NCBI RefSeq assembly: GCF_001701045.1
Contig: NZ_CP016757.1
Span: 3,188,219-3,252,218, forward strand
DNA from: Cloacibacillus porcorum
Lineage (GTDB): Bacteria > Synergistota > Synergistia > Synergistales > Synergistaceae
Length of the DNA: 64,000 nucleotides
Direction of reading: 5' to 3'
The notes beneath the pieces were generated by a model, which was given only the letters and a program-made list of their open reading frames with translations, did no database searches and was not told the DNA's origin. Below, one piece after another: positions 1 to 64,000 of the stretch. Both the position numbers and the translations under genes were made by a program. Each line of letters starts with the position of its first letter. The first letter of the stretch is position 1.

Positions 1-1
1 C

Positions 2-3000
2 GCCGCGGGGCTCCAGTGGGAGACGGAGCTTCGTACCGTCGACCGCACCTTTACGCATAAGGACTGGAAATCCTTCTCTTTCAGAGAGGCCGACAAGAAA
101 TTTACCCCGGAATCGAGTTTTATCGCCTCCGGCAACCTCAGCGCCGAGGGTAAGGCAAAGGCCTCCCTAAAGGGCGGCGGCTGGAAGGCCCCCTCAATGC
201 TCGACCTCTCGGTACGCGCGGGCGTTATGGACGACGGAGGGCGCTGGACATACAAGACGGTCACGATCCCCTGGTATCCCTCGGCGGTGATGGCCGGCAT
301 CGAAGCACCGCGCGAGGCCGACCCCGGAAAACCGCTCTCCTTCCGCGCCGCGGCGGTCTCCGTTGACGGCAAAGCCGCCGGCGTCAAGGAGATGAAATAT
401 TCTCTCTTCCGCCGCGCGCGCCAGGCCGTGGTATTTGAGAGCAGCGGACGGATGACGAGGGAGATTCAGGAACAGCTGATACCCCGCGGCGAGGGGCTGA
501 TACGACTCTCCGGCGGCGTCGGTTCCGCACAGGCGGAACTTAAGGAGGCCGGAGAATATCTCCTGCGCGTCGAGACGGCGGACGGAAAATCGCGCGCCTC
601 GGCGGTGATCTACGCCTACGGCGCGGACGGAGGCGGGAGCTCCTCCTTCCCGGACATGGCGGAGGTCACAACAGATAAGCAGATATATAAAACGGGAGAG
701 ACGGTGAAGGTAAAGGTTAAAGCCCCCTTCGCGGGTTCGCTGCTGGTTGACGCGGAGACTACCGAGGTCGTCTGGAACGAGACGCGTGGAACGCGCGGCG
801 CCGAGACGGAGTTCTCCCTCAAAGTGACGGAAGATATGCGTCCCAACGCCTGGATAACGGCGCAGGTCGTGCGCCCCGCGCAAAAGGACGGTTCGCCCGC
901 GCGCGCCTTCGGCATCGCGCCGCTGATGACCGATAACGGCGCCAGCCGCCTCAAGGTGGAGATCGCCAAGGTTCCGAAGCTGGAGCCGGGCAAAAATAAA
1001 ATAACCCTCACGGTAAAAGACGGCTCCGGCAAGGGTACGGCCGCCGACGTCACGGTGATGCTCGTCGACGAGACCGTCCTTGGCCTGACGGGGTACACGA
1101 CGCCCGATCCCTGGAAATTTTTCACCGCCCGCAGGATGCCGGGAATGGAGACCTACGACCTTTACGGCGCGCTCATCACGCCGGAAAAATCATCCACGCC
1201 GCTTCTGACGGCCGGAGGCGGCGGTATGGAGGACGGCATGGCGATGAAGTCCAGCCTTAGCCCCGTGCAGGCGCGCCGCTTCAAGATGCTCTCTCTGGTG
1301 AAGATGGGCCGCTCCGACTCCGGCGGCAGATGCGAAGTTGAATTCGACATTCCTGAATTCTCCGGAAAGGCGCGTATAATGGCCGTCGCCGCCACCGCTT
1401 CGGCCTCCGGCGGCGCGGAAACGACGGCGCAGATAGGGCGCGACGTAACGGCGGAGATCTCGCTGCCGCGCTTCGCCGCCCCCGGCGATAAGTTTACGGC
1501 AAACGTACAGCTCTTCAACATGACGGAGCGGGAGCTTACCGTCAAATTCTCGGCAGAGGGCAAAAAGTCCTCAGCCGAACTGGCGATGCAAAACGGCGCT
1601 AATGAAAGCCATACGGTAACCATAAAGGGAGGCGGCTCCGTGACCCTGCCTCTCCGCTACGAGGCGAAGGGCATCGGCACCGCCCTAATGACCTACAGGA
1701 CGGAATGGCAGGGCGGCGTGATCGAAGACACCGTCGAGCTCCCCGTGCGTCCCGCCGCGCCGCGCATCACGGAGAGCGGCTCGGCGGTGATCGAGCCGGG
1801 GAAGACGCTATCCTTCAGCCTCTCAGGAGATGGTAAAGGGAGGAATTTCGCGCAGGCCCTTGTAATGCTCTCGGCGATGCCGCAAATTTCGCTCTCGGCC
1901 CTCGCGGACTTCCTCGTCACCTATCCCTACGGCTGCTTTGAGCAGACCGTCTCCGCCGCCTGGCCGCTGCTCGTGCAGCCGGAGCTCGTCAAATATACCG
2001 ACCCGGACCTCGCGGACAGAGGCGCTCTGGCGCGCCGCATAGATAAAATCGAAAGTATGCAGAGCTACGACGGCGGCTTCCCGCGCTGGAGCGGCGAGTC
2101 CTGGTCGCAGCCATGGGAAAGCCTCTACGGCGCCCACTTCCTGCTTGAGGCGAAGCGCCTGGGCAATAAAGTCTCGCCCGACGCCCTTAAAGCCGCCGTC
2201 GACTACGCGCGCGCGCTGCTGCCGGTCATGCCGGACGGCGACGGCGACGCGGCCTGGCGCGAGACTCTGACGCGCAGGGCCTACGCCGCCTTCGTCCTCA
2301 CCCTCGCCGGCGAACCACCGCTTGGCTGGATGGAGAGCCTGCGCGACAAGACAGGCGAGATGGAACCCTCTGGACGGCTTCTGCTCGCCTGCGCCTACGC
2401 CGCGGCGGGAGATAAGAAAGAGGCGGAAAAGATAACCGGACACAGAGGCGCGCCGCTGAAGGAAATACCGGGCAAAAACATAAACTACGATTCTAACCTC
2501 CGCGACGACGCGCTGTCGCTGCTCGCCGCGACATATATAGACCCGGCGGGAGCGGGGGCGGCGGCCTCCGCCGCCGGATTGATGAAGGAGCTTAAAGAGC
2601 GCGGCCGCTGCAGCACACAGGAGGGCGGCTTCTCAATGCTCGCCCTCGGACGCTGGTTCTCCGCGCAGCCGCGCGGCGGGGCGATCTCGGGGAAACTGAT
2701 AAAGGAGCCCGGCGCGAAGACCGTCGGCACGGTGAGTGAAAACAACAGAAGCGTCACCGCCGGCGGCCCCGGAGGCTACAAAGCGGTAAACAGCGGCCAG
2801 GCGCGCCTCTACTCGGCGTGGAACCTCTCCTACATCCCCTCCGGCGCGGTGCCGCCGCGTGACGACGGCATCGAGATACGCCAGCGTATCGCCGACAGGC
2901 AGGGAAAGATAATCTCCGGAAGGGCCGCGCGCGGCCAGGCCTTGACCGCCGCCGTAACGGTGACGCCGAAGGCCGGCAGCCTGCGGGGAGTCGTCGCCGT

Positions 3001-3313
3001 CATGCCGCTGCCCGCCGGCTTTGAGATCGAAAACCCGCGCCTCACGGGAACCAGCGAAGAAAACGCAGAGGGAGTACGCGCCGAGATACGCGACGACCGG
3101 CTCATACTCTTCATCGAGGAGCTGCGCAAACCGCTCAAATGGCACTACTCGCTGCGCGCCGTGACGGAGGGCACCTTCGCCTCGCCGCAGGTATACGCAG
3201 AATGTATGTACGACCCCGGAATCTCAAGCATCAGCGGCGGCGGGACGATCACCGTCGGCGCCGCCGCTGATTCGCGGCAGGGGACGGCAAAGGCGGTAAA
3301 TGCCGCTAAATAG
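2..3313 (+). CDS. Bacterial alpha-2-macroglobulin family protein (5'-truncated)
   Basis: Large periplasmic or lipid-anchored protease trap, related to E. coli YfhM. The reading frame is open to the left edge, so the N-terminus with its signal and first MG domains lies outside the window; 1103 residues are visible. A Met at 197 is internal, not a credible start. The thioester motif GCFEQ is intact, with its Cys codon at 1934-1936; bacterial homologues usually read GCLEQ. Downstream comes the alpha-helical thioester domain (SMQSYDGGFPRW region) and a C-terminal MG/receptor-like part rich in Gly. The TAG stop overlaps the start of pbpC by 14 bases. A2M-pbpC is a known conserved pair, thought to trap proteases that enter through a damaged wall while PbpC repairs it. 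Family assignment is strong; protease specificity cannot be read. Confidence 0.93.
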   Translation, partial: AAGLQWETELRTVDRTFTHKDWKSFSFREADKKFTPESSFIASGNLSAEGKAKASLKGGGWKAPSMLDLSVRAGVMDDGGRWTYKTVTIPWYPSAVMAGIEAPREADPGKPLSFRAAAVSVDGKAAGVKEMKYSLFRRARQAVVFESSGRMTREIQEQLIPRGEGLIRLSGGVGSAQAELKEAGEYLLRVETADGKSRASAVIYAYGADGGGSSSFPDMAEVTTDKQIYKTGETVKVKVKAPFAGSLLVDAETTEVVWNETRGTRGAETEFSLKVTEDMRPNAWITAQVVRPAQKDGSPARAFGIAPLMTDNGASRLKVEIAKVPKLEPGKNKITLTVKDGSGKGTAADVTVMLVDETVLGLTGYTTPDPWKFFTARRMPGMETYDLYGALITPEKSSTPLLTAGGGGMEDGMAMKSSLSPVQARRFKMLSLVKMGRSDSGGRCEVEFDIPEFSGKARIMAVAATASASGGAETTAQIGRDVTAEISLPRFAAPGDKFTANVQLFNMTERELTVKFSAEGKKSSAELAMQNGANESHTVTIKGGGSVTLPLRYEAKGIGTALMTYRTEWQGGVIEDTVELPVRPAAPRITESGSAVIEPGKTLSFSLSGDGKGRNFAQALVMLSAMPQISLSALADFLVTYPYGCFEQTVSAAWPLLVQPELVKYTDPDLADRGALARRIDKIESMQSYDGGFPRWSGESWSQPWESLYGAHFLLEAKRLGNKVSPDALKAAVDYARALLPVMPDGDGDAAWRETLTRRAYAAFVLTLAGEPPLGWMESLRDKTGEMEPSGRLLLACAYAAAGDKKEAEKITGHRGAPLKEIPGKNINYDSNLRDDALSLLAATYIDPAGAGAAASAAGLMKELKERGRCSTQEGGFSMLALGRWFSAQPRGGAISGKLIKEPGAKTVGTVSENNRSVTAGGPGGYKAVNSGQARLYSAWNLSYIPSGAVPPRDDGIEIRQRIADRQGKIISGRAARGQALTAAVTVTPKAGSLRGVVAVMPLPAGFEIENPRLTGTSEENAEGVRAEIRDDRLILFIEELRKPLKWHYSLRAVTEGTFASPQVYAECMYDPGISSISGGGTITVGAAADSRQGTAKAVNAAK

Positions 3314-5612
3314 AAATTTTCCCGCCGCCGTGAGCGATGCGCTTGCGGCGGCACGGAGACGCTTCAGCGAAAGGGGGCTGCCGCATAGGGCGGCCCTCGT
3401 CGTCCTGGTGTTCCTGCTTCTCGCAAAGGCGGCGCTCGTCGTCACCTTCCCGCTCGGCGCGATACTGAACCGCCCGGCCTCGCTCGTCGTGACGGACAGG
3501 GAGGGACGCCCCCTGCGCGGCACTCTTTCCGCGGCGGGGGAATGGCGGCTGCCGGTCCCCCTGGCGGACATGGGGCGCTGGATGCCGGCGGCGGCCGTAG
3601 CACTGGAAGACCGCCGTTTCTACCTTCACGGCGGCATCGACACCATCGCGATCGCGCGCGCCGCGTGGCAGAATTTCACCGGCGGACGCGTCGTCTCGGG
3701 CGCCTCCACGATAACGAGCCAGGTCGTGCGCCTCGCCGTAGACCGCCCGCGCACCCCCTGGGCAAAGGCCGTTGAATTCTCCCAGGGAGCGGCGCTGGAA
3801 TTTTTCATGGACAAAGACGAAATACTTGAGAGCTACCTCAACAGCGTGCCCTTCGGCGGCAATACGCGCGGGGTGGAGGCCGCCGCGCGCTCGTGGTTCG
3901 GGAAACCAGCGAAAGAGCTCTCGCTCGCCGAGGCGGCGCTGCTCGCGGGGCTTCTGCGAGGCCCCGCCTACTACCGCCCCGACCGCCATCCCGAACGGGC
4001 GCTCGCGCTGCGAAACCGGCTCATCGACACCCTCGAAAGCCGCGGCGTCGCCACGCCGCAGGAGGCGCGGCGCGCAAAGGCCGAACCGCTGCCCGCGGGA
4101 CGCCGGGCGATATCTTCCGCCCGCATACAGGCGGCGGAGGCCGCCGCGCGTTACGGAGGCGCGGCGGAGGCCCGCGACGGCTACGGACGTTTCCGCTCCA
4201 CACTTGACAGCGCCATGCAGCGGCTGCTCACCGGCGAGCTGACGGCGGCGCTGGGCAATATGGAGCCGGGAGTGACCGCGGCGGCGGTACTTGTGGAGAA
4301 TGAAACCGGAAAGGTACGCGGCTACGTCGGCAACGCGCGCGAGGGCACCGGCAGCGGCGCCTCCTGGGTGGACTGCACCCTCTCGCCGCGCTCGCCCGGC
4401 TCCACGCTGAAACCGTTCGTCTACGCGCTCGCCTTTGAATCGGGGCGCGCAATACCGGCGACAATGCTAGCCGACACGCCGCAGCAGCCTTCGGGCGGCG
4501 GGACGCGCAACTTCGACCGCCTATTCCGCGGTCCCGTGTCGGCGCGGACGGCGCTTGCCGATTCCCTCAACGTCCCCGCCGTGCGCATCCTCCGTGCCGC
4601 CGGCGCGGAAAACGTCCTCGGCCTCTTCCGCCGCCTCGGCTTCTCACAGCTGACGCGCGAGGCGGAATGGTACGGCGACAGCCTCGCGCTCGGAGGCTGC
4701 GAGGTATCGCCGCTCGAACTGGCGCGCGCCTACCACACACTCGCCGCGGGCGGCCTCGACAGCCCCCTCGTCTGGAACGAAAGAGCCGGTCTTTCAGCGG
4801 GAACCAGGGTCATCTCCGCGGAGGCCGCCGCGCTTACGCTCGACATCCTCAAAGATACGCGGCGCAATCTGCCGCTCTACGGTGAGGCGGGAGCGGACGG
4901 CAAAACCGTCGCCTTCAAGACCGGCACCTCGTACGGCCTGCGCGACGCCTGGACCGCCGCCGTCACAAGAAAATGGACCCTCGTCGTCTGGTTCGGCGAT
5001 CCCAGCGGCAGACCGCACCGCGGCCTCGTCGGACTCAAAACCGCCGCCCCCTCCGCCGTGAGGATAATGCTGAAGCTCACGAAAAAGGGCGATCCCTGGT
5101 TCACGCTGCCGCCCTCCGTCGTGAGAAAGGAGCTCTGCGCGCTCTCCGGCGCGCCGAGAAACCAGTGGTGCCCCCAGAGCCGCCGCGACCTCTTCATCGA
5201 GGGCGTATCGGACGCCGCGCCCTGCTCCCTTCACACGATGAAAGAGGGGGAAATTTCGATAAAATGGCCGCCTGAACTGGAGGGCTTCTTCACCGGACGC
5301 GGTAACAGGGAGGCTGAACAGCCCCTGACCATCACCTCGCCAAAGGACGGCGCGGTCTACGCGGTCGGCGCGGAGAATAATAAACTCATCCTCTCCTCTA
5401 AAGGCGGCAGAGGCCCCGTCTACTGGTTTGTCGACGGCGAGCTGGCCGGCGACAGCGGCGAGGGAGCACCTCTCGCGTGGAAGATGCGCGAGGGCGTCCA
5501 TAAAATCGCCGCCGCGGACGAATACGGCGCGGCGGATGAGATAGAGATCACAGTAAGAAATCAAGCCGAAGACGGGACGGAAGAACTGCCTCTGCTTGAG
5601 GAAAGCCGCTGA
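3300..5612 (+). CDS. pbpC: Penicillin-binding protein 1C, bifunctional class A PBP
   Basis: Membrane-anchored peptidoglycan glycosyltransferase/transpeptidase of 770 residues, the same length as E. coli PbpC. Order: short cytoplasmic N-terminus, one membrane segment at about residues 30-50, GT51 glycosyltransferase with the EDRRFYLHGG motif at about 103, then a transpeptidase with SxxK (Ser368, Lys371), SLN and KTGTS, all three active-site motifs present. A beta-rich C-terminal domain of the PBP1C type follows from about residue 640. The ATG lies inside the last codons of the preceding A2M gene, so the two are probably translated together. Assignment is very secure from motifs, length and partner. 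In E. coli the transpeptidase activity of PBP1C is weak; whether that holds here cannot be told. Confidence 0.95.
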   Translation: MPLNRNFPAAVSDALAAARRRFSERGLPHRAALVVLVFLLLAKAALVVTFPLGAILNRPASLVVTDREGRPLRGTLSAAGEWRLPVPLADMGRWMPAAAVALEDRRFYLHGGIDTIAIARAAWQNFTGGRVVSGASTITSQVVRLAVDRPRTPWAKAVEFSQGAALEFFMDKDEILESYLNSVPFGGNTRGVEAAARSWFGKPAKELSLAEAALLAGLLRGPAYYRPDRHPERALALRNRLIDTLESRGVATPQEARRAKAEPLPAGRRAISSARIQAAEAAARYGGAAEARDGYGRFRSTLDSAMQRLLTGELTAALGNMEPGVTAAAVLVENETGKVRGYVGNAREGTGSGASWVDCTLSPRSPGSTLKPFVYALAFESGRAIPATMLADTPQQPSGGGTRNFDRLFRGPVSARTALADSLNVPAVRILRAAGAENVLGLFRRLGFSQLTREAEWYGDSLALGGCEVSPLELARAYHTLAAGGLDSPLVWNERAGLSAGTRVISAEAAALTLDILKDTRRNLPLYGEAGADGKTVAFKTGTSYGLRDAWTAAVTRKWTLVVWFGDPSGRPHRGLVGLKTAAPSAVRIMLKLTKKGDPWFTLPPSVVRKELCALSGAPRNQWCPQSRRDLFIEGVSDAAPCSLHTMKEGEISIKWPPELEGFFTGRGNREAEQPLTITSPKDGAVYAVGAENNKLILSSKGGRGPVYWFVDGELAGDSGEGAPLAWKMREGVHKIAAADEYGAADEIEITVRNQAEDGTEELPLLEESR

Positions 5613-5664
5613 CCTCTCTAAAAATGGCGTTTGCGGCGGCAGAGAGGCTTTATGCCGCCGCCGC

Positions 5665-5694
5665 TTGAGAAAAACAGCGCGCCGATAGTATAAT
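5665..5694 (+). promoter_or_regulatory. Sigma-70-like promoter for the CGGC-domain gene
   Basis: TTGAGA at 5665-5670 and TATAAT at 5689-5694 with an 18-base spacer, about 50 bases upstream of the CGGC gene. A GC-rich stem (5633-5641 with 5653-5661) between pbpC and this promoter may end pbpC transcription but lacks a T run. Confidence 0.6.
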
Positions 5695-5745
5695 CACAGG
5701 CGTATGGACGGTAAAATCCAATATTTTACAACGGAGGGGATCTAT

Positions 5746-6192
5746 ATGGGCATCAAATTCGTCATCATCATCCAGTGTGACATCGCAAGGCTGAGATGCA
5801 GTGGCTTCGCCTGCACAAAGTGCTTCTACGACCGGGAGGGCTTCTTCAAAGACTGCGGCTACCAGCACGGAACGCGCTACATCGCCTTCACCTGCGGCGG
5901 ATGCTGCGGCGGCAGTATCGCCTCGAAACTTGAGCACTTCTCAAACAAACTTGCGCGCCAGACCGACGTCAAAAAGGACGAGGTCGCCGTACACCTCTCC
6001 TCCTGCATGGTCACCGACAACTACCACCACGACCGCTGCCCGAACCTTGAATATATCAAAGGGATAGTCCGCAAAAAGGGCTACAACAACATCGTCGACG
6101 GCACCTTCCGCAGCACAAACGCAACCGAAAAGCGCGAGGCGGGGATCTACAAAAACCACGAACTGGAAACATTCTGCGGCGCGGAAGACTAA
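5746..6192 (+). CDS. CGGC domain-containing protein, putative metal-binding
   Basis: A 148-residue cytosolic protein of the CGGC family (named for its conserved Cys-Gly-Gly-Cys motif), thought to bind metal; no reaction is established. Cys clusters seen are CSGFACTKC near residue 20 and TCGGCCGG near residue 50, plus single Cys in SSCM and RCPN. The start was set at the ATG at 5746 because GGAGGGG sits about 7 bases before it and MGIKFVIIIQC is the expected strand opening; an in-frame ATG at 5704 has no ribosome site. It has its own promoter and is followed by a stem-loop, so it looks monocistronic. The neighbouring Mg2+ transporters may be coincidental. Confidence 0.85.
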   Translation: MGIKFVIIIQCDIARLRCSGFACTKCFYDREGFFKDCGYQHGTRYIAFTCGGCCGGSIASKLEHFSNKLARQTDVKKDEVAVHLSSCMVTDNYHHDRCPNLEYIKGIVRKKGYNNIVDGTFRSTNATEKREAGIYKNHELETFCGAED

Positions 6193-6205
6193 AGAACGGC
6201 ATCAC

Positions 6206-6236
6206 GCGGCCGTTCCCTTTACGCAGGAATGGCCGC
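6206..6236 (+). terminator. Stem-loop after the CGGC gene
   Basis: GCGGCCGTTCC (6206-6216) pairs with GGAATGGCCGC (6226-6236) with one G-T pair and a 9-base loop. No T run follows, so termination efficiency is doubtful. Confidence 0.45.
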
Positions 6237-6329
6237 CTTCGCCGGAACGGGCGGGGACAAAAAGCTTTCGGGAGAGAGACTTCATAGTAAAATATATGTA
6301 AATTATCACTTTTGCTGCACACCAAACGT

Positions 6330-6357
6330 TTGACAATTCCTAGAAAACCTGTAGAAT
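6330..6357 (+). promoter_or_regulatory. Strong sigma-70-like promoter upstream of the first mgtA leader
   Basis: Perfect TTGACA at 6330-6335 and TAGAAT at 6352-6357, 16-base spacer. The predicted start near 6364 would give a transcript with about 520 bases of leader before the first mgtA, carrying a 40-codon short ORF and a foldable region. No other comparably good promoter was seen between here and 6887. Confidence 0.65.
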
Positions 6358-6364
6358 GTCCACA

Positions 6365-6385
6365 TATGGAAGGATAACTTCCATA
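6365..6385 (+). promoter_or_regulatory. Inverted repeat at the predicted transcription start
   Basis: TATGGAAG (6365-6372), 5-base spacer, CTTCCATA (6378-6385): a perfect 8-bp dyad exactly at the predicted +1 of the promoter at 6330-6357. It could be a repressor operator or a 5'-end protective hairpin; the cognate protein is unknown. The winged-helix regulator at 9569 is one candidate by proximity only. Confidence 0.5.
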
Positions 6386-6409
6386 AATATTTTTTTAGGA
6401 GGTGGACGG

Positions 6410-6532
6410 ATGAGCAATAAACTCGTGTATATCGGCGGCGTAGCCTACTGGATGTCGCCCGAAGGAAGCTTCACGGCGGCCGAGATGAAAGACGGCGTTC
6501 CCGTAGAGCATATCGTATTCAAGACCAGATAG
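6410..6532 (+). CDS. Short ORF in the leader of the first mgtA (40 aa)
   Basis: Forty codons, ATG to TAG, with a near-perfect ribosome site AGGAGGTGG ending about 4 bases before the ATG, so translation is likely. The peptide opens MSNKLVYIGGVAYWMSPEGS and has no membrane segment or recognisable domain. It lies between a strong promoter and the first mgtA 354 bases downstream, with only foldable non-coding sequence between. It may be a free-standing small protein or a regulatory leader ORF. It does not carry the acidic/proline N-terminus of MgtL-type leaders, unlike its counterpart at 10301. Confidence 0.6.
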   Translation: MSNKLVYIGGVAYWMSPEGSFTAAEMKDGVPVEHIVFKTR

Positions 6533-6886
6533 TCAGTTCAATCAAAGCACCACGGTAACAAAAATGTTTCACATATACGCCTGAGGGCGTTTTGGGCAAG
6601 CACAGGTTCAGGGTTTTCACACAGATATAAAACCGCTGAACCGGTGCCGTGGGCCGAAACCATCCAAACATTCAATCAAAGATCACAAATAAAAAATAAA
6701 ACTGCGGCGTACGGGCTGCGGACTTGCCGTCTGCTCTCTCACGCGGGGTTCCCTGCGCGCCGCGCGGCGGTAACGATTCCGGCGTACCCTTTATTTATTC
6801 TTTTAATATACGGTTGAACTATAAATTATTACTGGTTATTATTGACCGGTCGGGTCACGGCTATTTTATAAAAAGGAGGGACCCAT
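6533..6886 (+). other. Foldable non-coding leader before the first mgtA
   Basis: This stretch has no convincing gene. It holds a possible multi-branched RNA at 6550-6652: closing stem CCACGG (6550-6555) with CCGTGG (6647-6652), a small hairpin ACGCC/GGCGT (6577-6590), and a long hairpin made of GGTTCAG/CTGAACC (6605-6611, 6636-6642) continued by GGTTTT/AAAACC (6612-6617, 6629-6634). The M-box consensus was looked for and not seen. From about 6780 the sequence turns AT-rich up to the ribosome site GGAGGG at 6875-6880. Function as a riboswitch or attenuator is inference from position. Confidence 0.45.
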
Positions 6887-9550
6887 TTGCCAAAGAGAAT
6901 GTTTTCCGACTCCCGCATGAAAAGATATGCCGGCTGCGGCGCGGAAGAGGTTTTCCGCGCCATACCGACGACGCCAGCGGGACTGCCGCAGGAGCGGGTG
7001 GAGGCGATGCGCGCGAAGTACGGCGAAAACAGGCTCTCCAGCAGAAAAGACGATACCTTTCCGCACCGGCTGCGGCGGGCCTTCGTCGATCCCTTCACGA
7101 TGATCCTCTTCACGCTGGCGGTGATCTCTCTCATTACCGATGTGCTGCTGGCCTCTAATTTTACAAGAAATATCACGACGTCTCTGATAATCTGCGTCAT
7201 GATCCTCGTCAGCGGCGCCATTCGCCTCGTTCAGGAGACGAGGGCCAAGAGGGCCTCCGACCGTCTGGACCGCCTCATCCACACAAACGTCACCGTCAAA
7301 CGCGGCGGGGTCCTCGTGGATATCCCCGCGGAGAGGCTGGTGGTGGGAGACCTGGTGATGCTCTCCGCGGGCGGGCGGATACCGGCCGATCTGCGGCTGG
7401 TAAAGACGACGAACCTCTTTGTCTCGCAGGCCGCCATCACCGGAGAGAGCGCGATCCTCGAAAAGGAGAGCGCCCCCTGCCCCGACGCCGGGCGGACGCC
7501 CTTCACAAGATTGAAGAACCTCGCCTTCATGGCCTCCTCCGTGATCAGCGGCAGGGGCGAGGGCGTCGTTCTCGCGGTGGGACGGGATACGCTCTACGGA
7601 AATTTCGTCAGACCGGATTCCAAAAATTCCGACGCCTTTCAAAGGGGCGAAAATTCCGTCGCCTGGGTGCTGATACGCTTCATGGCCGTTCTGGTCCCCG
7701 CCGTATTTCTGGTCTCCGGCGTCGCGCGCGGCAGCTGGCTGGAATCCTTCGCCTTCGCCCTCTCCGTCGCCGTCGGGCTGACGCCGGAGATGCTGCCGCT
7801 GGTGATCAACGCCTGCCTCGCGAGGGGCAGCCTCTCCATGTCGCGGAAGCGGGCCATCGTTAAAAACATCGACGCCATGCAGGTCCTGGGAAGCATGGAC
7901 GTCCTCTGCATCGACAAGACCGGTACTCTGACACAGGAAAGCATCCTGCTGGAATACTATCTGGATATCCTCGGCGGCGAAAGCCCCGAAGCATTGGAGC
8001 TAGCCTATCTGAACAGTTTTCATCATTCCGGCCTCTCCAATCCCATCGACAGCGCGATACTGGCCTGCAGGACGATGCCCGACAGGGGCGGCCGCCTTGC
8101 GGAGCTGGCCGGGCTCTGCCGTAAAACTGACGAAATACCGTTTGACTACGAACGCAAATTCGCCAGTACGCTGGTCAGGACGCCGGAGAAGAGCCACCTG
8201 CTGATAGTAAAGGGCGACATCCAGCGGGTCTTTTCACGCTGCCGCTTCGTCGAATACCGCGGTGAGGCCATCCCCATAGGGGAAAACGGGGAGGGCAGCG
8301 TCTCCGCCATTGTGGACGAGATGCTGGAAGAGGGCATGAAGGTGATCGCCGTGGCGAAAAAGGAGCTCGGCGCTCAGGAGAGGCTCTCTCCCGCCGATGA
8401 AAATGATATGACCCTCGTGGGCTACCTCGCCTTTTTCGACGCGCCGAAGCGCTCCGCGGCGCAGTCCGTAGAGGATCTCAAACGGCTGCGCGTGACCCCG
8501 AAGGTCATGACCGGCGATAATTCGCAGACCGCCCTCTCCATCTGCCGCCGCGTGGGGCTGCCCGCCGCGGCGATGCTGACGGGCGCGCAGATCGGCGGCC
8601 TCTCGGATGAAGAGCTGCGCGCGGCGGTGAAAGAGACGGATATCTTCGCCGAGCTGACGCCGGGACAAAAGGTGCGTCTGCTCTCGGCGCTGCGGGAGAA
8701 CGGCCGGACGGCCGGCTTCTTAGGCGACGGCATGAACGATATCCCCGCCCTCAACGAGGCCGACGTGGGGATATCGGTGGACACCGCCGTAGACGCGGCT
8801 AAGGAGGCCGCCGACGTGATCCTGCTCGAAAAAGAGCTAAACATTCTCGGACAGGGCATCATGGAGGGACGCCGGACCTTCGTCAACATGCTCAAGTACA
8901 TCAAGATCACGGCGAGTTCCAACTTCGGCAACATCCTCTCCGTCGTCTGCGCCAGCGTGGCTCTGCCCTTCTTCCCGATGACGGCGATCCAGCTGCTGCT
9001 TTTGAACCTGCTTTACGATACGCTCTGCATCGTACTGCCGTGGGACAGCGTCGACGCCGAGGATACGGAGACACCCCGCGAGTGGTCGGGGAAGACGCTG
9101 AGCGGCTTCATGCTCTCCTTCGGGCCGATCAGTTCGATCTTCGACATCATGACATTCCTCTTCCTCTACTTCGTCCTCTGTCCGCGGCTGTGCGGCGGGC
9201 TGCTCTACACCCAGCTCGCGGACCCGGCGCTGAGGCTGCGTTACGCGGCGCTATTCCAGACGGGGTGGTTCCTGGAGTCCATGTGGACGCAGGTGCTGAT
9301 CCTTCACATGCTGCGCACGAAAAAGATCCCCTTCCTGCAAAGCCGGGCATCGGCCCCGGTCCTGCTGATAACGCTGCTGGGGATCGTCGTCTTCACCGGC
9401 CTGACGCTGACGCCGCTCGCGCATCCGCTTGGTCTGACGCGGCTGCCGCTCGAATATTTCGGCTTTCTGCTGCCGGTCGTCCTTCTTTATATGCTGCTGG
9501 TCAGTTTTGTAAAACGGCTGTACATCAGGCAGCACGGGGAATTAATCTAG
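6887..9550 (+). CDS. mgtA: Mg2+-importing P-type ATPase, MgtA/MgtB type, copy 1
   Basis: Inner-membrane P3B-type ATPase of 887 residues that drives Mg2+ into the cell. Visible motifs: actuator TGESAILEKE, phosphorylation site DKTGT with Asp343, hinge GDGMNDIPAL, and a C-terminal block of hydrophobic helices ending near RQHGELI, typical of MgtA. The start is TTG at 6887, chosen because GGAGGG ends six bases before it. It is followed after 18 bases by a winged-helix regulator, and a second mgtA lies 1.1 kb downstream. Long leader with a short ORF suggests control by Mg2+ availability. Family assignment is secure; substrate Mg2+ rather than Ni2+/Co2+ is the family default. Confidence 0.93.
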   Translation: MPKRMFSDSRMKRYAGCGAEEVFRAIPTTPAGLPQERVEAMRAKYGENRLSSRKDDTFPHRLRRAFVDPFTMILFTLAVISLITDVLLASNFTRNITTSLIICVMILVSGAIRLVQETRAKRASDRLDRLIHTNVTVKRGGVLVDIPAERLVVGDLVMLSAGGRIPADLRLVKTTNLFVSQAAITGESAILEKESAPCPDAGRTPFTRLKNLAFMASSVISGRGEGVVLAVGRDTLYGNFVRPDSKNSDAFQRGENSVAWVLIRFMAVLVPAVFLVSGVARGSWLESFAFALSVAVGLTPEMLPLVINACLARGSLSMSRKRAIVKNIDAMQVLGSMDVLCIDKTGTLTQESILLEYYLDILGGESPEALELAYLNSFHHSGLSNPIDSAILACRTMPDRGGRLAELAGLCRKTDEIPFDYERKFASTLVRTPEKSHLLIVKGDIQRVFSRCRFVEYRGEAIPIGENGEGSVSAIVDEMLEEGMKVIAVAKKELGAQERLSPADENDMTLVGYLAFFDAPKRSAAQSVEDLKRLRVTPKVMTGDNSQTALSICRRVGLPAAAMLTGAQIGGLSDEELRAAVKETDIFAELTPGQKVRLLSALRENGRTAGFLGDGMNDIPALNEADVGISVDTAVDAAKEAADVILLEKELNILGQGIMEGRRTFVNMLKYIKITASSNFGNILSVVCASVALPFFPMTAIQLLLLNLLYDTLCIVLPWDSVDAEDTETPREWSGKTLSGFMLSFGPISSIFDIMTFLFLYFVLCPRLCGGLLYTQLADPALRLRYAALFQTGWFLESMWTQVLILHMLRTKKIPFLQSRASAPVLLITLLGIVVFTGLTLTPLAHPLGLTRLPLEYFGFLLPVVLLYMLLVSFVKRLYIRQHGELI

Positions 9551-9568
9551 GAGGAGGGAATCCATACT

Positions 9569-10072
9569 TTGAAAAAGAACATCCACTTCATATCACTGGA
9601 TTCCATTCTCGCCGAATGGCTCCGCGACAGGCTGGAACAGGAACCTCCGCAGAGCGCCTACGCGAAGGGGCTGCTTGCCGGGCTCCGGGAGCTTCTCAAC
9701 GACGAGGCCTCTACGCTGGTGCTCGGCGTCGCCGGCAGCAGGGGCAACCTGTCAGATACCGCCGACGACGGTATTTACGCGGGAGAGCTCTCAATCCACC
9801 CTAAGAGCAGAAAGGTACTGCGGCAGGGCAGGGAGATCAGCCTGACGCCGAAGGAATTCGACATCCTCTACCTCCTCGCGCAAAACCGCGGCGAGGTCTT
9901 TACCAAAGAGCAGATCTACCGCGCCGTTTGGGACGGAGATTTTCTCCTCGCCGACAGCAACATCATGGCCTTTATACGCAAGCTGAGAAAGAAGATCGAA
10001 CCGAACCCCGACGCGCCGGAATATATACTCACCATCTGGGGGATCGGCTACAAATTCAACGACCAATTATAG
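9569..10072 (+). CDS. Winged-helix transcriptional regulator without a canonical receiver
   Basis: 167 residues. The C-terminal 95 residues form an OmpR/PhoB-type DNA-binding domain: LTPKEFDILYLLAQNRGEVF, then the recognition helix region SNIMAFIRKLRKKIE and the wing YILTIWGIGYKF. The N-terminal 70 residues show no conserved Asp/Lys phosphorylation pocket, so the receiver is missing or degenerate. It starts with TTG at 9569 behind GGAGGG and follows mgtA by 18 bases, so it is probably in the same transcript and ended by the terminator at 10077. No histidine kinase is nearby. A phosphorylation-independent regulator of the Mg2+ locus is the natural guess, unproven. Confidence 0.85.
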   Translation: MKKNIHFISLDSILAEWLRDRLEQEPPQSAYAKGLLAGLRELLNDEASTLVLGVAGSRGNLSDTADDGIYAGELSIHPKSRKVLRQGREISLTPKEFDILYLLAQNRGEVFTKEQIYRAVWDGDFLLADSNIMAFIRKLRKKIEPNPDAPEYILTIWGIGYKFNDQL

Positions 10073-10076
10073 ACAG

Positions 10077-10108
10077 GACGGGGCGGCATAAATTACAGCC
10101 GCCCCGTC
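10077..10108 (+). terminator. Terminator after mgtA copy 1 and its regulator
   Basis: Perfect 11-bp stem GACGGGGCGGC (10077-10087) / GCCGCCCCGTC (10098-10108) with a 10-base loop, then TCTACTTTCTT. It separates the first mgtA operon from the promoter of the second. Confidence 0.75.
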
Positions 10109-10153
10109 TCTACTTTCTTGCCGAATCGCAAGAAAATCGCAAGATTTCAGCCA

Positions 10154-10182
10154 TTGGACAGAGGGACGGCGGCGGCTATACT
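10154..10182 (+). promoter_or_regulatory. Promoter for the second mgtA leader
   Basis: TTGGAC (10154-10159), 17-base spacer, TATACT (10177-10182). Transcription from about 10189 would give a leader of roughly 440 bases before mgtA copy 2, including the MEPD short ORF at 10301. Confidence 0.55.
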
Positions 10183-10300
10183 GGCGGTACGACAGAGAGA
10201 CAAGCGCGCGGCAAGCCGCGGGCCGCCCTATTATTTGTTGTGCGCCGCCGCAGACGGCGCCGCAAACCACCAACCGAAAACGGAGAAGGGAGTGAAGCAG

Positions 10301-10420
10301 ATGGAACCCGACAGTTTCGCAGGACAAAGTAAACAGGACCAAGGGCAAAGTCACCGACAGGCGAACGCGGCTGATTTACCGGAACCGGCGAAACGCGGGC
10401 TGCCGCTTCACCGCCGTTAA
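10301..10420 (+). CDS. Putative MgtL-like leader ORF starting MEPD (39 aa)
   Basis: Thirty-nine codons, ATG to TAA, with the ribosome site AAGGGAG about 9 bases upstream. The peptide begins MEPDSFAGQS and ends KRGLPLHRR. The enterobacterial mgtL leader peptide begins MEPDP and ends in basic residues; there, an acidic/proline-rich start destabilises ribosomes at low Mg2+ and so switches on mgtA. Here the ORF lies between a promoter and a structured segment (10466-10527) ahead of mgtA copy 2, the same architecture. The four-residue match could be chance, and the second proline of EPDP is replaced by Ser. A leader role is inference; translation looks likely. Confidence 0.55.
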   Translation: MEPDSFAGQSKQDQGQSHRQANAADLPEPAKRGLPLHRR

Positions 10421-10628
10421 ACTCCGCCCAAATCCTGCTTCCCACCGCAAAAACAGCTGATCATACGCATCGCCCCGTTATGGGCAAGGCTACGCCTGTC
10501 CATAACGGGGACGGCACCTCTGATGCGCGTACGAACCGTGCGAAACTAAAGATTTCAGCCGTTCGCAGCCGGTCAGCGAAAGAGGCGCGCCGAATCACAG
10601 ACCGGCGCCTCGTCAGGAGGTATGGAAA
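10421..10628 (+). other. Structured leader segment before mgtA copy 2
   Basis: CCCCGTTATGG (10473-10483) pairs perfectly with CCATAACGGGG (10500-10510) around a 16-base loop, inside an outer stem CGCATC (10466-10471) / GATGCG (10522-10527). A second GC-rich dyad, AGGCGC with GCGCCT, lies near 10585-10612, close to the AGGAGG ribosome site of mgtA. The loop sequence beginning GGGCAAGGC shares TGGGCAAG with the leader of mgtA copy 1 (about 6593-6600). It matches no riboswitch class known to me; a Mg2+- or translation-coupled attenuator is the inference. Confidence 0.45.
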
Positions 10629-13376
10629 ATGAAAAAGAAAAACACCACAATACAGACCGCCGAGCAGGCGGCGCGCAGAGAGCAGATCAACGAGCGCCTC
10701 CGCTTCGCCGCGGCCGCGCCCATAAACGACGTCTTATGGAAATATAATTCTTCGTTTGGCGGCCTCTCGGAGGTACAGGTCGAGAAAAACCGCCAGCGTT
10801 ACGGCGCCAACAAAGTGACGCGCAAAAGGAAAAAATCACTGGCACAGCGGCTGGCGGGAGCCTTTATCAATCCCTTTACGGCGATCCTGCTCTGCCTTGC
10901 CGCGGTCTCCGCCGTGACCGACATCCTGATGCCGGTCATGCAGGGTATGCCGGAGGAGGCGGACGTGCTCACGGTCGTCATCATTATGACGATGGTCGGC
11001 ATTTCGGGCATTCTGCGCTTCGTGCAGGAATCGCGCTCCGGCGACGCCGCGGAGAGGCTGCTTGCGATGATCACGGTCACCTGCACCGTCGACAGGCACG
11101 ACTGGAAAAGACACGAGATACCGCTTGAAGAGGCGGTGGCCGGAGACATCATCCGCCTCTCCGCCGGCGATATGGTGCCCGCGGACGCGAGGCTCATCGA
11201 GGCAAAGGACCTCTTCATCAGCCAGTCCGCGCTGACGGGGGAGAGTGACCTGATAGAAAAGAGCGCCGAAGGCGTCCCCAAGGCCGGCGACGCCCTCACC
11301 GACTACGGCAATATCGTCTTTATGGGCAGCAACGTCATCAGCGGCAGCGCCACAGCGGTGGTCGTCGCCGTGGGAGACGACAGCCTCTTTGGCTCGATGG
11401 CCTCCGCCGTCGCGGAGGAGGCGGTGGAGACCAGCTTCTCCAAAGGCGTCAACTCCGTCTCCTGGGTGCTGATCCGCTTCATGATGGTCATGGTGCCGGT
11501 GGTCTTCTTCATCAACGGCTTTACCAAGGGCAACTGGGTGCAGGCCTTCCTCTTCGCCATCTCCGTCGCCGTCGGGCTGACGCCGGAGATGCTGCCGATG
11601 ATCGTCACCACCTGCCTCGCCAAAGGCGCCGTCTCGATGTCGAAGAAAAAGACGGTCGTCAAGAACCTCAACTCCATCCAGAACTTCGGCGCGATCGACA
11701 TACTCTGCACCGACAAGACGGGAACCCTGACACAGGACCAGGTCGTCCTGGAATATCATATGAACGTCATGGGAGAGGAGGACGCCCGCGTGCTCCGCCA
11801 CGCCTATCTGAACAGTTACTTCCAGTCCGGCTATAAAAACCTGATGGACCTGGCGATTATCAGAAAGACAGAGGAAGAGGAGGCGGAAAACCCCCGCCTT
11901 ACGGACCTCTCCGACGCCTATGTGAAGGTTGACGAAGTTCCCTTTGACTTCACCCGCCGCCTCTCCACCGTCGTCAGCGATAAAAACGGCAAGACACAGA
12001 TGGTGACGAAGGGCGCGGTCGAGGAGATGCTCTCTATCTGCGCCTACGTGGAATATGACGGCAAGATCGAGCCGCTGAGCGAATCCCTCAAGCAAAAGGT
12101 GCTGAAGACCGTCGACCGCCTCAACGCGGACGGCATGCGCGTCGTCGCCCTCGCGCAGAAGACCAATCCCTCCCCCGTCGGCGCCTTCGGCGTCAAGGAC
12201 GAGTGCGATATGGTACTGCTGGGATATCTGGCCTTCCTCGATCCGCCGAAGGAGTCGGCGAAAGAGGCCATCAAAGCGCTCGGCGACCACGGGGTCGCCG
12301 TCAAGATACTGACCGGCGACAACGAAAAGGTGGCCCGCTGCGTCTGCCGCCACGTCGGGCTACCCGTTGAGAGGATACTTCTGGGCGGCGACATTGACCG
12401 TCTGGACGAGGAAAAACTCATCAAGGCCGCGGAGGAGACGGCAGTCTTCGCGAAACTTTCGCCGGAGCAGAAGGCGCGCGTCGTGAGCGCGCTGCGGAGC
12501 GGCGGCCACAGCGTGGGCTTCATGGGCGACGGTATCAACGACGCGGCGGCGATGAAGTCCTCGGACATCGGAATATCAGTCGATACGGCGGTGGACATCG
12601 CCAAAGAATCGGCGGACATCATCCTGCTGGAAAAGGACCTCTCGGTACTTGAAGAGGGCATCGTCGAGGGGCGCAAAACCTACGCGAACATGATCAAATA
12701 TATCAAGATGACCGCCTCCTCGAACTTCGGCAACATGTTCTCCGTGCTGGCGGCCTCGGCGCTGCTCCCCTTCCTGCCGATGATGAGCGTGCAGCTGATC
12801 TTCCTGAACCTGATCTACGACCTCTCCTGCACGGCGATCCCCTGGGACAACGTGGACAGGGAGTACCTTGCCGTTCCCAAAAAGTGGGACGCCTCCTCGG
12901 TCGGCAGCTTCATGCTCTGGCTCGGACCGACCAGCTCGATCTTTGACTGGACGACCTATGCGTTCATGTATTTCGTACTCTGCCCGCTCTTCGTCTCTCA
13001 GGGAATCCTCTTCAACGACCTGCCCGCCCATTTTTCCGGCGCGGAGCTGGCCGGGGTCCAGGCGGCCTACATCGCGCTCTTCCAGGCGGGATGGTTTGTG
13101 GAATCCATGTGGAGCCAGACGCTGGTGATCCATATGATCCGCACGCCGAAGCTGCCCTTCATACAGAGCCACGCCTCGGCTCCCGTGACGCTGATCACCT
13201 TCACGGGCATCGTGGCGCTGACGGTCATTCCCTTCACGCCCTTCGGAACGATGCTGGGATTTGTGCCGCTCCCCGCGATGTACTTCGCCTACCTGATCCC
13301 CTGCATCCTGCTCTACATGGCGCTGGCGACCAGCATCAAAAAGGCCTACGTGCGGCATTACGGCGAACTGCTGTAG
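10629..13376 (+). CDS. mgtA: Mg2+-importing P-type ATPase, MgtA/MgtB type, copy 2
   Basis: 915 residues, paralogous to the gene at 6887 and closer to the usual MgtA length. Motifs: [15 protein letters not shown] with Asp362, [10 protein letters not shown], and a C-terminus ending VRHYGELL. The start is ATG at 10629 with AGGAGG about 7 bases before it. It is followed 18 bases later by a small membrane protein gene with its own GGAGG. Two adjacent mgtA genes with different leaders suggest response to different Mg2+ thresholds or signals, as in Salmonella with mgtA and mgtB; this is inference. Paralogy and function are secure. Confidence 0.94.
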
Positions 13377-13394
13377 ATAAAGGAGGAATATTCT

Positions 13395-13562
13395 ATGAAC
13401 TGGACCGCTCTTTGGCTTGACCTCTTCGGCAAAACAGAATGGCTCGGCGTAAACATCGGATTCTGGGCGTCCATGCTGATATGCGCCGCCGCGGTGGCGG
13501 GGATGAATCTGCTCTTCTGGGGAATGAAGCCCCTCGGCGGCAGGAAGACGGGTGATACGTAG
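13395..13562 (+). CDS. Small MgtA-associated membrane protein (55 aa)
   Basis: Fifty-five codons behind AGGAGGAATATTCT, 18 bases after mgtA copy 2. The peptide starts MNWTALWLDLFGKTEWLGVN; residues 20-43 form one strongly hydrophobic helix (GFWASMLICAAAVAGMNLLF) and the tail WGMKPLGGRKTGDT is basic, so the C-terminus should face the cytoplasm. I have the impression that similar one-helix proteins occur after mgtA genes in other anaerobes, but cannot check that here. By position it may modulate MgtA stability or activity, as the unrelated MgtS and MgtR do in enterobacteria. Existence is well supported; function is inferred. Confidence 0.7.
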   Translation: MNWTALWLDLFGKTEWLGVNIGFWASMLICAAAVAGMNLLFWGMKPLGGRKTGDT

Positions 13563-13674
13563 CCATCGATCACGGCATGGCCGTCGCCTCGATGGAAGGA
13601 CGCGGAGAGCGCCTGCCGGAGCTGGAGGCCTACGACGACATCTTTTAGATTAGATCCGTGAAAAAACAGAGGGC

Positions 13675-13704
13675 GGGGCGGCGGTGAAAAATATCCGCCG
13701 CCCC
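13675..13704. terminator. Bidirectional terminator between mgtA copy 2 operon and lrp-like gene
   Basis: GGGGCGGCGG (13675-13684) / CCGCCGCCCC (13695-13704), 10-base loop. On the minus strand the stem is followed by a T run (GCCCTCTGTTTTTT), which suits the convergent Lrp gene; on the plus strand the tail is weaker. Confidence 0.7.
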
Positions 13705-13766
13705 ACCGTTATCTTTCATCTCCGCTGGCGTAGCTCCGGCAATGCTTCGTCCTGCATATCCTACAG

Positions 13767-14213
13767 CTACTCGGGGACCTCGCAGATCTCCCGCAGGATC
13801 AGCAGCGTATAGGTCCTGCCGACCTTCCGGTATAGATAATCCATAAAATTTCCCAGATCATCTTTATTGGCGATATGCACCTCAAGCATATAATCATACT
13901 CACCGGAGACCATATAGAGATTAAATACCTCGTCCCTGTTTTTCAGAAAGGAGGGCATATCTCCGATAAACTTATCGTCCTTTAACAAGATGAAGGCATG
14001 GATCGAATATCCGAATTTGCCCCAGTCGACCTTCGCGTTATAGGACAGGATGACGTTCTTCTCCTCCATCTTTTTCGTTCTCTCATAAACGGAAGACGAA
14101 GAAAGCGAGATCTTACTGCCCAACTGTTTATATGATATCCGACAGTCATTTTTCAGCTCATAGGCGATCCTGAAATCGATCTCATCCAAATCCGGCTTCA
14201 CCATTCTTATCAT
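13767..14213 (-). CDS. Lrp/AsnC family transcriptional regulator
   Basis: 148 residues: N-terminal winged helix (LDEIDFRIAYELKNDCRISY, then SKISLSSSSVYERTKKMEE) and C-terminal RAM/ligand domain with GEYDYMLEVHI, the usual effector-pocket region. Lrp-type proteins sense amino acids and control their uptake and catabolism. The ATG at 14213 has GGGAG seven bases upstream; another Met three codons in is possible. It is transcribed in the same direction as, but separately from, the AGCS/EutH operon just upstream, which ends in its own terminator. That operon is the obvious target, by position. Confidence 0.9.
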   Translation of the reverse strand: MIRMVKPDLDEIDFRIAYELKNDCRISYKQLGSKISLSSSSVYERTKKMEEKNVILSYNAKVDWGKFGYSIHAFILLKDDKFIGDMPSFLKNRDEVFNLYMVSGEYDYMLEVHIANKDDLGNFMDYLYRKVGRTYTLLILREICEVPE

Positions 14214-14286
14214 CTCATCACTCCCAGTCCGTATGGTTTCCGCGTACCGCGCCGCCCGTAAATCCTCAATAGGACACGATAAATAG

Positions 14287-14325
14287 AAAAAACAGCGATA
14301 ACTTCACAGGGTAATCACTGTTTTA
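14287..14325 (-). terminator. Terminator of the AGCS - dehydrogenase - EutH operon
   Basis: On the minus strand, AAAACAGTGAT and ATCGCTGTTTT form a stem with one mismatch around a 14-base loop, followed by TTTTCT. The rest of 14214-14435 is AT-rich and should hold the lrp promoter. Confidence 0.65.
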
Positions 14326-14435
14326 TACTATCCATAAGATACGCATATTCTAAATATTATATACTTAAAATTATCATCATAATCGAATTTTTATTCTGTT
14401 TATATTCTTTCATCCGGAGACTATCGCGCGGCCCG

Positions 14436-15524
14436 TCACTCTTTCAGTCCAAGATACCGGCAGTAGAGCGAGGCGGCGATTATCGCCAGCAGACCGCCGC
14501 ATAATTTTCCGATCACCAGCGGAAAGACGAAGGAACGCTCAAACCCCGCCGTAAACCCCAGATGGTCGCCTATCGCATACGCGGCCGGCACGGCGAAGGC
14601 CATATTGACGACTACGCCCCTTTTCGTCATTTTGTTCAGCATCGGGATGACGGGAAAAAAGTTGGCCACCGTCGTAACGACGCCGATCATGGCAAGTTCG
14701 TCCACCCGCATCATTATCGAAAGAAGCGCGAGCTGGCGGCGAAAAATTCTTTTAACCAGGTGCAGCAGGGGAAATATCCCCGCCAGCACTATCCCTATCT
14801 GTCCCAGGATCACAAAGGCCTCCTCTATCGGAGCCATTCCCGCAATAAGCTCAAGCCCCGTAAGCGCGCGCACCGTCGAGGCGGCGAAACCTAAGACGGC
14901 GACGAATAAGACCGCCCGCCCCAGGCAGATCACAACCTTAATCGTACATGACTGCGCGTATACCAGCGCCGCGGCGATCGCCGCGGAGAGGGCCGTGACC
15001 GGCAGCAGGTTATGCAGCAGCATCTTTTTGTCCAGTCCGGCGGCCAGTCCTGAGATGAGGGCGGCCGGCGGAATAGCCATAAAGCCGATCAGCAGCCCCA
15101 AGATCACATATTTTTGCCTTTCGCCGTCGGTCGCCGAGAGGACGAGCGGGATTATCCCCAGCGAGGCCCCCATCATCGACGCGACGATGAGGCCGTTGAA
15201 GAGCCCAGCCTCCCGGAGAAGGCAGATATCCAAAGCGAGGGGAGCGCCGCCGGAGTCGCTGGGCAGGATCGCGGCGACAAAGAGAGAGGGATCAGCGCCT
15301 ATCGACAGCAGGGCCGGCGAGACCAGAGGGCACAAAATACGGGCGACCACCGGAGAGATTGTAATCATCCCGATCATTATCATCGCCAGCGGCCCCAGAG
15401 TATAAAAGCCTTCGTCGATCAGCCCCCCGAGACCGAAGCGGCCGCCGGCGATCTTATCCGCACAGGCCAGGCAGATGAATACCGCCACCAGTGACATAAC
15501 GACCGTATTTATATCCATCTTCAT
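14436..15524 (-). CDS. EutH-like membrane transporter
   Basis: 362 residues, about ten hydrophobic helices, no signal peptide. The segment GFYTLGPLAMIMIGMITISP followed by GADPSLFVAAILPSDSGGAPLA matches the conserved heart of the EutH ethanolamine transporter family, including the Asp-Gly-Gly area. No ethanolamine ammonia-lyase or microcompartment gene is in the window, so the substrate may be a different amine or amino acid. It is the last gene of a minus-strand set behind AGCS symporter and a saccharopine-dehydrogenase-like enzyme (100-base gap). Family call is good; substrate unknown. Confidence 0.75.
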   Translation of the reverse strand: MKMDINTVVMSLVAVFICLACADKIAGGRFGLGGLIDEGFYTLGPLAMIMIGMITISPVVARILCPLVSPALLSIGADPSLFVAAILPSDSGGAPLALDICLLREAGLFNGLIVASMMGASLGIIPLVLSATDGERQKYVILGLLIGFMAIPPAALISGLAAGLDKKMLLHNLLPVTALSAAIAAALVYAQSCTIKVVICLGRAVLFVAVLGFAASTVRALTGLELIAGMAPIEEAFVILGQIGIVLAGIFPLLHLVKRIFRRQLALLSIMMRVDELAMIGVVTTVANFFPVIPMLNKMTKRGVVVNMAFAVPAAYAIGDHLGFTAGFERSFVFPLVIGKLCGGLLAIIAASLYCRYLGLKE

Positions 15525-15624
15525 CCCCCCACATTATCAACGCCGACAATACGGCCGCCCGGCCGTTGATTATCAGGCAGGGCGGCAGAAGGCCCCGGAC
15601 CGGCGGCCCGGGGACAGTTTATTC

Positions 15625-16767
15625 TTATCTCTCTTCTACCAAAAGGCTGTGCTTGAATACGATGCCGTATTTCGCAAGCGCGGGCATGAGGTAGTTATAG
15701 AAGGCGTCGTCCCCGGCCAGCGCCTCAGGAGCGTGGAAGCCAGGAGCCGTGATCATGCCGTTCGCGACCGCCCGCGCCGTCACCGAGCAGGCGTAGCCCG
15801 TGGTGCGCGCCATCGAGTGGAGCATCATCTTCTCGTCGAACTTATCTACCATGTCCCAGGTATTTGTCACATACTTGCCGTCCTTCGGCCCCTGAGCCAC
15901 CACACGCATGACGGTGAGGTCCCTGTCACCCTTCTCCGGCCTCAGCGTCCACAGCGGACGGAAGAGTTCCGTGGTAACGTTGAAGGGAATGACCTCTTTG
16001 CCGTCGACGACGACAGGTTCTCTGTTGAAACAGCCGGCGGCCTTCATGATGTTGATGGTATCGACATAACCGGGCCAGCGCATCGTCTTTTCCGCGACAA
16101 ACTTACCCTTCACATTGACCGCCGCGGAGCGGAGGCCGTCGGTGAAGAAGGCCTCGAGCCTGCCGACTCCGGGGAAATCTATCTCCTCCAGGCCGCTGAG
16201 CGCCGGTGCCTCCGTAAGCTTGCCATCCTTGACATATTTCGCCGGCGCGCAATATTCATTCATCGTATCCTCAAGGCAGAAGACGGTGCGGTAGTTGAAG
16301 GGCGGGTCCAGCTTGTCGGGGATGCCGCCTACGTAGATGCAGCCAAAGTCGAGCTCATCCACCATCGCGCCGCCGCGGGCGACGAGATAGTTTGACATTC
16401 CGGGGGCGATCCCCATATCAAAGACCGCCACCGAGCCGCTCTTTTTCGCAAGTTCGTCCATCCCTTCGCTGTGCAGGAATCCGCTCGGGCTGACATAATT
16501 TTTCCCCATCTCGAGGATCTGCCTCTGAGAGGCGCCTTCAAGGTGGCTCGGCAGAAGCCCGCAGACGATGTCCGCATCTTTTGCCGCCTCGGCGAGGGCC
16601 GCCGCGTCGTCCGCCGGTTTCTGGATCTTTTTGATATCGTTCCTATCAGCCAGAGAAGCCAGCGCCTTTTCAAACGGGTCCATTACAGTTACGGAAAAAT
16701 CCTCCGCCAGATCAAGCGCTACCGTCTTACCGATCAGGCCGCAGCCTAACACCAATGCTTTTTTCAT
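15625..16767 (-). CDS. Saccharopine dehydrogenase-like NAD(P)-dependent oxidoreductase
   Basis: 380 residues. N-terminal Rossmann fold with the nucleotide loop VLGCGLIGKTVALDLA, then the saccharopine-dehydrogenase-type catalytic domain (FDMGIAPGMSNYLVARGG is typical). Relatives include lysine 6-dehydrogenase and other reductases acting on amino-acid-derived imines. Position between an alanine/glycine-type symporter and an EutH-like carrier suggests catabolism of an imported amino acid or amine. A GC-rich dyad (CCCCGG near 15577 with CCCGGGG near 15605) lies in the gap after it. The exact substrate cannot be read from sequence. Confidence 0.85.
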   Translation of the reverse strand: MKKALVLGCGLIGKTVALDLAEDFSVTVMDPFEKALASLADRNDIKKIQKPADDAAALAEAAKDADIVCGLLPSHLEGASQRQILEMGKNYVSPSGFLHSEGMDELAKKSGSVAVFDMGIAPGMSNYLVARGGAMVDELDFGCIYVGGIPDKLDPPFNYRTVFCLEDTMNEYCAPAKYVKDGKLTEAPALSGLEEIDFPGVGRLEAFFTDGLRSAAVNVKGKFVAEKTMRWPGYVDTINIMKAAGCFNREPVVVDGKEVIPFNVTTELFRPLWTLRPEKGDRDLTVMRVVAQGPKDGKYVTNTWDMVDKFDEKMMLHSMARTTGYACSVTARAVANGMITAPGFHAPEALAGDDAFYNYLMPALAKYGIVFKHSLLVEER

Positions 16768-16831
16768 AACAACCTCTCCTTTTTATTGAATTGAACTGAC
16801 CGCCGCTGTCGCCAGCAGTCAGAACTGATGA

Positions 16832-18256
16832 CTAATCGACTTTGACCTTGCAGTACTCGCCCAGGCCAAAGAGCTTCCCCGGCCCCTCGTAGTCTTTCAG
16901 TATCGCTACAAAGGTCTTTGAGAGCAGCAGCAGCACTATGAGGTTCACATAAGTCGGGACCGAAGATGAGATGTCGACGATCAGCCACGCGTAGGATACG
17001 TTGGTGTTCAGCACGTCAATCATATAGGCCATCAGCAGGCCGAAGAAGGGCGTCGTGATCCTCAGTATCCGCAGCGCGGTCCTTCTCATCGGCGTGCTGT
17101 TCCTAAAGACATATTCCAATATCGAGTGGAAGTAGGAATACCAGCCTGTGACCGTCGTCCATGAAAAGAGGAAGAGCGATATCGCGATAAAATAGGCGGC
17201 GAATCTCTTTCCCAGTCCATGCGAGAAGGCGTTTATCGTGAGCGTTGACCCCGAGACGCCGGAATTCCACTCGCCCGTCAGGACTATGACCATACCGGTG
17301 ATCGTACAGATGACGATCGTATCGATGAAGACCTCCATGACGCCCCACATGCCCTGTTCGATGGGATGCCTTTGGTCCGCCGTGGCGTGTACCATCGGGC
17401 TGGTCCCCCACCCCGCCTCATTGCTGAAGAGGCCGCGGGCGATGCCCGTACGGGCGATCAGCATAAAGGAGGCTCCCGCGAAGCCGCCCACCGCCGCCAT
17501 CGGGGTAAAGGCGGACTTTACGATCAGAGCGATCGCGGCGGGGATATGGGTGATGTTTATCAGGATGATATAAGCGCCGAAGACGATATAGAGTACGGAC
17601 ATCAGCGGCATCATAAACGAGGCGAAGCCGATGACCCGGCGGAGGCCGCCCCATATTACCAGCGCGCACATCAGGCAGAAGAACGCCGAAAGATAGATGA
17701 TTCTCAGCCCAGTAACCTCATGCAGAGACTCGCCGACCGTATATGCCTCGGGAGCTAGGATAAGCTGCATGAATATCCCCACGGTAAACAGAAGCGAAAA
17801 GATGCCCCAAAACTTGAATTTGCTTCCCAGCCCTCTTTCAATATAAAAGAGCGGGCCGCCGGTCTTTCTGCCGTCAGAGTCCAGCTTTCTGTAATAGACG
17901 GCTAGCGTGACCTCCACCATCTTCGTCATCATTCCCACAAGCGCCGTCATCCACATCCAGAAGAGGACGCCCGGGCCGCCAAGCGCGATGGCGCTCGCTA
18001 CGCCGCCGATATTGCCGGAACCGATACTGCCGGCGATCGCGACACAGGCGGCCTGATACGGAGTAACCTTCGCCTTATCGGCCGACAGCATTTCGCCCCT
18101 TTTCTCAGGAAAAAAACAGAAGCGGAATGAATCAAAGAAATGGCGTATCTGCCAGAATTTAGTTATGAGACTAAAATAAATTCCAGTCCCTAAAAGACCG
18201 ATAAGTAAAGTCGGTCCCCATAATATGCCGACAATATAATCCAAAAATTGCTCCAT
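16832..18256 (-). CDS. AGCS family sodium:alanine/glycine symporter
   Basis: 474 residues, about eleven membrane helices. Family blocks present: GSIGSGNIGGVASAIALGGPG and FSNEAGWGTSPMVHATA, both diagnostic of the alanine-or-glycine:cation symporter (AGCS) family. It imports small neutral amino acids with Na+. First gene of a minus-strand operon with the dehydrogenase-like and EutH-like genes; ribosome site AAGGGGGAG ahead of the ATG. A perfect 14-bp palindrome sits 27 bases upstream of the start and the Lrp gene lies at the operon's far end, so amino-acid-responsive control is likely. Confidence 0.93.
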   Translation of the reverse strand: MEQFLDYIVGILWGPTLLIGLLGTGIYFSLITKFWQIRHFFDSFRFCFFPEKRGEMLSADKAKVTPYQAACVAIAGSIGSGNIGGVASAIALGGPGVLFWMWMTALVGMMTKMVEVTLAVYYRKLDSDGRKTGGPLFYIERGLGSKFKFWGIFSLLFTVGIFMQLILAPEAYTVGESLHEVTGLRIIYLSAFFCLMCALVIWGGLRRVIGFASFMMPLMSVLYIVFGAYIILINITHIPAAIALIVKSAFTPMAAVGGFAGASFMLIARTGIARGLFSNEAGWGTSPMVHATADQRHPIEQGMWGVMEVFIDTIVICTITGMVIVLTGEWNSGVSGSTLTINAFSHGLGKRFAAYFIAISLFLFSWTTVTGWYSYFHSILEYVFRNSTPMRRTALRILRITTPFFGLLMAYMIDVLNTNVSYAWLIVDISSSVPTYVNLIVLLLLSKTFVAILKDYEGPGKLFGLGEYCKVKVD

Positions 18257-18282
18257 AGAACTATCACTCCCCCTTATAATCT

Positions 18283-18296
18283 ATTCAGCGCTGAAT
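18283..18296 (-). promoter_or_regulatory. Perfect 14-bp palindrome upstream of the AGCS gene
   Basis: ATTCAGCGCTGAAT, identical on both strands, 27 bases before the AGCS start in its untranslated leader. Candidate operator. Lrp sites are usually looser and more AT-rich, so the binding protein is open. Confidence 0.4.
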
Positions 18297-18550
18297 GACA
18301 GTATCTTATGCTCTATAAAGTAAATATATAATAAATATTATTTCATAAATTGCTCGATGAACGAATAACCGTCCGAAAAAATTGACTTTTCCAAATTTTA
18401 TTTTGCCGGCATACTGCAGATACATATTTGAAGAGGAATATTCGCTTTTTGTTACAAAGAAATTTCCTTTTAGCGGTGTGAAAGAGGCCACGGAATGGAT
18501 GTTTTTATATCTGCCGAATGATTTCCCGCCGACGGTCCGTCAAATAAAAG
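18297..18550. other. AT-rich promoter region of the AGCS operon, no gene seen
   Basis: The part next to the palindrome is very AT-rich (TATTATATATTTACTTTATAG on the minus strand split over several near -10 boxes) and must carry the AGCS promoter, though no single -35/-10 pair stands out. The rest up to the terminator at 18551 shows no reading frame with a ribosome site. Confidence 0.4.
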
Positions 18551-18592
18551 ACAGAGGCGGAAGCCCTTTTAACGCGCAGGCTCCGCCTCTGT
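18551..18592 (-). terminator. Terminator of the two-protease operon
   Basis: ACAGAGGCGGA (18551-18561) / TCCGCCTCTGT (18582-18592), perfect 11-bp stem; on the minus strand it is followed by CTTTTATTT. It closes the operon of the C1 and S8 proteases. Confidence 0.75.
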
Positions 18593-18630
18593 TTTACTTA
18601 CTCTTCGTACTATCTATCGGACAAAAACGC

Positions 18631-20829
18631 TCAGCTCCGACGCCCTCTTCTGACCAGCGCCAGCGGGATCAGCAGTAAGAGCGCCGCGGCGCCCAGTCCG
18701 GCGGCACAGCCGCCGCCGCCCGATGGCGCGGGAGCGGCGGATTCCCGCACGTCGGCGACCGTTATTTCAGCCGTGGAGAAAAATTCGTTGAGATCGCTGA
18801 CACCGAAGGAGAGCGACCCCGCCGAATATTTTGCGGGGAAGGCGACGAAACCGGAGCCGTCTTTTTTCGGGATGATGACATATGGCTCTCCCGCAAAGCT
18901 CAGCGGCGTTGAGAAGGGCACGGTGAACGAGGCCGCGCCGCCGGTGTTCCCGTGGCTGACAGTCAGCGCAAAGACACCCTTGAGCGTGACATTTTTGTCC
19001 GCGGCGATACCCTCGACGCTCTCGTCTTTCAGCTCCGCGATCACCGTCTGCTGAACCTTCGTGTTATCCCCGGCGGAGACCTCCTCCGCGGCAGCCATAA
19101 CTCCCTCGGGAGCGTCGACAGTCACCGGGCCGGAGGGCTCCAATACCGTATCGGTGGGATTATGCTGCCGTTCGCCGAAGGCTTTGAGGCAGATACTGAC
19201 GGTTCCGTCTCCGCCCGCGTCAATGATATCCTGAAAATTCACGCCGTCACCCGAGACCCAGCCATCGCCGCGGTTCGCCGAAGCCGCTTTGGAGTAATTC
19301 TCCAGCCGGTATTCGACGGGAACGGGGTATGGATAGCCACCCTCTTTTGTCGTCGCCTTTACGACGACGGAAAACCTCGTCCCGTTTGCGACGTCGACAG
19401 GCGTTTTCAGCGCCACGGTGTTATAGCCCGGCACCAGGCCGACGGCGGAGACCGTCGAGGCAAGGCTGCCGCTGACGGGCGAATTGGCGCCGCAGTTCTG
19501 ATAGATCTTTATTTCGTAACTGTTGCCCGGTTCGGGGACGTAAAAGGCGACGGAGGATATCCGGTCGTCGGCCGCCGCCGTGAAGAGGTTCGCAAAATAT
19601 TGGACCGGCTCCGTCGAGCCGTTTTCATAGAGGCTGTACCAATTGACGGGGCCCAGCGGGTCATACTGATAGACGCGCTCGCCGGAGCGCGCGGCGGCGG
19701 TGTCGTATACAACGCCATCGCAGAGAGTGCCCTCTTCGTAGGAGACGTAGAAATAGCCTCCGTCTCCTCCCCAGCCGGCTCCCCAGCTGTTGCGGATTAT
19801 CCAGGCGCCGTCCTTCTGCGGCGGATTATCCGCCGCGAAGTTTTCCTTCGGGTAGTTGTCGTCCCAGCCGGCGATCGCCACCGCATGATTGGTGTAAAAG
19901 TTTACTGTGGAGCCGTTGATATCATTATCGCCATATTGTAAGCCGGTGTAATAAGATCGCTTTTCATCGGAAAAGACGTCTTTGGAGATGGCCTGCTGTG
20001 ATTCGTCGTTGTTTCTGAACTGATATATGCCGACGGAGGCGGCTCCGTATTCCATCACCGCGCCCTTTATCATATCGCGCCGCCCCTCCGAGAGCGGCAC
20101 CTCACGGACTTCGTCGCTGCCGAGGTAGAAGGCGTTATTGAGCTTGTAACGCCGCGGAGCCACCGCCGGCGCGTATACCGTGCCCACCGTGAGCGGCGCG
20201 GGGGCCTCGGCGGCGTAAAGCGAGCCGGTGCCGCGTCCCAGCAGCGCCACCGCGCGCCAGTCGTTGCCGCCGGCGTTGTAGTAGGGCTGTCCGCTGACAT
20301 TTGTGAAGGGGACGAAGCCGCTGCCGGAGTTGTAGGCGTAGTAGGTAATATACCAGACCGAAAGCGCGATGTCAGAGGAGGAGGCAAGCCCCTGTTTGAT
20401 CAAATTGGACTCCGTCGCCGCCATCGCGCTGTATGTCCAGCAGTTGCCGAAGGGGGCCTGATTTCTTACGGCGGGCAGCGAGGGGCGGAGGTCGTATGTC
20501 GCGGGCAGCTGGTCCGCGGCGCGCGCGGCACGCGCCGCCGAGTCGCCGCGAGGGATCCCGACAGGGTAAACTACGCCGCGGAGATGCGACCAGTCAAGCG
20601 GCGAGGGCACGTAGCCGAAGTTCGGCACGCCCGCCGTCCCCTTTATATTAATATTATTTTTCACGGCGCCCACGTTCTTCGCGCCGCCCTCATGCTTCAC
20701 AACATATTCAGTGAAGGCCGGATTGAGCGGCGCGACGGCCGCGAAGGCGGGAACCGCCGCAAGTATTGCCGCGCAGAGAAGCGGGGCCAGCATCCTTATC
20801 ATCTTTTTGTTCATTTGGCCAGTCATCAT
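18631..20829 (-). CDS. C1 (papain-like) secreted protease with Synerg-CTERM tail
   Basis: 732 residues from the ATG at 20829. Signal peptide about residues 5-30 (helix ending AVPAFA). Papain fold with the catalytic Cys130 in NQAPFGNCWTYS, His in NHAVAIAGWDD, and Asn in IIRNSWGAGWGG, so the protease should be active. A lectin-like beta domain and a linker follow. The last 30 residues read GGGGC, a Leu/Ala-rich helix and RRGRRS: a Synerg-CTERM sorting tail. The start overlaps the upstream S8 stop as ATGA, and AGGAAGGG fits the second ATG (20826) even better, so coupling to the S8 gene is likely. It probably degrades proteins at the cell surface to feed amino-acid fermentation. Confidence 0.9.
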   Translation of the reverse strand: MMTGQMNKKMIRMLAPLLCAAILAAVPAFAAVAPLNPAFTEYVVKHEGGAKNVGAVKNNINIKGTAGVPNFGYVPSPLDWSHLRGVVYPVGIPRGDSAARAARAADQLPATYDLRPSLPAVRNQAPFGNCWTYSAMAATESNLIKQGLASSSDIALSVWYITYYAYNSGSGFVPFTNVSGQPYYNAGGNDWRAVALLGRGTGSLYAAEAPAPLTVGTVYAPAVAPRRYKLNNAFYLGSDEVREVPLSEGRRDMIKGAVMEYGAASVGIYQFRNNDESQQAISKDVFSDEKRSYYTGLQYGDNDINGSTVNFYTNHAVAIAGWDDNYPKENFAADNPPQKDGAWIIRNSWGAGWGGDGGYFYVSYEEGTLCDGVVYDTAAARSGERVYQYDPLGPVNWYSLYENGSTEPVQYFANLFTAAADDRISSVAFYVPEPGNSYEIKIYQNCGANSPVSGSLASTVSAVGLVPGYNTVALKTPVDVANGTRFSVVVKATTKEGGYPYPVPVEYRLENYSKAASANRGDGWVSGDGVNFQDIIDAGGDGTVSICLKAFGERQHNPTDTVLEPSGPVTVDAPEGVMAAAEEVSAGDNTKVQQTVIAELKDESVEGIAADKNVTLKGVFALTVSHGNTGGAASFTVPFSTPLSFAGEPYVIIPKKDGSGFVAFPAKYSAGSLSFGVSDLNEFFSTAEITVADVRESAAPAPSGGGGCAAGLGAAALLLLIPLALVRRGRRS

Positions 20830-23090
20830 CCCTTCCTGCGAAGGACGGCGGGAATCGCAAATATGAGCGCGGCGAGCAAAGATACACCCACCCCCGCAGC
20901 ACTGCATCCGCCGCCGCTGTTTTCTTTTTCATATTTCTTAAAGGTTGCGATCGCCGTGGGATCGACGATCACGCCCGCCCTATTGTCGAGGTCGAAATCA
21001 CCGTTATCCGCAATGAAGAGAACTACAGTGTACTTCTTCACGCCATCAAAGCGCCCGTGGAATATATTACCCGCTTCGTCAAGTATTGTGTAACGGCCAT
21101 TTACGTATTCATTCTCCCCCGCCGCCCATTGATATTCCAGCATTGTGCCGTCAGGCTTTATCTTGCATACGGCTATATCCTCACGTGAGCCGCCTTCGCG
21201 GAAATCCGTCCCGTCAAGTTCAAAGGCCGCCGCGCAGAGCCGTCCATCCGTCATCGCGCCATCAGAAAGCCTGAATACGGGGAAGAGCGAGATATCCTCT
21301 ATCTCCCTGCCGCCGAGACCGGAGACCGCTCTGCCGACAATGTCGAAATCAAGGTAAAGGCCCTCCTCGGTGCCGACGAGCTGATCTTCGGAGAATATTT
21401 CCGTCAGCTGAGAGATATCCGCAGGCAGCTCCGCGAGCACCGATAAAATATCACCCGAAGTATCCACATCGGGCGATACCGGCGTCACCGGCGTGCCGCC
21501 AAAGCCCTTTTCCCACGCGCCGTTCAGGTCAAGCGCGCCGTATGCGGAGTAGCCCTCTTTCGCGGTCTTGCCGTCAGCTCCATCCAGCAGCATCTTCTTT
21601 ACCTCGCCGGCGCTCTTTGACTGATCGAAGGAAAATAGCAGCGCCGCCGCGCCCGCCACATGCGGCGCGGCCATCGAGGTACCGAAGGTGGAGAGATAGC
21701 CGGAGGCGTCAAACACCTCGCTGAGCAGTTCGGTCGTGCGGCAGGTGGAGAGCACGCCGGTGCCGGGAGCGAAGATATCCACCCACTTTCCGCTGGTGCT
21801 GTAGTTGGTATAAGAGGTATCCGGCAGCAGACCGCCGTTTTCTTCCTTAAGCGCACCCACCGTCAGAGTGTTGTCATATTTAAAGCAGGCGGGATAAGGA
21901 CGCATGCCTTTAAAACTAACGTTCTTGGGAGCATCAATATCCTCCCTATCGTTACCCGCCGCGATGCAGACGAGGATATCCGCGTCGCTCATCTCCTTTA
22001 TCTTGAGATCATAGGCGCTGCCCTCCATCTCCAACGGGGAGGCCCACATGCCAAGCGACATGTTGACGGCGCGGATATTCGCGCCGGCGCGCTTCGCGGC
22101 TAGTATGAAGTCGATGCCGCGGATAATATCCGAAGTCTCCACCTGCGTGCGGTACATAATGTTGTAGGAGAATACATTCACCGGGAGTATCCTCACCTTC
22201 CAGTTTAATCCGGATACGCCGGTTCCATTGTTTCCCACCGCGCCGATGATGCCGGCGACATGCGTGCCGTGGCCCGTTACGTCGCCGATACGGCTCATCG
22301 TCTCCAGTACTCCGCTGTCGATATCGCTGATCTTGCCGTCAATCGTCGGGGCGGGGCCTATCGGGACGGCCTGATATGGATCACTTTTGGAATCATAACC
22401 ATAATGAATCTTGCTGTGATACCAAGCGCCGTGGCTGCCCGCAAAGTCTCCGCTGATGATACCGCCGCTCTCCGCGCACATCTTATCGGCCAGCTCTTTG
22501 CTAAAGACGAACATGTTGTCCTTCAGGTCAGGATGGTCGTATATGACGCCGCTGTCGATAACGGCGACCACCGTCTCCGCCGTTCCCGTGCCATGACGCC
22601 AGACTTCGGGGGCCTTTATCGCCGCTGGCCCCCATTGCCGCGGCCACAGAGGATCGTTCGGGATCTTAGCCGCTTGGCAGCGCACGATGTAGTTCGGCAT
22701 CGCGCTGACGACATCGGGGTCTTTCTTCAGGCGCGCGACGAATTCCTCCGTACTCTCACCCTCCGCGGCACGCAGGTGCGCCACGGTGAGACGTCCGCCA
22801 GCGGCGGCGCGCGCGCTCCGCGCCTCCGTGGCGGCGGATGGCGTTTCCTCTACCGGACTGAACAGCTGTATCACGCTGCCGCCGGACCGCGTCGCGGCGG
22901 AGGCGGCCGTCGACCTCATATTCTCTTCCGTGAGGGATCTCACGCCACAGATAAGCGGCGAAGCGCCCCTTATCACGACGATCGCCTCACCCTCGGCATA
23001 TTCCGGTTCCTGCACGGCCCATGCTCCGCAGGAGAGAACAGCCAGCGCCAAAACAACAACAAATACGACGAAAAAGTTTTTGCTTTTCAT
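20826..23090 (-). CDS. S8 subtilisin-like secreted protease with Synerg-CTERM tail
   Basis: 754 residues from ATG at 23090. Signal peptide at residues 1-25 (VLALAVLSCGAWA), an inhibitor-like propeptide, then a subtilase domain with an intact triad: Asp179 in VIDSGV, His274 in GHGTHVAG, Ser472 in GTSMAAPH. A beta-rich region follows, and the C-terminus is SGGGCSAAGVG, a hydrophobic helix, LRRKG (Synerg-CTERM). In-frame starts further upstream would spoil the signal peptide. It is translationally coupled to the C1 protease and lies 123 bases downstream of the SARP-type regulator gene, same strand. Role: extracellular protein breakdown, surface retained. Confidence 0.92.
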   Translation of the reverse strand: MKSKNFFVVFVVVLALAVLSCGAWAVQEPEYAEGEAIVVIRGASPLICGVRSLTEENMRSTAASAATRSGGSVIQLFSPVEETPSAATEARSARAAAGGRLTVAHLRAAEGESTEEFVARLKKDPDVVSAMPNYIVRCQAAKIPNDPLWPRQWGPAAIKAPEVWRHGTGTAETVVAVIDSGVIYDHPDLKDNMFVFSKELADKMCAESGGIISGDFAGSHGAWYHSKIHYGYDSKSDPYQAVPIGPAPTIDGKISDIDSGVLETMSRIGDVTGHGTHVAGIIGAVGNNGTGVSGLNWKVRILPVNVFSYNIMYRTQVETSDIIRGIDFILAAKRAGANIRAVNMSLGMWASPLEMEGSAYDLKIKEMSDADILVCIAAGNDREDIDAPKNVSFKGMRPYPACFKYDNTLTVGALKEENGGLLPDTSYTNYSTSGKWVDIFAPGTGVLSTCRTTELLSEVFDASGYLSTFGTSMAAPHVAGAAALLFSFDQSKSAGEVKKMLLDGADGKTAKEGYSAYGALDLNGAWEKGFGGTPVTPVSPDVDTSGDILSVLAELPADISQLTEIFSEDQLVGTEEGLYLDFDIVGRAVSGLGGREIEDISLFPVFRLSDGAMTDGRLCAAAFELDGTDFREGGSREDIAVCKIKPDGTMLEYQWAAGENEYVNGRYTILDEAGNIFHGRFDGVKKYTVVLFIADNGDFDLDNRAGVIVDPTAIATFKKYEKENSGGGCSAAGVGVSLLAALIFAIPAVLRRKG

Positions 23091-23213
23091 AACCAACCAA
23101 ACCCCTTTACAAATAAATAAGCTACGATTTGCCAATATGTGAACGCTATAAATAAACGACTAATTTTACATTATTATTAAAAGAATAGTCTATCAAACAA
23201 GCCTTCTTCTGTT

Positions 23214-26120
23214 TTACATGCGGTCGAGCTCTGCAAGCTCCCGCTCAAGCCCAATTTTTTTGAAATTCTCCGACGCTCTCTCATAATAATATCCGTAGCT
23301 TTCCGGCAGAACGGCGTTAAGTATTCCCGCCGCCTCACAGTCCTTGAGCGCAGTTTTTTTAAGCAGTGCGCATATCTTGTAAAGATATGCGTATTCGTAG
23401 GAATTTTTTATGACACGGCTGCACTCAAACCCCTCGGCAAGATACTTTGCCGACAGCCGGTAGTTGCGCTCAATGCAATAAATAAGGGCCAGGTAAGCTT
23501 TGACGATTGTCGTTGAAAGCGCCGAATAAATCCTCTCGCGCAGCACCTCAAATTTCAGGAAATATTTTTTAGCCTCCTCCTGCCTCCCGATCTTCATCAA
23601 TGCCTGGCCAAGGTTCATGTAAAAGAGAGGCAGGCCATTGGTGATGTTCGCCGAGGTGCATATCTCTATCGACTTCATATAGAACGGGATGCACCGTTCA
23701 TACTCGCCGGCGTATTTATGCTCATAGGCCAGGTAATTGAAGATACAGGCCCTGATGTAAAGCACCGTCTCGCTGAGCGGCATGCCGTCCAGCATCGCCA
23801 GGCTTCGCAGCAATATTCTTCCGGCGTTTTTACAATGGCGGCAGTTCAGCTCCGCAAGCGCGTAGGATTTAAGAATATCGGCCTTTTCCACATCATCCGG
23901 CCTCTCTTTTAAAATGCGCAGCGCCGCTATCGCGTTTTCTCTTATCATCGCATGATCCCGCGTCTGTATACCATAATATATGAGCTGCTTTCTTGCCTTG
24001 AGAAGACGGCGCTTGTCTGTGTCAGACTCAAGAATGAAACGGATGAGCTTAAGGCCCTCATCGTAATTACAGGTCTTAACGGCAAAGCTGGCCTTCAGCA
24101 GGGTAAATTCATATTTGAGGTCAAGCGGTACGCTTACGAGGCAAAATTCTTCCTCCAGCTTCGCAATAAAATCCTGAGTGACGCCTGACAGGAATTCGGG
24201 AAAGTCGTGATCCACAGAGACGATGTTTAAAGCTTTCCTGAGCTTGCAGCTGAGATATTTCACCATCTGTCCCGCGCTGTGATAATGGTAGATTATGCTG
24301 TCAATATAATCTCTTTCACACTCCGCCTCCCGCGCGCAGGATGCAAGATATTCCGCGATCTTCATATGTATCGTCTTTCGTTTGATGAGCGGCTGGCTCT
24401 GGTAGATATAAAGCCGAAACTGCTCATGGGCAAACATCAGCGTCAGATGCCCGTCGCGTATCTCCTCTTTAAGGAAGCCATTCTGCACAAGCGACTCGTA
24501 AAGTTCCAGTATCCTAATACTGTCGACGCCGATGATATCGGCTACCGCCTCAGGCATGATGTCGCTGAAAAAGGCGGAAGAGATATAGAGCGCCATCTGC
24601 TCATAGCTGGATAGTGTTTTCAGCCTGTTCTCCAAAAGGTAAATGAATTTATAATTATTCACCGGTTTATTGTCTTTAAGGCTGTTGATTATCTCAAAGA
24701 GATAGAGGGGGTTTCCGCCGCTTTCCTTGTAAAGGGCATCGACAGTTTCGGGAGCGGGGTCTTTCAAACGCCGGGAGGCGATTGCCTCTACCTCATCCCG
24801 CCGGAAATTTTTCAGCTCCAGGATATCGATGTTTCTTAAGGTATTTTTATCGAAAGTTTTTAGATATTCTTTAAGCCAGCTGTCGTGGCAGCTAATGAAG
24901 AACAGCGCGCGTCCGTGGTATTTGCAGAGAGCGACACGCTGGATAAAGTCAAAGCTCATCCGGTCACAGTAACGGATATCGTCTATGACGATCACAAATT
25001 TCGCCCGCGCTGTCAGGCGGGCGAATAGTTCCGATAAAAGCTCCTCAAGCTCAAAAAAAGGCAGCTTGCCATCCTTCACATCAGACTGCCCGTCGTGCGC
25101 GCCCTTGCCAAACATAAAGGGGAAGAAATAGACCAGAATTTGCCGGTAGCTCTCAGGCAGGTCCTTCGTATCCACCTTCAGTGCCTTGAGCATCTTACCG
25201 ATCAGCAGCGAAAGTACTCGGTATTCTATTTTCCGCTCCGCCTCATAACAGACCAATTCCAAAACTTTCGTCCCTTTGATTCCGCTGTTTCTCATATAGT
25301 GGCTCAGCAGGTATGTCTTACCGCTCCCGATACCTCCCGAGATGATAAGGTCGGTATATTGCGAGCCGCTGAGAAAGTCCCGATGCGACCGGCTAAGCCT
25401 TTTCAATTCCGTCAGGCGGCCAAAGAAAAAAGGCGCGGCGGCGCCTCTTTCAGCTTTTTTCCGCAGGAGCGCGGCCCGATATAGGTTCTGGATATCCTTA
25501 AGAGGCTCCAGCATCAGATCGCGGAGCATCTTTCTTTCAAAGTCACGATAGAGTTTCACGACTTCGTCAAGCCGTCCCTCTCCGAAGCAATGCTCCATTA
25601 AGGCAAAGACGACCTCCTCGTCGTAGGGATCCATCCTAGAAAGCGCTCCATAACGGTTCAAGGTTTCCATATCATCAAGCTCACCCACGGAGAGCGCCCG
25701 CAGAAAGTTAGCCTTGGCGGAATTATAAAGCTGCATATCCCGACTATTGTTGTACTCATCTACGAAAGAGTTGAAATCCGGGCAGTCCTTGAGATAAAAC
25801 CCCTCCATAAATCTCCCGCGAAGGGGATCAATATTTTCTACAAATTCTACAGAGCCGGAAAACTCTAAAACGCCCCGGCTCTTTTTAAATACGCCGGCGC
25901 CAAATATCCTCGTGATGTAATATATGGAATTTCTCAGATTCTTATTAGCGTGCGCCTCATCAAGCTCGGGCCAGAACATAAGCTCTAAGCTCTGTTTGGA
26001 GACCTGCCCTTTGAGTGCGGTATAGTAAAAGATGGCCTCGGCTTTCTTCGTCGCGAACTCAACCCTTGCTCCGTCCACAGCAACAGACGGCGGTCCCGAT
26101 AAGTTAAGTGATATCTTCAT
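23214..26120 (-). CDS. SARP/BTAD - AAA ATPase - TPR transcriptional regulator
   Basis: 968 residues from ATG 26120 (GGAGG seven bases before; an in-frame GTG at 26126 is less well placed). Order: N-terminal winged helix plus bacterial transcriptional activator domain (about 1-220, ends LRDLMLEPLKDIQNLY), a STAND-type ATPase with Walker A GGIGSGKTYLL near residue 262 and Walker B FVIVIDDI, and a long helical TPR-like C-terminal half with YMNLGQALMKIGRQEEAKKY. Such proteins are ATP-switched activators. It precedes the two secreted proteases on the same strand and is divergent from the amidohydrolase operon, so either could be its target. The effector is unknown. Confidence 0.88.
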   Translation of the reverse strand: MKISLNLSGPPSVAVDGARVEFATKKAEAIFYYTALKGQVSKQSLELMFWPELDEAHANKNLRNSIYYITRIFGAGVFKKSRGVLEFSGSVEFVENIDPLRGRFMEGFYLKDCPDFNSFVDEYNNSRDMQLYNSAKANFLRALSVGELDDMETLNRYGALSRMDPYDEEVVFALMEHCFGEGRLDEVVKLYRDFERKMLRDLMLEPLKDIQNLYRAALLRKKAERGAAAPFFFGRLTELKRLSRSHRDFLSGSQYTDLIISGGIGSGKTYLLSHYMRNSGIKGTKVLELVCYEAERKIEYRVLSLLIGKMLKALKVDTKDLPESYRQILVYFFPFMFGKGAHDGQSDVKDGKLPFFELEELLSELFARLTARAKFVIVIDDIRYCDRMSFDFIQRVALCKYHGRALFFISCHDSWLKEYLKTFDKNTLRNIDILELKNFRRDEVEAIASRRLKDPAPETVDALYKESGGNPLYLFEIINSLKDNKPVNNYKFIYLLENRLKTLSSYEQMALYISSAFFSDIMPEAVADIIGVDSIRILELYESLVQNGFLKEEIRDGHLTLMFAHEQFRLYIYQSQPLIKRKTIHMKIAEYLASCAREAECERDYIDSIIYHYHSAGQMVKYLSCKLRKALNIVSVDHDFPEFLSGVTQDFIAKLEEEFCLVSVPLDLKYEFTLLKASFAVKTCNYDEGLKLIRFILESDTDKRRLLKARKQLIYYGIQTRDHAMIRENAIAALRILKERPDDVEKADILKSYALAELNCRHCKNAGRILLRSLAMLDGMPLSETVLYIRACIFNYLAYEHKYAGEYERCIPFYMKSIEICTSANITNGLPLFYMNLGQALMKIGRQEEAKKYFLKFEVLRERIYSALSTTIVKAYLALIYCIERNYRLSAKYLAEGFECSRVIKNSYEYAYLYKICALLKKTALKDCEAAGILNAVLPESYGYYYERASENFKKIGLERELAELDRM

Positions 26121-26220
26121 TACCACACCTCCGCAGCCTCTCTCCTGTGACAGATTTATGACAAAAATTAATATAATCGTAGTCGGTCGATATTAGTTCT
26201 GCATATCTTCGGCCTGTAAC

Positions 26221-26259
26221 TGAACATTTTGTTCATATTATAACATCCGATAATGTTCA
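26221..26259. promoter_or_regulatory. Spaced dyad between the SARP gene and the amidohydrolase operon
   Basis: TGAACAT (26221-26227) and ATGTTCA (26253-26259) form a perfect 7-bp inverted repeat, with a third half GTTCATA at 26231-26237. A TATAAC -10-like hexamer lies between the arms. The dyad lies about 50 bases upstream of the amidohydrolase start; candidate operator for that operon or for autoregulation of the SARP gene. Confidence 0.4.
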
Positions 26260-26309
26260 CAGAAGAAATGGTTTTGGCTATTTTTGTATGATGAAAGAGG
26301 GCTTTTTAT

Positions 26310-27521
26310 ATGAGTGAATATACCTTGGTCAGATGCGGAACCCTGATAGACGGAAGGGGAGGAGAGCCTGCAGCGGACGCCGCGCTTCTGCTGAAAGGCA
26401 GCCGGATAGCCGCGGCCGGCAAATATGAAGAGACGGCAAAAGAGGCTCCCGCGGGAACGCCGATACTTGATTACCACGATAAATATGTCACTCCCGGCAT
26501 TATTGACGCCCATGTTCATGTAACTATAGATCCCGAAGCCGACTTCACCGGCTTTGTGGGACGCGACAGCGACACCAGGATCGCCCATCGCGGCATGGTG
26601 AACTTAAAAAAGACGCTCGACGGCGGCGTCACCTTCATCCGCGACCTCGGCGGCTACCGCCACATCGACATCGAACTGAAAAAACTGCGCGACGAGGGGC
26701 TGATCGAGGGCTGCGGCCTGCTGGCGAGCGGCGAGATGATAACGATGACCGGCGGTCACGGCTGGAAGATCGGGCGCGAATGCGACGGCCCCTCCGAGGT
26801 GAGAAAAGCGGCGCGGGAACAGATCAAGGCGGGGGCCACGGTGATAAAGATCATGGCGACCGGAGGCAACCTCACGCCGGGACCGCAGGGAGCGCCGCAG
26901 CTCTCGGAAGAAGAGATACGCGCCGCGGTTGAAGAGGCCCATAAATCCGGCAAACGCACGACGACGCACTCTCACAGCGCGGAAGGGGTGAAGAACGCCC
27001 TGCGTGCCGGCATCGACTGTATTGAACACGGCATGTTCATAGACGATGAGGCTCTTGACTTTATGAAAAAGCACGACATTCCATATGTGCCTACGCTCGT
27101 AGCCCCATGGATCTGCGCAATGGTGGGAGAGGAGCGCGGACTCAGCAAAGAGGCGGTTGAAAAGACCAAGAGCGCCATCGGGCGGCATATGGCGAGCTTC
27201 AAAAAGGCTGTGGCCAAAGGAATCAGGATCGCAATGGGCACCGATGCCGGCACCCCCTTCTGCGAACACGGCAAGGCTTACATAGGGGAGCTTAAGCTGA
27301 TGGTCGAAGGCGGATTCACACCGATGCAGGCGATCACAGCGGCGACCAAGAGCTCCGCTGAGGTGGTCGGCGTCAGCGACAGCCGCGGTACTCTCGAACC
27401 GGGTAAAGAGGCCGACTTCCTTGTACTTGACGTCAACCCTCTCGACAACCTGGAGGCCTTCGGCGATATCCGCGAAGTATATCAGGGCGGACGCAGAGTC
27501 GAGAGAAAATATCACAGATAG
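26310..27521 (+). CDS. Metal-dependent amidohydrolase (prolidase/imidazolonepropionase-like)
   Basis: 403 residues, amidohydrolase superfamily TIM barrel. Metal ligands are visible: HVH at 68/70, a carbamylatable Lys180 in TVIKIMATGG, His220/222 in THSHS, His240 in CIEHG and Asp in GTDAG. This pattern matches the Xaa-Pro dipeptidase/aryldialkylphosphatase-like branch that hydrolyses small N-acyl or dipeptide substrates. It leads a tight operon with RidA, an amino-acid racemase and a YfcC carrier (gaps 13-20 bases), so the likely job is releasing an amino acid from an imported derivative. Cytoplasmic, no signal peptide. Exact substrate unknown. Confidence 0.87.
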   Translation: MSEYTLVRCGTLIDGRGGEPAADAALLLKGSRIAAAGKYEETAKEAPAGTPILDYHDKYVTPGIIDAHVHVTIDPEADFTGFVGRDSDTRIAHRGMVNLKKTLDGGVTFIRDLGGYRHIDIELKKLRDEGLIEGCGLLASGEMITMTGGHGWKIGRECDGPSEVRKAAREQIKAGATVIKIMATGGNLTPGPQGAPQLSEEEIRAAVEEAHKSGKRTTTHSHSAEGVKNALRAGIDCIEHGMFIDDEALDFMKKHDIPYVPTLVAPWICAMVGEERGLSKEAVEKTKSAIGRHMASFKKAVAKGIRIAMGTDAGTPFCEHGKAYIGELKLMVEGGFTPMQAITAATKSSAEVVGVSDSRGTLEPGKEADFLVLDVNPLDNLEAFGDIREVYQGGRRVERKYHR

Positions 27522-27534
27522 GAATGCTGAGAAT

Positions 27535-27999
27535 ATGAAAATCGAAAATAAGCTGAAAGAGCTTGGTATAGAACTTTTCCCTGGTATTAAACCGATCGGC
27601 AGCTACGTCCCTTTTGTTCAGAGCGGCAGCCTGATTTATATATCGGGACAGGGACCGAGCATTATGGGCGAATACACCAGATATCTTGGCAAAGTCGGCG
27701 AGGATATTACTAAAGAGGAGGCAAAGGAGGCCGCGGCCGTTACGGCGGTCAACCTCGTCTCCATTCTTAAAGATGCCGTCGGGGACCTTGACCGCGTTAA
27801 GCGAATCGTCAGCGTCCACGGTTTCGTCAACAGCACGCCGGACTTTACGGAGCAGCCCTACGTTATAAACGGAGCTTCGGACCTTCTCGTAGAGCTGTTT
27901 GGAGAAAAGGGCCGACACTCAAGATGCGCGATGTCTGTCAACTCGCTTCCGCTTAACATCTGTGTGGAAGTCGAATTGATAGCTGAAGTAGAACAATAA
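27535..27999 (+). CDS. RidA/YjgF family enamine-imine deaminase
   Basis: 154 residues from ATG 27535. The family core is seen in VQSGSLIYISGQGPS, the helix SILKDAVGDLDRVKRIVSVHGFVNS, and the final RCAMSVNSLPLNICVEVELIAEVE, where an Arg at the trimer interface normally binds the substrate carboxylate. RidA proteins hydrolyse reactive 2-aminoacrylate and related imines from PLP enzymes; this longer variant resembles the YER057c/UK114-like subgroup of uncertain substrate. It sits between an amidohydrolase and a racemase in one operon, where imine intermediates are plausible. Confidence 0.9.
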   Translation: MKIENKLKELGIELFPGIKPIGSYVPFVQSGSLIYISGQGPSIMGEYTRYLGKVGEDITKEEAKEAAAVTAVNLVSILKDAVGDLDRVKRIVSVHGFVNSTPDFTEQPYVINGASDLLVELFGEKGRHSRCAMSVNSLPLNICVEVELIAEVEQ

Positions 28000-28019
28000 T
28001 ATAAAGGAGGAATCTCTTA

Positions 28020-28715
28020 ATGAAAACCATCGGCATCATCGGCGGCATGGCGTGGCAGTCATCCGCCGAAGTCTACAAGATCGTGAACGAGCTCATCAAT
28101 AAAAAACTTGGCGGTCAGCATTCATGTCAGTGCGTAATGTACTCTGTGGACCTCGACCCCGTCCTGATCCTGCGCGACGAGGACAATTGGGAAAAACTCG
28201 CGGACATGATGGAGGATGCGGTAAAGCGTGCGGAAGCTGCCGGAGCGGACTTCACGATGATCTGTTCAAACACGATGCACAAGACTGTGAGCGCAATTAA
28301 AGACAGGGTATCAAAGCCGATACTCCACATCGCGGACGTCACCGCTCAGGCCATCCTCGACAAGGGATTCAAGACGGTCGGCCTCATGGGGACAAAGTTC
28401 ACGCTGACGCAGGACTTTTATAAGGATAAGATGGAACGGGACTATGGCATAAAGATACTGATTCCCGAAGAAGACGACATCGCCTTCATCCACCACGTCA
28501 TCTACGAAGAACTCGATTACAGCATATTCAGCCCTGAATCGGCGCGGCGTTTCGTGGAGATAATCGAAAAACTTCACTCAAAAGGCGCGGAGGGCGTCAT
28601 TCTCGGCTGCACTGAGATACCTCTTCTCGTAAAACAGGAAGACACCAAAGTTCCACTCTTCGACACAACGACGCTTCACGCTGAGGCGGCTGTGAAGCTG
28701 GCTCTCGAAGACTAA
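28020..28715 (+). CDS. Aspartate/glutamate racemase family protein, YgeA-type
   Basis: 231 residues, strong AAGGAGG ribosome site. Two pseudo-symmetric lobes: SNTMH with Ser83 at the first catalytic position and GCTEI with Cys197 at the second. Classical aspartate racemases use two Cys; E. coli YgeA, a broad-specificity racemase, has Thr83 and Cys197, and this protein shares the numbering with Ser for Thr. So a broad amino-acid racemase working by an asymmetric acid/base pair is likely rather than a true aspartate racemase. It may supply the catabolic L- or D-isomer of the carrier's substrate. Confidence 0.88.
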   Translation: MKTIGIIGGMAWQSSAEVYKIVNELINKKLGGQHSCQCVMYSVDLDPVLILRDEDNWEKLADMMEDAVKRAEAAGADFTMICSNTMHKTVSAIKDRVSKPILHIADVTAQAILDKGFKTVGLMGTKFTLTQDFYKDKMERDYGIKILIPEEDDIAFIHHVIYEELDYSIFSPESARRFVEIIEKLHSKGAEGVILGCTEIPLLVKQEDTKVPLFDTTTLHAEAAVKLALED

Positions 28716-28734
28716 TTCAGGGAGGAAGATTCTC

Positions 28735-30147
28735 ATGAAAGAGACTGCTTTTAAGGACCCGGCAAAGAAAAAATTCCAGTTCCCGCATATCTACGTCCTT
28801 CTTCTAATGATCATCATCGCCTGTACCATAGCGACATGGGTGCTGCCCGCGGGAGAGTTCGACCGTATAAAGAACGAAGCGGGACGTACGATTGTTGTCG
28901 CCGGCACATACCATCCAATAGAATCGACGCCGGTAGGCCCCTTCAAGATGATACAGGCCATCTACGGCGGTATGCTCGACGCCAGCAACATCATATTTTT
29001 TATCATGATCGCCTACGCTTCCATTGGTCTGATCATCTCAACCGGCGCATTCAATGGCCTGGTTTCAGGATTACTTCGGGTATTGAAGGGTAAATCGCGT
29101 GCTGTCATCATACCTGTATTCATCACTATCCTGGGTATCGCCTCTTCGACAATAGGCGTTTTTGAAGAGGCCTTCCCCTTTGTACCTATTTTTGTCGGAA
29201 TCGCTATAGCAATGGGTTATGACGCGATAGTCGGGCTCGCTATAGTAGCGCTTGGAATAGGCATCGGTTACGCGGGAGCCGTGATGAACCCCTTCACTGT
29301 GGGAATGGCCCAAAGCATCGCCGAGCTGCCGCCAATGTCAGGCGCCAGCTTCCGCATATTCTGCCATATTGCAATGGTAGTCGTAGCCTCCGCCTATATA
29401 ATGAGATATGCGATTCGGATACAGGAGGACCCTACGAAAAGCCTCCTGTACGGCAGTGATATGGCCTCGCACGTAAAGGCTGACGAAAACCTGGAAAACT
29501 ACCGCTTCGGCATTCGCGAGATATTGGTGCTGGCCACGCTCGCTATTGGGATCATCGTCGTTGTCTATGGAACGAAGACATACGGCTGGTATTTGCAGGA
29601 ACTTTGCGCAATGTTCCTTATCATGGGCATTGTGAGCGCGGCAATCATGGGCTGGAGCCCGAGTGAGACGGCTGAGAAGATGGCCAAGAGCTTCGCCGAT
29701 ATGGCAATGGCGGCGATGATGGTCGGCCTTGCACGGGCGATCCTGGTCGTTTTGCGCTCCGGCAGTATCATTGATACCGTAGTTTACGGACTCGCCTTCC
29801 CTCTCTCCTATATGCCGAGCTGGGTGGCGGCTGAATGTATGCTCGTCGTACAAACGCTTCTCAACTTCCTCGTTCCCTCAGGCTCGGGACAGGCGGTCAT
29901 CAGCATGCCGATCATGGCTCCCCTCTCCGATCTTCTTGGCATCCCGCGCCAGATCGCGGTGCTGTGCTTTCAGTTCGGCGACGGCCTCTCAAACATCATG
30001 TGGCCGACGGCCTTCGCTCCGGTGCTCTGCGCCCTTGCCGGTATTAAACTTGACCGCTGGTGGAAATGGCTCGTACCGCTCTTCATTCTTCTGATCCTGA
30101 CCCAGATGGCGCTCATCGCGATAGGGATGTTCATCGGGCTGGCATAA
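28735..30147 (+). CDS. YfcC family inner-membrane carrier
   Basis: 470 residues, about twelve hydrophobic helices. The opening FPHIYVLLLMIIIACTIATWVLPAGEFDR and the block ILGIASSTIGVFEEAFPFVPI (read in overlapping pieces) are characteristic of the YfcC/DcuC-related family, often annotated as basic amino-acid or C4-dicarboxylate antiporters. GGGAGGAAG precedes the ATG. Last gene of the amidohydrolase-RidA-racemase operon, followed by a terminator at 30177. It most likely imports the peptide or amino-acid substrate of that pathway or exchanges product; the substrate is not determinable. Confidence 0.88.
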   Translation: MKETAFKDPAKKKFQFPHIYVLLLMIIIACTIATWVLPAGEFDRIKNEAGRTIVVAGTYHPIESTPVGPFKMIQAIYGGMLDASNIIFFIMIAYASIGLIISTGAFNGLVSGLLRVLKGKSRAVIIPVFITILGIASSTIGVFEEAFPFVPIFVGIAIAMGYDAIVGLAIVALGIGIGYAGAVMNPFTVGMAQSIAELPPMSGASFRIFCHIAMVVVASAYIMRYAIRIQEDPTKSLLYGSDMASHVKADENLENYRFGIREILVLATLAIGIIVVVYGTKTYGWYLQELCAMFLIMGIVSAAIMGWSPSETAEKMAKSFADMAMAAMMVGLARAILVVLRSGSIIDTVVYGLAFPLSYMPSWVAAECMLVVQTLLNFLVPSGSGQAVISMPIMAPLSDLLGIPRQIAVLCFQFGDGLSNIMWPTAFAPVLCALAGIKLDRWWKWLVPLFILLILTQMALIAIGMFIGLA

Positions 30148-30176
30148 CGGCAAAGTTTTACCTGCAATTTAAGAAA

Positions 30177-30202
30177 GCAGGGCGTCCGTGTGGGCGCCCT
30201 GC
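30177..30202 (+). terminator. Rho-independent terminator of the YfcC operon
   Basis: GCAGGGCG (30177-30184) / CGCCCTGC (30195-30202), then TTTTAT. Convergent with the M20 peptidase gene. Confidence 0.85.
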
Positions 30203-30258
30203 TTTTATATCGTCAGTTCCCGGATCACTTCACAGGCAAGTTAATCTTTTGAAAAATT

Positions 30259-31626
30259 TTACATATCCGGCAGCTTGGTTATTATCGAGGCGATCATCTT
30301 CATCGCGCAGTTATAGTCCTCTAAATAGATATTCTCATTGGGAGCGTGCTCTCTGCTGTCCTCGTTCATGACGCCTATCATTATACAGGGGATATCCAGC
30401 CTGCCGCATACGGAACAGACGCCGCTGCTGCCCCAGTCGTTGAGGATGATGTTGGGCTCCATTCCGTATATCTCCCTCGCGGATTCGGCCGCGGCCCTCA
30501 TGAGCGTGGATTCGCAGCTGGTGCGGAAGGGCTCGTATGAGGATTTTAACTTTACCTCTATATCTTTGAACCCCTTCGCGTCGAGGTGCTCCCGGATCTT
30601 TTTCAGGGCCCTTTCCGGAGTTTGCCCCGCCGCCAGCCGGAGGTCGAGAAAGACGGAGGCCGCTCCCGGCAGCACCGTCTTCGTCTCCGCGTCGTTCGAC
30701 GGGCCTCTGAAACCGTTTATGTTGATCGTCGGCGAGTTGACCAGCCGCTCTTTCAGGGAGTTCCCCCTCTCGCCGTTCAAAAATGAACCGATGCCGTATG
30801 ATTTGAGCGAGGCCTGCTCGTCGAAACTCATATCGTGGATTATCTTCCGCTCTTTATCTGAAAGCGGAACAATATCGTCGGTATATCCGTCGATGAGAAT
30901 CTCCTCTTTTTCGTTTTTCATCGAGGCGAGCGCCCACACGAGACGCCAAAAGGGGTTGGCGACGATGGCCGCGTTCGCCGAATGCAAGTCTCTGCCTGCG
31001 GTCCGGCACGATAACTCTATCTTGCAGATGCCCTTTACTCCCAGGGTGATATGAGGACGCCCCCGTTCGAGATCGCGGCTGCCGCCCTCCCAAAAGAATC
31101 CGTCGCACTTCAGCAGTCCGCCGTTGGCGCGCACAAAATCGTCAAGATGAGGGCTTCCGATCTCCTCCTCGCCGTCGTAGAAAAATTTCAGGTTCACGGG
31201 AAGTTTGCCGTAAACCTGTTTACAGGCGTGTACTGCGCAGATACGGGAAAACATGCTGCCCTTGTTGTCGGCCACGCCCCGCCCCCACAGCCTGCCGTCA
31301 CGGACGACTGGCTCGAATGGAGGCGACTCCCATTCTTCCAGCGGCTCGGCCGGCATGACGTCGTAGTGGTTATAAAAGGCCAGCGTATCCTTCGCCCCCT
31401 CGTCAAGGTGGGCGTATATGTACGGCGAGCCGCCGGTCTCTATCATCTCGGCCTTCAGCCCGAGCTTGTCTTCAAGAAAACGGGCGCAGATGGAGGCCAT
31501 CTCGCCCATGCCGGCGTTGTACATGGAGACGCTCGGCTGGCGCACCGCCTCCATGAGCCAGCCGAGATAAAGCTCCATATTCTCGTCTATATATCTGTAT
31601 ACCGCCGTCACATCATGGTCATTCAT
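30259..31626 (-). CDS. M20 family metallopeptidase (dipeptidase-like)
   Basis: 455 residues from the ATG at 31626 (GGGGG 8 bases upstream; an in-frame GTG at 31635 is possible). Di-zinc site motifs: YNHYD, VADNKG, YDGEEEIGS and, near the end, SREHAPNE, with the dimerisation domain between (HITLGVKGICKIELSCRT). Typical of cytosolic dipeptidases and acylases. Downstream of and nearly abutting an M24 aminopeptidase gene, so the two act on short peptides together. Signal peptide absent. Confidence 0.9.
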   Translation of the reverse strand: MNDHDVTAVYRYIDENMELYLGWLMEAVRQPSVSMYNAGMGEMASICARFLEDKLGLKAEMIETGGSPYIYAHLDEGAKDTLAFYNHYDVMPAEPLEEWESPPFEPVVRDGRLWGRGVADNKGSMFSRICAVHACKQVYGKLPVNLKFFYDGEEEIGSPHLDDFVRANGGLLKCDGFFWEGGSRDLERGRPHITLGVKGICKIELSCRTAGRDLHSANAAIVANPFWRLVWALASMKNEKEEILIDGYTDDIVPLSDKERKIIHDMSFDEQASLKSYGIGSFLNGERGNSLKERLVNSPTININGFRGPSNDAETKTVLPGAASVFLDLRLAAGQTPERALKKIREHLDAKGFKDIEVKLKSSYEPFRTSCESTLMRAAAESAREIYGMEPNIILNDWGSSGVCSVCGRLDIPCIMIGVMNEDSREHAPNENIYLEDYNCAMKMIASIITKLPDM

Positions 31627-31642
31627 GCTCCGCACCCCCGGT

Positions 31643-32752
31643 CTAAGAAAGGACGAGCATCGATTTGGGCAGCTTGTTCAGCACGACGGCGCTGCCGTCG
31701 TATCCCACCGCGACCAGGTTTTCTATTCTGACGCCGAACTTCCCCGGCAGGTATATCCCCGGCTCTATGCTGAAGACATTGCCGGGACGGAGGATATGTT
31801 TATTAAACGCTTTGATGAACGGCGTCTCATGGACCGATATCCCCACGCCGTGGCCGACCCGGTAGGGAAAATAATCGCCGTAACCGGCCTCTTCGATCAC
31901 CTTGCGCACGACACGGTCCACCTCTCCGGCGCTGACTCCGGCATGTACGGCCCTTTCTCCAGCCGTCTGCGCCTCAAGGACTATCTCGTAAATCTTTTTT
32001 TCCTCTTCCGACGGTTCGCCGACAAAGAAGGTCCTCGTCATATCCGAAAAATAGCTGCCGTATCTGCCGGCAAAATCGATGAGCACGACGTCCCTTTCGC
32101 CGATCACCCGTTCGCCGCCGTTATAGTGCGGCAGCGCCGCGTTGGGGCCGGAAGCCACGATATGGCTGATATGCCGGCATACGCCCTTTCCCAGGTCGTT
32201 ATGTATTTCGGTAAGTTTTCCCTCGATCCAGCGTTCCGTCACTCCCGGACGTATGTATTTCACGACCTCCGCCAGCGTGTCGTCCGCGACCTTGGCCGCC
32301 TTCCCCATGAGGGAGATCTCCTCCTCCGTTTTGACGCTGCGCAGCGGGCTTATAAGCTCCTCCCCGTCACAGCAGACGACCCCGCTCATCGCGGCGGATA
32401 TTTTGAGCATATCCACCGCCCTCACAGCGTCGTTGAAGGCAATTTTTCCTGATTCCAGGCCGACCTTTTTACAGCCGTTGATAAAGGCTCCGACAAAGCC
32501 CTCGTGGTCTTCCCACACCTCGCAGAGAGAGGGATCGCCGGCGATGCCGGACATCTCCTCCAGGTAGAGCTTCGGCGTCATAAAGAAAAAGCGGCCCCTG
32601 TCCGTCACCAGCAGCCCTTTGAAGCGCTCGTCCGGCAGACAGTCCAAGCCGCATATATATTCAAGATCGGGAGACGGCGCGATAAAGACCGCCTCATAGC
32701 CCGCCTCTTTCAGCAACGAGACCAGCTGTTCCATCTTTTCAAAAACCGCCAT
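31643..32752 (-). CDS. M24 family Xaa-Pro aminopeptidase
   Basis: 369 residues from ATG 32752, ten bases after GAGGG; a GTG nine bases earlier lies too close to that site. N-terminal creatinase-like domain, then the pita-bread fold with all metal ligands: Asp in VLIDFAGRYGSYFSDMTRT (two Asp), His in YRVGHGVG, Glu in SIEPGIY and Glu in VRIENLV. Removes the N-terminal residue before proline in peptides. With the M20 gene it forms a two-gene peptide-utilisation operon; the terminator at 32780 on the other side isolates it from the DUF3798 gene. Confidence 0.92.
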   Translation of the reverse strand: MAVFEKMEQLVSLLKEAGYEAVFIAPSPDLEYICGLDCLPDERFKGLLVTDRGRFFFMTPKLYLEEMSGIAGDPSLCEVWEDHEGFVGAFINGCKKVGLESGKIAFNDAVRAVDMLKISAAMSGVVCCDGEELISPLRSVKTEEEISLMGKAAKVADDTLAEVVKYIRPGVTERWIEGKLTEIHNDLGKGVCRHISHIVASGPNAALPHYNGGERVIGERDVVLIDFAGRYGSYFSDMTRTFFVGEPSEEEKKIYEIVLEAQTAGERAVHAGVSAGEVDRVVRKVIEEAGYGDYFPYRVGHGVGISVHETPFIKAFNKHILRPGNVFSIEPGIYLPGKFGVRIENLVAVGYDGSAVVLNKLPKSMLVLS

Positions 32753-32779
32753 CGCTGTCACTCCCTCGTTAAAAAATAA

Positions 32780-32814
32780 GACGGAGCCGTCTCTCTATCC
32801 CCAGCGGCTCCGTC
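32780..32814 (-). terminator. Terminator after the DUF3798 gene
   Basis: Perfect 10-bp stem GACGGAGCCG / CGGCTCCGTC; on the minus strand followed by TTATTTTTT. Ends the cyclodeaminase-DUF3798 transcript. Confidence 0.8.
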
Positions 32815-32826
32815 CGGCAGAAAGAT

Positions 32827-34026
32827 TTACTTTATTTTACGATATTTTTCCGGCACCTTTATATCCGCCACACCCATGAAACCTTTGCCAAAGATATAGG
32901 TATCCTGGTAAATAAGCATCAGGTTCTTGCTTGTTACGCCGGTTCCCAGGTCGGTATAATAATTGCCGTTCCACTTTGACCCCGGCGTCGCGCGGTCAAA
33001 GCAGGTGAGGAAATCCTTCTTGCTTGACAGCTTCATCTTCTTCTCGACGACATTGATGCCGAAGTCTACCAGCGCCAGCGTATTCGCGTAACCGTAGGAA
33101 TAGGCCCAGGTGCCCATCCGGCCGCTTCCTCCGGCCTTGATCACCGCATCCTCCACCTTCTTCAGGATCGCGGGCCAGTTCCCCGCCTCCTTTGAGAGGT
33201 CGATACTGAAGGCCGCCGGATAACCGACCAGCGGCGAAGGGCTGTCCGCCTCGATATACATGCCGCCGTACCGTGCAAGCTGTCTCAGCAGCGGCTCATG
33301 GAGAGAGTAGTTCGTCGTAAAGAATACCGTCTTCTCTCCATACTTCTTTATCCACGCCGGCACCTTCTCGATCATGAACTGCTGCGCGCCCACCACGCCG
33401 ACGTCGCTCGTCGGGTCCGGCGCGGTCTCGTAGGAGAACTTTAACCCCAGGTCCTGGCAGGCGGCCTTGATTATGGCGACCCGGCGCGCGATGCTCTCAT
33501 AACTCATATGCCTCGGGAACGAAATATGTACGAAGGTGTCCGCGCCCATCTGCTTCGCCGTGTAGGCGAGAAGATAACCCTTATCGATGAAGTCTATCGT
33601 CGTCGCCATATCCGCCGCCGAGGTTATCACGTTCGGGTCCTCGTGGGCCTCGCCGACGAGACAGATTATATCGGGGCGCTTCTGCTTCACCCGCCGGATA
33701 CCCTCCGTAGTGCCGGGGATACCCTGGTTGATGACGATGACCTTCAGCAGCGGGTCGTCGGCCAGCCCCGCTATCTGGGATATCGTCGTCTCCATCTCCG
33801 ACATAAAATTATCAGGATAGGTGACATGCCGGATCATACCGCCGTTGGATACGTCGCCATATTTTTTCAGGCAGTATTCGGCGCCGCGTATTTCATCCTC
33901 GCTCTGGGAAAGGGTACCGGTAACGATACCGACATGGAACGCCGGGGCGGCGCAGGCCGCGCCCCCCAATAAAAGCGCCGCCGTCGCCGCGAGACCAACT
34001 TTCAGATACTTAAAAAACATCTTCAT
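32827..34026 (-). CDS. DUF3798 periplasmic substrate-binding-like protein
   Basis: 399 residues. Signal peptide 1-26 (LAATAALLLGGAACAAPA); the Cys is not in a good lipobox. The mature part has the two-lobed fold of type I periplasmic binding proteins (FHVGIVTGTLSQSEDEIRGA at the start, MGADTFVHISFPRHMSYES mid-protein), as recognised for DUF3798. These proteins resemble sugar/branched-chain amino-acid receptors but have no proven ligand. It follows the ornithine-cyclodeaminase family gene by 46 bases and no permease is in the window, so it is either an orphan receptor or works with a transporter elsewhere. Confidence 0.85.
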   Translation of the reverse strand: MKMFFKYLKVGLAATAALLLGGAACAAPAFHVGIVTGTLSQSEDEIRGAEYCLKKYGDVSNGGMIRHVTYPDNFMSEMETTISQIAGLADDPLLKVIVINQGIPGTTEGIRRVKQKRPDIICLVGEAHEDPNVITSAADMATTIDFIDKGYLLAYTAKQMGADTFVHISFPRHMSYESIARRVAIIKAACQDLGLKFSYETAPDPTSDVGVVGAQQFMIEKVPAWIKKYGEKTVFFTTNYSLHEPLLRQLARYGGMYIEADSPSPLVGYPAAFSIDLSKEAGNWPAILKKVEDAVIKAGGSGRMGTWAYSYGYANTLALVDFGINVVEKKMKLSSKKDFLTCFDRATPGSKWNGNYYTDLGTGVTSKNLMLIYQDTYIFGKGFMGVADIKVPEKYRKIK

Positions 34027-34072
34027 CCCTCCATTTTCAAATTACATTTCAGCGACTAAAGTGATTTTACGA

Positions 34073-35080
34073 CTAAATTTCTACCGCATTATTAAAGACA
34101 AAGGACTCGCCAAGGTTCTGTTCCTTTACCTTCTCATAGATCATCGTGGCGACGGCGATGTCCATCGCGCCGGTTCCGATCGGGATGCAGACTATCTTTT
34201 CATCCGGCGAGATACGGTATTCCTTTTTACCGCATACCAGCTCTCCGATGGTGGCGCTGATATTCTCTTCCTTGAATTTCCCCGCGTCCACGACGCTCTT
34301 CAGCGCCCCTCTGTGCATCGTCTGGCCGACGGAGTCCACGATCACATGGTCGGCTCCCAGAAGAAGCTCGTCCTCGCATTCGGTGAATGAACCCATCGGG
34401 AAGATGATTTGTCCCTTTTTGAACCACTCGTTCTTGATAAACTTATTTTTGCCATGCGTCACGGAAACGACAATATCCGTGACCTCCATGACATCTTTGG
34501 GATCTTCTTTTATGATAAATTTCGTGCAGACCACCTTCGACATCTCCTCTACAAAGGCTTTCGCCGCCTGGGGATTTATATCGTAGAGGTGGACCTCCTC
34601 TATATCAAAGACCTCGTTGAAGGCCATCAGCTGAGTACGGCCCTGCACGCCGGCTCCGAAAAGGCCGAACTTTATCTTTTTCTTGTCCTCGATATACTTC
34701 GCGGCGACAGCGGCCTGGGCCCCCGTCCTGTAATTTGTTATCTGAGCGCCGTCCATCACGCAGCGGAATATTCCCGTGGCGGGGTCGAAGAGCAAAATCA
34801 GCGCGATGATATAGGGCAGCCCCCACTGCGGGTTGTTCAGCGAACCGCCGACGCACTTGATGCCCGCGCTCTTCTTGCTGTGAATATACGCCGGCATCGC
34901 GTTCAGGCCGTTCTTATAGGGCGGCCACTCCGCGTCCTCACCAAGTTCAAGGGTTATTTTTGTCGGACAGACGACCTCGCCGTTGCCCCAGTCGCGAAAC
35001 GCCTCTTCACAGGCGGCTACCGCGTCTTTCATTGTAAGTAGATTCTCAACGATCTCAGCATTGACCAACTTGCATGGCAT
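34073..35080 (-). CDS. Ornithine cyclodeaminase / mu-crystallin family protein
   Basis: 335 residues. NAD-binding fold with FGLFGAGVQGRTQLMAF, preceded by the family's substrate region MDGAQITNYRTGAQAAVAAKY, where Arg and Lys contact the amino-acid carboxylate. Members include ornithine cyclodeaminase (ornithine to proline plus ammonia), alanine dehydrogenase and imine reductases. It has a strong promoter (35158-35185) with a dyad downstream and is divergent from a GntR/FCD regulator, the likely controller. With DUF3798 behind it, an amino-acid uptake and deamination unit is plausible; the substrate is not certain. Confidence 0.88.
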   Translation of the reverse strand: MPCKLVNAEIVENLLTMKDAVAACEEAFRDWGNGEVVCPTKITLELGEDAEWPPYKNGLNAMPAYIHSKKSAGIKCVGGSLNNPQWGLPYIIALILLFDPATGIFRCVMDGAQITNYRTGAQAAVAAKYIEDKKKIKFGLFGAGVQGRTQLMAFNEVFDIEEVHLYDINPQAAKAFVEEMSKVVCTKFIIKEDPKDVMEVTDIVVSVTHGKNKFIKNEWFKKGQIIFPMGSFTECEDELLLGADHVIVDSVGQTMHRGALKSVVDAGKFKEENISATIGELVCGKKEYRISPDEKIVCIPIGTGAMDIAVATMIYEKVKEQNLGESFVFNNAVEI

Positions 35081-35122
35081 TAAAATTACCTCCCTGCTTT
35101 TTTTAACCGGCTATAATAACTA

Positions 35123-35135
35123 TAGGATTATCCTA
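35123..35135. promoter_or_regulatory. Candidate operator TAGGAT-T-ATCCTA
   Basis: Perfect 6-bp dyad with a single-base spacer, about 16-28 bases downstream of the predicted start of the cyclodeaminase transcript. Size and symmetry fit GntR/FadR-type sites; the adjacent divergent FCD regulator is the likely binder. Confidence 0.5.
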
Positions 35136-35157
35136 CATTTAATTAAACCTGGACCTC

Positions 35158-35185
35158 ATTATATCATTGTGTTTCTTCATGTCAA
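35158..35185 (-). promoter_or_regulatory. Consensus promoter of the cyclodeaminase-DUF3798 operon
   Basis: On the minus strand TTGACA (35185-35180), 16-base spacer, TATAAT (35163-35158): both hexamers perfect. Transcription should begin near 35151. Confidence 0.8.
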
Positions 35186-35350
35186 TTAAATTATCTATAA
35201 TTTATTTTTTCTTGAGAAACACTGTAAAAATAATAAAAAAATAGCCTTACTTGCGATGTTTTATTATATATATCGTCAGATATTCATTAAATATATTTTA
35301 TATTACGCCTTTTATGATGTTAAAATAAAGATGACGAAAGGAGTGTTTCC

Positions 35351-36037
35351 ATGATTCAGGCTATTTCAAGAGTCACATTGACCCAGTCTATTTTAGACGA
35401 GATGCTGAAGCTAATAAAAGATGGAGCATGGGAGCCAGGCGGCAAGATCCCCAGCGAAAATGAGCTTGCATCGGCGTTTTCCGTCAGCAGGAATTCAATA
35501 AGGGAAGCTGTAAAGATCTTGAATAATATGAACGTCCTCACCTCCTGTCCAGGGCAGGGAACCTTCCTTGCGGAGGACGCGATAAGCCGCATCCTCTCGC
35601 TTGAGGTGATAGATATCGGCTACAGGAACGCCTCCGTAATGGAGATATATGAGATACGCACCCTGCTGGAATCGCAGAGCGCCTATTGGGCGGCCCTGCG
35701 GGTGACGGAGAGCGACATCGGCGAGTTAAACGAACTCCTGCGGATGAGCCGCTGCGCCGAGAGCTGCGACATCGCTGAACAAAACAGGATACATTACCTC
35801 TTCCACGACACAGTTATCCGTATGAGTAAGAATTCATTGCTGCTGCATATGCTCTCATCAATAAAGGCTGAAATAGACGCGCACCACGCGAGTTTTGACA
35901 ATCTGCCTCCGGCAGACATCACCAATCTCATCAATGATCAGGAAAAGGTCATAACCGCCATCCTGAATAAAAGACCGGAAGAGGCGCGGCTGGCCATGAT
36001 CTCTCATCTCGAAAGCGCGATGAGGCTTATAAAATAG
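35351..36037 (+). CDS. GntR family regulator with FCD ligand domain
   Basis: 228 residues. N-terminal GntR winged helix (GKIPSENELASAFSVSRNSI, REAVKILNNMNVL), C-terminal all-helical FCD domain (residues 85-225) as in FadR/LldR-type regulators of organic and amino acid metabolism. AAGGAG precedes the ATG. Divergent from the ornithine-cyclodeaminase family gene, with an AT-rich 270-base intergenic region carrying the consensus promoter and dyad of that operon. In the FCD part one usual His ligand appears to be Gln (INDQEK), so metal binding may be altered. Confidence 0.9.
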   Translation: MIQAISRVTLTQSILDEMLKLIKDGAWEPGGKIPSENELASAFSVSRNSIREAVKILNNMNVLTSCPGQGTFLAEDAISRILSLEVIDIGYRNASVMEIYEIRTLLESQSAYWAALRVTESDIGELNELLRMSRCAESCDIAEQNRIHYLFHDTVIRMSKNSLLLHMLSSIKAEIDAHHASFDNLPPADITNLINDQEKVITAILNKRPEEARLAMISHLESAMRLIK

Positions 36038-36093
36038 TCTTTAAGATATCCGCGGTCTGAAATACCGCGAGACACTGGAATGGAGGAATATAA

Positions 36094-36780
36094 ATGGCTG
36101 CGATCGAAGAAAAGGCGGCGGCGCTGCTCGAAAGATGCGAGGTCCTGTCGCTCGCGTCAATAAACGAGGACGGCTTCCCGCGGATCTGCGTGATGAGCAA
36201 GGCGGGCAGCGAGGGAATAAGGCGGGTGTTTTTCGCTACGGGCACGAGTTCACGCAAGACGGCCCATTTTATGAAAAACCCTAAGGCCGGAATTTCATAC
36301 GGCGATGAAAAAGACAGCGTCACCATGACGGGAACGATAAAGATCGTGGAGGACGATGGCTTCAAAAAGAGTCTGTGGAAAGACTGGTATACGGCGCATT
36401 TCCCCGGCGGCCCGGAGGACCCTGAATACTGCGTGCTGCAGTTTGACGCGCTGGAGGCAACCATCTATGTCGATGGAGACTTCGTCACCTGGCGCGCCTC
36501 CGACGGCAGGTGCCTCTGCCGGTACTGCCAGAGCTGCGGCATGCCGCTGAACTCCGAAGAGCTGTACGGCACGGAGGCCGACGGGAGCAAAAACGGCGAC
36601 TACTGCCGTTACTGTATGACGGATGGACGGTTCACCGCCGACGTTACGCTGGAGGAGATGATCGAGCTATGCCTCCCTCACATGTCGGCGGCGCACCCGG
36701 AGATCACCGCCGGCAGCGCGCGCGAGATGATGCGGCGGCTCCTGCCTGGACTTAAACGGTGGCGGTCGGAGCGGGACTGA
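36094..36780 (+). CDS. Pyridoxamine-phosphate-oxidase-like protein with C-terminal zinc ribbon
   Basis: 228 residues. Residues 1-135 form a split-barrel flavin-binding domain of the PNPOx-like family (LSLASINEDGFPRICVM start). From residue 145 a zinc ribbon follows, with CRYCQSCGMPL and GDYCRYCM supplying paired Cys; the second half ends in a helical LEEMIELCLPHM. This fusion is known as a general-stress or reductase-like family without assigned substrate. GGAGG lies 8 bases before the ATG; 57 bases after the GntR gene, so possibly co-transcribed with it. Confidence 0.85.
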   Translation: MAAIEEKAAALLERCEVLSLASINEDGFPRICVMSKAGSEGIRRVFFATGTSSRKTAHFMKNPKAGISYGDEKDSVTMTGTIKIVEDDGFKKSLWKDWYTAHFPGGPEDPEYCVLQFDALEATIYVDGDFVTWRASDGRCLCRYCQSCGMPLNSEELYGTEADGSKNGDYCRYCMTDGRFTADVTLEEMIELCLPHMSAAHPEITAGSAREMMRRLLPGLKRWRSERD

Positions 36781-37101
36781 AAACGGCATAAACTCCCTGC
36801 AGAGGGGAAATTGTTTCTGACTGCCGTGGTTTTTCTATGCAGCGTAACCCAGGGCAAACGCGCCAAGTTTCTTGACGAACATCGAGCGGCCCGCGACGGC
36901 TGGTCTGCTGCACGGGCGTTGACGGCGGGCACATGCGTTTGCCCTGCGTGTACATCCTGCGGCATTGGCGCTGCGTTGATATCCATGTTAAAATCGTAAC
37001 GGTTCCCGGCGAGTTTACCGGCCCTGCGAAAATCACCGAATCCGCGGCGCGGGTAATCAAAATACAGGCAACTCAAATGACATAAAGGAGAGGTTTTTGC
37101 T
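36781..37101. other. Intergenic region with a 12-bp inverted repeat, no gene supported
   Basis: CAGGGCAAACGC (36850-36861) and GCGTTTGCCCTG (36935-36946) form a perfect dyad 73 bases apart, inside a possible outer pair GCAGCG/CGCTGC (about 36839 and 36970). Reading frames here lack ribosome sites and similarity. It could be a structured RNA, the 5' leader of the following DctP gene, or a decayed gene. Confidence 0.35.
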
Positions 37102-38103
37102 ATGAAAAGTTTCAAAAATTCGCTCTGTGTTCTTTTCCTGTTTCTGTTTCTCGCCACATGTTCTGAAGCCGCGGAGGTGAAGCTGCGCTTCGCGGGACAA
37201 TTTCCCAAGGACCACAGCGCCACCAAATTCATGTATGAGATCGCCGACGGCGTAAAGGCCAAGACGGGCGGACGCGTCGAGATAGAGGTCTTCCCCGCCA
37301 ACAAGCTCGGCGACTACACGATAATCTATGAGGATTTGATGCGCGGCGCGGTCGACATGGCGCTCATCTCCGTACCCAGCCAGTTCGACCCGCGCCTCGA
37401 GCTTGTCTACCTCAACGCCTTCGCAAATTATGACGTGCTGAAAAAAGAATTTCAGCCCGGGAGCTGGCTCTCAAAGAAGATGAACGAATATAACACGCGC
37501 CTCGGCGTAAAGTTCCTCGGCTTCAACATCGAGGGGCTCACGGGCATCGCCTCCAAGAAAGCGGTGCGCAAGCCGCTCGACCCCAACGTCAACAAGGGCG
37601 TGCTCACACGCGTTCCCTTCATGAATGTCTACAAGTCGGCGGCTGAGGCGCAGGGCTACCGGACAATCGCGCTGCCCTACTCGGACATCGCGCGTTCTAT
37701 GCAGGACGGCACCTGCGACGCCGTATCCTCGATATCAACGGGCGCGGCGCTGGCGGACCTCGGCGGGATCATGAAATATTGGTACCAGCTTAACTACTCA
37801 CAGGAGACGGAATCCTACCTCATGAGCGCGAAGAGCTGGGATAAGCTCAGCGAAGAGGACCTTAAGGTGATCTATGCGGAGGTGGCCAAGGCCTCCGCGA
37901 AATCCATCGAGCAGGCCCAGCAGAACGATAAACGGAACCTTGAGCAGATGAAGAAAAACGGTGTGCAGGTCTTCACCTACAGCGAGACCGAACTGCTGCC
38001 GCTGCGCCGGGCGGTAATGGAGAACTGGAAGCAGCTTGAGCCGGCGATGGGCGTTCAGCTCATGAACGAGGCGAGGAAACATTTTCCAATAAAGGAAAAA
38101 TAG
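37102..38103 (+). CDS. TRAP transporter substrate-binding protein, DctP family, copy 1
   Basis: 333 residues. Signal peptide about 1-24 (FLFLFLATCSEAAEV). Mature DctP fold with the hallmarks LRFAGQFPKDHSATKFM at the start, FPANKLGDYTIIYEDLMRGA and the Arg-containing region LTRVPFMNVYKSAAEAQGY, where DctP proteins bind a carboxylate. AAAGGAGAGG precedes the ATG. It is a tandem paralogue of the next gene. No DctQ/DctM membrane subunits are in the window, so both binding proteins must use a transporter encoded elsewhere. Confidence 0.9.
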   Translation: MKSFKNSLCVLFLFLFLATCSEAAEVKLRFAGQFPKDHSATKFMYEIADGVKAKTGGRVEIEVFPANKLGDYTIIYEDLMRGAVDMALISVPSQFDPRLELVYLNAFANYDVLKKEFQPGSWLSKKMNEYNTRLGVKFLGFNIEGLTGIASKKAVRKPLDPNVNKGVLTRVPFMNVYKSAAEAQGYRTIALPYSDIARSMQDGTCDAVSSISTGAALADLGGIMKYWYQLNYSQETESYLMSAKSWDKLSEEDLKVIYAEVAKASAKSIEQAQQNDKRNLEQMKKNGVQVFTYSETELLPLRRAVMENWKQLEPAMGVQLMNEARKHFPIKEK

Positions 38104-38130
38104 GCCGAAAAAGCAAATAAAACATGGTAA

Positions 38131-38167
38131 GGGGCCTTTGCTGCGTTTAGTTACGCGGCAGGGCCCC
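38131..38167 (+). terminator. Stem-loop between the two DctP genes
   Basis: GGGGCC ... GGCCCC with an inner TGCTGCG/CGCGGCA stem; followed by TATAATTTATGTTTT. It separates the two paralogues, and a weak promoter pair (TTGCTC 38244, TATGAT 38268) follows, so copy 2 is probably transcribed on its own. Confidence 0.6.
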
Positions 38168-38394
38168 TATAATTTATGTTTTCACTTCATTATCATTTAC
38201 CAATCCGCGTCAATCAGGCCTTAAAAGGACAAATACGCCTTTATTGCTCTGGCAGAACATATAAATCTATGATATAAAGAAAAAAGTGCATTTTTAAACT
38301 GCGCCTCCGTTCAAAAAGAGATACCGCAAATTACAGCGGTCCCAAGGAACCGCCGTGAAACAAGAAACAAAGAGAAAGGAAAGAATAATCCGCT

Positions 38395-39399
38395 ATGACA
38401 GGTCTAAAAAACACACTCTGTTCAGTAATGCTGCTCATCTTTATTTCTTCTCCCGCCGCGGCCGCGGAGATCACCCTGCGTTTCGCAGGACAGTTTCCCG
38501 AGGAGCACAGCGCCACTAAGCTGATGCGCGAGATCACCGACGGCGTACAGTCAAGGACCGGCGGGCGCATAAGCATAGAGGTCTACCCCGCTAACGTGCT
38601 GGGGGACTACACGATCATCTACGAGGACCTTATGCGGGGGGCTATCGACATGGCGCTGATATCCATCCCCAGCCAGTTCGACCCGCGTCTCGAGCTCGTC
38701 TACCTCAACCCCTTCGTCAACTATAACGCGGTCAAAAAGGCTTTCCGCCTTGACAGCTGGCTCTCTCAGAAGATGGATGAGTACAACACGCGCCTCGGCG
38801 TAAAACTGCTGGGCTTCAACATCGAGGGGCTAACAGGCATCGCCTCGGTCAAACCGATAAACGACCCGCTGGCCCCTGAGTCCAACAAGGGTGTTCTCGT
38901 GCGCGTCCCCCTTATGCACATATACAAAGCGGCAATCGAGGCCCAGGGATACCGGACAGTCTCGGTGCAGTACGCCGACGCCGCCCGCGCGCTGGAAGAG
39001 GGGCGGTGCGACGCCGTATCTTCAATATCCGCGGACGCGGCCTTCACCAACCTCAAGGGCACCATGAAATATTGGTACCAGCTAAACTACTCGCAGGCGG
39101 TGGAACCCTACCTTATGAGCGCCAAGACCTGGGACAGGCTCAGCGAAGAGGATATCGCGATAATCTACGGCGAGGTGGGGCGCGCCTCGGCAAAATCCAT
39201 CGCTCAGGCGAAACAGAACGACAGGAGAAACCACGAGCTAATGCGGCAAAACGGCATAGAGGTCTTTACCTACAGCGACGCCGAGCTGCTGCCGCTGCGC
39301 CGGGCGATAGCGGAAAACTGGAAAAACCTCGAGCCCGTGATGGGCCGCCAGCTTATGAACGACGCCCGGAAACATTTTCTGATAAACGTGAAGCATTAG
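38395..39399 (+). CDS. TRAP transporter substrate-binding protein, DctP family, copy 2
   Basis: 334 residues, same architecture as copy 1: signal peptide (MLLIFISSPAAAAEI), LRFAGQFPEEHSATKLM, YPANVLGDYTIIYEDLMRGA, and LVRVPLMHIYKAAIEAQGY. The two proteins are near-collinear and clearly recent duplicates, differing in patches such as KAVRKPLDPNVN versus KPINDPLAPESN next to the ligand Arg. Distinct ligand preference is possible. AAAGGAAAG upstream of the ATG. No transporter membrane subunits nearby. Confidence 0.9.
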   Translation: MTGLKNTLCSVMLLIFISSPAAAAEITLRFAGQFPEEHSATKLMREITDGVQSRTGGRISIEVYPANVLGDYTIIYEDLMRGAIDMALISIPSQFDPRLELVYLNPFVNYNAVKKAFRLDSWLSQKMDEYNTRLGVKLLGFNIEGLTGIASVKPINDPLAPESNKGVLVRVPLMHIYKAAIEAQGYRTVSVQYADAARALEEGRCDAVSSISADAAFTNLKGTMKYWYQLNYSQAVEPYLMSAKTWDRLSEEDIAIIYGEVGRASAKSIAQAKQNDRRNHELMRQNGIEVFTYSDAELLPLRRAIAENWKNLEPVMGRQLMNDARKHFLINVKH

Positions 39400-39416
39400 T
39401 CCTTCGCATACGGCAA

Positions 39417-39450
39417 AGGAGGGGCCTCCCACAACGGGAAGGCCCCTCCT
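39417..39450. terminator. Bidirectional terminator between DctP copy 2 and the UxaA-like genes
   Basis: AGGAGGGGCCT (39417-39427) / AGGCCCCTCCT (39440-39450), 12-base loop, between convergent genes; GATTATTCTGT follows on the plus strand. Confidence 0.7.
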
Positions 39451-39464
39451 GATTATTCTGTACC

Positions 39465-40631
39465 CTAGCCGCAGCTGTGGCGCTGGTTTACAAAGACGAC
39501 GCCTGATTCGTTTATCTCGGCCTTCGTCTCCCTGCCGCCGCAGACCGCCACCGTAAGATCCAGCAGCTCTCCGCTAAGCTCGCAGACGCTTTTTTCGCCG
39601 CTGATACTCGCCGAGGTGTCAAAATCTATCATGTCGTTATGTTTTTCAAAGGTCGCCCGGTTGCCGGTAATCTTTATCACCGGCGCGATGGGGCTGCCGA
39701 GCGGGTTCCCCATCCCCGTGGTGAAGGCCACCACCTGCGCGCCGCCCGCGATCTTCGCGGTGATCGAACCGCAGTCGTAGGCCGTAGTGTCCATGTAATA
39801 GAGCCCGTGTCCCCTGATATATTCGCCGGAGGCCAGCACCCCCTCGAACGGGCGGGTTCCGCTCTTATGTATACAGCCGAGGGACTTCTCCGAAAGCGTC
39901 GTGAGGCCGGCGGCGATGTTTCCCGGCGTCGGGTTCGTCAGCCGGATGTCGGCGCCGGTCTGTTCCTTTATGTCGCGGTCCCATTTCCTGACCATCTCGC
40001 GGAGGCGGCGTCCGACCTCCGGCGTGCGGCCGCGCGCGAGCAGGATATTTTCCGCGCCGATCGCCTCCGAGGTCTCGCTGAGTACCACCGTGGCCCCCAT
40101 ATCGACAAGGCGGTCTGAAAGATCTCCCAGCACGACGTTGGCCGATATCCCGGAGGTGGGGTCAGAACCGCCGCACTCAAGAGCGAGAATCAGCTCCGAG
40201 ATATCGATCTCTTCGCGCTCCAGCCGCCGCGCCTCCTCGACAAGCCCTCCGGCGATCTTCACCCCCGCGGCAACCGCGCCGCCGACGCCGCCCTCTTCAT
40301 GGATGGAGATGTAATGCAGAGGCTTGCGGCTCTTCGCCAGGACCGCCTCCATATAGAGCCCGCGCTGCGTCGCCTCGCAGCCGAGGCCGACGATGAGCGC
40401 GCCGTAGACATTGCCGTTGGCGAGGAGGCCGGAGAGCACCTCCAGCGTATGTTCGGTATCCGAGGGCGACTGCCCGCAGCCGTTATGATTATATAAAAAG
40501 GTCGTCCCAGGGACGGCGCTGACGATCTTCTGCGCCGCCGACGAGGAACAGAGCACTCCCGGCATGACGACGACGAGGTTGCGCACCCCCGCGCGGCCCT
40601 CCGGCCGCCGGTATCCGAGAAACTTCATCAT
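39465..40631 (-). CDS. UxaA family hydro-lyase, large subunit
   Basis: 388 residues, the C-terminal catalytic domain of the altronate dehydratase family (GYRRPEGRAGVRNLVVVMPGVLCSS opening; NHNGCGQS; GCEATQRG; LECGGSDPTSGISANVVLG). Conserved Cys residues support the iron-dependent dehydratase fold. In E. coli UxaA both domains are one chain; here they are separate genes with a 4-base overlap, as in sulfolactate sulfo-lyase SuyAB and archaeal-type members. The substrate is a sugar acid or other 2-hydroxy acid; it cannot be chosen from sequence. Confidence 0.9.
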   Translation of the reverse strand: MMKFLGYRRPEGRAGVRNLVVVMPGVLCSSSAAQKIVSAVPGTTFLYNHNGCGQSPSDTEHTLEVLSGLLANGNVYGALIVGLGCEATQRGLYMEAVLAKSRKPLHYISIHEEGGVGGAVAAGVKIAGGLVEEARRLEREEIDISELILALECGGSDPTSGISANVVLGDLSDRLVDMGATVVLSETSEAIGAENILLARGRTPEVGRRLREMVRKWDRDIKEQTGADIRLTNPTPGNIAAGLTTLSEKSLGCIHKSGTRPFEGVLASGEYIRGHGLYYMDTTAYDCGSITAKIAGGAQVVAFTTGMGNPLGSPIAPVIKITGNRATFEKHNDMIDFDTSASISGEKSVCELSGELLDLTVAVCGGRETKAEINESGVVFVNQRHSCG

Positions 40632-40921
40632 CGGCCCTCCTCTTCCATATCCGTCAGGTTGTGGCTGTGGACATGGGCCCCCGCGGGAATATCCCGCGTC
40701 GCGTGTCCGATCCGCTCTCCATACTTGAGGACCGGCTCTCCCGCGCGTATGGGCAGCAGCGCTATCTTATGGTAAATGGGAATGTCGTCCGCCGCTGTGA
40801 TCTCCATCATATCGCCGCCGTTCATGTAGGCAAGCACCTCGCCCCGCCTGACGGGGCGGTTGACGATCGCGACGGAGTCCCTGATGGAGACCAGTATCGC
40901 GTCTATTTTTTTCTGCGCCAA
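40628..40921 (-). CDS. UxaA family hydro-lyase, small SAF-domain subunit
   Basis: 97 residues: an SAF domain, the N-terminal part of altronate dehydratase, with VAIVNRPVRRGEVLAYMN and IPAGAHVHSHNL, the latter being the family's HxHN signature. Start is TTG at 40921 with GAGGT eight bases upstream, and that ribosome site overlaps the end of the FAD oxidoreductase gene. It ends inside the start of the large subunit (ATGA overlap). The pair makes a two-subunit dehydratase or lyase. Confidence 0.88.
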   Translation of the reverse strand: MAQKKIDAILVSIRDSVAIVNRPVRRGEVLAYMNGGDMMEITAADDIPIYHKIALLPIRAGEPVLKYGERIGHATRDIPAGAHVHSHNLTDMEEEGR

Positions 40922-40932
40922 AATATCCGACC

Positions 40933-42942
40933 TCAGTCCTTCAAAAGTTTTATCTCGGCGACGGCGGCGGCCAGCTGGCCCTTCCTCATCACGTCGCCGC
41001 CCTGGAAACGCTGGAGGACGCCCTCATATCTCTTTGCGTCATCTCCAAACAACTCGCTGAGCCACTGGCTAAAATCGTCGAGGGTCACCGGCGCTTCATA
41101 TTCGCGCTGAGGAAATTCCATCCGCCCGAAGGCGCGGCGAAAGGCGTCGCGCACCTCGAGCCAGTGCATCTCCTGATCCACGCCGTATATCGTTTCGGAG
41201 GCCGGGTCCATGTAGTCATATATCATCGAGAGTTCGACGCCGCGCCACCAGAGCGAATCCACGGGTACGTCATCAAAGTTGAAGAGCGAGAGCTTGTCCT
41301 TCGCCTCAAGTAGACGCCACTGGACGTCGAGCGGGTGCACCATGCGCGGTTCGACATTCTGCCGCACCGCCTCGGCGGCAAGCGCGCCGGCGGCCTGGCC
41401 GGTCAGCATCGTGACGGGCTGAAGACGCGTCGAACCGTTGACGATGCGCGAGACCGAAATATTCTTCTCCGCGGCAAGCAGCCCGTCGACCTTCTCGGGG
41501 ATCAGCACTCCCATCGGTATCTGAAAGAGACCGCCCTTCCACTCCGTATCCGCCGGTATCTCCTCCGCGTTCTCGCCAAGGTCCCGGTCGAGATACTGGG
41601 GCTCGCGCAGGCCGTGGATATCGGTGGGATACTCGCCCAGCGCGATGCTGTAAGGATTCGTCTTGAGCATACGTCTCAGCACCCGGTCACGCTCTACATC
41701 CTTGACCGTCATCGTCGTCACGCCGACGATGCGGCGGCTCTCACGCACATAAGGGAAGGGGGGAAAATGCGTCAGCACGGGCACGAACTCCGCCGGCATC
41801 TCCTTCCAATCCCGCCAGTTATTGCTGAAATACCTGCCGTATCCCTGGCGGTCATCCACCGACCAGTCCTCCATGCCGAGCTCCGTCTGCATATAGAATA
41901 TAAAGGCAAGCGTCTCCGCCATCGCCCGGCGCTCCGCCTCACGGCGGAACTTCTTATCCTCAAGATACTTCACCGGCATTCCAGCCGCGCCGAACTTCCG
42001 TCCGGGATAATCGTTAGCCCAGTTCACACCGGTACGTGATATCAGCGGCCACGTCCCGGAGAGACCGCCGTCTATCCTTTCACGGTCGGGGTTGGTGATA
42101 TCCGGCATCGCGCGGTAGGCGTTATGCACCGGCACGTTGAAGGGATACTCCCCCGGCCACCAGCTGCCGTCCTTCGTAATCACCTTGCGGAAATGGGGCA
42201 GAAAATCCTCGTATCCGGGAGGACGCCTCGTCAGCCGCAGCTCCGGCGGCAGTCCTTCGGGATACCTCTTGACCACCGCGACATAGGTGATATCCTGAAT
42301 CACGCTCTCCTTGTCCACCTTAGGCGCAATGCTGTTGCCTACGCGGTAGCGCGCGCCGGTGAGGGGGATAAAATCGCCGGTCTCGGTGGCGTCGATAAAG
42401 ACCTTCGCCGCTATCGTCATCTTTTCGCCGCCGCTTTCTATGAGAGCTGAGACGACCCTGTTTTTCTCCGTCTTGGCCTTCAGCACGCGCGACTCAAGAA
42501 AGAGAGATACCCTGCCGCTCTCCTTTATCATATCCGTAAGGATCTTCTGCCCCACCCAGGGTTCAAAGGAGATCGTATCAGAGCCCCAGTAGCAGAGATT
42601 CACTGGCGTGTTCCGCTGTGCGTAATACTCGCGTACGCGCGTGATAAATTCGTTGTATATCCCAGTGCGCGTACGGCGCACATCGTCCATCGTCGAGACC
42701 GCGGCGCCTGTCATCTGGCCGCCGATCCAGTCCGATTCCTCTATAAGCGCGACATCCATCCCCATGCGCGCGGCCTGGATCGCCGCCGCCGAGCCGCCGG
42801 TCCCCGCTCCGATCACCGCGACGTCAAAGCGCAGAACATCGGCGGCGAAGGCATTGTCCGATGACATCGTCAAAAAAAATATTATTGAAGTGATTAAAAA
42901 GGTGAGCACAGAAATTCCTCCAAGTTCTAGTAGCTTAGCCAT
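40933..42942 (-). CDS. Exported FAD-dependent oxidoreductase
   Basis: 669 residues. N-terminal hydrophobic segment (residues 10-35, ending NAFAADV) reads as a signal peptide or anchor. FAD-binding Rossmann loop VAVIGAGTGGSAAAIQAARMG near residue 42, then IGGQMTGAAVSTMDD, and a second FAD contact near GSTRLQPVTMLTGQAAGALA; this is the FAD-dependent oxidoreductase family seen with xanthan-lyase-like and other exported dehydrogenases. The C-terminal 100 residues resemble an SLH-free helical tail. It precedes the UxaA subunits by 11 bases, suggesting oxidation of a hydroxy acid followed by dehydration. Ribosome site weak. Confidence 0.82.
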   Translation of the reverse strand: MAKLLELGGISVLTFLITSIIFFLTMSSDNAFAADVLRFDVAVIGAGTGGSAAAIQAARMGMDVALIEESDWIGGQMTGAAVSTMDDVRRTRTGIYNEFITRVREYYAQRNTPVNLCYWGSDTISFEPWVGQKILTDMIKESGRVSLFLESRVLKAKTEKNRVVSALIESGGEKMTIAAKVFIDATETGDFIPLTGARYRVGNSIAPKVDKESVIQDITYVAVVKRYPEGLPPELRLTRRPPGYEDFLPHFRKVITKDGSWWPGEYPFNVPVHNAYRAMPDITNPDRERIDGGLSGTWPLISRTGVNWANDYPGRKFGAAGMPVKYLEDKKFRREAERRAMAETLAFIFYMQTELGMEDWSVDDRQGYGRYFSNNWRDWKEMPAEFVPVLTHFPPFPYVRESRRIVGVTTMTVKDVERDRVLRRMLKTNPYSIALGEYPTDIHGLREPQYLDRDLGENAEEIPADTEWKGGLFQIPMGVLIPEKVDGLLAAEKNISVSRIVNGSTRLQPVTMLTGQAAGALAAEAVRQNVEPRMVHPLDVQWRLLEAKDKLSLFNFDDVPVDSLWWRGVELSMIYDYMDPASETIYGVDQEMHWLEVRDAFRRAFGRMEFPQREYEAPVTLDDFSQWLSELFGDDAKRYEGVLQRFQGGDVMRKGQLAAAVAEIKLLKD

Positions 42943-43001
42943 AACTTTTTAATTATACTATGGTCGGCGGATTTATTACACATCTTTGCCTAAGGTAAAA
43001 A

Positions 43002-43030
43002 GGCTGAATATTATTCTGTATAGTTCAGCC
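43002..43030. promoter_or_regulatory. Dyad between the divergent oxidoreductase and cyclase genes
   Basis: GGCTGAA (43002-43008) and TTCAGCC (43024-43030), 15-base AT-rich spacer, in the middle of the divergent intergenic region. Candidate shared operator. Confidence 0.4.
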
Positions 43031-43117
43031 AGTATGTATATATTTTTCGCCAATTCAGCACACCGGCAAAAACATGCGGCGATAAAAGACGCATAAAACC
43101 GGCGACTGCTTGGGAGG

Positions 43118-43771
43118 ATGAACGATTTGCGCGTAATAGACTTAGGCTGGCCAATCGAGGACTCTATGCAGGTATTTCCGGGAGACATCTCCCCTGAGAT
43201 CAAAGAGCTTACGAAAATTGAGGATGAGGGGTGCCGCTCCAAAAAAATCATAATATCCTCGCATACCGGCACACACATGGACGCGCCGGCCCATATGCTC
43301 GCAGGCGGCGCATGCCTCGACGAACTGCCCAGCGAAACCTTTTTCGGCTTTGCGGTGATCGCCGACGTCAGCGGCTGCGCGGGACGCGAGATAGAAATAT
43401 CCGACCTCGGCCTCACCAGGGAGGAGATGGCGGCGGCCGATTTTTTGCTGCTCCACACCGGCTATTGTGACAAGATGGGAGAGGACGGCTATCTTGAAGG
43501 ATTCCCCGTACTCTCGCAGGCGGCGGCGCGCGCCCTCGCGGAACAGGAGCTCAAAGGGATCGGCGTCGACGCTATATCGGTAGACCCCGTTAAAAGCGCG
43601 GAATGCCCCGTGCACAAGACAATTCTAGGAAACGGCATGGTCGTCCTGGAAAACCTGCGCGGACTGCGGCAGCTCCCCTTCAAAACCCCCTTCTGCCTCA
43701 CGGCGCTGCCGCTGGCGCTCAAAGGTGCCGACGGCGCGCCGGCGCGCGTCATGGCCGTGCTTGAAAAATAG
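43118..43771 (+). CDS. Cyclase family metal-dependent hydrolase (kynurenine formamidase-like)
   Basis: 217 residues with the defining HxGTHxDAP motif (SSHTGTHMDAPAHM) near residue 48, plus later metal/catalytic His and Glu in CPVHKTILGNGMVVLENL. Members hydrolyse N-formylkynurenine, isatin or other ring amides and lactams; nothing in the neighbourhood fixes the substrate. The ATG at 43118 directly follows GGGAGG, so a TTG at 43127, nine bases from it, may be the true start, in keeping with other TTG genes here. Short gap to the gspG unit. Confidence 0.87.
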   Translation: MNDLRVIDLGWPIEDSMQVFPGDISPEIKELTKIEDEGCRSKKIIISSHTGTHMDAPAHMLAGGACLDELPSETFFGFAVIADVSGCAGREIEISDLGLTREEMAAADFLLLHTGYCDKMGEDGYLEGFPVLSQAAARALAEQELKGIGVDAISVDPVKSAECPVHKTILGNGMVVLENLRGLRQLPFKTPFCLTALPLALKGADGAPARVMAVLEK

Positions 43772-43787
43772 CGTGCTGGAGGTTAAT

Positions 43788-43832
43788 ATGGATACGGTGA
43801 TATACAAAGAACTCTGGAGGTGCGTACATTGA
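43788..43832 (+). CDS. Fourteen-codon leader ORF coupled to gspG
   Basis: MDTVIYKELWRCVH, ATG at 43788 with CTGGAGG five bases before it. Its TGA stop (43830-43832) overlaps the TTG start of gspG (43829-43831), and gspG's own ribosome site GGAGG (43816-43820) lies inside it. This arrangement suggests translational coupling or a leader-peptide switch. Too short for similarity; could also be chance between two real ribosome sites. Confidence 0.4.
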   Translation: MDTVIYKELWRCVH

Positions 43833-44272
43833 GAGACAACGATAAAAAACTGCTGAAAAAAAGACGGGGCTTTACCCTGATCGAGATCATGGTCGTCGTC
43901 GTCATCATCGGCCTGCTCTCCGCGCTCGTCGGGCCGCGGCTCATGGGACAGAGCGACGAGGCGAAGCGCAAGACGACCCAGACACAGATCGCCCAGCTTG
44001 AACAGGTTCTCGGCCTCTACTACCTCGACAACGGCTTCTATCCGACCACCTCCCAGGGGCTGGAGGCTCTTGTAAAAGAACCCACGATGCCGCCAGAACC
44101 GCTGAACTACAAAAAAGGCGGCTACATGAAAAAGGTCCCGAAGGACGCCTGGGGGCGCGAATTTGTCTACACCGCCCCGGGAGAGCACGGCGACTTTGAC
44201 ATCCTCTCCTACGGCGCGGACGGGCAGGAGGGCGGCAGCGGCGCAAACGCCGACATCACGAATTGGGAATAA
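43829..44272 (+). CDS. gspG: Type II secretion major pseudopilin GspG
   Basis: 147 residues from TTG 43829 (GGAGG eight bases before; an in-frame GTG at 43820 overlaps that ribosome site). Class III signal peptide: basic leader KKRRG cut before FTLIEIMVVVVIIGLLSALV, with Glu at +5. The C-terminal pseudopilin core has the GspG signature GLEALVKEP, WGREFVYTAPGEHGDFDILSYGADGQEGG. It forms the pseudopilus that drives exoprotein export. No other gsp genes are in the window, so it is an outlying gene of a system encoded elsewhere, perhaps the one that exports the Synerg-CTERM proteins. Confidence 0.92.
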   Translation: MRDNDKKLLKKRRGFTLIEIMVVVVIIGLLSALVGPRLMGQSDEAKRKTTQTQIAQLEQVLGLYYLDNGFYPTTSQGLEALVKEPTMPPEPLNYKKGGYMKKVPKDAWGREFVYTAPGEHGDFDILSYGADGQEGGSGANADITNWE

Positions 44273-44361
44273 AGGGCGGCGCAGCGTCTGAAAGCTTCCC
44301 GGATTTTGTCCGGAGGGCAAATTAACTGACGTGCGCCTCCGGCGAGAAGGATGTGGATATA

Positions 44362-44910
44362 ATGAACAAACCGCAGCTGATACTTAAAGCGATCAAAGAA
44401 AACCTCATACCGCTCACACAAAAAGAGGTGACGGCCGGCAACCACGTATTCGGCGGCCTTGTGCTCGATAAAGAGAGCTGCCGGGTGATAACCGCCGGCA
44501 GCAACAACCGTCAGGCCAACCCTATCTACCACGGCGAGATCGACACCATTCAGCGATTCTTCGCCGACGGCGACCATCCAAACCCCGCGGACTGCATCTT
44601 CGTCGCGAGCCACGACCCCTGCTCCATGTGCATCTCGGCGATCTCCTGGGCCGGTTTCCATGAGATATGGGTGCTCTTCGGCTACGACGACGTCGAAAAA
44701 GAGTTTGGCATGCCCGTAGACATCATGATGTACAAAGAGGTCTTCGGCGCGGAGGGCGCGACGGACTATAATAAGTTCTTCCGCAAATACTACCTCAAAA
44801 AAGAGGCGGCGAAGCAGGAAAACGCCGCCGAACTGAGGAAAGAGATCGCGGAGATAGAAAAACTCTACGGAGAGATGCGGGTGGAGGACTTCGACTACCC
44901 CGGAATGTGA
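44362..44910 (+). CDS. Nucleoside/deoxycytidylate deaminase-like zinc hydrolase
   Basis: 182 residues from ATG 44362. Cytidine-deaminase fold: zinc ligands and catalytic Glu in YHGEID, then DPCSMCISAISWAG (PCxxC). The rest, with a long acidic/basic helical tail (KKEAAKQENAAELRKEIAEI), is longer than tRNA adenosine deaminase TadA. It could act on guanine, cytosine or another aminated ring; substrate unknown. AAGGA lies upstream; a GTG nine bases earlier is less likely. A terminator follows. Confidence 0.83.
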   Translation: MNKPQLILKAIKENLIPLTQKEVTAGNHVFGGLVLDKESCRVITAGSNNRQANPIYHGEIDTIQRFFADGDHPNPADCIFVASHDPCSMCISAISWAGFHEIWVLFGYDDVEKEFGMPVDIMMYKEVFGAEGATDYNKFFRKYYLKKEAAKQENAAELRKEIAEIEKLYGEMRVEDFDYPGM

Positions 44911-44922
44911 TCAGGCATATCG

Positions 44923-44944
44923 GCGTCCCTCAAATGAGGGGCGC
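44923..44944 (+). terminator. Rho-independent terminator after the deaminase gene
   Basis: GCGTCCCTC (44923-44931), AAAT loop, GAGGGGCGC (44936-44944) with one G-T pair, then seven T. Confidence 0.9.
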
Positions 44945-45078
44945 TTTTTTTGTTATCCTAGGCAGGGAATTCCCCCGATATAGACGGCGAAACCGCGCCC
45001 CAGCACAAAAAGCGCGGCGCCTCTCACGTAAAGAGACGCCGCGCGATACCGTCAGAAACATCATGTGACAGGCAGATC

Positions 45079-46002
45079 CTACCTTTTATTATTCTTTATC
45101 CTCTTCTTTATTACGGGCGCCAGGGAAAGCCCCAGGAGGACAAGAAGGGGCGGCAAGGCCGACGCAGCGTTGCAGCCGCCGCTGCCTCCGCCGGAGCGTT
45201 CCTTCGCTTCAAAGGAGAGCGTCGTCGAGCAATAGGTCTTATTTCCCAGGTCCAGCATTGCCGCGACTGTGTTCCTTCCCGCGGAATCGGGGGTATAGGT
45301 AAATATGCCATCTTTATCGCTGTGCGTCTCAAGTTTTTTGAGATTTTCAGGCCCCTCCTCGCCCTTAACGATGGGAGTGGTCTCATTTCCATATTCTATC
45401 TCCGCCCCCTCGCGCGGGCTCCCTTTATAGAGCAGTTTGAACTTGATCGGCACGCCGACCGTGGCCATGGCGAGATCGGACAGGGGAATGATCTCCGCCA
45501 CTTCGCCGCCCCCGACCGCTTTCGTTGAATGACCGTCGGCGGCGGCGTTGAAGATATGCTTGCTGTAACCCGTATAGACCATCTGTCCCGGAATATTCAG
45601 ATTGGTGCGGCAGGCGGCGATCACCGTCCCCTCCTTACCGATCGTGGCGACCGCGCGGCGGGAGTCGATCCCTGTGACCTCGTCGCCGTCGGGGTCGTCG
45701 TAGGCGGCAAAGAGGCTTGTCAGGTCTGTCTCCGTGCCATCCTTATAAATCAGCCTGCCGTTCAGCATGTCAGCGTCGGGATCCAACTTCATGAAGCTGT
45801 AATCATACTGGGCCTGCTTTGTGATGTGTGTAAAAGAGACGATGACGGAATGTTCATTTCCTACCCCTGTGCGGGAGACCTTTGGTATGACGCTGAAATA
45901 ATGAGCATCCGCCGCCGGCGGGCAGACGAACAGCGCGCATATGAGGGCGAGAGCACCCGCGCCCGACTTATATTTCGCAGCCATTTTGAACAGCCTTTCC
46001 AT
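45079..46002 (-). CDS. DUF4198 surface protein with Synerg-CTERM tail
   Basis: 307 residues. Signal peptide about 12-33 (ALALICALFVCPPAADA), then DUF4198 features: HYFSVIPKVSRTG, and a cna-B/nickel-type beta sandwich (GVPIKFKLLYKGSPREGAEIEY ... HSDKDGIFTYTPDSAG). DUF4198 proteins are linked to metal, often Ni/Co, uptake systems. The tail SGGGSGGCNAAS, a Leu-rich helix and KKRIKNNKR is a Synerg-CTERM sorting signal. A consensus promoter overlapped by a perfect 36-bp palindrome lies immediately upstream, so it is tightly repressed, plausibly by a metal-sensing regulator. AGGAGG is 11 bases before the ATG. Confidence 0.85.
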   Translation of the reverse strand: MERLFKMAAKYKSGAGALALICALFVCPPAADAHYFSVIPKVSRTGVGNEHSVIVSFTHITKQAQYDYSFMKLDPDADMLNGRLIYKDGTETDLTSLFAAYDDPDGDEVTGIDSRRAVATIGKEGTVIAACRTNLNIPGQMVYTGYSKHIFNAAADGHSTKAVGGGEVAEIIPLSDLAMATVGVPIKFKLLYKGSPREGAEIEYGNETTPIVKGEEGPENLKKLETHSDKDGIFTYTPDSAGRNTVAAMLDLGNKTYCSTTLSFEAKERSGGGSGGCNAASALPPLLVLLGLSLAPVIKKRIKNNKR

Positions 46003-46020
46003 AGTATATAATACCTCCTG

Positions 46021-46056
46021 AAGTTATTTAGTTAGCATATGCTAACTAAATAACTT
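46021..46056. promoter_or_regulatory. Perfect 36-bp palindromic operator
   Basis: Eighteen-base halves AAGTTATTTAGTTAGCAT and ATGCTAACTAAATAACTT are exact reverse complements with no spacer. It begins at the last bases of the -10 box and covers the predicted start of the DUF4198 gene. The central TTAGTTAGCATATGCTAACT resembles DtxR/IdeR/MntR-type metalloregulator boxes (TTAGGTTAGCCTAACCTAA class), which is inference from recalled consensus. Confidence 0.8.
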
Positions 46057-46082
46057 ATAACATTTAACTTTTCAGATGTCAA
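46054..46082 (-). promoter_or_regulatory. Consensus promoter of the DUF4198 gene
   Basis: Minus strand TTGACA (46082-46077), 17-base spacer, TATAAG (46059-46054). The -10 box overlaps the palindrome at 46021-46056. Confidence 0.75.
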
Positions 46083-46208
46083 TAACGGCTCAGGGAAATA
46101 ATAAATTTCTGCTTTTCATTTTTGATTCAGCTCATACCAGGCAGCACATATGGCATAGTCGTGAGAAGCTGTATTTTCATAAGCCTGTAAGGCCTCGCGC
46201 CGGAGAAC

Positions 46209-46237
46209 AAAAAAGGAGCCTCAGCGAGGCCCCCTTT
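46209..46237 (-). terminator. Terminator of argH
   Basis: On the minus strand GCCTC/GAGGC with flanking AAAGG/CCTTT pairs, followed by TTTTTTG. Lies 18 bases after the argH stop. Confidence 0.7.
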
Positions 46238-46254
46238 CGTCATGTCGAAGTTTT

Positions 46255-47670
46255 TTACAGCATATCGGGGAGTTTGTCCTTGTATTCCGCCATCTCGCTT
46301 TCGTATGCCGCGAGCCTTTCGCGCGCGCGCGCGATCTGCGCCCGCACCTGCCGCGGGGAAGTACCTCCGGCGGTATCGCGGCGCTCCATCGAACGCCGCG
46401 GCGAGAGCAGCGGCAGCAGCCCCTCCTCCGCCTCCGGTATCAGCGCCTGCCACTCCGCAAGCGTCAGCTTGTCCATCGGCCGCCCCTGTTCAAGACACCA
46501 GCGCACGGCGTGTCCCACCTTTTCGTGGGCGCTGCGGAAGGGTACGCCGCGCAGCACCAGGTATTCCGCGACGTCGGTGGCGAGGATGAGGCCGTCGGCA
46601 AAGCCGCGGCCGGCCCTTTCCTCGTCTATCTCCACCTGCGAGAGCAGCGCCGGTAATACGGAAAAAATCCCCTTAAGACAGTCAAGGGTGCGGAAGAGGC
46701 TGCGCTTATCGTCCTGTAAATCACGGTTATAGGTGAGAGGTATACCCTTCGTCATCGTCAGCAGATCGACGAGCGCGCCCGAAAGCTGCCCCGCCTTGCC
46801 GCGCAGAATCTCCAGCACGTCGGGATTCTTCTTCTGCGGCATAATGCTGGAGCCGGTGCAGAATGAGTCCGGCAGCTTGACCCAGCCGAATTCGGTGGTG
46901 AAGTAGATGATGAGATCCTCGGAGAGACGGCTGGTGTGGCCGCCGAATACCGCCGCGAAGTAAAGTATATCCAGGAAATGGTCACGGTGGGCGACGGTGT
47001 CCATGCTGTTTTCCGTGAGACGCGAGAAACCCATGTCGGCGCGCGTAAATTCGCGGTCAAGCGGCAGAGTGGAACCGGCGAGCGCCCCGCAGCCGAGCGG
47101 CGATTCGTCTACCGCCTCGTAGGCTGCGGAAAGCCGCTTCGCGTCGCGCATAAAAGCCTGCGCGTGCGCCATCCAGAACTGTCCCATTGAGATGGGCTGC
47201 GCCTGCTGAAGATGCGTGTAGCCGGGCACGACTACATCGGCGTGCTCCTCGGCCTTTTTGAGAAGCACGGAGATCAGCGCCTCAAGCCCCGCCCATATCC
47301 CCAGCAGCTCTTTGCGCAGGTATAGCCGCACGGTGGTGTTGACCTGGTCGTTGCGGCTGCGCCCCATGTGAAGCCGCGCGCCCGTCGCGCCGCATTTTTC
47401 GATGAGGCGCGACTCAATGTTCATATGCACATCCTCAAGCGAGACCTTAGGCGTAAAGTCTCCGCTCTTTATCTCTTCCGCAATTTCGCGCAGATTCTTT
47501 TCTATCGTCTCAGCCTCTTTCGCGTCAAGCAATCCGGTGTGCGCGAGCATCCTCACATGCGCGATGCTCCCGCGGATATCCGCCGCGGCCATGCGCCAGT
47601 CAAGGTCCAGCGACTGGGTAAAGTTTATTACGGCCTCATCTGTATCCTGTGCAAAACGGCCCTTCCACAT
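46255..47670 (-). CDS. argH: Argininosuccinate lyase
   Basis: 471 residues from ATG 47670, chosen because MWKGRF matches the LWGGRF family start and GGAGAG lies 9 bases before it; an upstream in-frame TTG at 47703 has no good ribosome site. Cleaves argininosuccinate to arginine and fumarate, last step of arginine synthesis. The fumarase/aspartase superfamily signature GSSIMPQKKNPD is present, as are the SRNDQ (GRSRNDQVNT) and TH (PGYTHLQQAQP) catalytic regions. No other arg genes are in the window. Monocistronic, ended by a hairpin with T run. Confidence 0.97.
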   Translation of the reverse strand: MWKGRFAQDTDEAVINFTQSLDLDWRMAAADIRGSIAHVRMLAHTGLLDAKEAETIEKNLREIAEEIKSGDFTPKVSLEDVHMNIESRLIEKCGATGARLHMGRSRNDQVNTTVRLYLRKELLGIWAGLEALISVLLKKAEEHADVVVPGYTHLQQAQPISMGQFWMAHAQAFMRDAKRLSAAYEAVDESPLGCGALAGSTLPLDREFTRADMGFSRLTENSMDTVAHRDHFLDILYFAAVFGGHTSRLSEDLIIYFTTEFGWVKLPDSFCTGSSIMPQKKNPDVLEILRGKAGQLSGALVDLLTMTKGIPLTYNRDLQDDKRSLFRTLDCLKGIFSVLPALLSQVEIDEERAGRGFADGLILATDVAEYLVLRGVPFRSAHEKVGHAVRWCLEQGRPMDKLTLAEWQALIPEAEEGLLPLLSPRRSMERRDTAGGTSPRQVRAQIARARERLAAYESEMAEYKDKLPDML

Positions 47671-47785
47671 CAGGGGCAGCTCTCCCTTCAAGTTATCCGG
47701 CAAGTGTCGAATTCGTGTAAATTTGGCATGAATTATACATCATTTCGCCTATTATATGAAAATAGAAGAAATGGCGGCCCGCTGT

Positions 47786-47791
47786 TATAAT
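47786..47791 (+). promoter_or_regulatory. -10 element TATAAT of the interrupted nucleotidyltransferase gene
   Basis: Perfect TATAAT 22 bases before the ATG at 47813, supporting that codon as the original start. No matching -35 hexamer is clear. Confidence 0.4.
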
Positions 47792-47847
47792 AGAATAAAG
47801 TGGGCGAAAAATATGGCCGAGATCTCATATACGGATAAAATATACAC

Positions 47848-47855
47848 GATAGACG
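47848..47855 (+). repeat. 8-bp target site duplication, left copy (GATAGACG)
   Basis: GATAGACG at 47848-47855, repeated exactly at 50073-50080 on the other side of the element. Eight bases is the normal duplication for the IS66 family, so this is a simple, undisturbed insertion. Confidence 0.92.
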
Positions 47856-47941
47856 GTAAGCGTCAAAACCCCCGTACCTATAAATTAAGCCCAAAAGCTC
47901 GTAAACTCCTTTCATCAATCAGCACCGAAGGGAGCAGTTTT

Positions 47942-48295
47942 ATGATCGAGAGCGGTAATAAAGATATATATATTGTCTGCGGCGCTACGGATATGCGTAA
48001 GGGTGTCGACGGTCTGGCTGCCATCGTAAATTTCAGGCTTGCCTGTGATTTCAGCGGTACGTCTATGTTTATCTTTTGTAATAAGAGCCGTAACAGGGTG
48101 AAGATCATCGAGTGGGACGGCGACGGTTTCTGGCTGTATCAGAAGAGGCTTGAACGCGGTACTTTCCCGTGGCCTGCGGAGGGGAGTGTGAAGAGGATGG
48201 TTATCACTAAGGATGAATTTTCCTGTCTGTTTTCAGGCACTAAGCTGCGCCGCAGACTCAGTATGGACGAGGTTTTCCCCGAGGTGACGGCGTAA
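47942..48295 (+). CDS. tnpB: IS66 accessory protein TnpB
   Basis: 117 residues from ATG 47942, with GAAGGGA nine bases upstream. Matches IS66 Orf2: IYIVCGATDMRKGVDGLA, the FCNKSRNRVKIIEWDGDGFWL core and RLERGTFPWP. Required with the DDE transposase for IS66 movement by an unknown mechanism. The frame is also open upstream through the IS end into the split nucleotidyltransferase, but that is a fusion artefact of the insertion. Confidence 0.93.
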   Translation: MIESGNKDIYIVCGATDMRKGVDGLAAIVNFRLACDFSGTSMFIFCNKSRNRVKIIEWDGDGFWLYQKRLERGTFPWPAEGSVKRMVITKDEFSCLFSGTKLRRRLSMDEVFPEVTA

Positions 48296-48365
48296 GGTAA
48301 TAGTCGAAAATAGCAAGATGTTAGTATTACTGTAATTAAGGCGTATTTTCCTGTATCATAATCTT

Positions 48366-50021
48366 ATGGAAGAGCTTATACGTGAACTGGAAGAGTTGAA
48401 GAATAAATATGCGGAGCTTGAGGAAAAGAATTCCGGTCTTGAGCTTGAACGACAGAAGCTGGAGAAGAAGGTCGCTTATTATGAAGAGTGCCTGAGGCTG
48501 AGCCGTCACAGGCAGTATGCGAGTTCAAGCGAGAAGAGCGAAGCGGATTCCCGTCAGCTTCTTCTTTTTGACGAGGCGGAAAATGAGTCGGACGTCAAAA
48601 AGCCGGAGCCCACGGTTTGTGAGATAACATATACAAGAAGAAGCCGTAAAGGCGGATCAAAGCCGGAGGATGATTTTGAGGATCTCCCCACGGAGAGATT
48701 GGAATACACCCTTTCGGAAGAAGAGCGGTCCTGTCCGGAATGCGGCGGCAAAATGCATCTTATAGGATATGATGAAAGACGCGAGATAGAGATCATCCCG
48801 GCCAGCGTAAAGGTCGTGGTCCATGCCCAGGGAATATACGGCTGCCGCCGATGCGAGAGAGAAAACACGCATGTTCCGATAAAAAAGGCGGATGTTCCTG
48901 CTCCGGTGATAAAGGGAAGTGCCGCCTCCGCGTCGTCTATAGCACACATCATGACGCAGAAATACATGCAGGGAGTGCCGTTATACCGCCAGGAACTCTC
49001 GTTCATGAAAGAGGGAATAAAACTTAGCAGACAGACGATGGCGAACTGGCTTCTGCGTGCAGGGAAAGAGTGGCTGTACCCGCTATACAATGAAATGCGC
49101 CGTAAACTTCTGGAAGAAGAGATACTCCATGCGGATGAAACAGAGATACAGGTACTGCGTGAACCCGGAAGGGCTTCACGTACCAAATCCTACATGTGGC
49201 TGTACCGTACCGGAAAATACTCCGCTTACCCCGTCGTCTTATTTCAATACCAGGAAACCCGTTCAAGCTCACACCCCATAAAATTCCTCAACGGCTTCAG
49301 AGGCTGTCTGCACACAGACGGCTATGCGGGATATGGCAGACTCGGTGCAGAAATTCGCCGCTGTGGCTGCTGGGCCCATGTGAGAAGAAAATTTCACGAA
49401 GGGATACAGGCGGTTCCACAAGAAGAACAACCAACCTGCGCCTCACAGAAAGGACTTGAATACTGTGACAGACTCTTCTCTCTTGAACGTGACTATGCAA
49501 AACTGACGCCGGAAGAGCGCCGTGTCAAAAGACTTGAACAAAGCAAGGCGGTAACGGACGCCTTCTTCGCGTGGGTCTCGAACACCCCCGCCCTCCCCAA
49601 ATCGGCACTCGGAAGGGCTCTGCACTATGCCCTTGAACAGAGGCCGTTACTTGAGACCTTCTACCTTGACGGCAGATTAGAAATCTCCAACAACATGGCG
49701 GAACGAAGCATAAAACCATTCGTCATAGGCAGAAAAAACTGGCTCTTTTCCTGCTCCCCCAAAGGAGCGGAAACCAGCGCGGTAATCTACTCAATAATAG
49801 AGACGGCAAAAGAGAACCACCTCAAACCATACGAATACCTCAAATACATCCTTGAAAACATGCCCAACACGGCACCGGAGCGATACCATACCATCCTGCC
49901 CTGGAGCAAAGAACTTCCATGTCACTGTAAATTGAAAGAGCAGACTGATTCAACGGCCGGCGACAACGACGAATCCTGTGACCATGCCTCTGATGCCGGA
50001 GTCAACGACTCTGCTGAATGA
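48366..50021 (+). CDS. tnpC: IS66 DDE transposase TnpC
   Basis: 551 residues. N-terminal leucine-zipper-like coiled coil (LIRELEELKNKYAELEEKNS), a zinc-finger region (CPECGGKMHLIG, YGCRRCERE), then the catalytic domain with Asp in HADETEIQVL, Asp in LHTDGYAGY and Glu in LEISNNMAERSIKPF. Full-length and apparently intact. Ends 51 bases before the right IS end. Seventy bases after tnpB. Confidence 0.95.
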   Translation: MEELIRELEELKNKYAELEEKNSGLELERQKLEKKVAYYEECLRLSRHRQYASSSEKSEADSRQLLLFDEAENESDVKKPEPTVCEITYTRRSRKGGSKPEDDFEDLPTERLEYTLSEEERSCPECGGKMHLIGYDERREIEIIPASVKVVVHAQGIYGCRRCERENTHVPIKKADVPAPVIKGSAASASSIAHIMTQKYMQGVPLYRQELSFMKEGIKLSRQTMANWLLRAGKEWLYPLYNEMRRKLLEEEILHADETEIQVLREPGRASRTKSYMWLYRTGKYSAYPVVLFQYQETRSSSHPIKFLNGFRGCLHTDGYAGYGRLGAEIRRCGCWAHVRRKFHEGIQAVPQEEQPTCASQKGLEYCDRLFSLERDYAKLTPEERRVKRLEQSKAVTDAFFAWVSNTPALPKSALGRALHYALEQRPLLETFYLDGRLEISNNMAERSIKPFVIGRKNWLFSCSPKGAETSAVIYSIIETAKENHLKPYEYLKYILENMPNTAPERYHTILPWSKELPCHCKLKEQTDSTAGDNDESCDHASDAGVNDSAE

Positions 50022-50072
50022 TAATATAATAGATCTGATTATTGGCGTAGGTACGGTATATTTGACGCTTAC

Positions 50073-50080
50073 GATAGACG
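50073..50080 (+). repeat. 8-bp target site duplication, right copy (GATAGACG)
   Basis: Second copy of the IS66 target duplication. In the restored gene it encodes part of the TIDEIKEL segment, in frame with the left fragment. Confidence 0.92.
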
Positions 50081-50494
50081 AGATAAAAGAGCTCGTCGCA
50101 CCGGTTGCCGCAAGGTATGATATCGAGGCGATATATCTCTTCGGTTCCTATGCGCGCGGCGAAGCTGAGGCAAACAGCGACATCGATCTGCGGGTGGAGG
50201 CCAGCCGTATAAAGAGCCTGATGACCTTCGGCGGGTTATACTCCGATCTGGAAGAGGCGCTCGCCAAAAAGCCGGATCTGCTGACGACAAAAAATCTGGA
50301 TGATGGTCTCCTGGAAGAGCTTGAAAAAGACGAGGTGTTGATCTATGTTCCACGTGGGAAATATCTACGTCCCATGTTAAGAATAAAAGGGGACAGCCTT
50401 TCGACTGTCCCTCGCTGAACGAACCAGTAGGCACGTAAATGGAAGCAGAAGCTCCATAACAGCATATTCAGTATAGTAAAAACAACTCTTGATG

Positions 50495-51247
50495 TCAAAC
50501 GTCATTTCTCACCTTATATAATCCATAAATGGTTTTGCCATTATTTCTGAAATCTCGTGAGCACCCCCGAATGATTTCATAATATTCTTGGACTTTAGAC
50601 TTGAATAAAAGTTTTTTGTCATCTAGTCCGGACTGTTTCTCCAACAACGTGTAATAGTTTCTCAGGATACCCGCGCCCACATCGGCCGCTTGGATTCCCT
50701 CCGTCATCTCAGAGTCCACGAAAAGCGGAAATTCTATTATATTGCCCAAAGAGGAGCCTTTCAGGGACTTATACAGATAATCGCTGAAAGCAAACGCCAT
50801 ATTCCTGTCCGTGTTTTTATAGCTATAGTCTATAAGGATCAAAGCCTGTTTTTTCTCAGATTTTGCCAGGTAATTGATTCGTTCCAGAAGAAGTTTATAA
50901 TGTTTGGGCAAATATCCGCCCCCGCTCTCAAAAGGTTTCAGTCCGAGAACGGTATTCTTTGCTGAAAAGGCAAAAAATGTAAATTCTCTCAGCACCTCGT
51001 GTACATATCTGTCAATAAATGTATATTTTTTACTGAATGGCTCTCCATTCTGCGCCAGCGTACTAGCGTTGATAAAGGACTGAGCCTTTATTTCCTGTCT
51101 TTCGTTTTCCAGGATACCTTTCTTTAAATTATAAATTTGGGAAAGCAGGGAGGGAATTTTAGCTTTTCTGATTACCGCCGCTGTGGTAACAACATATTGT
51201 TCTTCTTTTGAATTCATGTCCCCTGACGTATCGATAAAAGCATACAT
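50495..51247 (-). CDS. DUF3800 domain-containing protein
   Basis: 250 residues. N-terminal YAFIDTSGD, a variant of the usual YIDESGD, and later the acidic pair FVDSEMTEGIQAADVGAG, matching DUF3800 (RNase H-like fold, predicted nuclease). DUF3800 genes are scattered by horizontal transfer and often lie in defence or mobile regions, fitting the IS66-split nucleotidyltransferase next door. Base composition is visibly AT-richer than in its neighbours, another sign of transfer. Own promoter presumed in the 109 bases before it. Function unproven. Confidence 0.83.
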   Translation of the reverse strand: MYAFIDTSGDMNSKEEQYVVTTAAVIRKAKIPSLLSQIYNLKKGILENERQEIKAQSFINASTLAQNGEPFSKKYTFIDRYVHEVLREFTFFAFSAKNTVLGLKPFESGGGYLPKHYKLLLERINYLAKSEKKQALILIDYSYKNTDRNMAFAFSDYLYKSLKGSSLGNIIEFPLFVDSEMTEGIQAADVGAGILRNYYTLLEKQSGLDDKKLLFKSKVQEYYEIIRGCSRDFRNNGKTIYGLYKVRNDV

Positions 51248-51356
51248 GCTCTACAGGCTTCCCTTCAAATTCGTTAAATAAAAAAACGGCTTTTTCATTA
51301 TATCATATTTGTAAGGGTAAGAACCTCACGGGAAGACCTGCTTGGTAAAAGCGCCT

Positions 51357-52607
51357 TCATAACTCTCCGCCATCGCCGGGAAATACATCTTCGCCGCACT
51401 CTTTGGCGGCAAGCTTTCTTTTTAACCTCTCTATCCGGTGCAGGAGGTTTTTTCTATCCTCCTCCCACTGGCGGTCTTTGAATATTCGGTGGCTCTCAAG
51501 CCATCTCAGCGCCTCCGTGGCGTGGGCCAGGGCGTCACCGCAGCGGCGGAAGCGGTGTTCCTCTATCTTCGCCATCGTCTCCAGCGTGCGCACGGGGCGG
51601 CGCTCCGTCTCGAGCGATTCTTCGTAGTAGCGGTAGGCGGCCTCGTAGTTTCCCGCGGCGCGTTCGGCCTCCGCGAGGCGCAGCAGCGCGAAGTGACGGT
51701 CGTGACGGAAGTCGAGCGCCCCCTCCCAGGCCGCGCGCGCCTCCTCCTGAAAGCCCTTCGCGGCCCAAAGGTCGCCCGCGCGTATCATATCGGCCGCGCA
51801 GGAACATTCTCCGCGCGCCATCTCCGCGATATGTATCTGCAGCGCCGCAAGCGAAACTATGTCCAGTGTGTTATGGTAGAAGATGCCGCGCAGCGGCCCC
51901 GCGTCCTGCGTGCGCAGGAACTGGGTGTACATCCAGGGTATTTCACTGCCGGGAACATCCTCGCCGCTGCGGCGCAGACCAAGGACGTTCCTCTCTATCG
52001 ACGAGAGCGAACAGGATGAGAGCCGTCCCTTATAAAAGTGGCGCGAGAGGGAGAGCAGGTCCATATGCGGCGCGCCGCCCCACGAGGGTACCGCGCGGGC
52101 CAGCGTATAGCGCGTGCGCAGCAGCGGCAGGTCGAAGGCGCGCCCGTTGTACGTCACAAGGCCATAATGTTCCGGCAGCTCCGCCTCGATCGCGGCGAGC
52201 CAGCTCCGCTCCCAAGCGGGCCCGGCCAGAAAAAGCTGCACGACGCGGAAAGAATCCTCACCACAGAGCCCCAGCCCGATAAGAAAGGCGTAGGTGCCCG
52301 TGCCGCCCGATAGTCCGGTCGTCTCGGTGTCGAGAAAGACGGGAACGGCGTCCCCGCCCCAATGACGCAGCGTCCGCCCGCTCTCCGCGGGAGAGGCTAG
52401 CATCTTCTTGCCGTACCAGCGGCCATAGGCGAACTCGCGCTCCATGCGATAGACACCGCGCGCGATCCAACGCCCCTCCGGCAGCCCTTCGATGTCAAGC
52501 TCTTTAGGCAGGGAGGCGGGATTCGGCTTTATCCTTCCCTCCGCCTTCGGCAGAAGGCCGTCAAGCCGTCCGAATTTTTCCGGGTTATCTCTCTGAGGGC
52601 GCGCCAA
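51357..52607 (-). CDS. YprB-like RNase H-fold 3'-5' exonuclease with TPR tail
   Basis: 416 residues. Residues 85-265 form a DEDD-type exonuclease: FLDTETTGLSGG (D, E), LVTYNGRAFDLPLL (D) and FYHNTLDIVSLAAL (D). The C-terminal 130 residues are TPR-like helices (AADMIRAGDLWAAKGFQEEARAAWEGAL ... GNYEAAYRYYEESLE). B. subtilis YprB has the same order. Role in nucleic acid processing is inferred. Its ATG directly abuts the stop of the metallophosphoesterase gene, so it is the last gene of a three-gene operon. Confidence 0.85.
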   Translation of the reverse strand: MARPQRDNPEKFGRLDGLLPKAEGRIKPNPASLPKELDIEGLPEGRWIARGVYRMEREFAYGRWYGKKMLASPAESGRTLRHWGGDAVPVFLDTETTGLSGGTGTYAFLIGLGLCGEDSFRVVQLFLAGPAWERSWLAAIEAELPEHYGLVTYNGRAFDLPLLRTRYTLARAVPSWGGAPHMDLLSLSRHFYKGRLSSCSLSSIERNVLGLRRSGEDVPGSEIPWMYTQFLRTQDAGPLRGIFYHNTLDIVSLAALQIHIAEMARGECSCAADMIRAGDLWAAKGFQEEARAAWEGALDFRHDRHFALLRLAEAERAAGNYEAAYRYYEESLETERRPVRTLETMAKIEEHRFRRCGDALAHATEALRWLESHRIFKDRQWEEDRKNLLHRIERLKRKLAAKECGEDVFPGDGGEL

Positions 52608-53750
52608 TTATCTTCTCACCAGATCTATCACCACAATCTCCGGCGGGGCCATGAGCCTCACGGGAGGCCCGACATATCCCGCGCCGTTGCTCGTATAGAG
52701 CATACTGCCCTTTTGAAGTTTTTTAAAGCCCCGTGAATGACCGCGAAAAAAAAGCCGCGAGGATAGAAGCGGAAAGAGCTGGCCTCCGTGCGTATGGCCC
52801 GAGAGCTGGAGGTCGAACATTCCCTGCGTGCCGATCTCTACGACGGGGCGGTGGCGCAGCAGCAGCATAAACTTGTCGCGGAAACGGCTCCGCGTATTGA
52901 CGATCACCGTCTCCGAGCGGGACAAACCCCATTTGTCCTCGCGGAGGTGGTCGCGGTCGTCGACGCCGACGACGACGATGCCGCCGGCACAGACCGCCTC
53001 CGTACTCAGCACGCGCATCCCCGCGCGGCGCATGAAGTCCAGAGCCCTGTCGATGTCGTCATAATAGTCGTGGTTGCCGGTGACGGCGTAAACCCCGTAC
53101 CTCGGCCTGATGCGGCGGAACATCGCGATCTCGCGCCCACGCCCCTCAAGGCGGCCGTCGGCGACGTCGCCCGTCACCACCACCATATCCGGTTCCGCCT
53201 CACGCACGCGCCGCAGTATCTGCGCGAGCAGCGCGACGCCGGTGTAGGGGCCGAGGTGGAGGTCCGTCAGCTGCACGATGCGCAGCCGCTCCTCGCCGGG
53301 CGGCAGTTTTTCCGTCTCTATCGTGATCTTCGTCGTCTGTATCGTGTGGGCCTGCTTCACTCCCAGCGCGATGAGACCGGCGGAGAGGGCGAAAGCGGCC
53401 GCCAGCTCAGCCCATACGGGCATTATCTCTCTTCCCATGATCAGCCCGGCCAGCTCTAAGACGAGAAGGGCGAAAAAGCTATAGAGCACGAAAAGCAGCC
53501 AGAGGCTGCCGGCCCGGTCCGTCCAGCGGCGCAGCTGAGCATGGTGGAGGCGTTTTGTGCGACGTGCAAGATATGAGAGCCCCGTCATCGCGCCGCAGGA
53601 CATCAGCCAGATAACTCCGGCGGTTCCCCCCGGCTGCGCCTCGTTTATCTTAAAGAATATGTATATGCAGATAACCGTGACGATGGCGGCGCAGACCACC
53701 CAGAAGGCGGGATGTTCGGAGAAGCGCCGCGAGTAGACCCTGTCGTTCAT
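52608..53750 (-). CDS. Membrane-anchored calcineurin-like metallophosphoesterase
   Basis: 380 residues. Four hydrophobic helices in residues 15-135, then a metallophosphoesterase domain: QLTDLHLGPYTG, VVTGDVADG, VTGNHDYYDD and LSGHTHGGQ supply the di-metal ligands. Resembles YkuE/YkoQ, which hydrolyse lipid-linked phosphates such as UDP-diacylglucosamine-like or phospholipid substrates at the membrane. It lies between cardiolipin synthase and the exonuclease with one base or no gap, so a lipid role is plausible. Confidence 0.9.
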   Translation of the reverse strand: MNDRVYSRRFSEHPAFWVVCAAIVTVICIYIFFKINEAQPGGTAGVIWLMSCGAMTGLSYLARRTKRLHHAQLRRWTDRAGSLWLLFVLYSFFALLVLELAGLIMGREIMPVWAELAAAFALSAGLIALGVKQAHTIQTTKITIETEKLPPGEERLRIVQLTDLHLGPYTGVALLAQILRRVREAEPDMVVVTGDVADGRLEGRGREIAMFRRIRPRYGVYAVTGNHDYYDDIDRALDFMRRAGMRVLSTEAVCAGGIVVVGVDDRDHLREDKWGLSRSETVIVNTRSRFRDKFMLLLRHRPVVEIGTQGMFDLQLSGHTHGGQLFPLLSSRLFFRGHSRGFKKLQKGSMLYTSNGAGYVGPPVRLMAPPEIVVIDLVRR

Positions 53751-53751
53751 G

Positions 53752-55341
53752 CTATATCTGCGCCGAGTAGAGGCGTCCGAAGGACTCCAGCAGCTTCTGC
53801 CACAGCGGGCGTTTCTCCCACTCGGCGATGTTAAGCTCCTTACAGCGTTTCATGTCGGTCTCGAACTGCCGCGCGAAGGACTCCGCGATCTCCCGGTCGT
53901 AGATAAAGAGCTGGTTTTCAAAGTTGATATCGAGGCTGCGGACATCCATGTTGCAGGTGCCGACGGAGGCTATACGGCTGTCGGAGACGACCGACTTCGT
54001 GTGGATGAAGCCGTCCTGATACAAAAAGACGCGCACTCCCGCGCGCAGCAGCGGCTCGATATTGCTGCGGCTGCCCCAGAAGACGAGGAAGTGGTCCTTG
54101 ACGGAGGGCATCATCACGCGCACGTCAACGCCCGAGAGCGAGGAGGCGATGAGCGCGTTCATCAGCTCAGGGCCAGGCACCAGATACGGCGATGTCACCC
54201 AGACGCGCCTCTGCGCGCGCGAGATCATCCCGTAATAGCCCTTGGCGATCGAATGCCAGACGCTGTCGATGCCGCTCTCCACAACCTGCAGCGGGATCAC
54301 CGGCAGATCGGAATAGTCGTCTTTCACCGGCAGGCCGTTTATTATGATGTCAAGATCCTCGCAGATCGCGGCGGGATCGTCCGCGGAGCGCACGCACCAG
54401 TCGTGGAGGAATATCGCGTGCAGCGCCGGCACCGCCTCGCCCTCAAGGCGCACAAAGGTGTCGCGCCAGAAACCGAGATGGCCCTTGCCCTCGTATTCCT
54501 CGCCGATATTTATGCCGCCGGTGAAGGCCACCCTGCGGTCGACCACCAAAATCTTACGGTGATTGCGGAAATTCATCTTGCGGCGGAAGAGCGGCAGCGA
54601 AACTGGCATAAATGAGCGGCACTCGACGCCGGCCTCCTCGAGCTCCTTAACAAAACTGGCCTTGAGGCTCCAGCTGCCGACCGCGTCGTACAGAACGCGC
54701 ACCTTGACCCCGCGCCGCGCCGCCTCCATGAGCAGGCCGCCGATCTTATGCCCGAGGGCGTCGTCGCGGATGATAAAAAACTCCATGTGGATGAACTTCC
54801 GCGCCCCGGCGATCGCCGCCTCCATCGCGGGGAAGGTCTCACTGCCGTTTATCAGGATCTCCACGCGGTTACGCATGAGAAGGTCGGCGCCGCTGCAGGC
54901 GTGCAGCATCCTGCCGGTGAGAAACTGGTCCTCCGCCGCCTTTTTGAATGGCGAATGGTCAAAGCTGTACTTCTTCGCCGGACGGAAGAGCCGCCTGTTG
55001 CGAATACTCTGCAGGTCCGGGCCAAGGACAAGATACAGGACGACGCCCAAGACCGGCACCAGGATGAGAACGAGCATCCATAATATCGTCCGGTCTGGAT
55101 TCTGCCCCTCCATAAAGATGATGAAGGCGATAATGATGGAATAGATGATGATGATGTGCCACATATAGCTCTCTATAGTGGCAACGACCTGGTTAAAGAC
55201 ACGCGTAAAATGCTGCGTTACGCCGAGCCCCTCCTCCGTAAGGACGAAAAAATCCGCCAGCGTATCTATTATCGTCGGCAGAAAGCCGAGCAGAAAGGCC
55301 GCGATCAGGGCCCAGATTATCCATTTGCCGATTTTATTCAT
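53752..55341 (-). CDS. cls: Cardiolipin synthase (phospholipase D family)
   Basis: 529 residues. Three hydrophobic segments in the first 110 residues, then two HKD motifs: HRKILVVDRRVAFTGG and HTKSVVSDSRIASVG. Joins two phosphatidylglycerol molecules into cardiolipin at the inner membrane. The length fits ClsA-type enzymes. First gene of the operon cls - phosphoesterase - exonuclease; its promoter must lie in 55342-55478. Confidence 0.93.
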   Translation of the reverse strand: MNKIGKWIIWALIAAFLLGFLPTIIDTLADFFVLTEEGLGVTQHFTRVFNQVVATIESYMWHIIIIYSIIIAFIIFMEGQNPDRTILWMLVLILVPVLGVVLYLVLGPDLQSIRNRRLFRPAKKYSFDHSPFKKAAEDQFLTGRMLHACSGADLLMRNRVEILINGSETFPAMEAAIAGARKFIHMEFFIIRDDALGHKIGGLLMEAARRGVKVRVLYDAVGSWSLKASFVKELEEAGVECRSFMPVSLPLFRRKMNFRNHRKILVVDRRVAFTGGINIGEEYEGKGHLGFWRDTFVRLEGEAVPALHAIFLHDWCVRSADDPAAICEDLDIIINGLPVKDDYSDLPVIPLQVVESGIDSVWHSIAKGYYGMISRAQRRVWVTSPYLVPGPELMNALIASSLSGVDVRVMMPSVKDHFLVFWGSRSNIEPLLRAGVRVFLYQDGFIHTKSVVSDSRIASVGTCNMDVRSLDINFENQLFIYDREIAESFARQFETDMKRCKELNIAEWEKRPLWQKLLESFGRLYSAQI

Positions 55342-55478
55342 ATTGTCACGCCACCGTCCCTTTCCTCTAAGATATTATATGCGAAGAATTATTTTATCGG
55401 CAGAATATATGTTCTTTTGCGCCGTTCTGCCTCGGCGCAGTATCACATTTCCTTCAGGCAGGAAAAGAGGTAACTTGC
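55342..55478 (-). other. Upstream region of cls
   Basis: AT-rich just before the start; a TATATT/AATATA-rich stretch at 55370-55410 probably holds the promoter. No gene seen. Confidence 0.35.
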
Positions 55479-55743
55479 GGTTTAGCTTCTGCCCTTGTAG
55501 CCTCCCTCTCTGAGGCGGCCAGAGAGCCGAAATCTTTGATTTCGTGCGATTAGGCTGGTAATTACATCAGAGGTGTTGGCCGCCTATTTTTGGCGGCTGA
55601 CGGAAGGAGTGTTGCTCTGTATGGCGCGGTTTCCGCGCCATACAGAGCCCGCGGCAAAAGCCGCGGGAGAAACTAAGGTCAACTCTCCCTTAGTCCCTAC
55701 GGGACAGCTCCCTCGGAGAGGGCGCCAAAATTTTTGATAAACC
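55479..55743. repeat. Structured MITE-like repeat, copy A
   Basis: About 265 bp, bounded by GGTTTAGC (55479-55486) and a complementary GATAAACCGC (55736-55745). It shares about 180 bp of near-identical sequence with copy B at 59909-60298. Hairpins inside: GAAATC/GATTTC, GGCCGCC/GGCGGCT, a 15-bp stem CTCTGTATGGCGCGG with its complement (55615-55647), and CCCGCGG/CCGCGGG. The right end is shorter than in copy B. No protein is encoded. Confidence 0.75.
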
Positions 55744-55905
55744 GCTATTTATCATTTAGCATATTGAAGCTATTCCGCAGTGCGCCCTTGTCCTGTCGTA
55801 CCGGCCTGCGAGCGGTACCCAGATGCCGGGCTTAACCCCGAACGACTGAACGAAGAGAACCGACTCCAAACAAACGCTCCATGCGAAGAATCGCGCGCAA
55901 AAAAA
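55744..55905. other. Non-coding between repeat copy A and the FCD regulator
   Basis: No gene with a ribosome site. Holds only GTACCGGCCTGC-like short GC stretches ahead of the terminator. Confidence 0.3.
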
Positions 55906-55933
55906 CAGGCCCGGGGGCGCGGCTCCGGGCCTG
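55906..55933 (-). terminator. Terminator of the FCD regulator gene
   Basis: CAGGCCCGG (55906-55914) / CCGGGCCTG (55925-55933); minus strand continues with TTTTTTTGCG. Confidence 0.88.
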
Positions 55934-55953
55934 ACCGTATGGCGGCGTCTCGT

Positions 55954-56697
55954 TTATTTGGATACGCTGTCGATAAGGTTCGCTATGTGCCTTTTCATCG
56001 TGAGCTCAGCGAGCTCCGGGTCACGCGCCTCGACCGCTTCAAATATCCGGCGGTGCTCGCTGTTGTAGATATGCCCCGCGTCGCGGCGTATCTTCTCAAA
56101 GACCCGCCCGTACTCCTCTTTCTTGCGCAGCAGCTCGACGATCGCCTCCAATATCTGATTGTGGCTCGCCGCCGCGAGGGTGCGGTGGAACTCGTTGTCC
56201 AGCGCCGACACGGGAGAGCCGCTCTTGGCAAGGCGCTCCTGCTCCTTCACGACGCCGCGAAGCTCCTCTATCTCCGCCGGCGTGGCGTTGAGCGCAGCGA
56301 GCCGCGCGACGGTCGTCTCTACCGGCAGACGCGCCTCCAGCAGCTCCAGCAGGTAATTTTTATCGGTGTTTTCAAAGACGTCCAAGAACCCCTCCGTCCA
56401 TTTGTCGTGCCAGCGCATCTCTTCCAGTTCGCGCAGCCGCCTCTCTCCGTTGGCGGAGATCGTGCGCCCCTGATTGCTTACCTTCTCCGTGTAGCCCTCG
56501 TAATCCATATCGCGCAGGACGCGGCCCACCGTAGCCTCGGCCATGGAGAAGCCCTTCTTCTCCAGAAAGCGCTGCACCGACCCCGCCCCCGCGGGTTCGT
56601 TCGTCTCTTTGAGAAAGAGAAGTATGTTGTATATTACGTTGTCATGCGACTGTACCAAATCAAACACTCCTATATCCTTGATGCGCCCTTTGTCCAA
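55954..56697 (-). CDS. FCD-domain regulator with an unusual N-terminal winged helix
   Basis: 247 residues. The C-terminal half is a FadR-type FCD domain with the metal/ligand residues in SALDNEFHRTLAAASHN, YNSEHRRIFEAVEARD and MKRHIANL. The N-terminal 90 residues are not a standard GntR domain: NVIYNILLFLKET, then SVQRFLEKKGFSMAEATVGRVLRDMDYEGY resembles the HTH_12/NrpR-type winged helix. The combination is uncommon. A GC-rich gap of 94 bases separates it from the HD-GYP gene upstream, so they may share a transcript. Confidence 0.78.
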   Translation of the reverse strand: MDKGRIKDIGVFDLVQSHDNVIYNILLFLKETNEPAGAGSVQRFLEKKGFSMAEATVGRVLRDMDYEGYTEKVSNQGRTISANGERRLRELEEMRWHDKWTEGFLDVFENTDKNYLLELLEARLPVETTVARLAALNATPAEIEELRGVVKEQERLAKSGSPVSALDNEFHRTLAAASHNQILEAIVELLRKKEEYGRVFEKIRRDAGHIYNSEHRRIFEAVEARDPELAELTMKRHIANLIDSVSK

Positions 56698-56791
56698 GGG
56701 ACCGGCAACATCTGACTGTTAATCATCAAAAGTGATGAGTTAAGGATACCCAATATTTCATTTTATTTCAAGTCCATACAACAGTTTTTCC

Positions 56792-59752
56792 TCAAGGTTT
56801 ATCTTCGTCCTTCGTATCATTCAACGGCTCACCGAATATTTTAAGTTCGCCGCTCCTCAAAAGAGCGACCATCGCCGCGGCGATCGCGGGATCGAACTGC
56901 CGCCCGGAATTTTTTTCAATCTCGGAGATGATGTATTCAAGGCCGCACGCGGTTTTGTAAGTACGCGCGGTGGCCATCGCGTCAAGCGCGTCCGCGACGC
57001 AGATGACGCGCGCGACAAGCGGGATCTCCTCGCCCTTGAGTCCTTTGCTGTATCCTGTGCCGTCGTAGCGTTCATGATGATAGGCGGCGCCGTTCTTGAT
57101 CTCGTCGATTATCGTGATGTTGCTGAGGATATTTCCTCCCTTGACCACGTGCCGCTTCATAATCTCGAACTCTTCGTCCGTCAGCCGCTCCGGCTTGTTG
57201 AGGATGCTGTCCGGTATCCCAATCTTGCCGATGTCGTGAAGCAGCGCCGTGTAATAGAGGTTGTCGAGGTATTCTTTGGAAAAACCCAGCTTCCGGCCAA
57301 GCGCGACGGAATATTTCGCGACGCGCGTCGAGTGGCCGCTCGTGTACGGGTCCTTGGCGTCGATGGTATCCGCGATCGCCGCGAATGCCTGCGCCAGAAT
57401 CGCGCGCAGCTCCTCCTGACGCCTTTCAAGTTTGAGGCTGCGCCGCCGGTAGTAATAGCGGGTGAGGAGAAATATCAGCGCCGCCAGCGATAAGAAAAAT
57501 AGTACGATCACCACCGGCTCCTCGTAGAAGGCCTTCTCTTTGATTATCGATATCTCAAGCGGCTTCTCGCTCGCGGCGCCGTCGCCGTTAAATCCGCTGA
57601 ATATGAGCGTGTAGGAGCCACCGGGCAGGTTCGTGTAGCTGATGTTGCTGATATCCTGCTGATTGCCGGTATTCGTCTCGTCTTCAAAACCTTCGAGACG
57701 GTATTCCCCAACGTTGTATCCGGGGTTCGTGAAGCTCAGCACGGCAAGGTCGACGGTGAGTCGTTTCGCCCCGCCAGGCATATCTATCCGCTTTGGGTTT
57801 TCGTAGACCGTACCGTCCACGATGATCTTGTTAACCACCAGCTTCGGCCGGACGTTGTTCTTTTCAATCCGGTCGGGAACCACGGCGTAGAGGCCGCTGG
57901 TGCTGCACAGATAGAAGCTGCCGCGGCCGTCGAAGCTGTTCCATGAGTTGGGCGTCACCGTACTGCCAAGCCCCTCGCGGCGCATGAAGGAGGTCCAGTG
58001 CGCCTCCTTGCCCGCGAGCAGCTCTTTCCTGTCCGCCAGGTGTATACCCGTGTCGGCGATCAGCATCAGCCTGCCGTGCGGCCCGTTCTTTATATCAAAA
58101 ATCCCGCTTGAGACGCGGACCGGGATTTTAAAAGAGCGCGCCTTGCCATCGCGGTCCATAAATGAAATGCCGTTGCCGGCGCTCACCCAGATGCCGCCCT
58201 CCTCCGCGTCGTAGAGCATGCGGAGTATCACGTCCGCGCCAAGGCCGTCGGCCTTCGTGTAGTTCGTCATCACGCCGCCGCGCGTCACCGAGAAGATGCC
58301 GCCGCCGTCCGTGCCGAGATAGAGCGTCCCGTCATTGCTCTCGCAGGCGGAGAGTATCGTAAGGTTCGTCAGCCCCGATTCGCCGTCAAAGACCCGTATC
58401 ACCTTCCCGCCGCGTATGATAGCCGCGCCGCTGTTAGTGCTGGCGACGATGTCGCCGTTAGTGAGCTCCATCGCAAGGCGCACCTTGTCGTCCGGCATTC
58501 CCTCGGCCCGGCGGTAGTGTTTTAATCCCCCGTCAGGAGATACGCAGATCAGCCCCGACTCGGAGAAGGTGCTTATCCATATCCGCCCGCGGGAATCGCG
58601 GATGATGTTGCGGACACGCTTTCCGCGAAGCTCTTTCGTCAGTCCATTTTCATGAAGCCGGAAATCGGCGTCGGCAAGATAGAGCCCCTCGTCCGTGCCG
58701 ATATAGAGAAGGCCGCCGACGGCAAGGGCCGCGTTCGTCACCGCGGGAGGCAGCTGCAGCGCGAAATTTACATCCATGAATTTATTCTTTGTGAAATACA
58801 GCAGCCCCTGACGCGAGGAGGTGACCCAGAATCCTCCCTCATAGTCCTGAAATATCCTTTCGATAGAGCTATTGAGCAGCGCCCCCTCGATCAGGCGGAA
58901 TTTCAGTTCCTTATCAAAGCGGCCGAGGCCGTTATCAGCACAGACCCACAGATAGCCGTCACTGTCCTCGTAAAGGTCGTTTATGCCCTCAAGTCCCGGC
59001 GTCGGGATATATTCGGCGTTCCGCGCGGCACCGTCCGCTCCGAGAGAGAGCATCCCCCCCTCGGAGAGCCCAACGAATATCCGGCCCGAAGAGTGGCGGA
59101 TAACGCACTGCGCGGTGTGGTCCCGAAGCTCCGGCGCGGTTATCCTCCGGCGCAGCTCTCCATCCTTCAGGACAAAGACCTCCCCCGCGCGCGTCACGCC
59201 CCAGATGCCGCCCTCTCCGTCGCATATGAGGTCAAGAACAAAGGCGGTGTCCATATCCCCGAGCGGGATGCGTTCCAGCCCCTCCCGTGTCACGCGCCCA
59301 ACGCCGCTTGCGGAGCCGAAATATATCGTTCCGTCACGCCCCTCGGTGACGGCGCGGATGGTGTTAAAATGTCCCCCCGTGAGGTCGGGGATATGGCGGA
59401 ACTTGCCGCCCTCCTCGCGGACAAAGAGGCCGTTGTCGTTGGTGCCAACCCACAGCCGGCTGCCGCGGTCCTCATAGAGGGTGGTGGCGCTCTTGGCCGC
59501 GAAACCGCTGCGCCCGCCGGCAAAACGCAGGAAATCGGTGCAGTCGTAGCGCAGGAGGCCGCTGTAGGAGGCGACCCAAACGTAACCGTCGGCGGTCTGT
59601 AATACGTCGTTCGCCTCGTCCGCCCCCAGGCCGCTCCCTAAATTGAATAGGGTCTGCTTATATTCGGAAAGGAACACATGATCGGCACAAGCCTGCACCG
59701 GTGTCGATAGCAGTATAAAAAAGATTGCGGCCATCTGAAAAAATTTTCGCAT
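56792..59752 (-). CDS. Beta-propeller sensor with HD-GYP c-di-GMP phosphodiesterase domain
   Basis: 986 residues. Signal peptide 1-24, then some fourteen two-component-regulator propeller repeats (DGYVWVASYSGLLRYD, GSRLWVGTNDNGLFVRE and so on) to about residue 640, a Y_Y_Y beta domain (YRLEGFEDETN), one membrane helix near 740, and a cytosolic HD-GYP domain: LLHDIGKIGIPD, then HHERYDGTGYSKGLKGEEIPL. The third GYP residue is Ser here; metal-binding HD and HH remain. It senses something in the periplasm, probably a polymer breakdown product, and lowers c-di-GMP. No histidine kinase part is present, unlike hybrid systems of Bacteroides. Confidence 0.9.
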   Translation of the reverse strand: MRKFFQMAAIFFILLSTPVQACADHVFLSEYKQTLFNLGSGLGADEANDVLQTADGYVWVASYSGLLRYDCTDFLRFAGGRSGFAAKSATTLYEDRGSRLWVGTNDNGLFVREEGGKFRHIPDLTGGHFNTIRAVTEGRDGTIYFGSASGVGRVTREGLERIPLGDMDTAFVLDLICDGEGGIWGVTRAGEVFVLKDGELRRRITAPELRDHTAQCVIRHSSGRIFVGLSEGGMLSLGADGAARNAEYIPTPGLEGINDLYEDSDGYLWVCADNGLGRFDKELKFRLIEGALLNSSIERIFQDYEGGFWVTSSRQGLLYFTKNKFMDVNFALQLPPAVTNAALAVGGLLYIGTDEGLYLADADFRLHENGLTKELRGKRVRNIIRDSRGRIWISTFSESGLICVSPDGGLKHYRRAEGMPDDKVRLAMELTNGDIVASTNSGAAIIRGGKVIRVFDGESGLTNLTILSACESNDGTLYLGTDGGGIFSVTRGGVMTNYTKADGLGADVILRMLYDAEEGGIWVSAGNGISFMDRDGKARSFKIPVRVSSGIFDIKNGPHGRLMLIADTGIHLADRKELLAGKEAHWTSFMRREGLGSTVTPNSWNSFDGRGSFYLCSTSGLYAVVPDRIEKNNVRPKLVVNKIIVDGTVYENPKRIDMPGGAKRLTVDLAVLSFTNPGYNVGEYRLEGFEDETNTGNQQDISNISYTNLPGGSYTLIFSGFNGDGAASEKPLEISIIKEKAFYEEPVVIVLFFLSLAALIFLLTRYYYRRRSLKLERRQEELRAILAQAFAAIADTIDAKDPYTSGHSTRVAKYSVALGRKLGFSKEYLDNLYYTALLHDIGKIGIPDSILNKPERLTDEEFEIMKRHVVKGGNILSNITIIDEIKNGAAYHHERYDGTGYSKGLKGEEIPLVARVICVADALDAMATARTYKTACGLEYIISEIEKNSGRQFDPAIAAAMVALLRSGELKIFGEPLNDTKDEDKP

Positions 59753-59908
59753 CCCCGCACCTCGGATAAAGTATGTTAGGTCCAGTCATTATAAGTGTTC
59801 GGAGGTATGCAAGTCTATCTAATTCGGGGAAAACCGGGGCGAACGCATCGATAACGCTCAAAGGCGATAAATGACGATTTATCATTTCCCTTATCGAAGG
59901 TAAGTAAC
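59753..59908. other. Upstream region of the HD-GYP gene
   Basis: No gene. Contains GATAAATGACGATTTATC-like dyad (59868-59883), which also abuts the repeat copy B. Confidence 0.35.
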
Positions 59909-60298
59909 GGTTTAGCTTTTGACTTGCCCTCTTGCCTCCCTCTCTGAGGCGGCCAGGGAGCCGAAATCTTTGATTTCGTGCGATTCGGCTGGTAGTTACA
60001 TCAGAGGTGTCGGCCGCCTGTTTTTGGCGGCTGACGGAAGGAGTGTTACTCTGTTTGGCTCGGGAACCGCGCCAAACAGAGCCCGCGGCAAAAGCCGCGG
60101 GAGAACCTAAGGTCAACTCTCCCTCAGTCTCGGCGAAAAACATCGCCGAGCCAGCTCTGATGTAACTACCAGCCGAATCGCACAAATCAGAAGAACTCTG
60201 ATTTGGCTCCCTGGCCGCCTCACAGAGGGCGCCTTTAAGGGCAAAGTCAAAAGAAAGGTTAAACAGCTATTTATTTTTTACACTCTCAAAGCTAAACC
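59909..60298. repeat. Structured MITE-like repeat, copy B, with long terminal inverted repeats
   Basis: About 390 bp between GGTTTAGC (59909-59916) and GCTAAACC (60291-60298). The outer ~100 bases at each end are imperfect inverted repeats: CTGAGGCGGCCAGGGAGCC at the left recurs on the other strand near 60210-60230, and CGGCTGGTAGTTACATCAGA (left) is matched at 60148-60175. The middle matches copy A. The 33-nt hairpin 60049-60081 has a base-pair swap against copy A (TATGG/CCATA to TTTGG/CCAAA). No transposase; non-autonomous element or mobile structured RNA. Confidence 0.78.
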
Positions 60299-60377
60299 GC
60301 TATTTATCTCTTTTCTCTAACCAAAGATGGATCGGCGTTTAGACACGCCGCTGATTTAGCTCAACAGGACCGGAGAC

Positions 60378-60396
60378 CGGCGGCCAAGAGCCGCCG
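60378..60396 (-). terminator. Stem-loop directly after the Nif11-like gene
   Basis: CGGCGGC (60378-60384) / GCCGCCG (60390-60396), 5-base loop, starting at the gene's stop codon. No T run, so a weak terminator at best. Confidence 0.4.
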
Positions 60397-60657
60397 TCAC
60401 ATGCAATTGCCCCACATACCCATCACGATATCACGCAGGTCGCCGGGGCCGAACAGACGGCGCTCCTCTTCCGTCATGAGGTAAAATTCGCGGCAAAGCA
60501 CGTCGTCCAGTTCCTTGGGGGTGAATGAGTATCCGAGCGCGCGGAGTGCCATACCGTGTTCTCTTTTGGGCAGCATGGTGATCTCTATACATTTACCGCG
60601 TATAGTTGTATCTTCCATCAGGTCGCGGAAGAATCGTTTCGCGTCTTTTAAGCGCAA
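60397..60657 (-). CDS. Nif11-like small protein (86 aa)
   Basis: TTG start at 60657 with AGGAG nine bases before it. The pattern AKRFFRDLMEDTTIRGK and LRALGYSFTPKELDDVL is the Nif11 domain, known mainly as a leader of ribosomally made, modified peptides but also as a stand-alone small protein. The C-terminus ends DIVMGMWGNCM, a short Gly/Cys tail that could be a core peptide; the usual GG cleavage site is not clear. No maturation enzyme is in the window. A 36-residue hydrophobic ORF lies just upstream on the same strand. The RiPP role is speculative. Confidence 0.6.
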   Translation of the reverse strand: MRLKDAKRFFRDLMEDTTIRGKCIEITMLPKREHGMALRALGYSFTPKELDDVLCREFYLMTEEERRLFGPGDLRDIVMGMWGNCM

Positions 60658-60766
60658 TTCGTCTCACTCCTGTTCTGTGGTTGAGGGTACAGCCCGTCAC
60701 CGCCGGCAGGCTATTTTTCGAGAAAGGTTTTATCTCTTTCCGTATATAAGCATTTTACGGAACTCT

Positions 60767-60877
60767 CTATCCATATCGCACCTCGTGAGTCAACAGGCAA
60801 AAGATGAGGAAGAGACAGATTGAAAAGAGTATCGCGATCAACAGCGGCGCGTGGAATCCTCGATGTTTCGCAGACAT
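60767..60877 (-). CDS. Short hydrophobic ORF upstream of the Nif11-like gene (36 aa)
   Basis: Thirty-six codons, ATG 60877 to TAG 60767, behind GGGAGATGATCGG. The peptide begins MSAKHRGFHAP, continues with a 20-residue membrane helix (LLIAILFSICLFLIFCLLTH) and ends EVRYG. A second ORF of 14 codons (60774 to 60730, MDREFRKMLIYGKR) overlaps its stop with its own GAGGTG. Both run toward the Nif11-like gene 72 bases further. No similarity recognised; translation is supported only by ribosome sites and layout. Confidence 0.45.
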   Translation of the reverse strand: MSAKHRGFHAPLLIAILFSICLFLIFCLLTHEVRYG

Positions 60878-60901
60878 CCGATCATCTCCCGGCATAATGG
60901 C

Positions 60902-60936
60902 ACACGGAACGGAGTTTTTCATTCTCCGTTCCGTGT
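60902..60936. terminator. Long hairpin after the Big2 surface protein gene
   Basis: Perfect 13-bp stem ACACGGAACGGAG (60902-60914) / CTCCGTTCCGTGT (60924-60936), 9-base loop. On the minus strand no T run follows, so it may stabilise the mRNA end rather than terminate. Confidence 0.5.
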
Positions 60937-60944
60937 TTTAGCCT

Positions 60945-62906
60945 TTATTTACCGCCTTTGTTTTTCCTGACTGCGCAGGGAAGGAGCGTCAAAAGCGCGA
61001 GCGCGCCTAGCCCCAGCCCAGCGTTGCAGCCGCCGGAACCGCCTCCTGAGCCGCCGCCGGAGTCCGGCGTGACTTTGACCGCACACTCGGCGCTCGCCGC
61101 GCCGTCCGCGGTGGAAGCCTTTATCATACATTTTCCCTCGGAGAGCGTGGTGACATTACCCTGTCCGTCAACTTTGGCTATCTTTTCATCACTGCTGCTC
61201 CAGACAAGCGGCTGTTCTGCGATGCCGTTAAAGGAGACTGTGATTTTTTCCTTTGTGCCTTTGTACATAGTCATAGAGGCCGGTGTCAGGACGATGCCCT
61301 CCGCCTGCGTTTTTTCCGTCACTGTCACCGCGCACGACGAGGTTTTGCCGCCGGGCGTGGAGGCCGTTATGACGGCAGTTCCCGTGCCAAGCGCCTTTAC
61401 GACGCCTGTGCTGGAGTCTACTGCGGCAATATCCGGCTTGTCGCTGCTCCAGATTATCTTTTCGGAGGTTCCTTCGGGAGCAAAGATAACGGATAACTGC
61501 GTGGCATATCCTTTAACAATGGTAAGTGCGGAGGGGGTCACCTCTATAGCCGTGGTCTTAGGGGCAGGCTCTTCGACGTCTTCGGAGAGCGGCGTTATCT
61601 TTCTGCCGGGTCCGATAAGACATATTGGCTTGCTGGCAAAATCGGTCTTATTGTCGCCGTTGTTATTGCGCCCCTCAACAAAGAGATAGAACTCTTCGCC
61701 GCTTTTGTATTCGGGGATGGTGAAGGTAACGTCGCCGCTTTTGTCGGCGGCGGCCGCAAGGCTCTTTATCCGCCCATAGTACAGGGCTCTGTCGCCGCTT
61801 GTGACGGCGGCGGCGAGGTGGTAGCCCACGCCGGTGGAGGCGCCTGAGTACCTTACCTTCACGTCAAGGTTGACGGCGCCGTTCGAGATCGAGAAGTCCC
61901 CGCTCGTTAAGTCGGCAGAGGCCAGTTTGTATGTATTTGTCGCGAGGGTCAGTTTGTGTTCGTATTTTCCTTTATCGTTGGAGGCGTAGGTTTGTTTATG
62001 GAGCGAGGCGGTCAGGCCATCCTGTTTCCCGCCTGCGGCGGGAGATGTGAAGATGATGTTTTTAAGATTCAGACGAAAAGCCGGACGAAGGCCGAAAACC
62101 ATCATGAAATGGTGGAAACTGTTGATCATGCCGTCAGGGAGGATGTCCATCGCCATGAAGTGCAGGGGGACGTTGCCAATTCCGCCCGCGCTGTGGAGGG
62201 AACGAAGCCACCAATAACCATACTTATTGTTACCTTCGATCTCGGCTCCCTGCGACAGGGCATAGTCGGTAAGCTCCGCTTTGCGGGAATTATCATCGAC
62301 AAAACCGTATTTCCTGCCTTTCGCTAACGGCTCGCTTGACGGGTCGGAACTGTCAACATCGGAGAGGGAGAGGAGGAATATTTTATCGGTCGTCTTGGGA
62401 CCGGTGGGAGCACCCCATGCGCTCGAGTTGTCCACATCCGCCTTTATTATCCCGCCGCCTTCGCCCACGGAGAAGGCCTTCTCGTAGAAGGAATAGGGCT
62501 TCGGGTTCCTCACCGTTATCTTGGTCACATCCGCGGAGACCGACTCGACATATTCTTTGCCGTTGAGGAATTTGCGGATCTCCGATTCGCTCCACCAGCA
62601 ATAGTATGGATCGGTATTGCTGTAATCGGGGTTGAATGGCACGCCGCTGTCCAGTAGCTTTTCCGAAAGCATGAGCGCCGTCTTGTCGCCGCTCACTTCG
62701 AGCACGCGCCAGAGAACGGGCTCCTCATTGAAGTCAGGAGATGTGCCGGACTGCGGATAGCTGCCGTAATATACGACATCCGCGCTCGTCAGCGCCGCCG
62801 CGGGCCGCGCCGTGTTCAGTATTAGTGTAAGTGAAAGTAAGAGAAGAATTAAAATAAAGGGACAGGGATATCTTAAACTCGACTTTACTTCCTGGGGGGG
62901 GGGCAC
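60945..62906 (-). CDS. DUF6273/Big2 surface protein with Synerg-CTERM tail, poly-C at its start
   Basis: 653 residues from GTG 62906. Signal peptide at about 12-37 (PFILILLLLSLTLILNTARPAAA), then a DUF6273 domain (YYGSYPQSG, EPVLWRVLEV, WWSESEIRKFLNG, YWWLRS, FGLRPAFRLNL), a linker domain, two Big2 Ig-like repeats (IEVTPSALTIVKG and IVLTPASMTMYKG), then SGGGSGGCNAGLG with a helix and RKNKGGK. The GTG lacks a ribosome site; a perfect one (AAGGAG) serves TTG 62955, but the ten-base C run after the GTG puts that start out of frame. Nine or twelve C would join them. Either phase variation or a homopolymer error is likely. IS3 ends about 20 bases upstream of the ribosome site. Confidence 0.85.
   Translation of the reverse strand: MPPPQEVKSSLRYPCPFILILLLLSLTLILNTARPAAALTSADVVYYGSYPQSGTSPDFNEEPVLWRVLEVSGDKTALMLSEKLLDSGVPFNPDYSNTDPYYCWWSESEIRKFLNGKEYVESVSADVTKITVRNPKPYSFYEKAFSVGEGGGIIKADVDNSSAWGAPTGPKTTDKIFLLSLSDVDSSDPSSEPLAKGRKYGFVDDNSRKAELTDYALSQGAEIEGNNKYGYWWLRSLHSAGGIGNVPLHFMAMDILPDGMINSFHHFMMVFGLRPAFRLNLKNIIFTSPAAGGKQDGLTASLHKQTYASNDKGKYEHKLTLATNTYKLASADLTSGDFSISNGAVNLDVKVRYSGASTGVGYHLAAAVTSGDRALYYGRIKSLAAAADKSGDVTFTIPEYKSGEEFYLFVEGRNNNGDNKTDFASKPICLIGPGRKITPLSEDVEEPAPKTTAIEVTPSALTIVKGYATQLSVIFAPEGTSEKIIWSSDKPDIAAVDSSTGVVKALGTGTAVITASTPGGKTSSCAVTVTEKTQAEGIVLTPASMTMYKGTKEKITVSFNGIAEQPLVWSSSDEKIAKVDGQGNVTTLSEGKCMIKASTADGAASAECAVKVTPDSGGGSGGGSGGCNAGLGLGALALLTLLPCAVRKNKGGK
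62894..62903 (-). repeat. Poly-C(10) tract (plus-strand G10) in the start region
   Basis: Ten C on the coding strand right after GTG 62906 and 49 bases downstream of the RBS-backed TTG 62955. Length decides whether TTG is in frame with the surface protein. Confidence 0.9.
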
Positions 62907-63094
62907 TCTCGTTCAATACAAAAATATTACAGTGGTCTCTGTTCTGAGTTTTCAACTTAGTTCGCTCCTTTGCACTGCTAAACTAATCCTGTACATATAG
63001 GGGGTAAAAGTGAGACAAGATATAATTGTCTTTTATACATGACAATAATATCTTGTGGCACAAGAGCCATGTTTATATGCACAGGAGGCCTGTA

Positions 63095-63460
63095 ATGCGA
63101 TACACGAAAGAAGAGCGTCTTGAAATCGGACGAAAAGTTTATGAGGGGATAATGACACGTTACGAGGCTGCCGAAGCCTACGGCATCAGCGACGACACGG
63201 CTAGGGACTATATGCGGATGTATCGTGATTCCAACAGTCTGCCGCCCAAGTCTTCCGGAAACGGTTCGGACAGTTATGTTTACAAGCCTTCCGAAAGACA
63301 GCCTGACCTATCAGATTATGAGTCCATGACAAAAAAAGAACTCATTGTTGAGTTGATTAAAGCGAAAGTAGCGGAAGCAAGATTAAAAAAAGGCTACGAG
63401 GTGAAAGGAGATGGTCCGGTAAAGGAATATATCCTTTTAGACAGCTCGAATACCAAGTAA
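63095..63460 (+). CDS. IS3-family OrfA (helix-turn-helix transposase subunit)
   Basis: 121 residues from ATG 63095, AGGAGG six bases upstream. HTH domain: KEERLEIGRKVYEGIMTRYEAA, EAYGISDDTARDYMRMYR, and a coiled-coil end (LIVELIKAKVAEARLKKGYE) usual for OrfA. An A7 run (63385-63391) near its end provides the -1 shift to OrfB. Confidence 0.88.
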   Translation: MRYTKEERLEIGRKVYEGIMTRYEAAEAYGISDDTARDYMRMYRDSNSLPPKSSGNGSDSYVYKPSERQPDLSDYESMTKKELIVELIKAKVAEARLKKGYEVKGDGPVKEYILLDSSNTK

Positions 63461-64000
63461 TTCTGGAACTATCCGAGTATTTTCCTGTAGTCATCCTGTG
63501 CCGTGTGACGGGGATTCCCAGAAGCAGCTTCTATAACTGGAAACGCAGCCTGTTTGAACCGTCCAAAAGAGCGAGGGATTTTGCTAGAAGCGTAATGCTC
63601 TTTATGGAATATCATAAAAGATATCCGTCGCACGGATACAGATGGCTTAACGCGAAGATACGCCTTGACACCGGAATAGTCCATTCAGATCCGTACGCCT
63701 ATAAATGTTGCAGGGCTGCCGGTATAAAGAGCAAGGCAAAACACTACCGTTATAAAAAACCAGGCAATCCGTACAGATTATTCCCCAACCTGCTTCTTGC
63801 AGGCCTGCCGGTATACTCACCGATGCAGTACATAGCGAGCGATATGACGGCATTCTGCTTCAAAGGTACGTACTATGAGCTGACACTGTATATGGACCTA
63901 TGGAACAACGAAATAGTAAGCCATGCGTTGTCTTCAAGGCGCGGAGACAGAATGACATACATAGACGGGCTGGAAGGACTGATAATGAATAAAGATAAAA
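63391..64000 (+). CDS. IS3-family OrfB transposase (truncated by window edge)
   Basis: The -1 frame from the slippery A7 run (63385-63391) stays open to the window end with no start of its own, as expected for an OrfAB fusion made by programmed frameshifting. Visible: GIPRSSFYNWKRSLFEP, the helix EYHKRYPSHGYRWLNAKI (HxxYGYR-type region), and the integrase core starting YIASDMTAFCFKGTYYELT with the first catalytic Asp, then LYMDLWNNEIVSHALS with the second. The Glu and the right end are beyond 64000. About 203 residues seen. Confidence 0.88.

Follow-up and report, generated by a model that had tools for sequence, protein, structure and literature searches.

We propose that the short open reading frame (ORF) at 10301-10420 of the window, the whole 64,000-nucleotide stretch of DNA analysed here, is likely a regulatory leader peptide gene of the Mg2+ transporter gene mgtA, and that it belongs to a family widespread in Clostridia whose members would destabilise the translating ribosome when Mg2+ is low. 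The acidic start of the leader is conserved in relatives and linked to mgtA, it is under selection at the level of the peptide, and in relatives with compact leaders RNA folding predicts a switch at the Shine-Dalgarno (SD) sequence of mgtA.

Layout of the mgtA locus

The window comes from a 3.59-Mb genome in one contig (G000) and carries two Mg2+ P-type ATPase genes in tandem (6887-9550 and 10629-13376), between which lie a winged-helix gene, tandem repeats, a promoter and the leader ORF. Direct reading confirmed the order given in the original prediction, namely a promoter, a 39-codon ORF running from MEPD to LHRR, an 11-bp hairpin within an outer stem, and mgtA. The features of the locus are as follows:

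9569-10072, + strand: orphan winged-helix DNA-binding gene, 167 aa, OmpR/VanR-type (PF00486 only)
10125-10143, + strand: tandem ATCGCAAG repeats, 11 bp apart, immediately 5' of the -35 box (read from the sequence)
10155-10182, + strand: sigma-70-like promoter, TGGACA-16-TATACT (10 of 12 matches)
10286-10292, + strand: SD of the leader ORF, AAGGGAG (read from the sequence)
10301-10420, + strand: leader ORF MEPDSFAGQSKQDQGQSHRQANAADLPEPAKRGLPLHRR, ATG start, 39 aa, MEPD...LHRR (direct reading; M[DE]x[DE] start conserved in relatives)
10417-10476, + strand: C-rich, G-poor stretch (25 C, 7 G) directly 3' of the leader stop codon, candidate Rho-binding (rut) site
10466-10471/10522-10527, + strand: outer stem CGCATC/GATGCG enclosing the 11-bp hairpin (read from the sequence)
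10473-10483/10500-10510, + strand: 11-bp perfect hairpin CCCCGTTATGG/CCATAACGGGG (read from the sequence; folding)
10582-10588/10605-10611, + strand: stem GAGGCGC/GCGCCTC (read from the sequence)
10615-10620, + strand: mgtA SD, AGGAGG (read from the sequence)
10629-13376, + strand: second Mg2+-importing P-type ATPase gene, MgtA/MgtB type (best profiles NF011702/PRK15122, 1150.9 bits, and TIGR01524, 1094.9 bits)

The leader ORF starts 328 nt and ends 208 nt upstream of the second ATPase gene, which is probably the target that the leader regulates. In the leader peptide, the early acids E2 and D4 flank P3, its only proline at the alternating positions 3, 5, 7 and 9 of the MgtL type.

Promoter-like sites numbered 2 in the 1.2 kb scanned, against 0.4 in shuffled sequences. 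The winged-helix gene also precedes mgtA in G001, a genome of the same genus, and in Clostridia such as L046, L048 and L062, and its product, in which a domain profile search matched PF00486 and no receiver domain, is likely an activator of the leader promoter. The repeat, in the form ATCGCAAG(N)3ATCGCAAG, stands before the promoter in G001 and at many clostridial loci too, and the tandem ATCGCAAG pair is the probable operator. G001 and many Clostridia have both the winged-helix gene and the repeat pair, and there a third copy, CTTGCGAT in inverted orientation, often lies close to the -10 box.

The predicted fold of the leader RNA is more stable than that of 97 out of 100 dinucleotide shuffles (z -2.4). 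The hairpin at 10473-10510 was ruled out as a terminator, there being no U-run 3' of it, and the large hairpin at 10466-10530 between leader and mgtA was found only in this genome among those examined. An M-box riboswitch was rejected as well: no Rfam family, the M-box included, reached the cut-off on the leader of the window or at 14 related loci.

Conservation of the acidic start at mgtA

Relatives of the second mgtA gene were taken as the best 80 of 528 in the genome collection, and further mgtA genes came from searches of Synergistota, Clostridia, Lachnospiraceae, a second clostridial order, Lacrimispora and the wider phylum, for a total of 241 mgtA starts placed by tblastn after de-duplication. 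ATG ORFs with a good SD were then counted between -450 and -40 of mgtA, with 186 regions, mostly from Clostridia, belonging to the mgtA type of the window. Among 153 such SD-led ORFs upstream of this mgtA type, 100 start with M[DE] and 51 with M[DE]x[DE], in genomes that are related and not independent samples. Control ORFs from these loci carried the M[DE]x[DE] start in 0/59 cases on the reverse strand, 0/90 at -900 to -450 and 2/46 within mgtA, that is 2/195 (~1%) overall; an earlier, stricter count gave 41/103 against 0/138 in controls. An M[DE] leader is present in 92 of the 186 regions, leaving about half without one, and the acidic-start leaders are spread over many families. Judged against these controls, the MEPD start is not a product of chance, and the ORF is very probably a genuine leader of this acidic-start mgtA family.

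The clostridial start was also written as a DNA pattern and run on 38 genomes, with the backward pattern as a control; it matched in 17 of them and always at the mgtA leader, while the backward control gave 0 matches. Two other searches found little. A search with the leader DNA in 61 relatives returned, apart from the leader itself, short chance-level matches only, since conservation of the leader RNA is lacking even between the two congeners, and scanning for M[DE]P[DE] exactly yielded few loci because residue 3 is S in most relatives.

The dominant clostridial leaders start MDSDGSPRR, MDSEGSPRR, MDPDGSPRR or similarly, follow SDs of the GAGGTGA type and lie 103-128 nt (mostly ~112) before mgtA; of the alternating prolines most have P7 only, and the proline of the acidic start is conserved only in part. 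Within Synergistota, G001 has the SD GTGAGGTGAAACAG followed by MDPDGGTRLSGQGT (MDPDG start) 120 nt before mgtA, and G005, from another Synergistaceae genus, has MDVDSSGINPDG (MDVDS start) at -193. At the mgtA genes most closely related to that of the window, the leaders begin MESDTGSG (L257) and MESGNSEG (L046), both in an AAACAG/AAGCAG ATGGAA context as in the window, the latter lacking the second early acid (MESG), and a further group (L261-L267) starts MDADGSSG. In other leaders the acidic core is displaced to later in the ORF (METGSKYGPDPDGRN, METGSQGSPDPDGQQ, MESGSKRSPEPDGRH, MEPGSRRSADPDGRH), and many leaders stop at differing sites or run into mgtA. Conservation of the MEPD start in relatives, a check set by the original prediction, is thus borne out by the MDPDG start in the same genus, the MDVDS start in another Synergistaceae genus and many Clostridia, whereas the same check on the hairpins had the opposite outcome, those of the window being without counterparts.

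Other features were seen near mgtA in these genomes. A second mgtA branch (L160, L201, L268-L274 and G159, which is L034/L129) has leaders of the form MDS[NC]PRSQ...FKPQYE ~200 nt upstream with one early acid only, starting MDGNPQSRT in G159, and these may represent a further leader class. Just upstream of the leader lies a gene for a small membrane protein, DUF3784/2TM-like in Clostridia (L051, L053, L057, L086) and an unrelated 81-aa protein in G001 (L126), possibly a partner or regulator of the pump. A conserved block KVEIVAEYDSVGKPKNRVLEAIVGQ precedes mgtA in L055, L069, L085 and L091, and a related block KVEILAEYISFGKSKAAALEAIV lies upstream of the small membrane gene in G001; these blocks may be the tail of another protein.

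The pattern of variation indicates that what is conserved is the peptide. In the 38 compact leaders codon 4 is invariably GA[CTAG], its first two positions being invariant and its third taking all four bases. Where codons 2-9 differ between these leaders, the amino acid differs as well in 60% of cases in the reading frame, compared with 86% and 91% when either alternative frame is read, and across codons 10-17 the in-frame value is 93%; we conclude from this that selection acts on a short N-terminal peptide ending at about codon 9. Residues beyond it are free to vary, including KRGLPLHRR at the C-terminus of the window peptide, which had been put forward as a feature of the leader and is not conserved in relatives.

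These data bear on two readings in which the ORF would have no role in the window or at all. In one, the conserved block would be an RNA hairpin, GGACT...AGTCC, around the start codon, with the ORF incidental. GGACU and AGUCC are indeed able to pair around codons 2-6 in many leaders, and three leaders carry the paired variant GGATT/AATCC, but it is the third codon positions that carry the variation, most changes in the reading frame are silent or exchange D and E, codon 4 varies as GAC, GAT, GAA and GAG, displaced forms retain DPDG and not the hairpin position, and the block is always SD-led, so that we regard this reading as highly improbable. In the other, the ORF of the window would be a decayed or chance remnant and mgtA would be regulated only by the two-repeat operator and its activator, in keeping with a window sequence that past codon 4 is unlike any relative and with several clostridial mgtA genes that have the same promoter directly 5' and no leader (L048). 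Against this stand the intact SD, start and early acids of the window ORF, the rarity of SD-led M[DE]x[DE] starts in control ORFs given above, and a 39-codon frame that stays open; we consider a remnant unlikely, and we favour a functional leader peptide whose N-terminus is what matters.

Predicted sensing mechanism and regulatory output

By analogy with the enterobacterial leaders, we infer a ribosome drop-off through which the leader would respond to Mg2+, and we think this mode of sensing probable. The early acids E2 and D4 would make the translating ribosome prone to drop off at low Mg2+, the ribosome itself being the sensor. Drop-off at codons 2-5 would allow the downstream leader RNA to fold freely and switch mgtA on, and at high Mg2+ the ribosome would run through, block this fold and leave mgtA off.

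For the compact leaders the output is most likely translational. Their 3' part contains CUUGCCUC, which is complementary to the mgtA SD region GAGGUAAG, and in 35 leaders 88% of the anti-SD:SD cells are paired, compared with at most 60% when the alignment is slid by 1-3 columns. Another possible partner of CUUGCCUC is the AGGCAA-type segment of codons 9-13, so that this segment and the mgtA SD would compete for the shared anti-SD and an early drop-off would free the SD. We modelled this competition by folding with a 29-nt ribosome footprint, taking the mean openness of the mgtA SD as the readout and dinucleotide shuffles as the control. In the 38 compact leaders the predicted mean openness was 0.32 without a ribosome, 0.447 with the P site at codon 3 and 0.221 with the P site at codon 9, and the difference between codons 3 and 9 (0.225) compares with -0.081 to -0.007 in 12 shuffle sets. 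The model therefore predicts that the mgtA SD becomes open when the ribosome is held up or drops off at the acidic codons, and closed when the ribosome moves on. Covariation adds little here because the SD cannot vary: the anti-SD:SD stem has no two-sided changes, the SD being fixed, and the ON stem of the compact leaders has them in 3/6 pairs, near the shuffle level.

The leader of the window is longer, and folding shows no compact-type SD switch either in it or in the other long leaders; the difference in SD openness between an early and a later ribosome is 0.065 in the window, a value reached by 6/25 shuffles. Its output would more likely be Rho-dependent termination at the C-rich stretch 3' of the ORF, as in E. 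coli mgtL, where drop-off at EPDP in low Mg2+ hides the Rho terminator (PMC11282234). The stretch at 10417-10476 is the strongest C-rich, G-poor one of the leader, with a C excess over G that is reached by 0.04% of 60-nt windows on both strands of the 64 kb; for comparison, the best such 60-nt window of E. coli mgtL has 22 C and 10 G and starts inside the mgtL ORF. Given this stretch, a rho gene in the genome and the E. coli precedent, we infer a Rho step as the better guess for the window, a suggestion that we make tentatively; in the folding model the opening of the stretch did not depend on ribosome position.

Alternatively, the window might follow the purely translational route of Salmonella mgtQ, an 8-codon ORF whose Asp2 and Glu5 promote mgtB translation via pairing 2:3 versus 1:2 and 3:4 (PMC8092293). 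Early drop-off would then let upstream RNA capture CCTC (10608-10611) and free the SD, with Rho uninvolved. CCTC, in the 3' arm of the stem at 10582-10611, is a possible alternative partner for the mgtA SD, so that this stem would hold the anti-SD; predicted SD openness in one folding frame is 0.32-0.33 at codons 1-3 versus 0.17-0.18 later, and compact relatives clearly match the mgtQ design. However, the effect in the window is within the shuffle range, the folding link between the stem and leader translation being weak and non-significant, and 328 nt and a large hairpin separate the leader from mgtA, which leads us to rate this route as rather unlikely. A different kind of signal is conceivable as well, in that the leader might respond through its Pro, Arg and Ser codons to charged tRNA or to EF-P/EttA-type factors instead of Mg2+, thereby coupling mgtA to translation capacity. 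The SPRR just behind the acidic core of clostridial-type leaders would suit such a role, and enterobacterial mgtL responds to EF-P too, via its prolines (PMC6460261), but P7 and R8-R9 are missing in many leaders, that of the window included, while the early acids stay, and we hold this signal to be improbable. Mg2+ sensing at the acidic codons thus remains our preferred reading, with Rho as the provisional output in the window.

Origin of the leader and relation to known systems

The original prediction had regarded the leader as either convergent or ancient in Synergistota, and this simple choice is not supported by the mgtA tree, which points to a likely transfer from Lachnospiraceae groups. 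The tree covers 115 ATPases; in it the protein of the window shares a branch with Lachnospiraceae L046 and L063 (support 95) and the G001 protein falls in a different Lachnospiraceae group (99), with G002 and G005 elsewhere; because the window and G001 mgtA genes lie in different groups, the cassette most likely came by transfer. Mapping leader presence on this tree needs about 23 changes, and repeated transfer with leader loss or replacement would fit better than one old Synergistota trait. The window leader and enterobacterial mgtL match only in their first 4 residues, a stretch too short to separate descent from convergence.

An MgtL-like Mg2+ leader outside the enterics, as first proposed, is the best reading of a conserved, peptide-level acidic start at mgtA, although the hairpins and the C-terminus named with it are not part of what is conserved. 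MgtL of E. coli and Salmonella resembles the window in having an SD-led ORF before mgtA, an M[DE]PD start, a C-rich stretch near the ORF and an encoded rho. Beyond the start there is no sequence relation, Pro 5, 7 and 9 are absent in the window, the ORFs have 17 versus 39 codons, and the regulator is PhoP in the one case and the orphan winged-helix protein in the other. With Salmonella MgtQ, from the mgtC-mgtB intergenic region, the window shares early acids and an MgtB-like transporter (best profile PRK15122), and the compact clostridial leaders share a predicted RNA of four segments, where segment 1, once occupied, would leave 2 to pair with 3 and thereby free the transporter SD. The clostridial MDSDGSPRR start and its RNA are, however, unrelated to mgtQ in sequence and do not lie between mgtC and mgtB, and the long leader of the window has no visible switch. 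In ermC-type translational attenuators, likewise, the position of the leader ribosome selects SD-hiding or SD-freeing pairings; their trigger is drug-induced stalling, whereas here it would be drop-off at acids in low Mg2+. M-box and other Mg2+ riboswitches also act in the 5' leaders of Mg2+ transporter genes but differ from this leader, which has no Rfam match.

Our literature survey, which covered 5.39 million open-access papers, turned up MgtL and MgtQ in enterics and an MgtQ-like ORF in Brucella, but none in Clostridia or Synergistota, nor the strings MDSDGSP, MDSEGSP or MDPDGSP. Mg2+ leader peptides are thus known in enterics, and the clostridial/Synergistota family is new with respect to Rfam and this literature. 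We give about even chances to the broader view that a large class of Mg2+-sensing leader peptides, with the ribosome as sensor, controls mgtA in Clostridia and, by transfer, in Synergistota, built on a short, portable cassette of acidic residues, D[SP]DG or [DE]PD, placed at codons 2-5 or 9-12 and combined with differing outputs, an SD switch in compact leaders and Rho termination or another mechanism in long ones. If so, its presence in Clostridia would make ribosome drop-off at low Mg2+ a general sensing principle, its dozens of natural variants would offer material for mapping what destabilises nascent chains, and it would account for the tuning of this Mg2+ pump in gut anaerobes, whose mgtA genes showed no M-box here.
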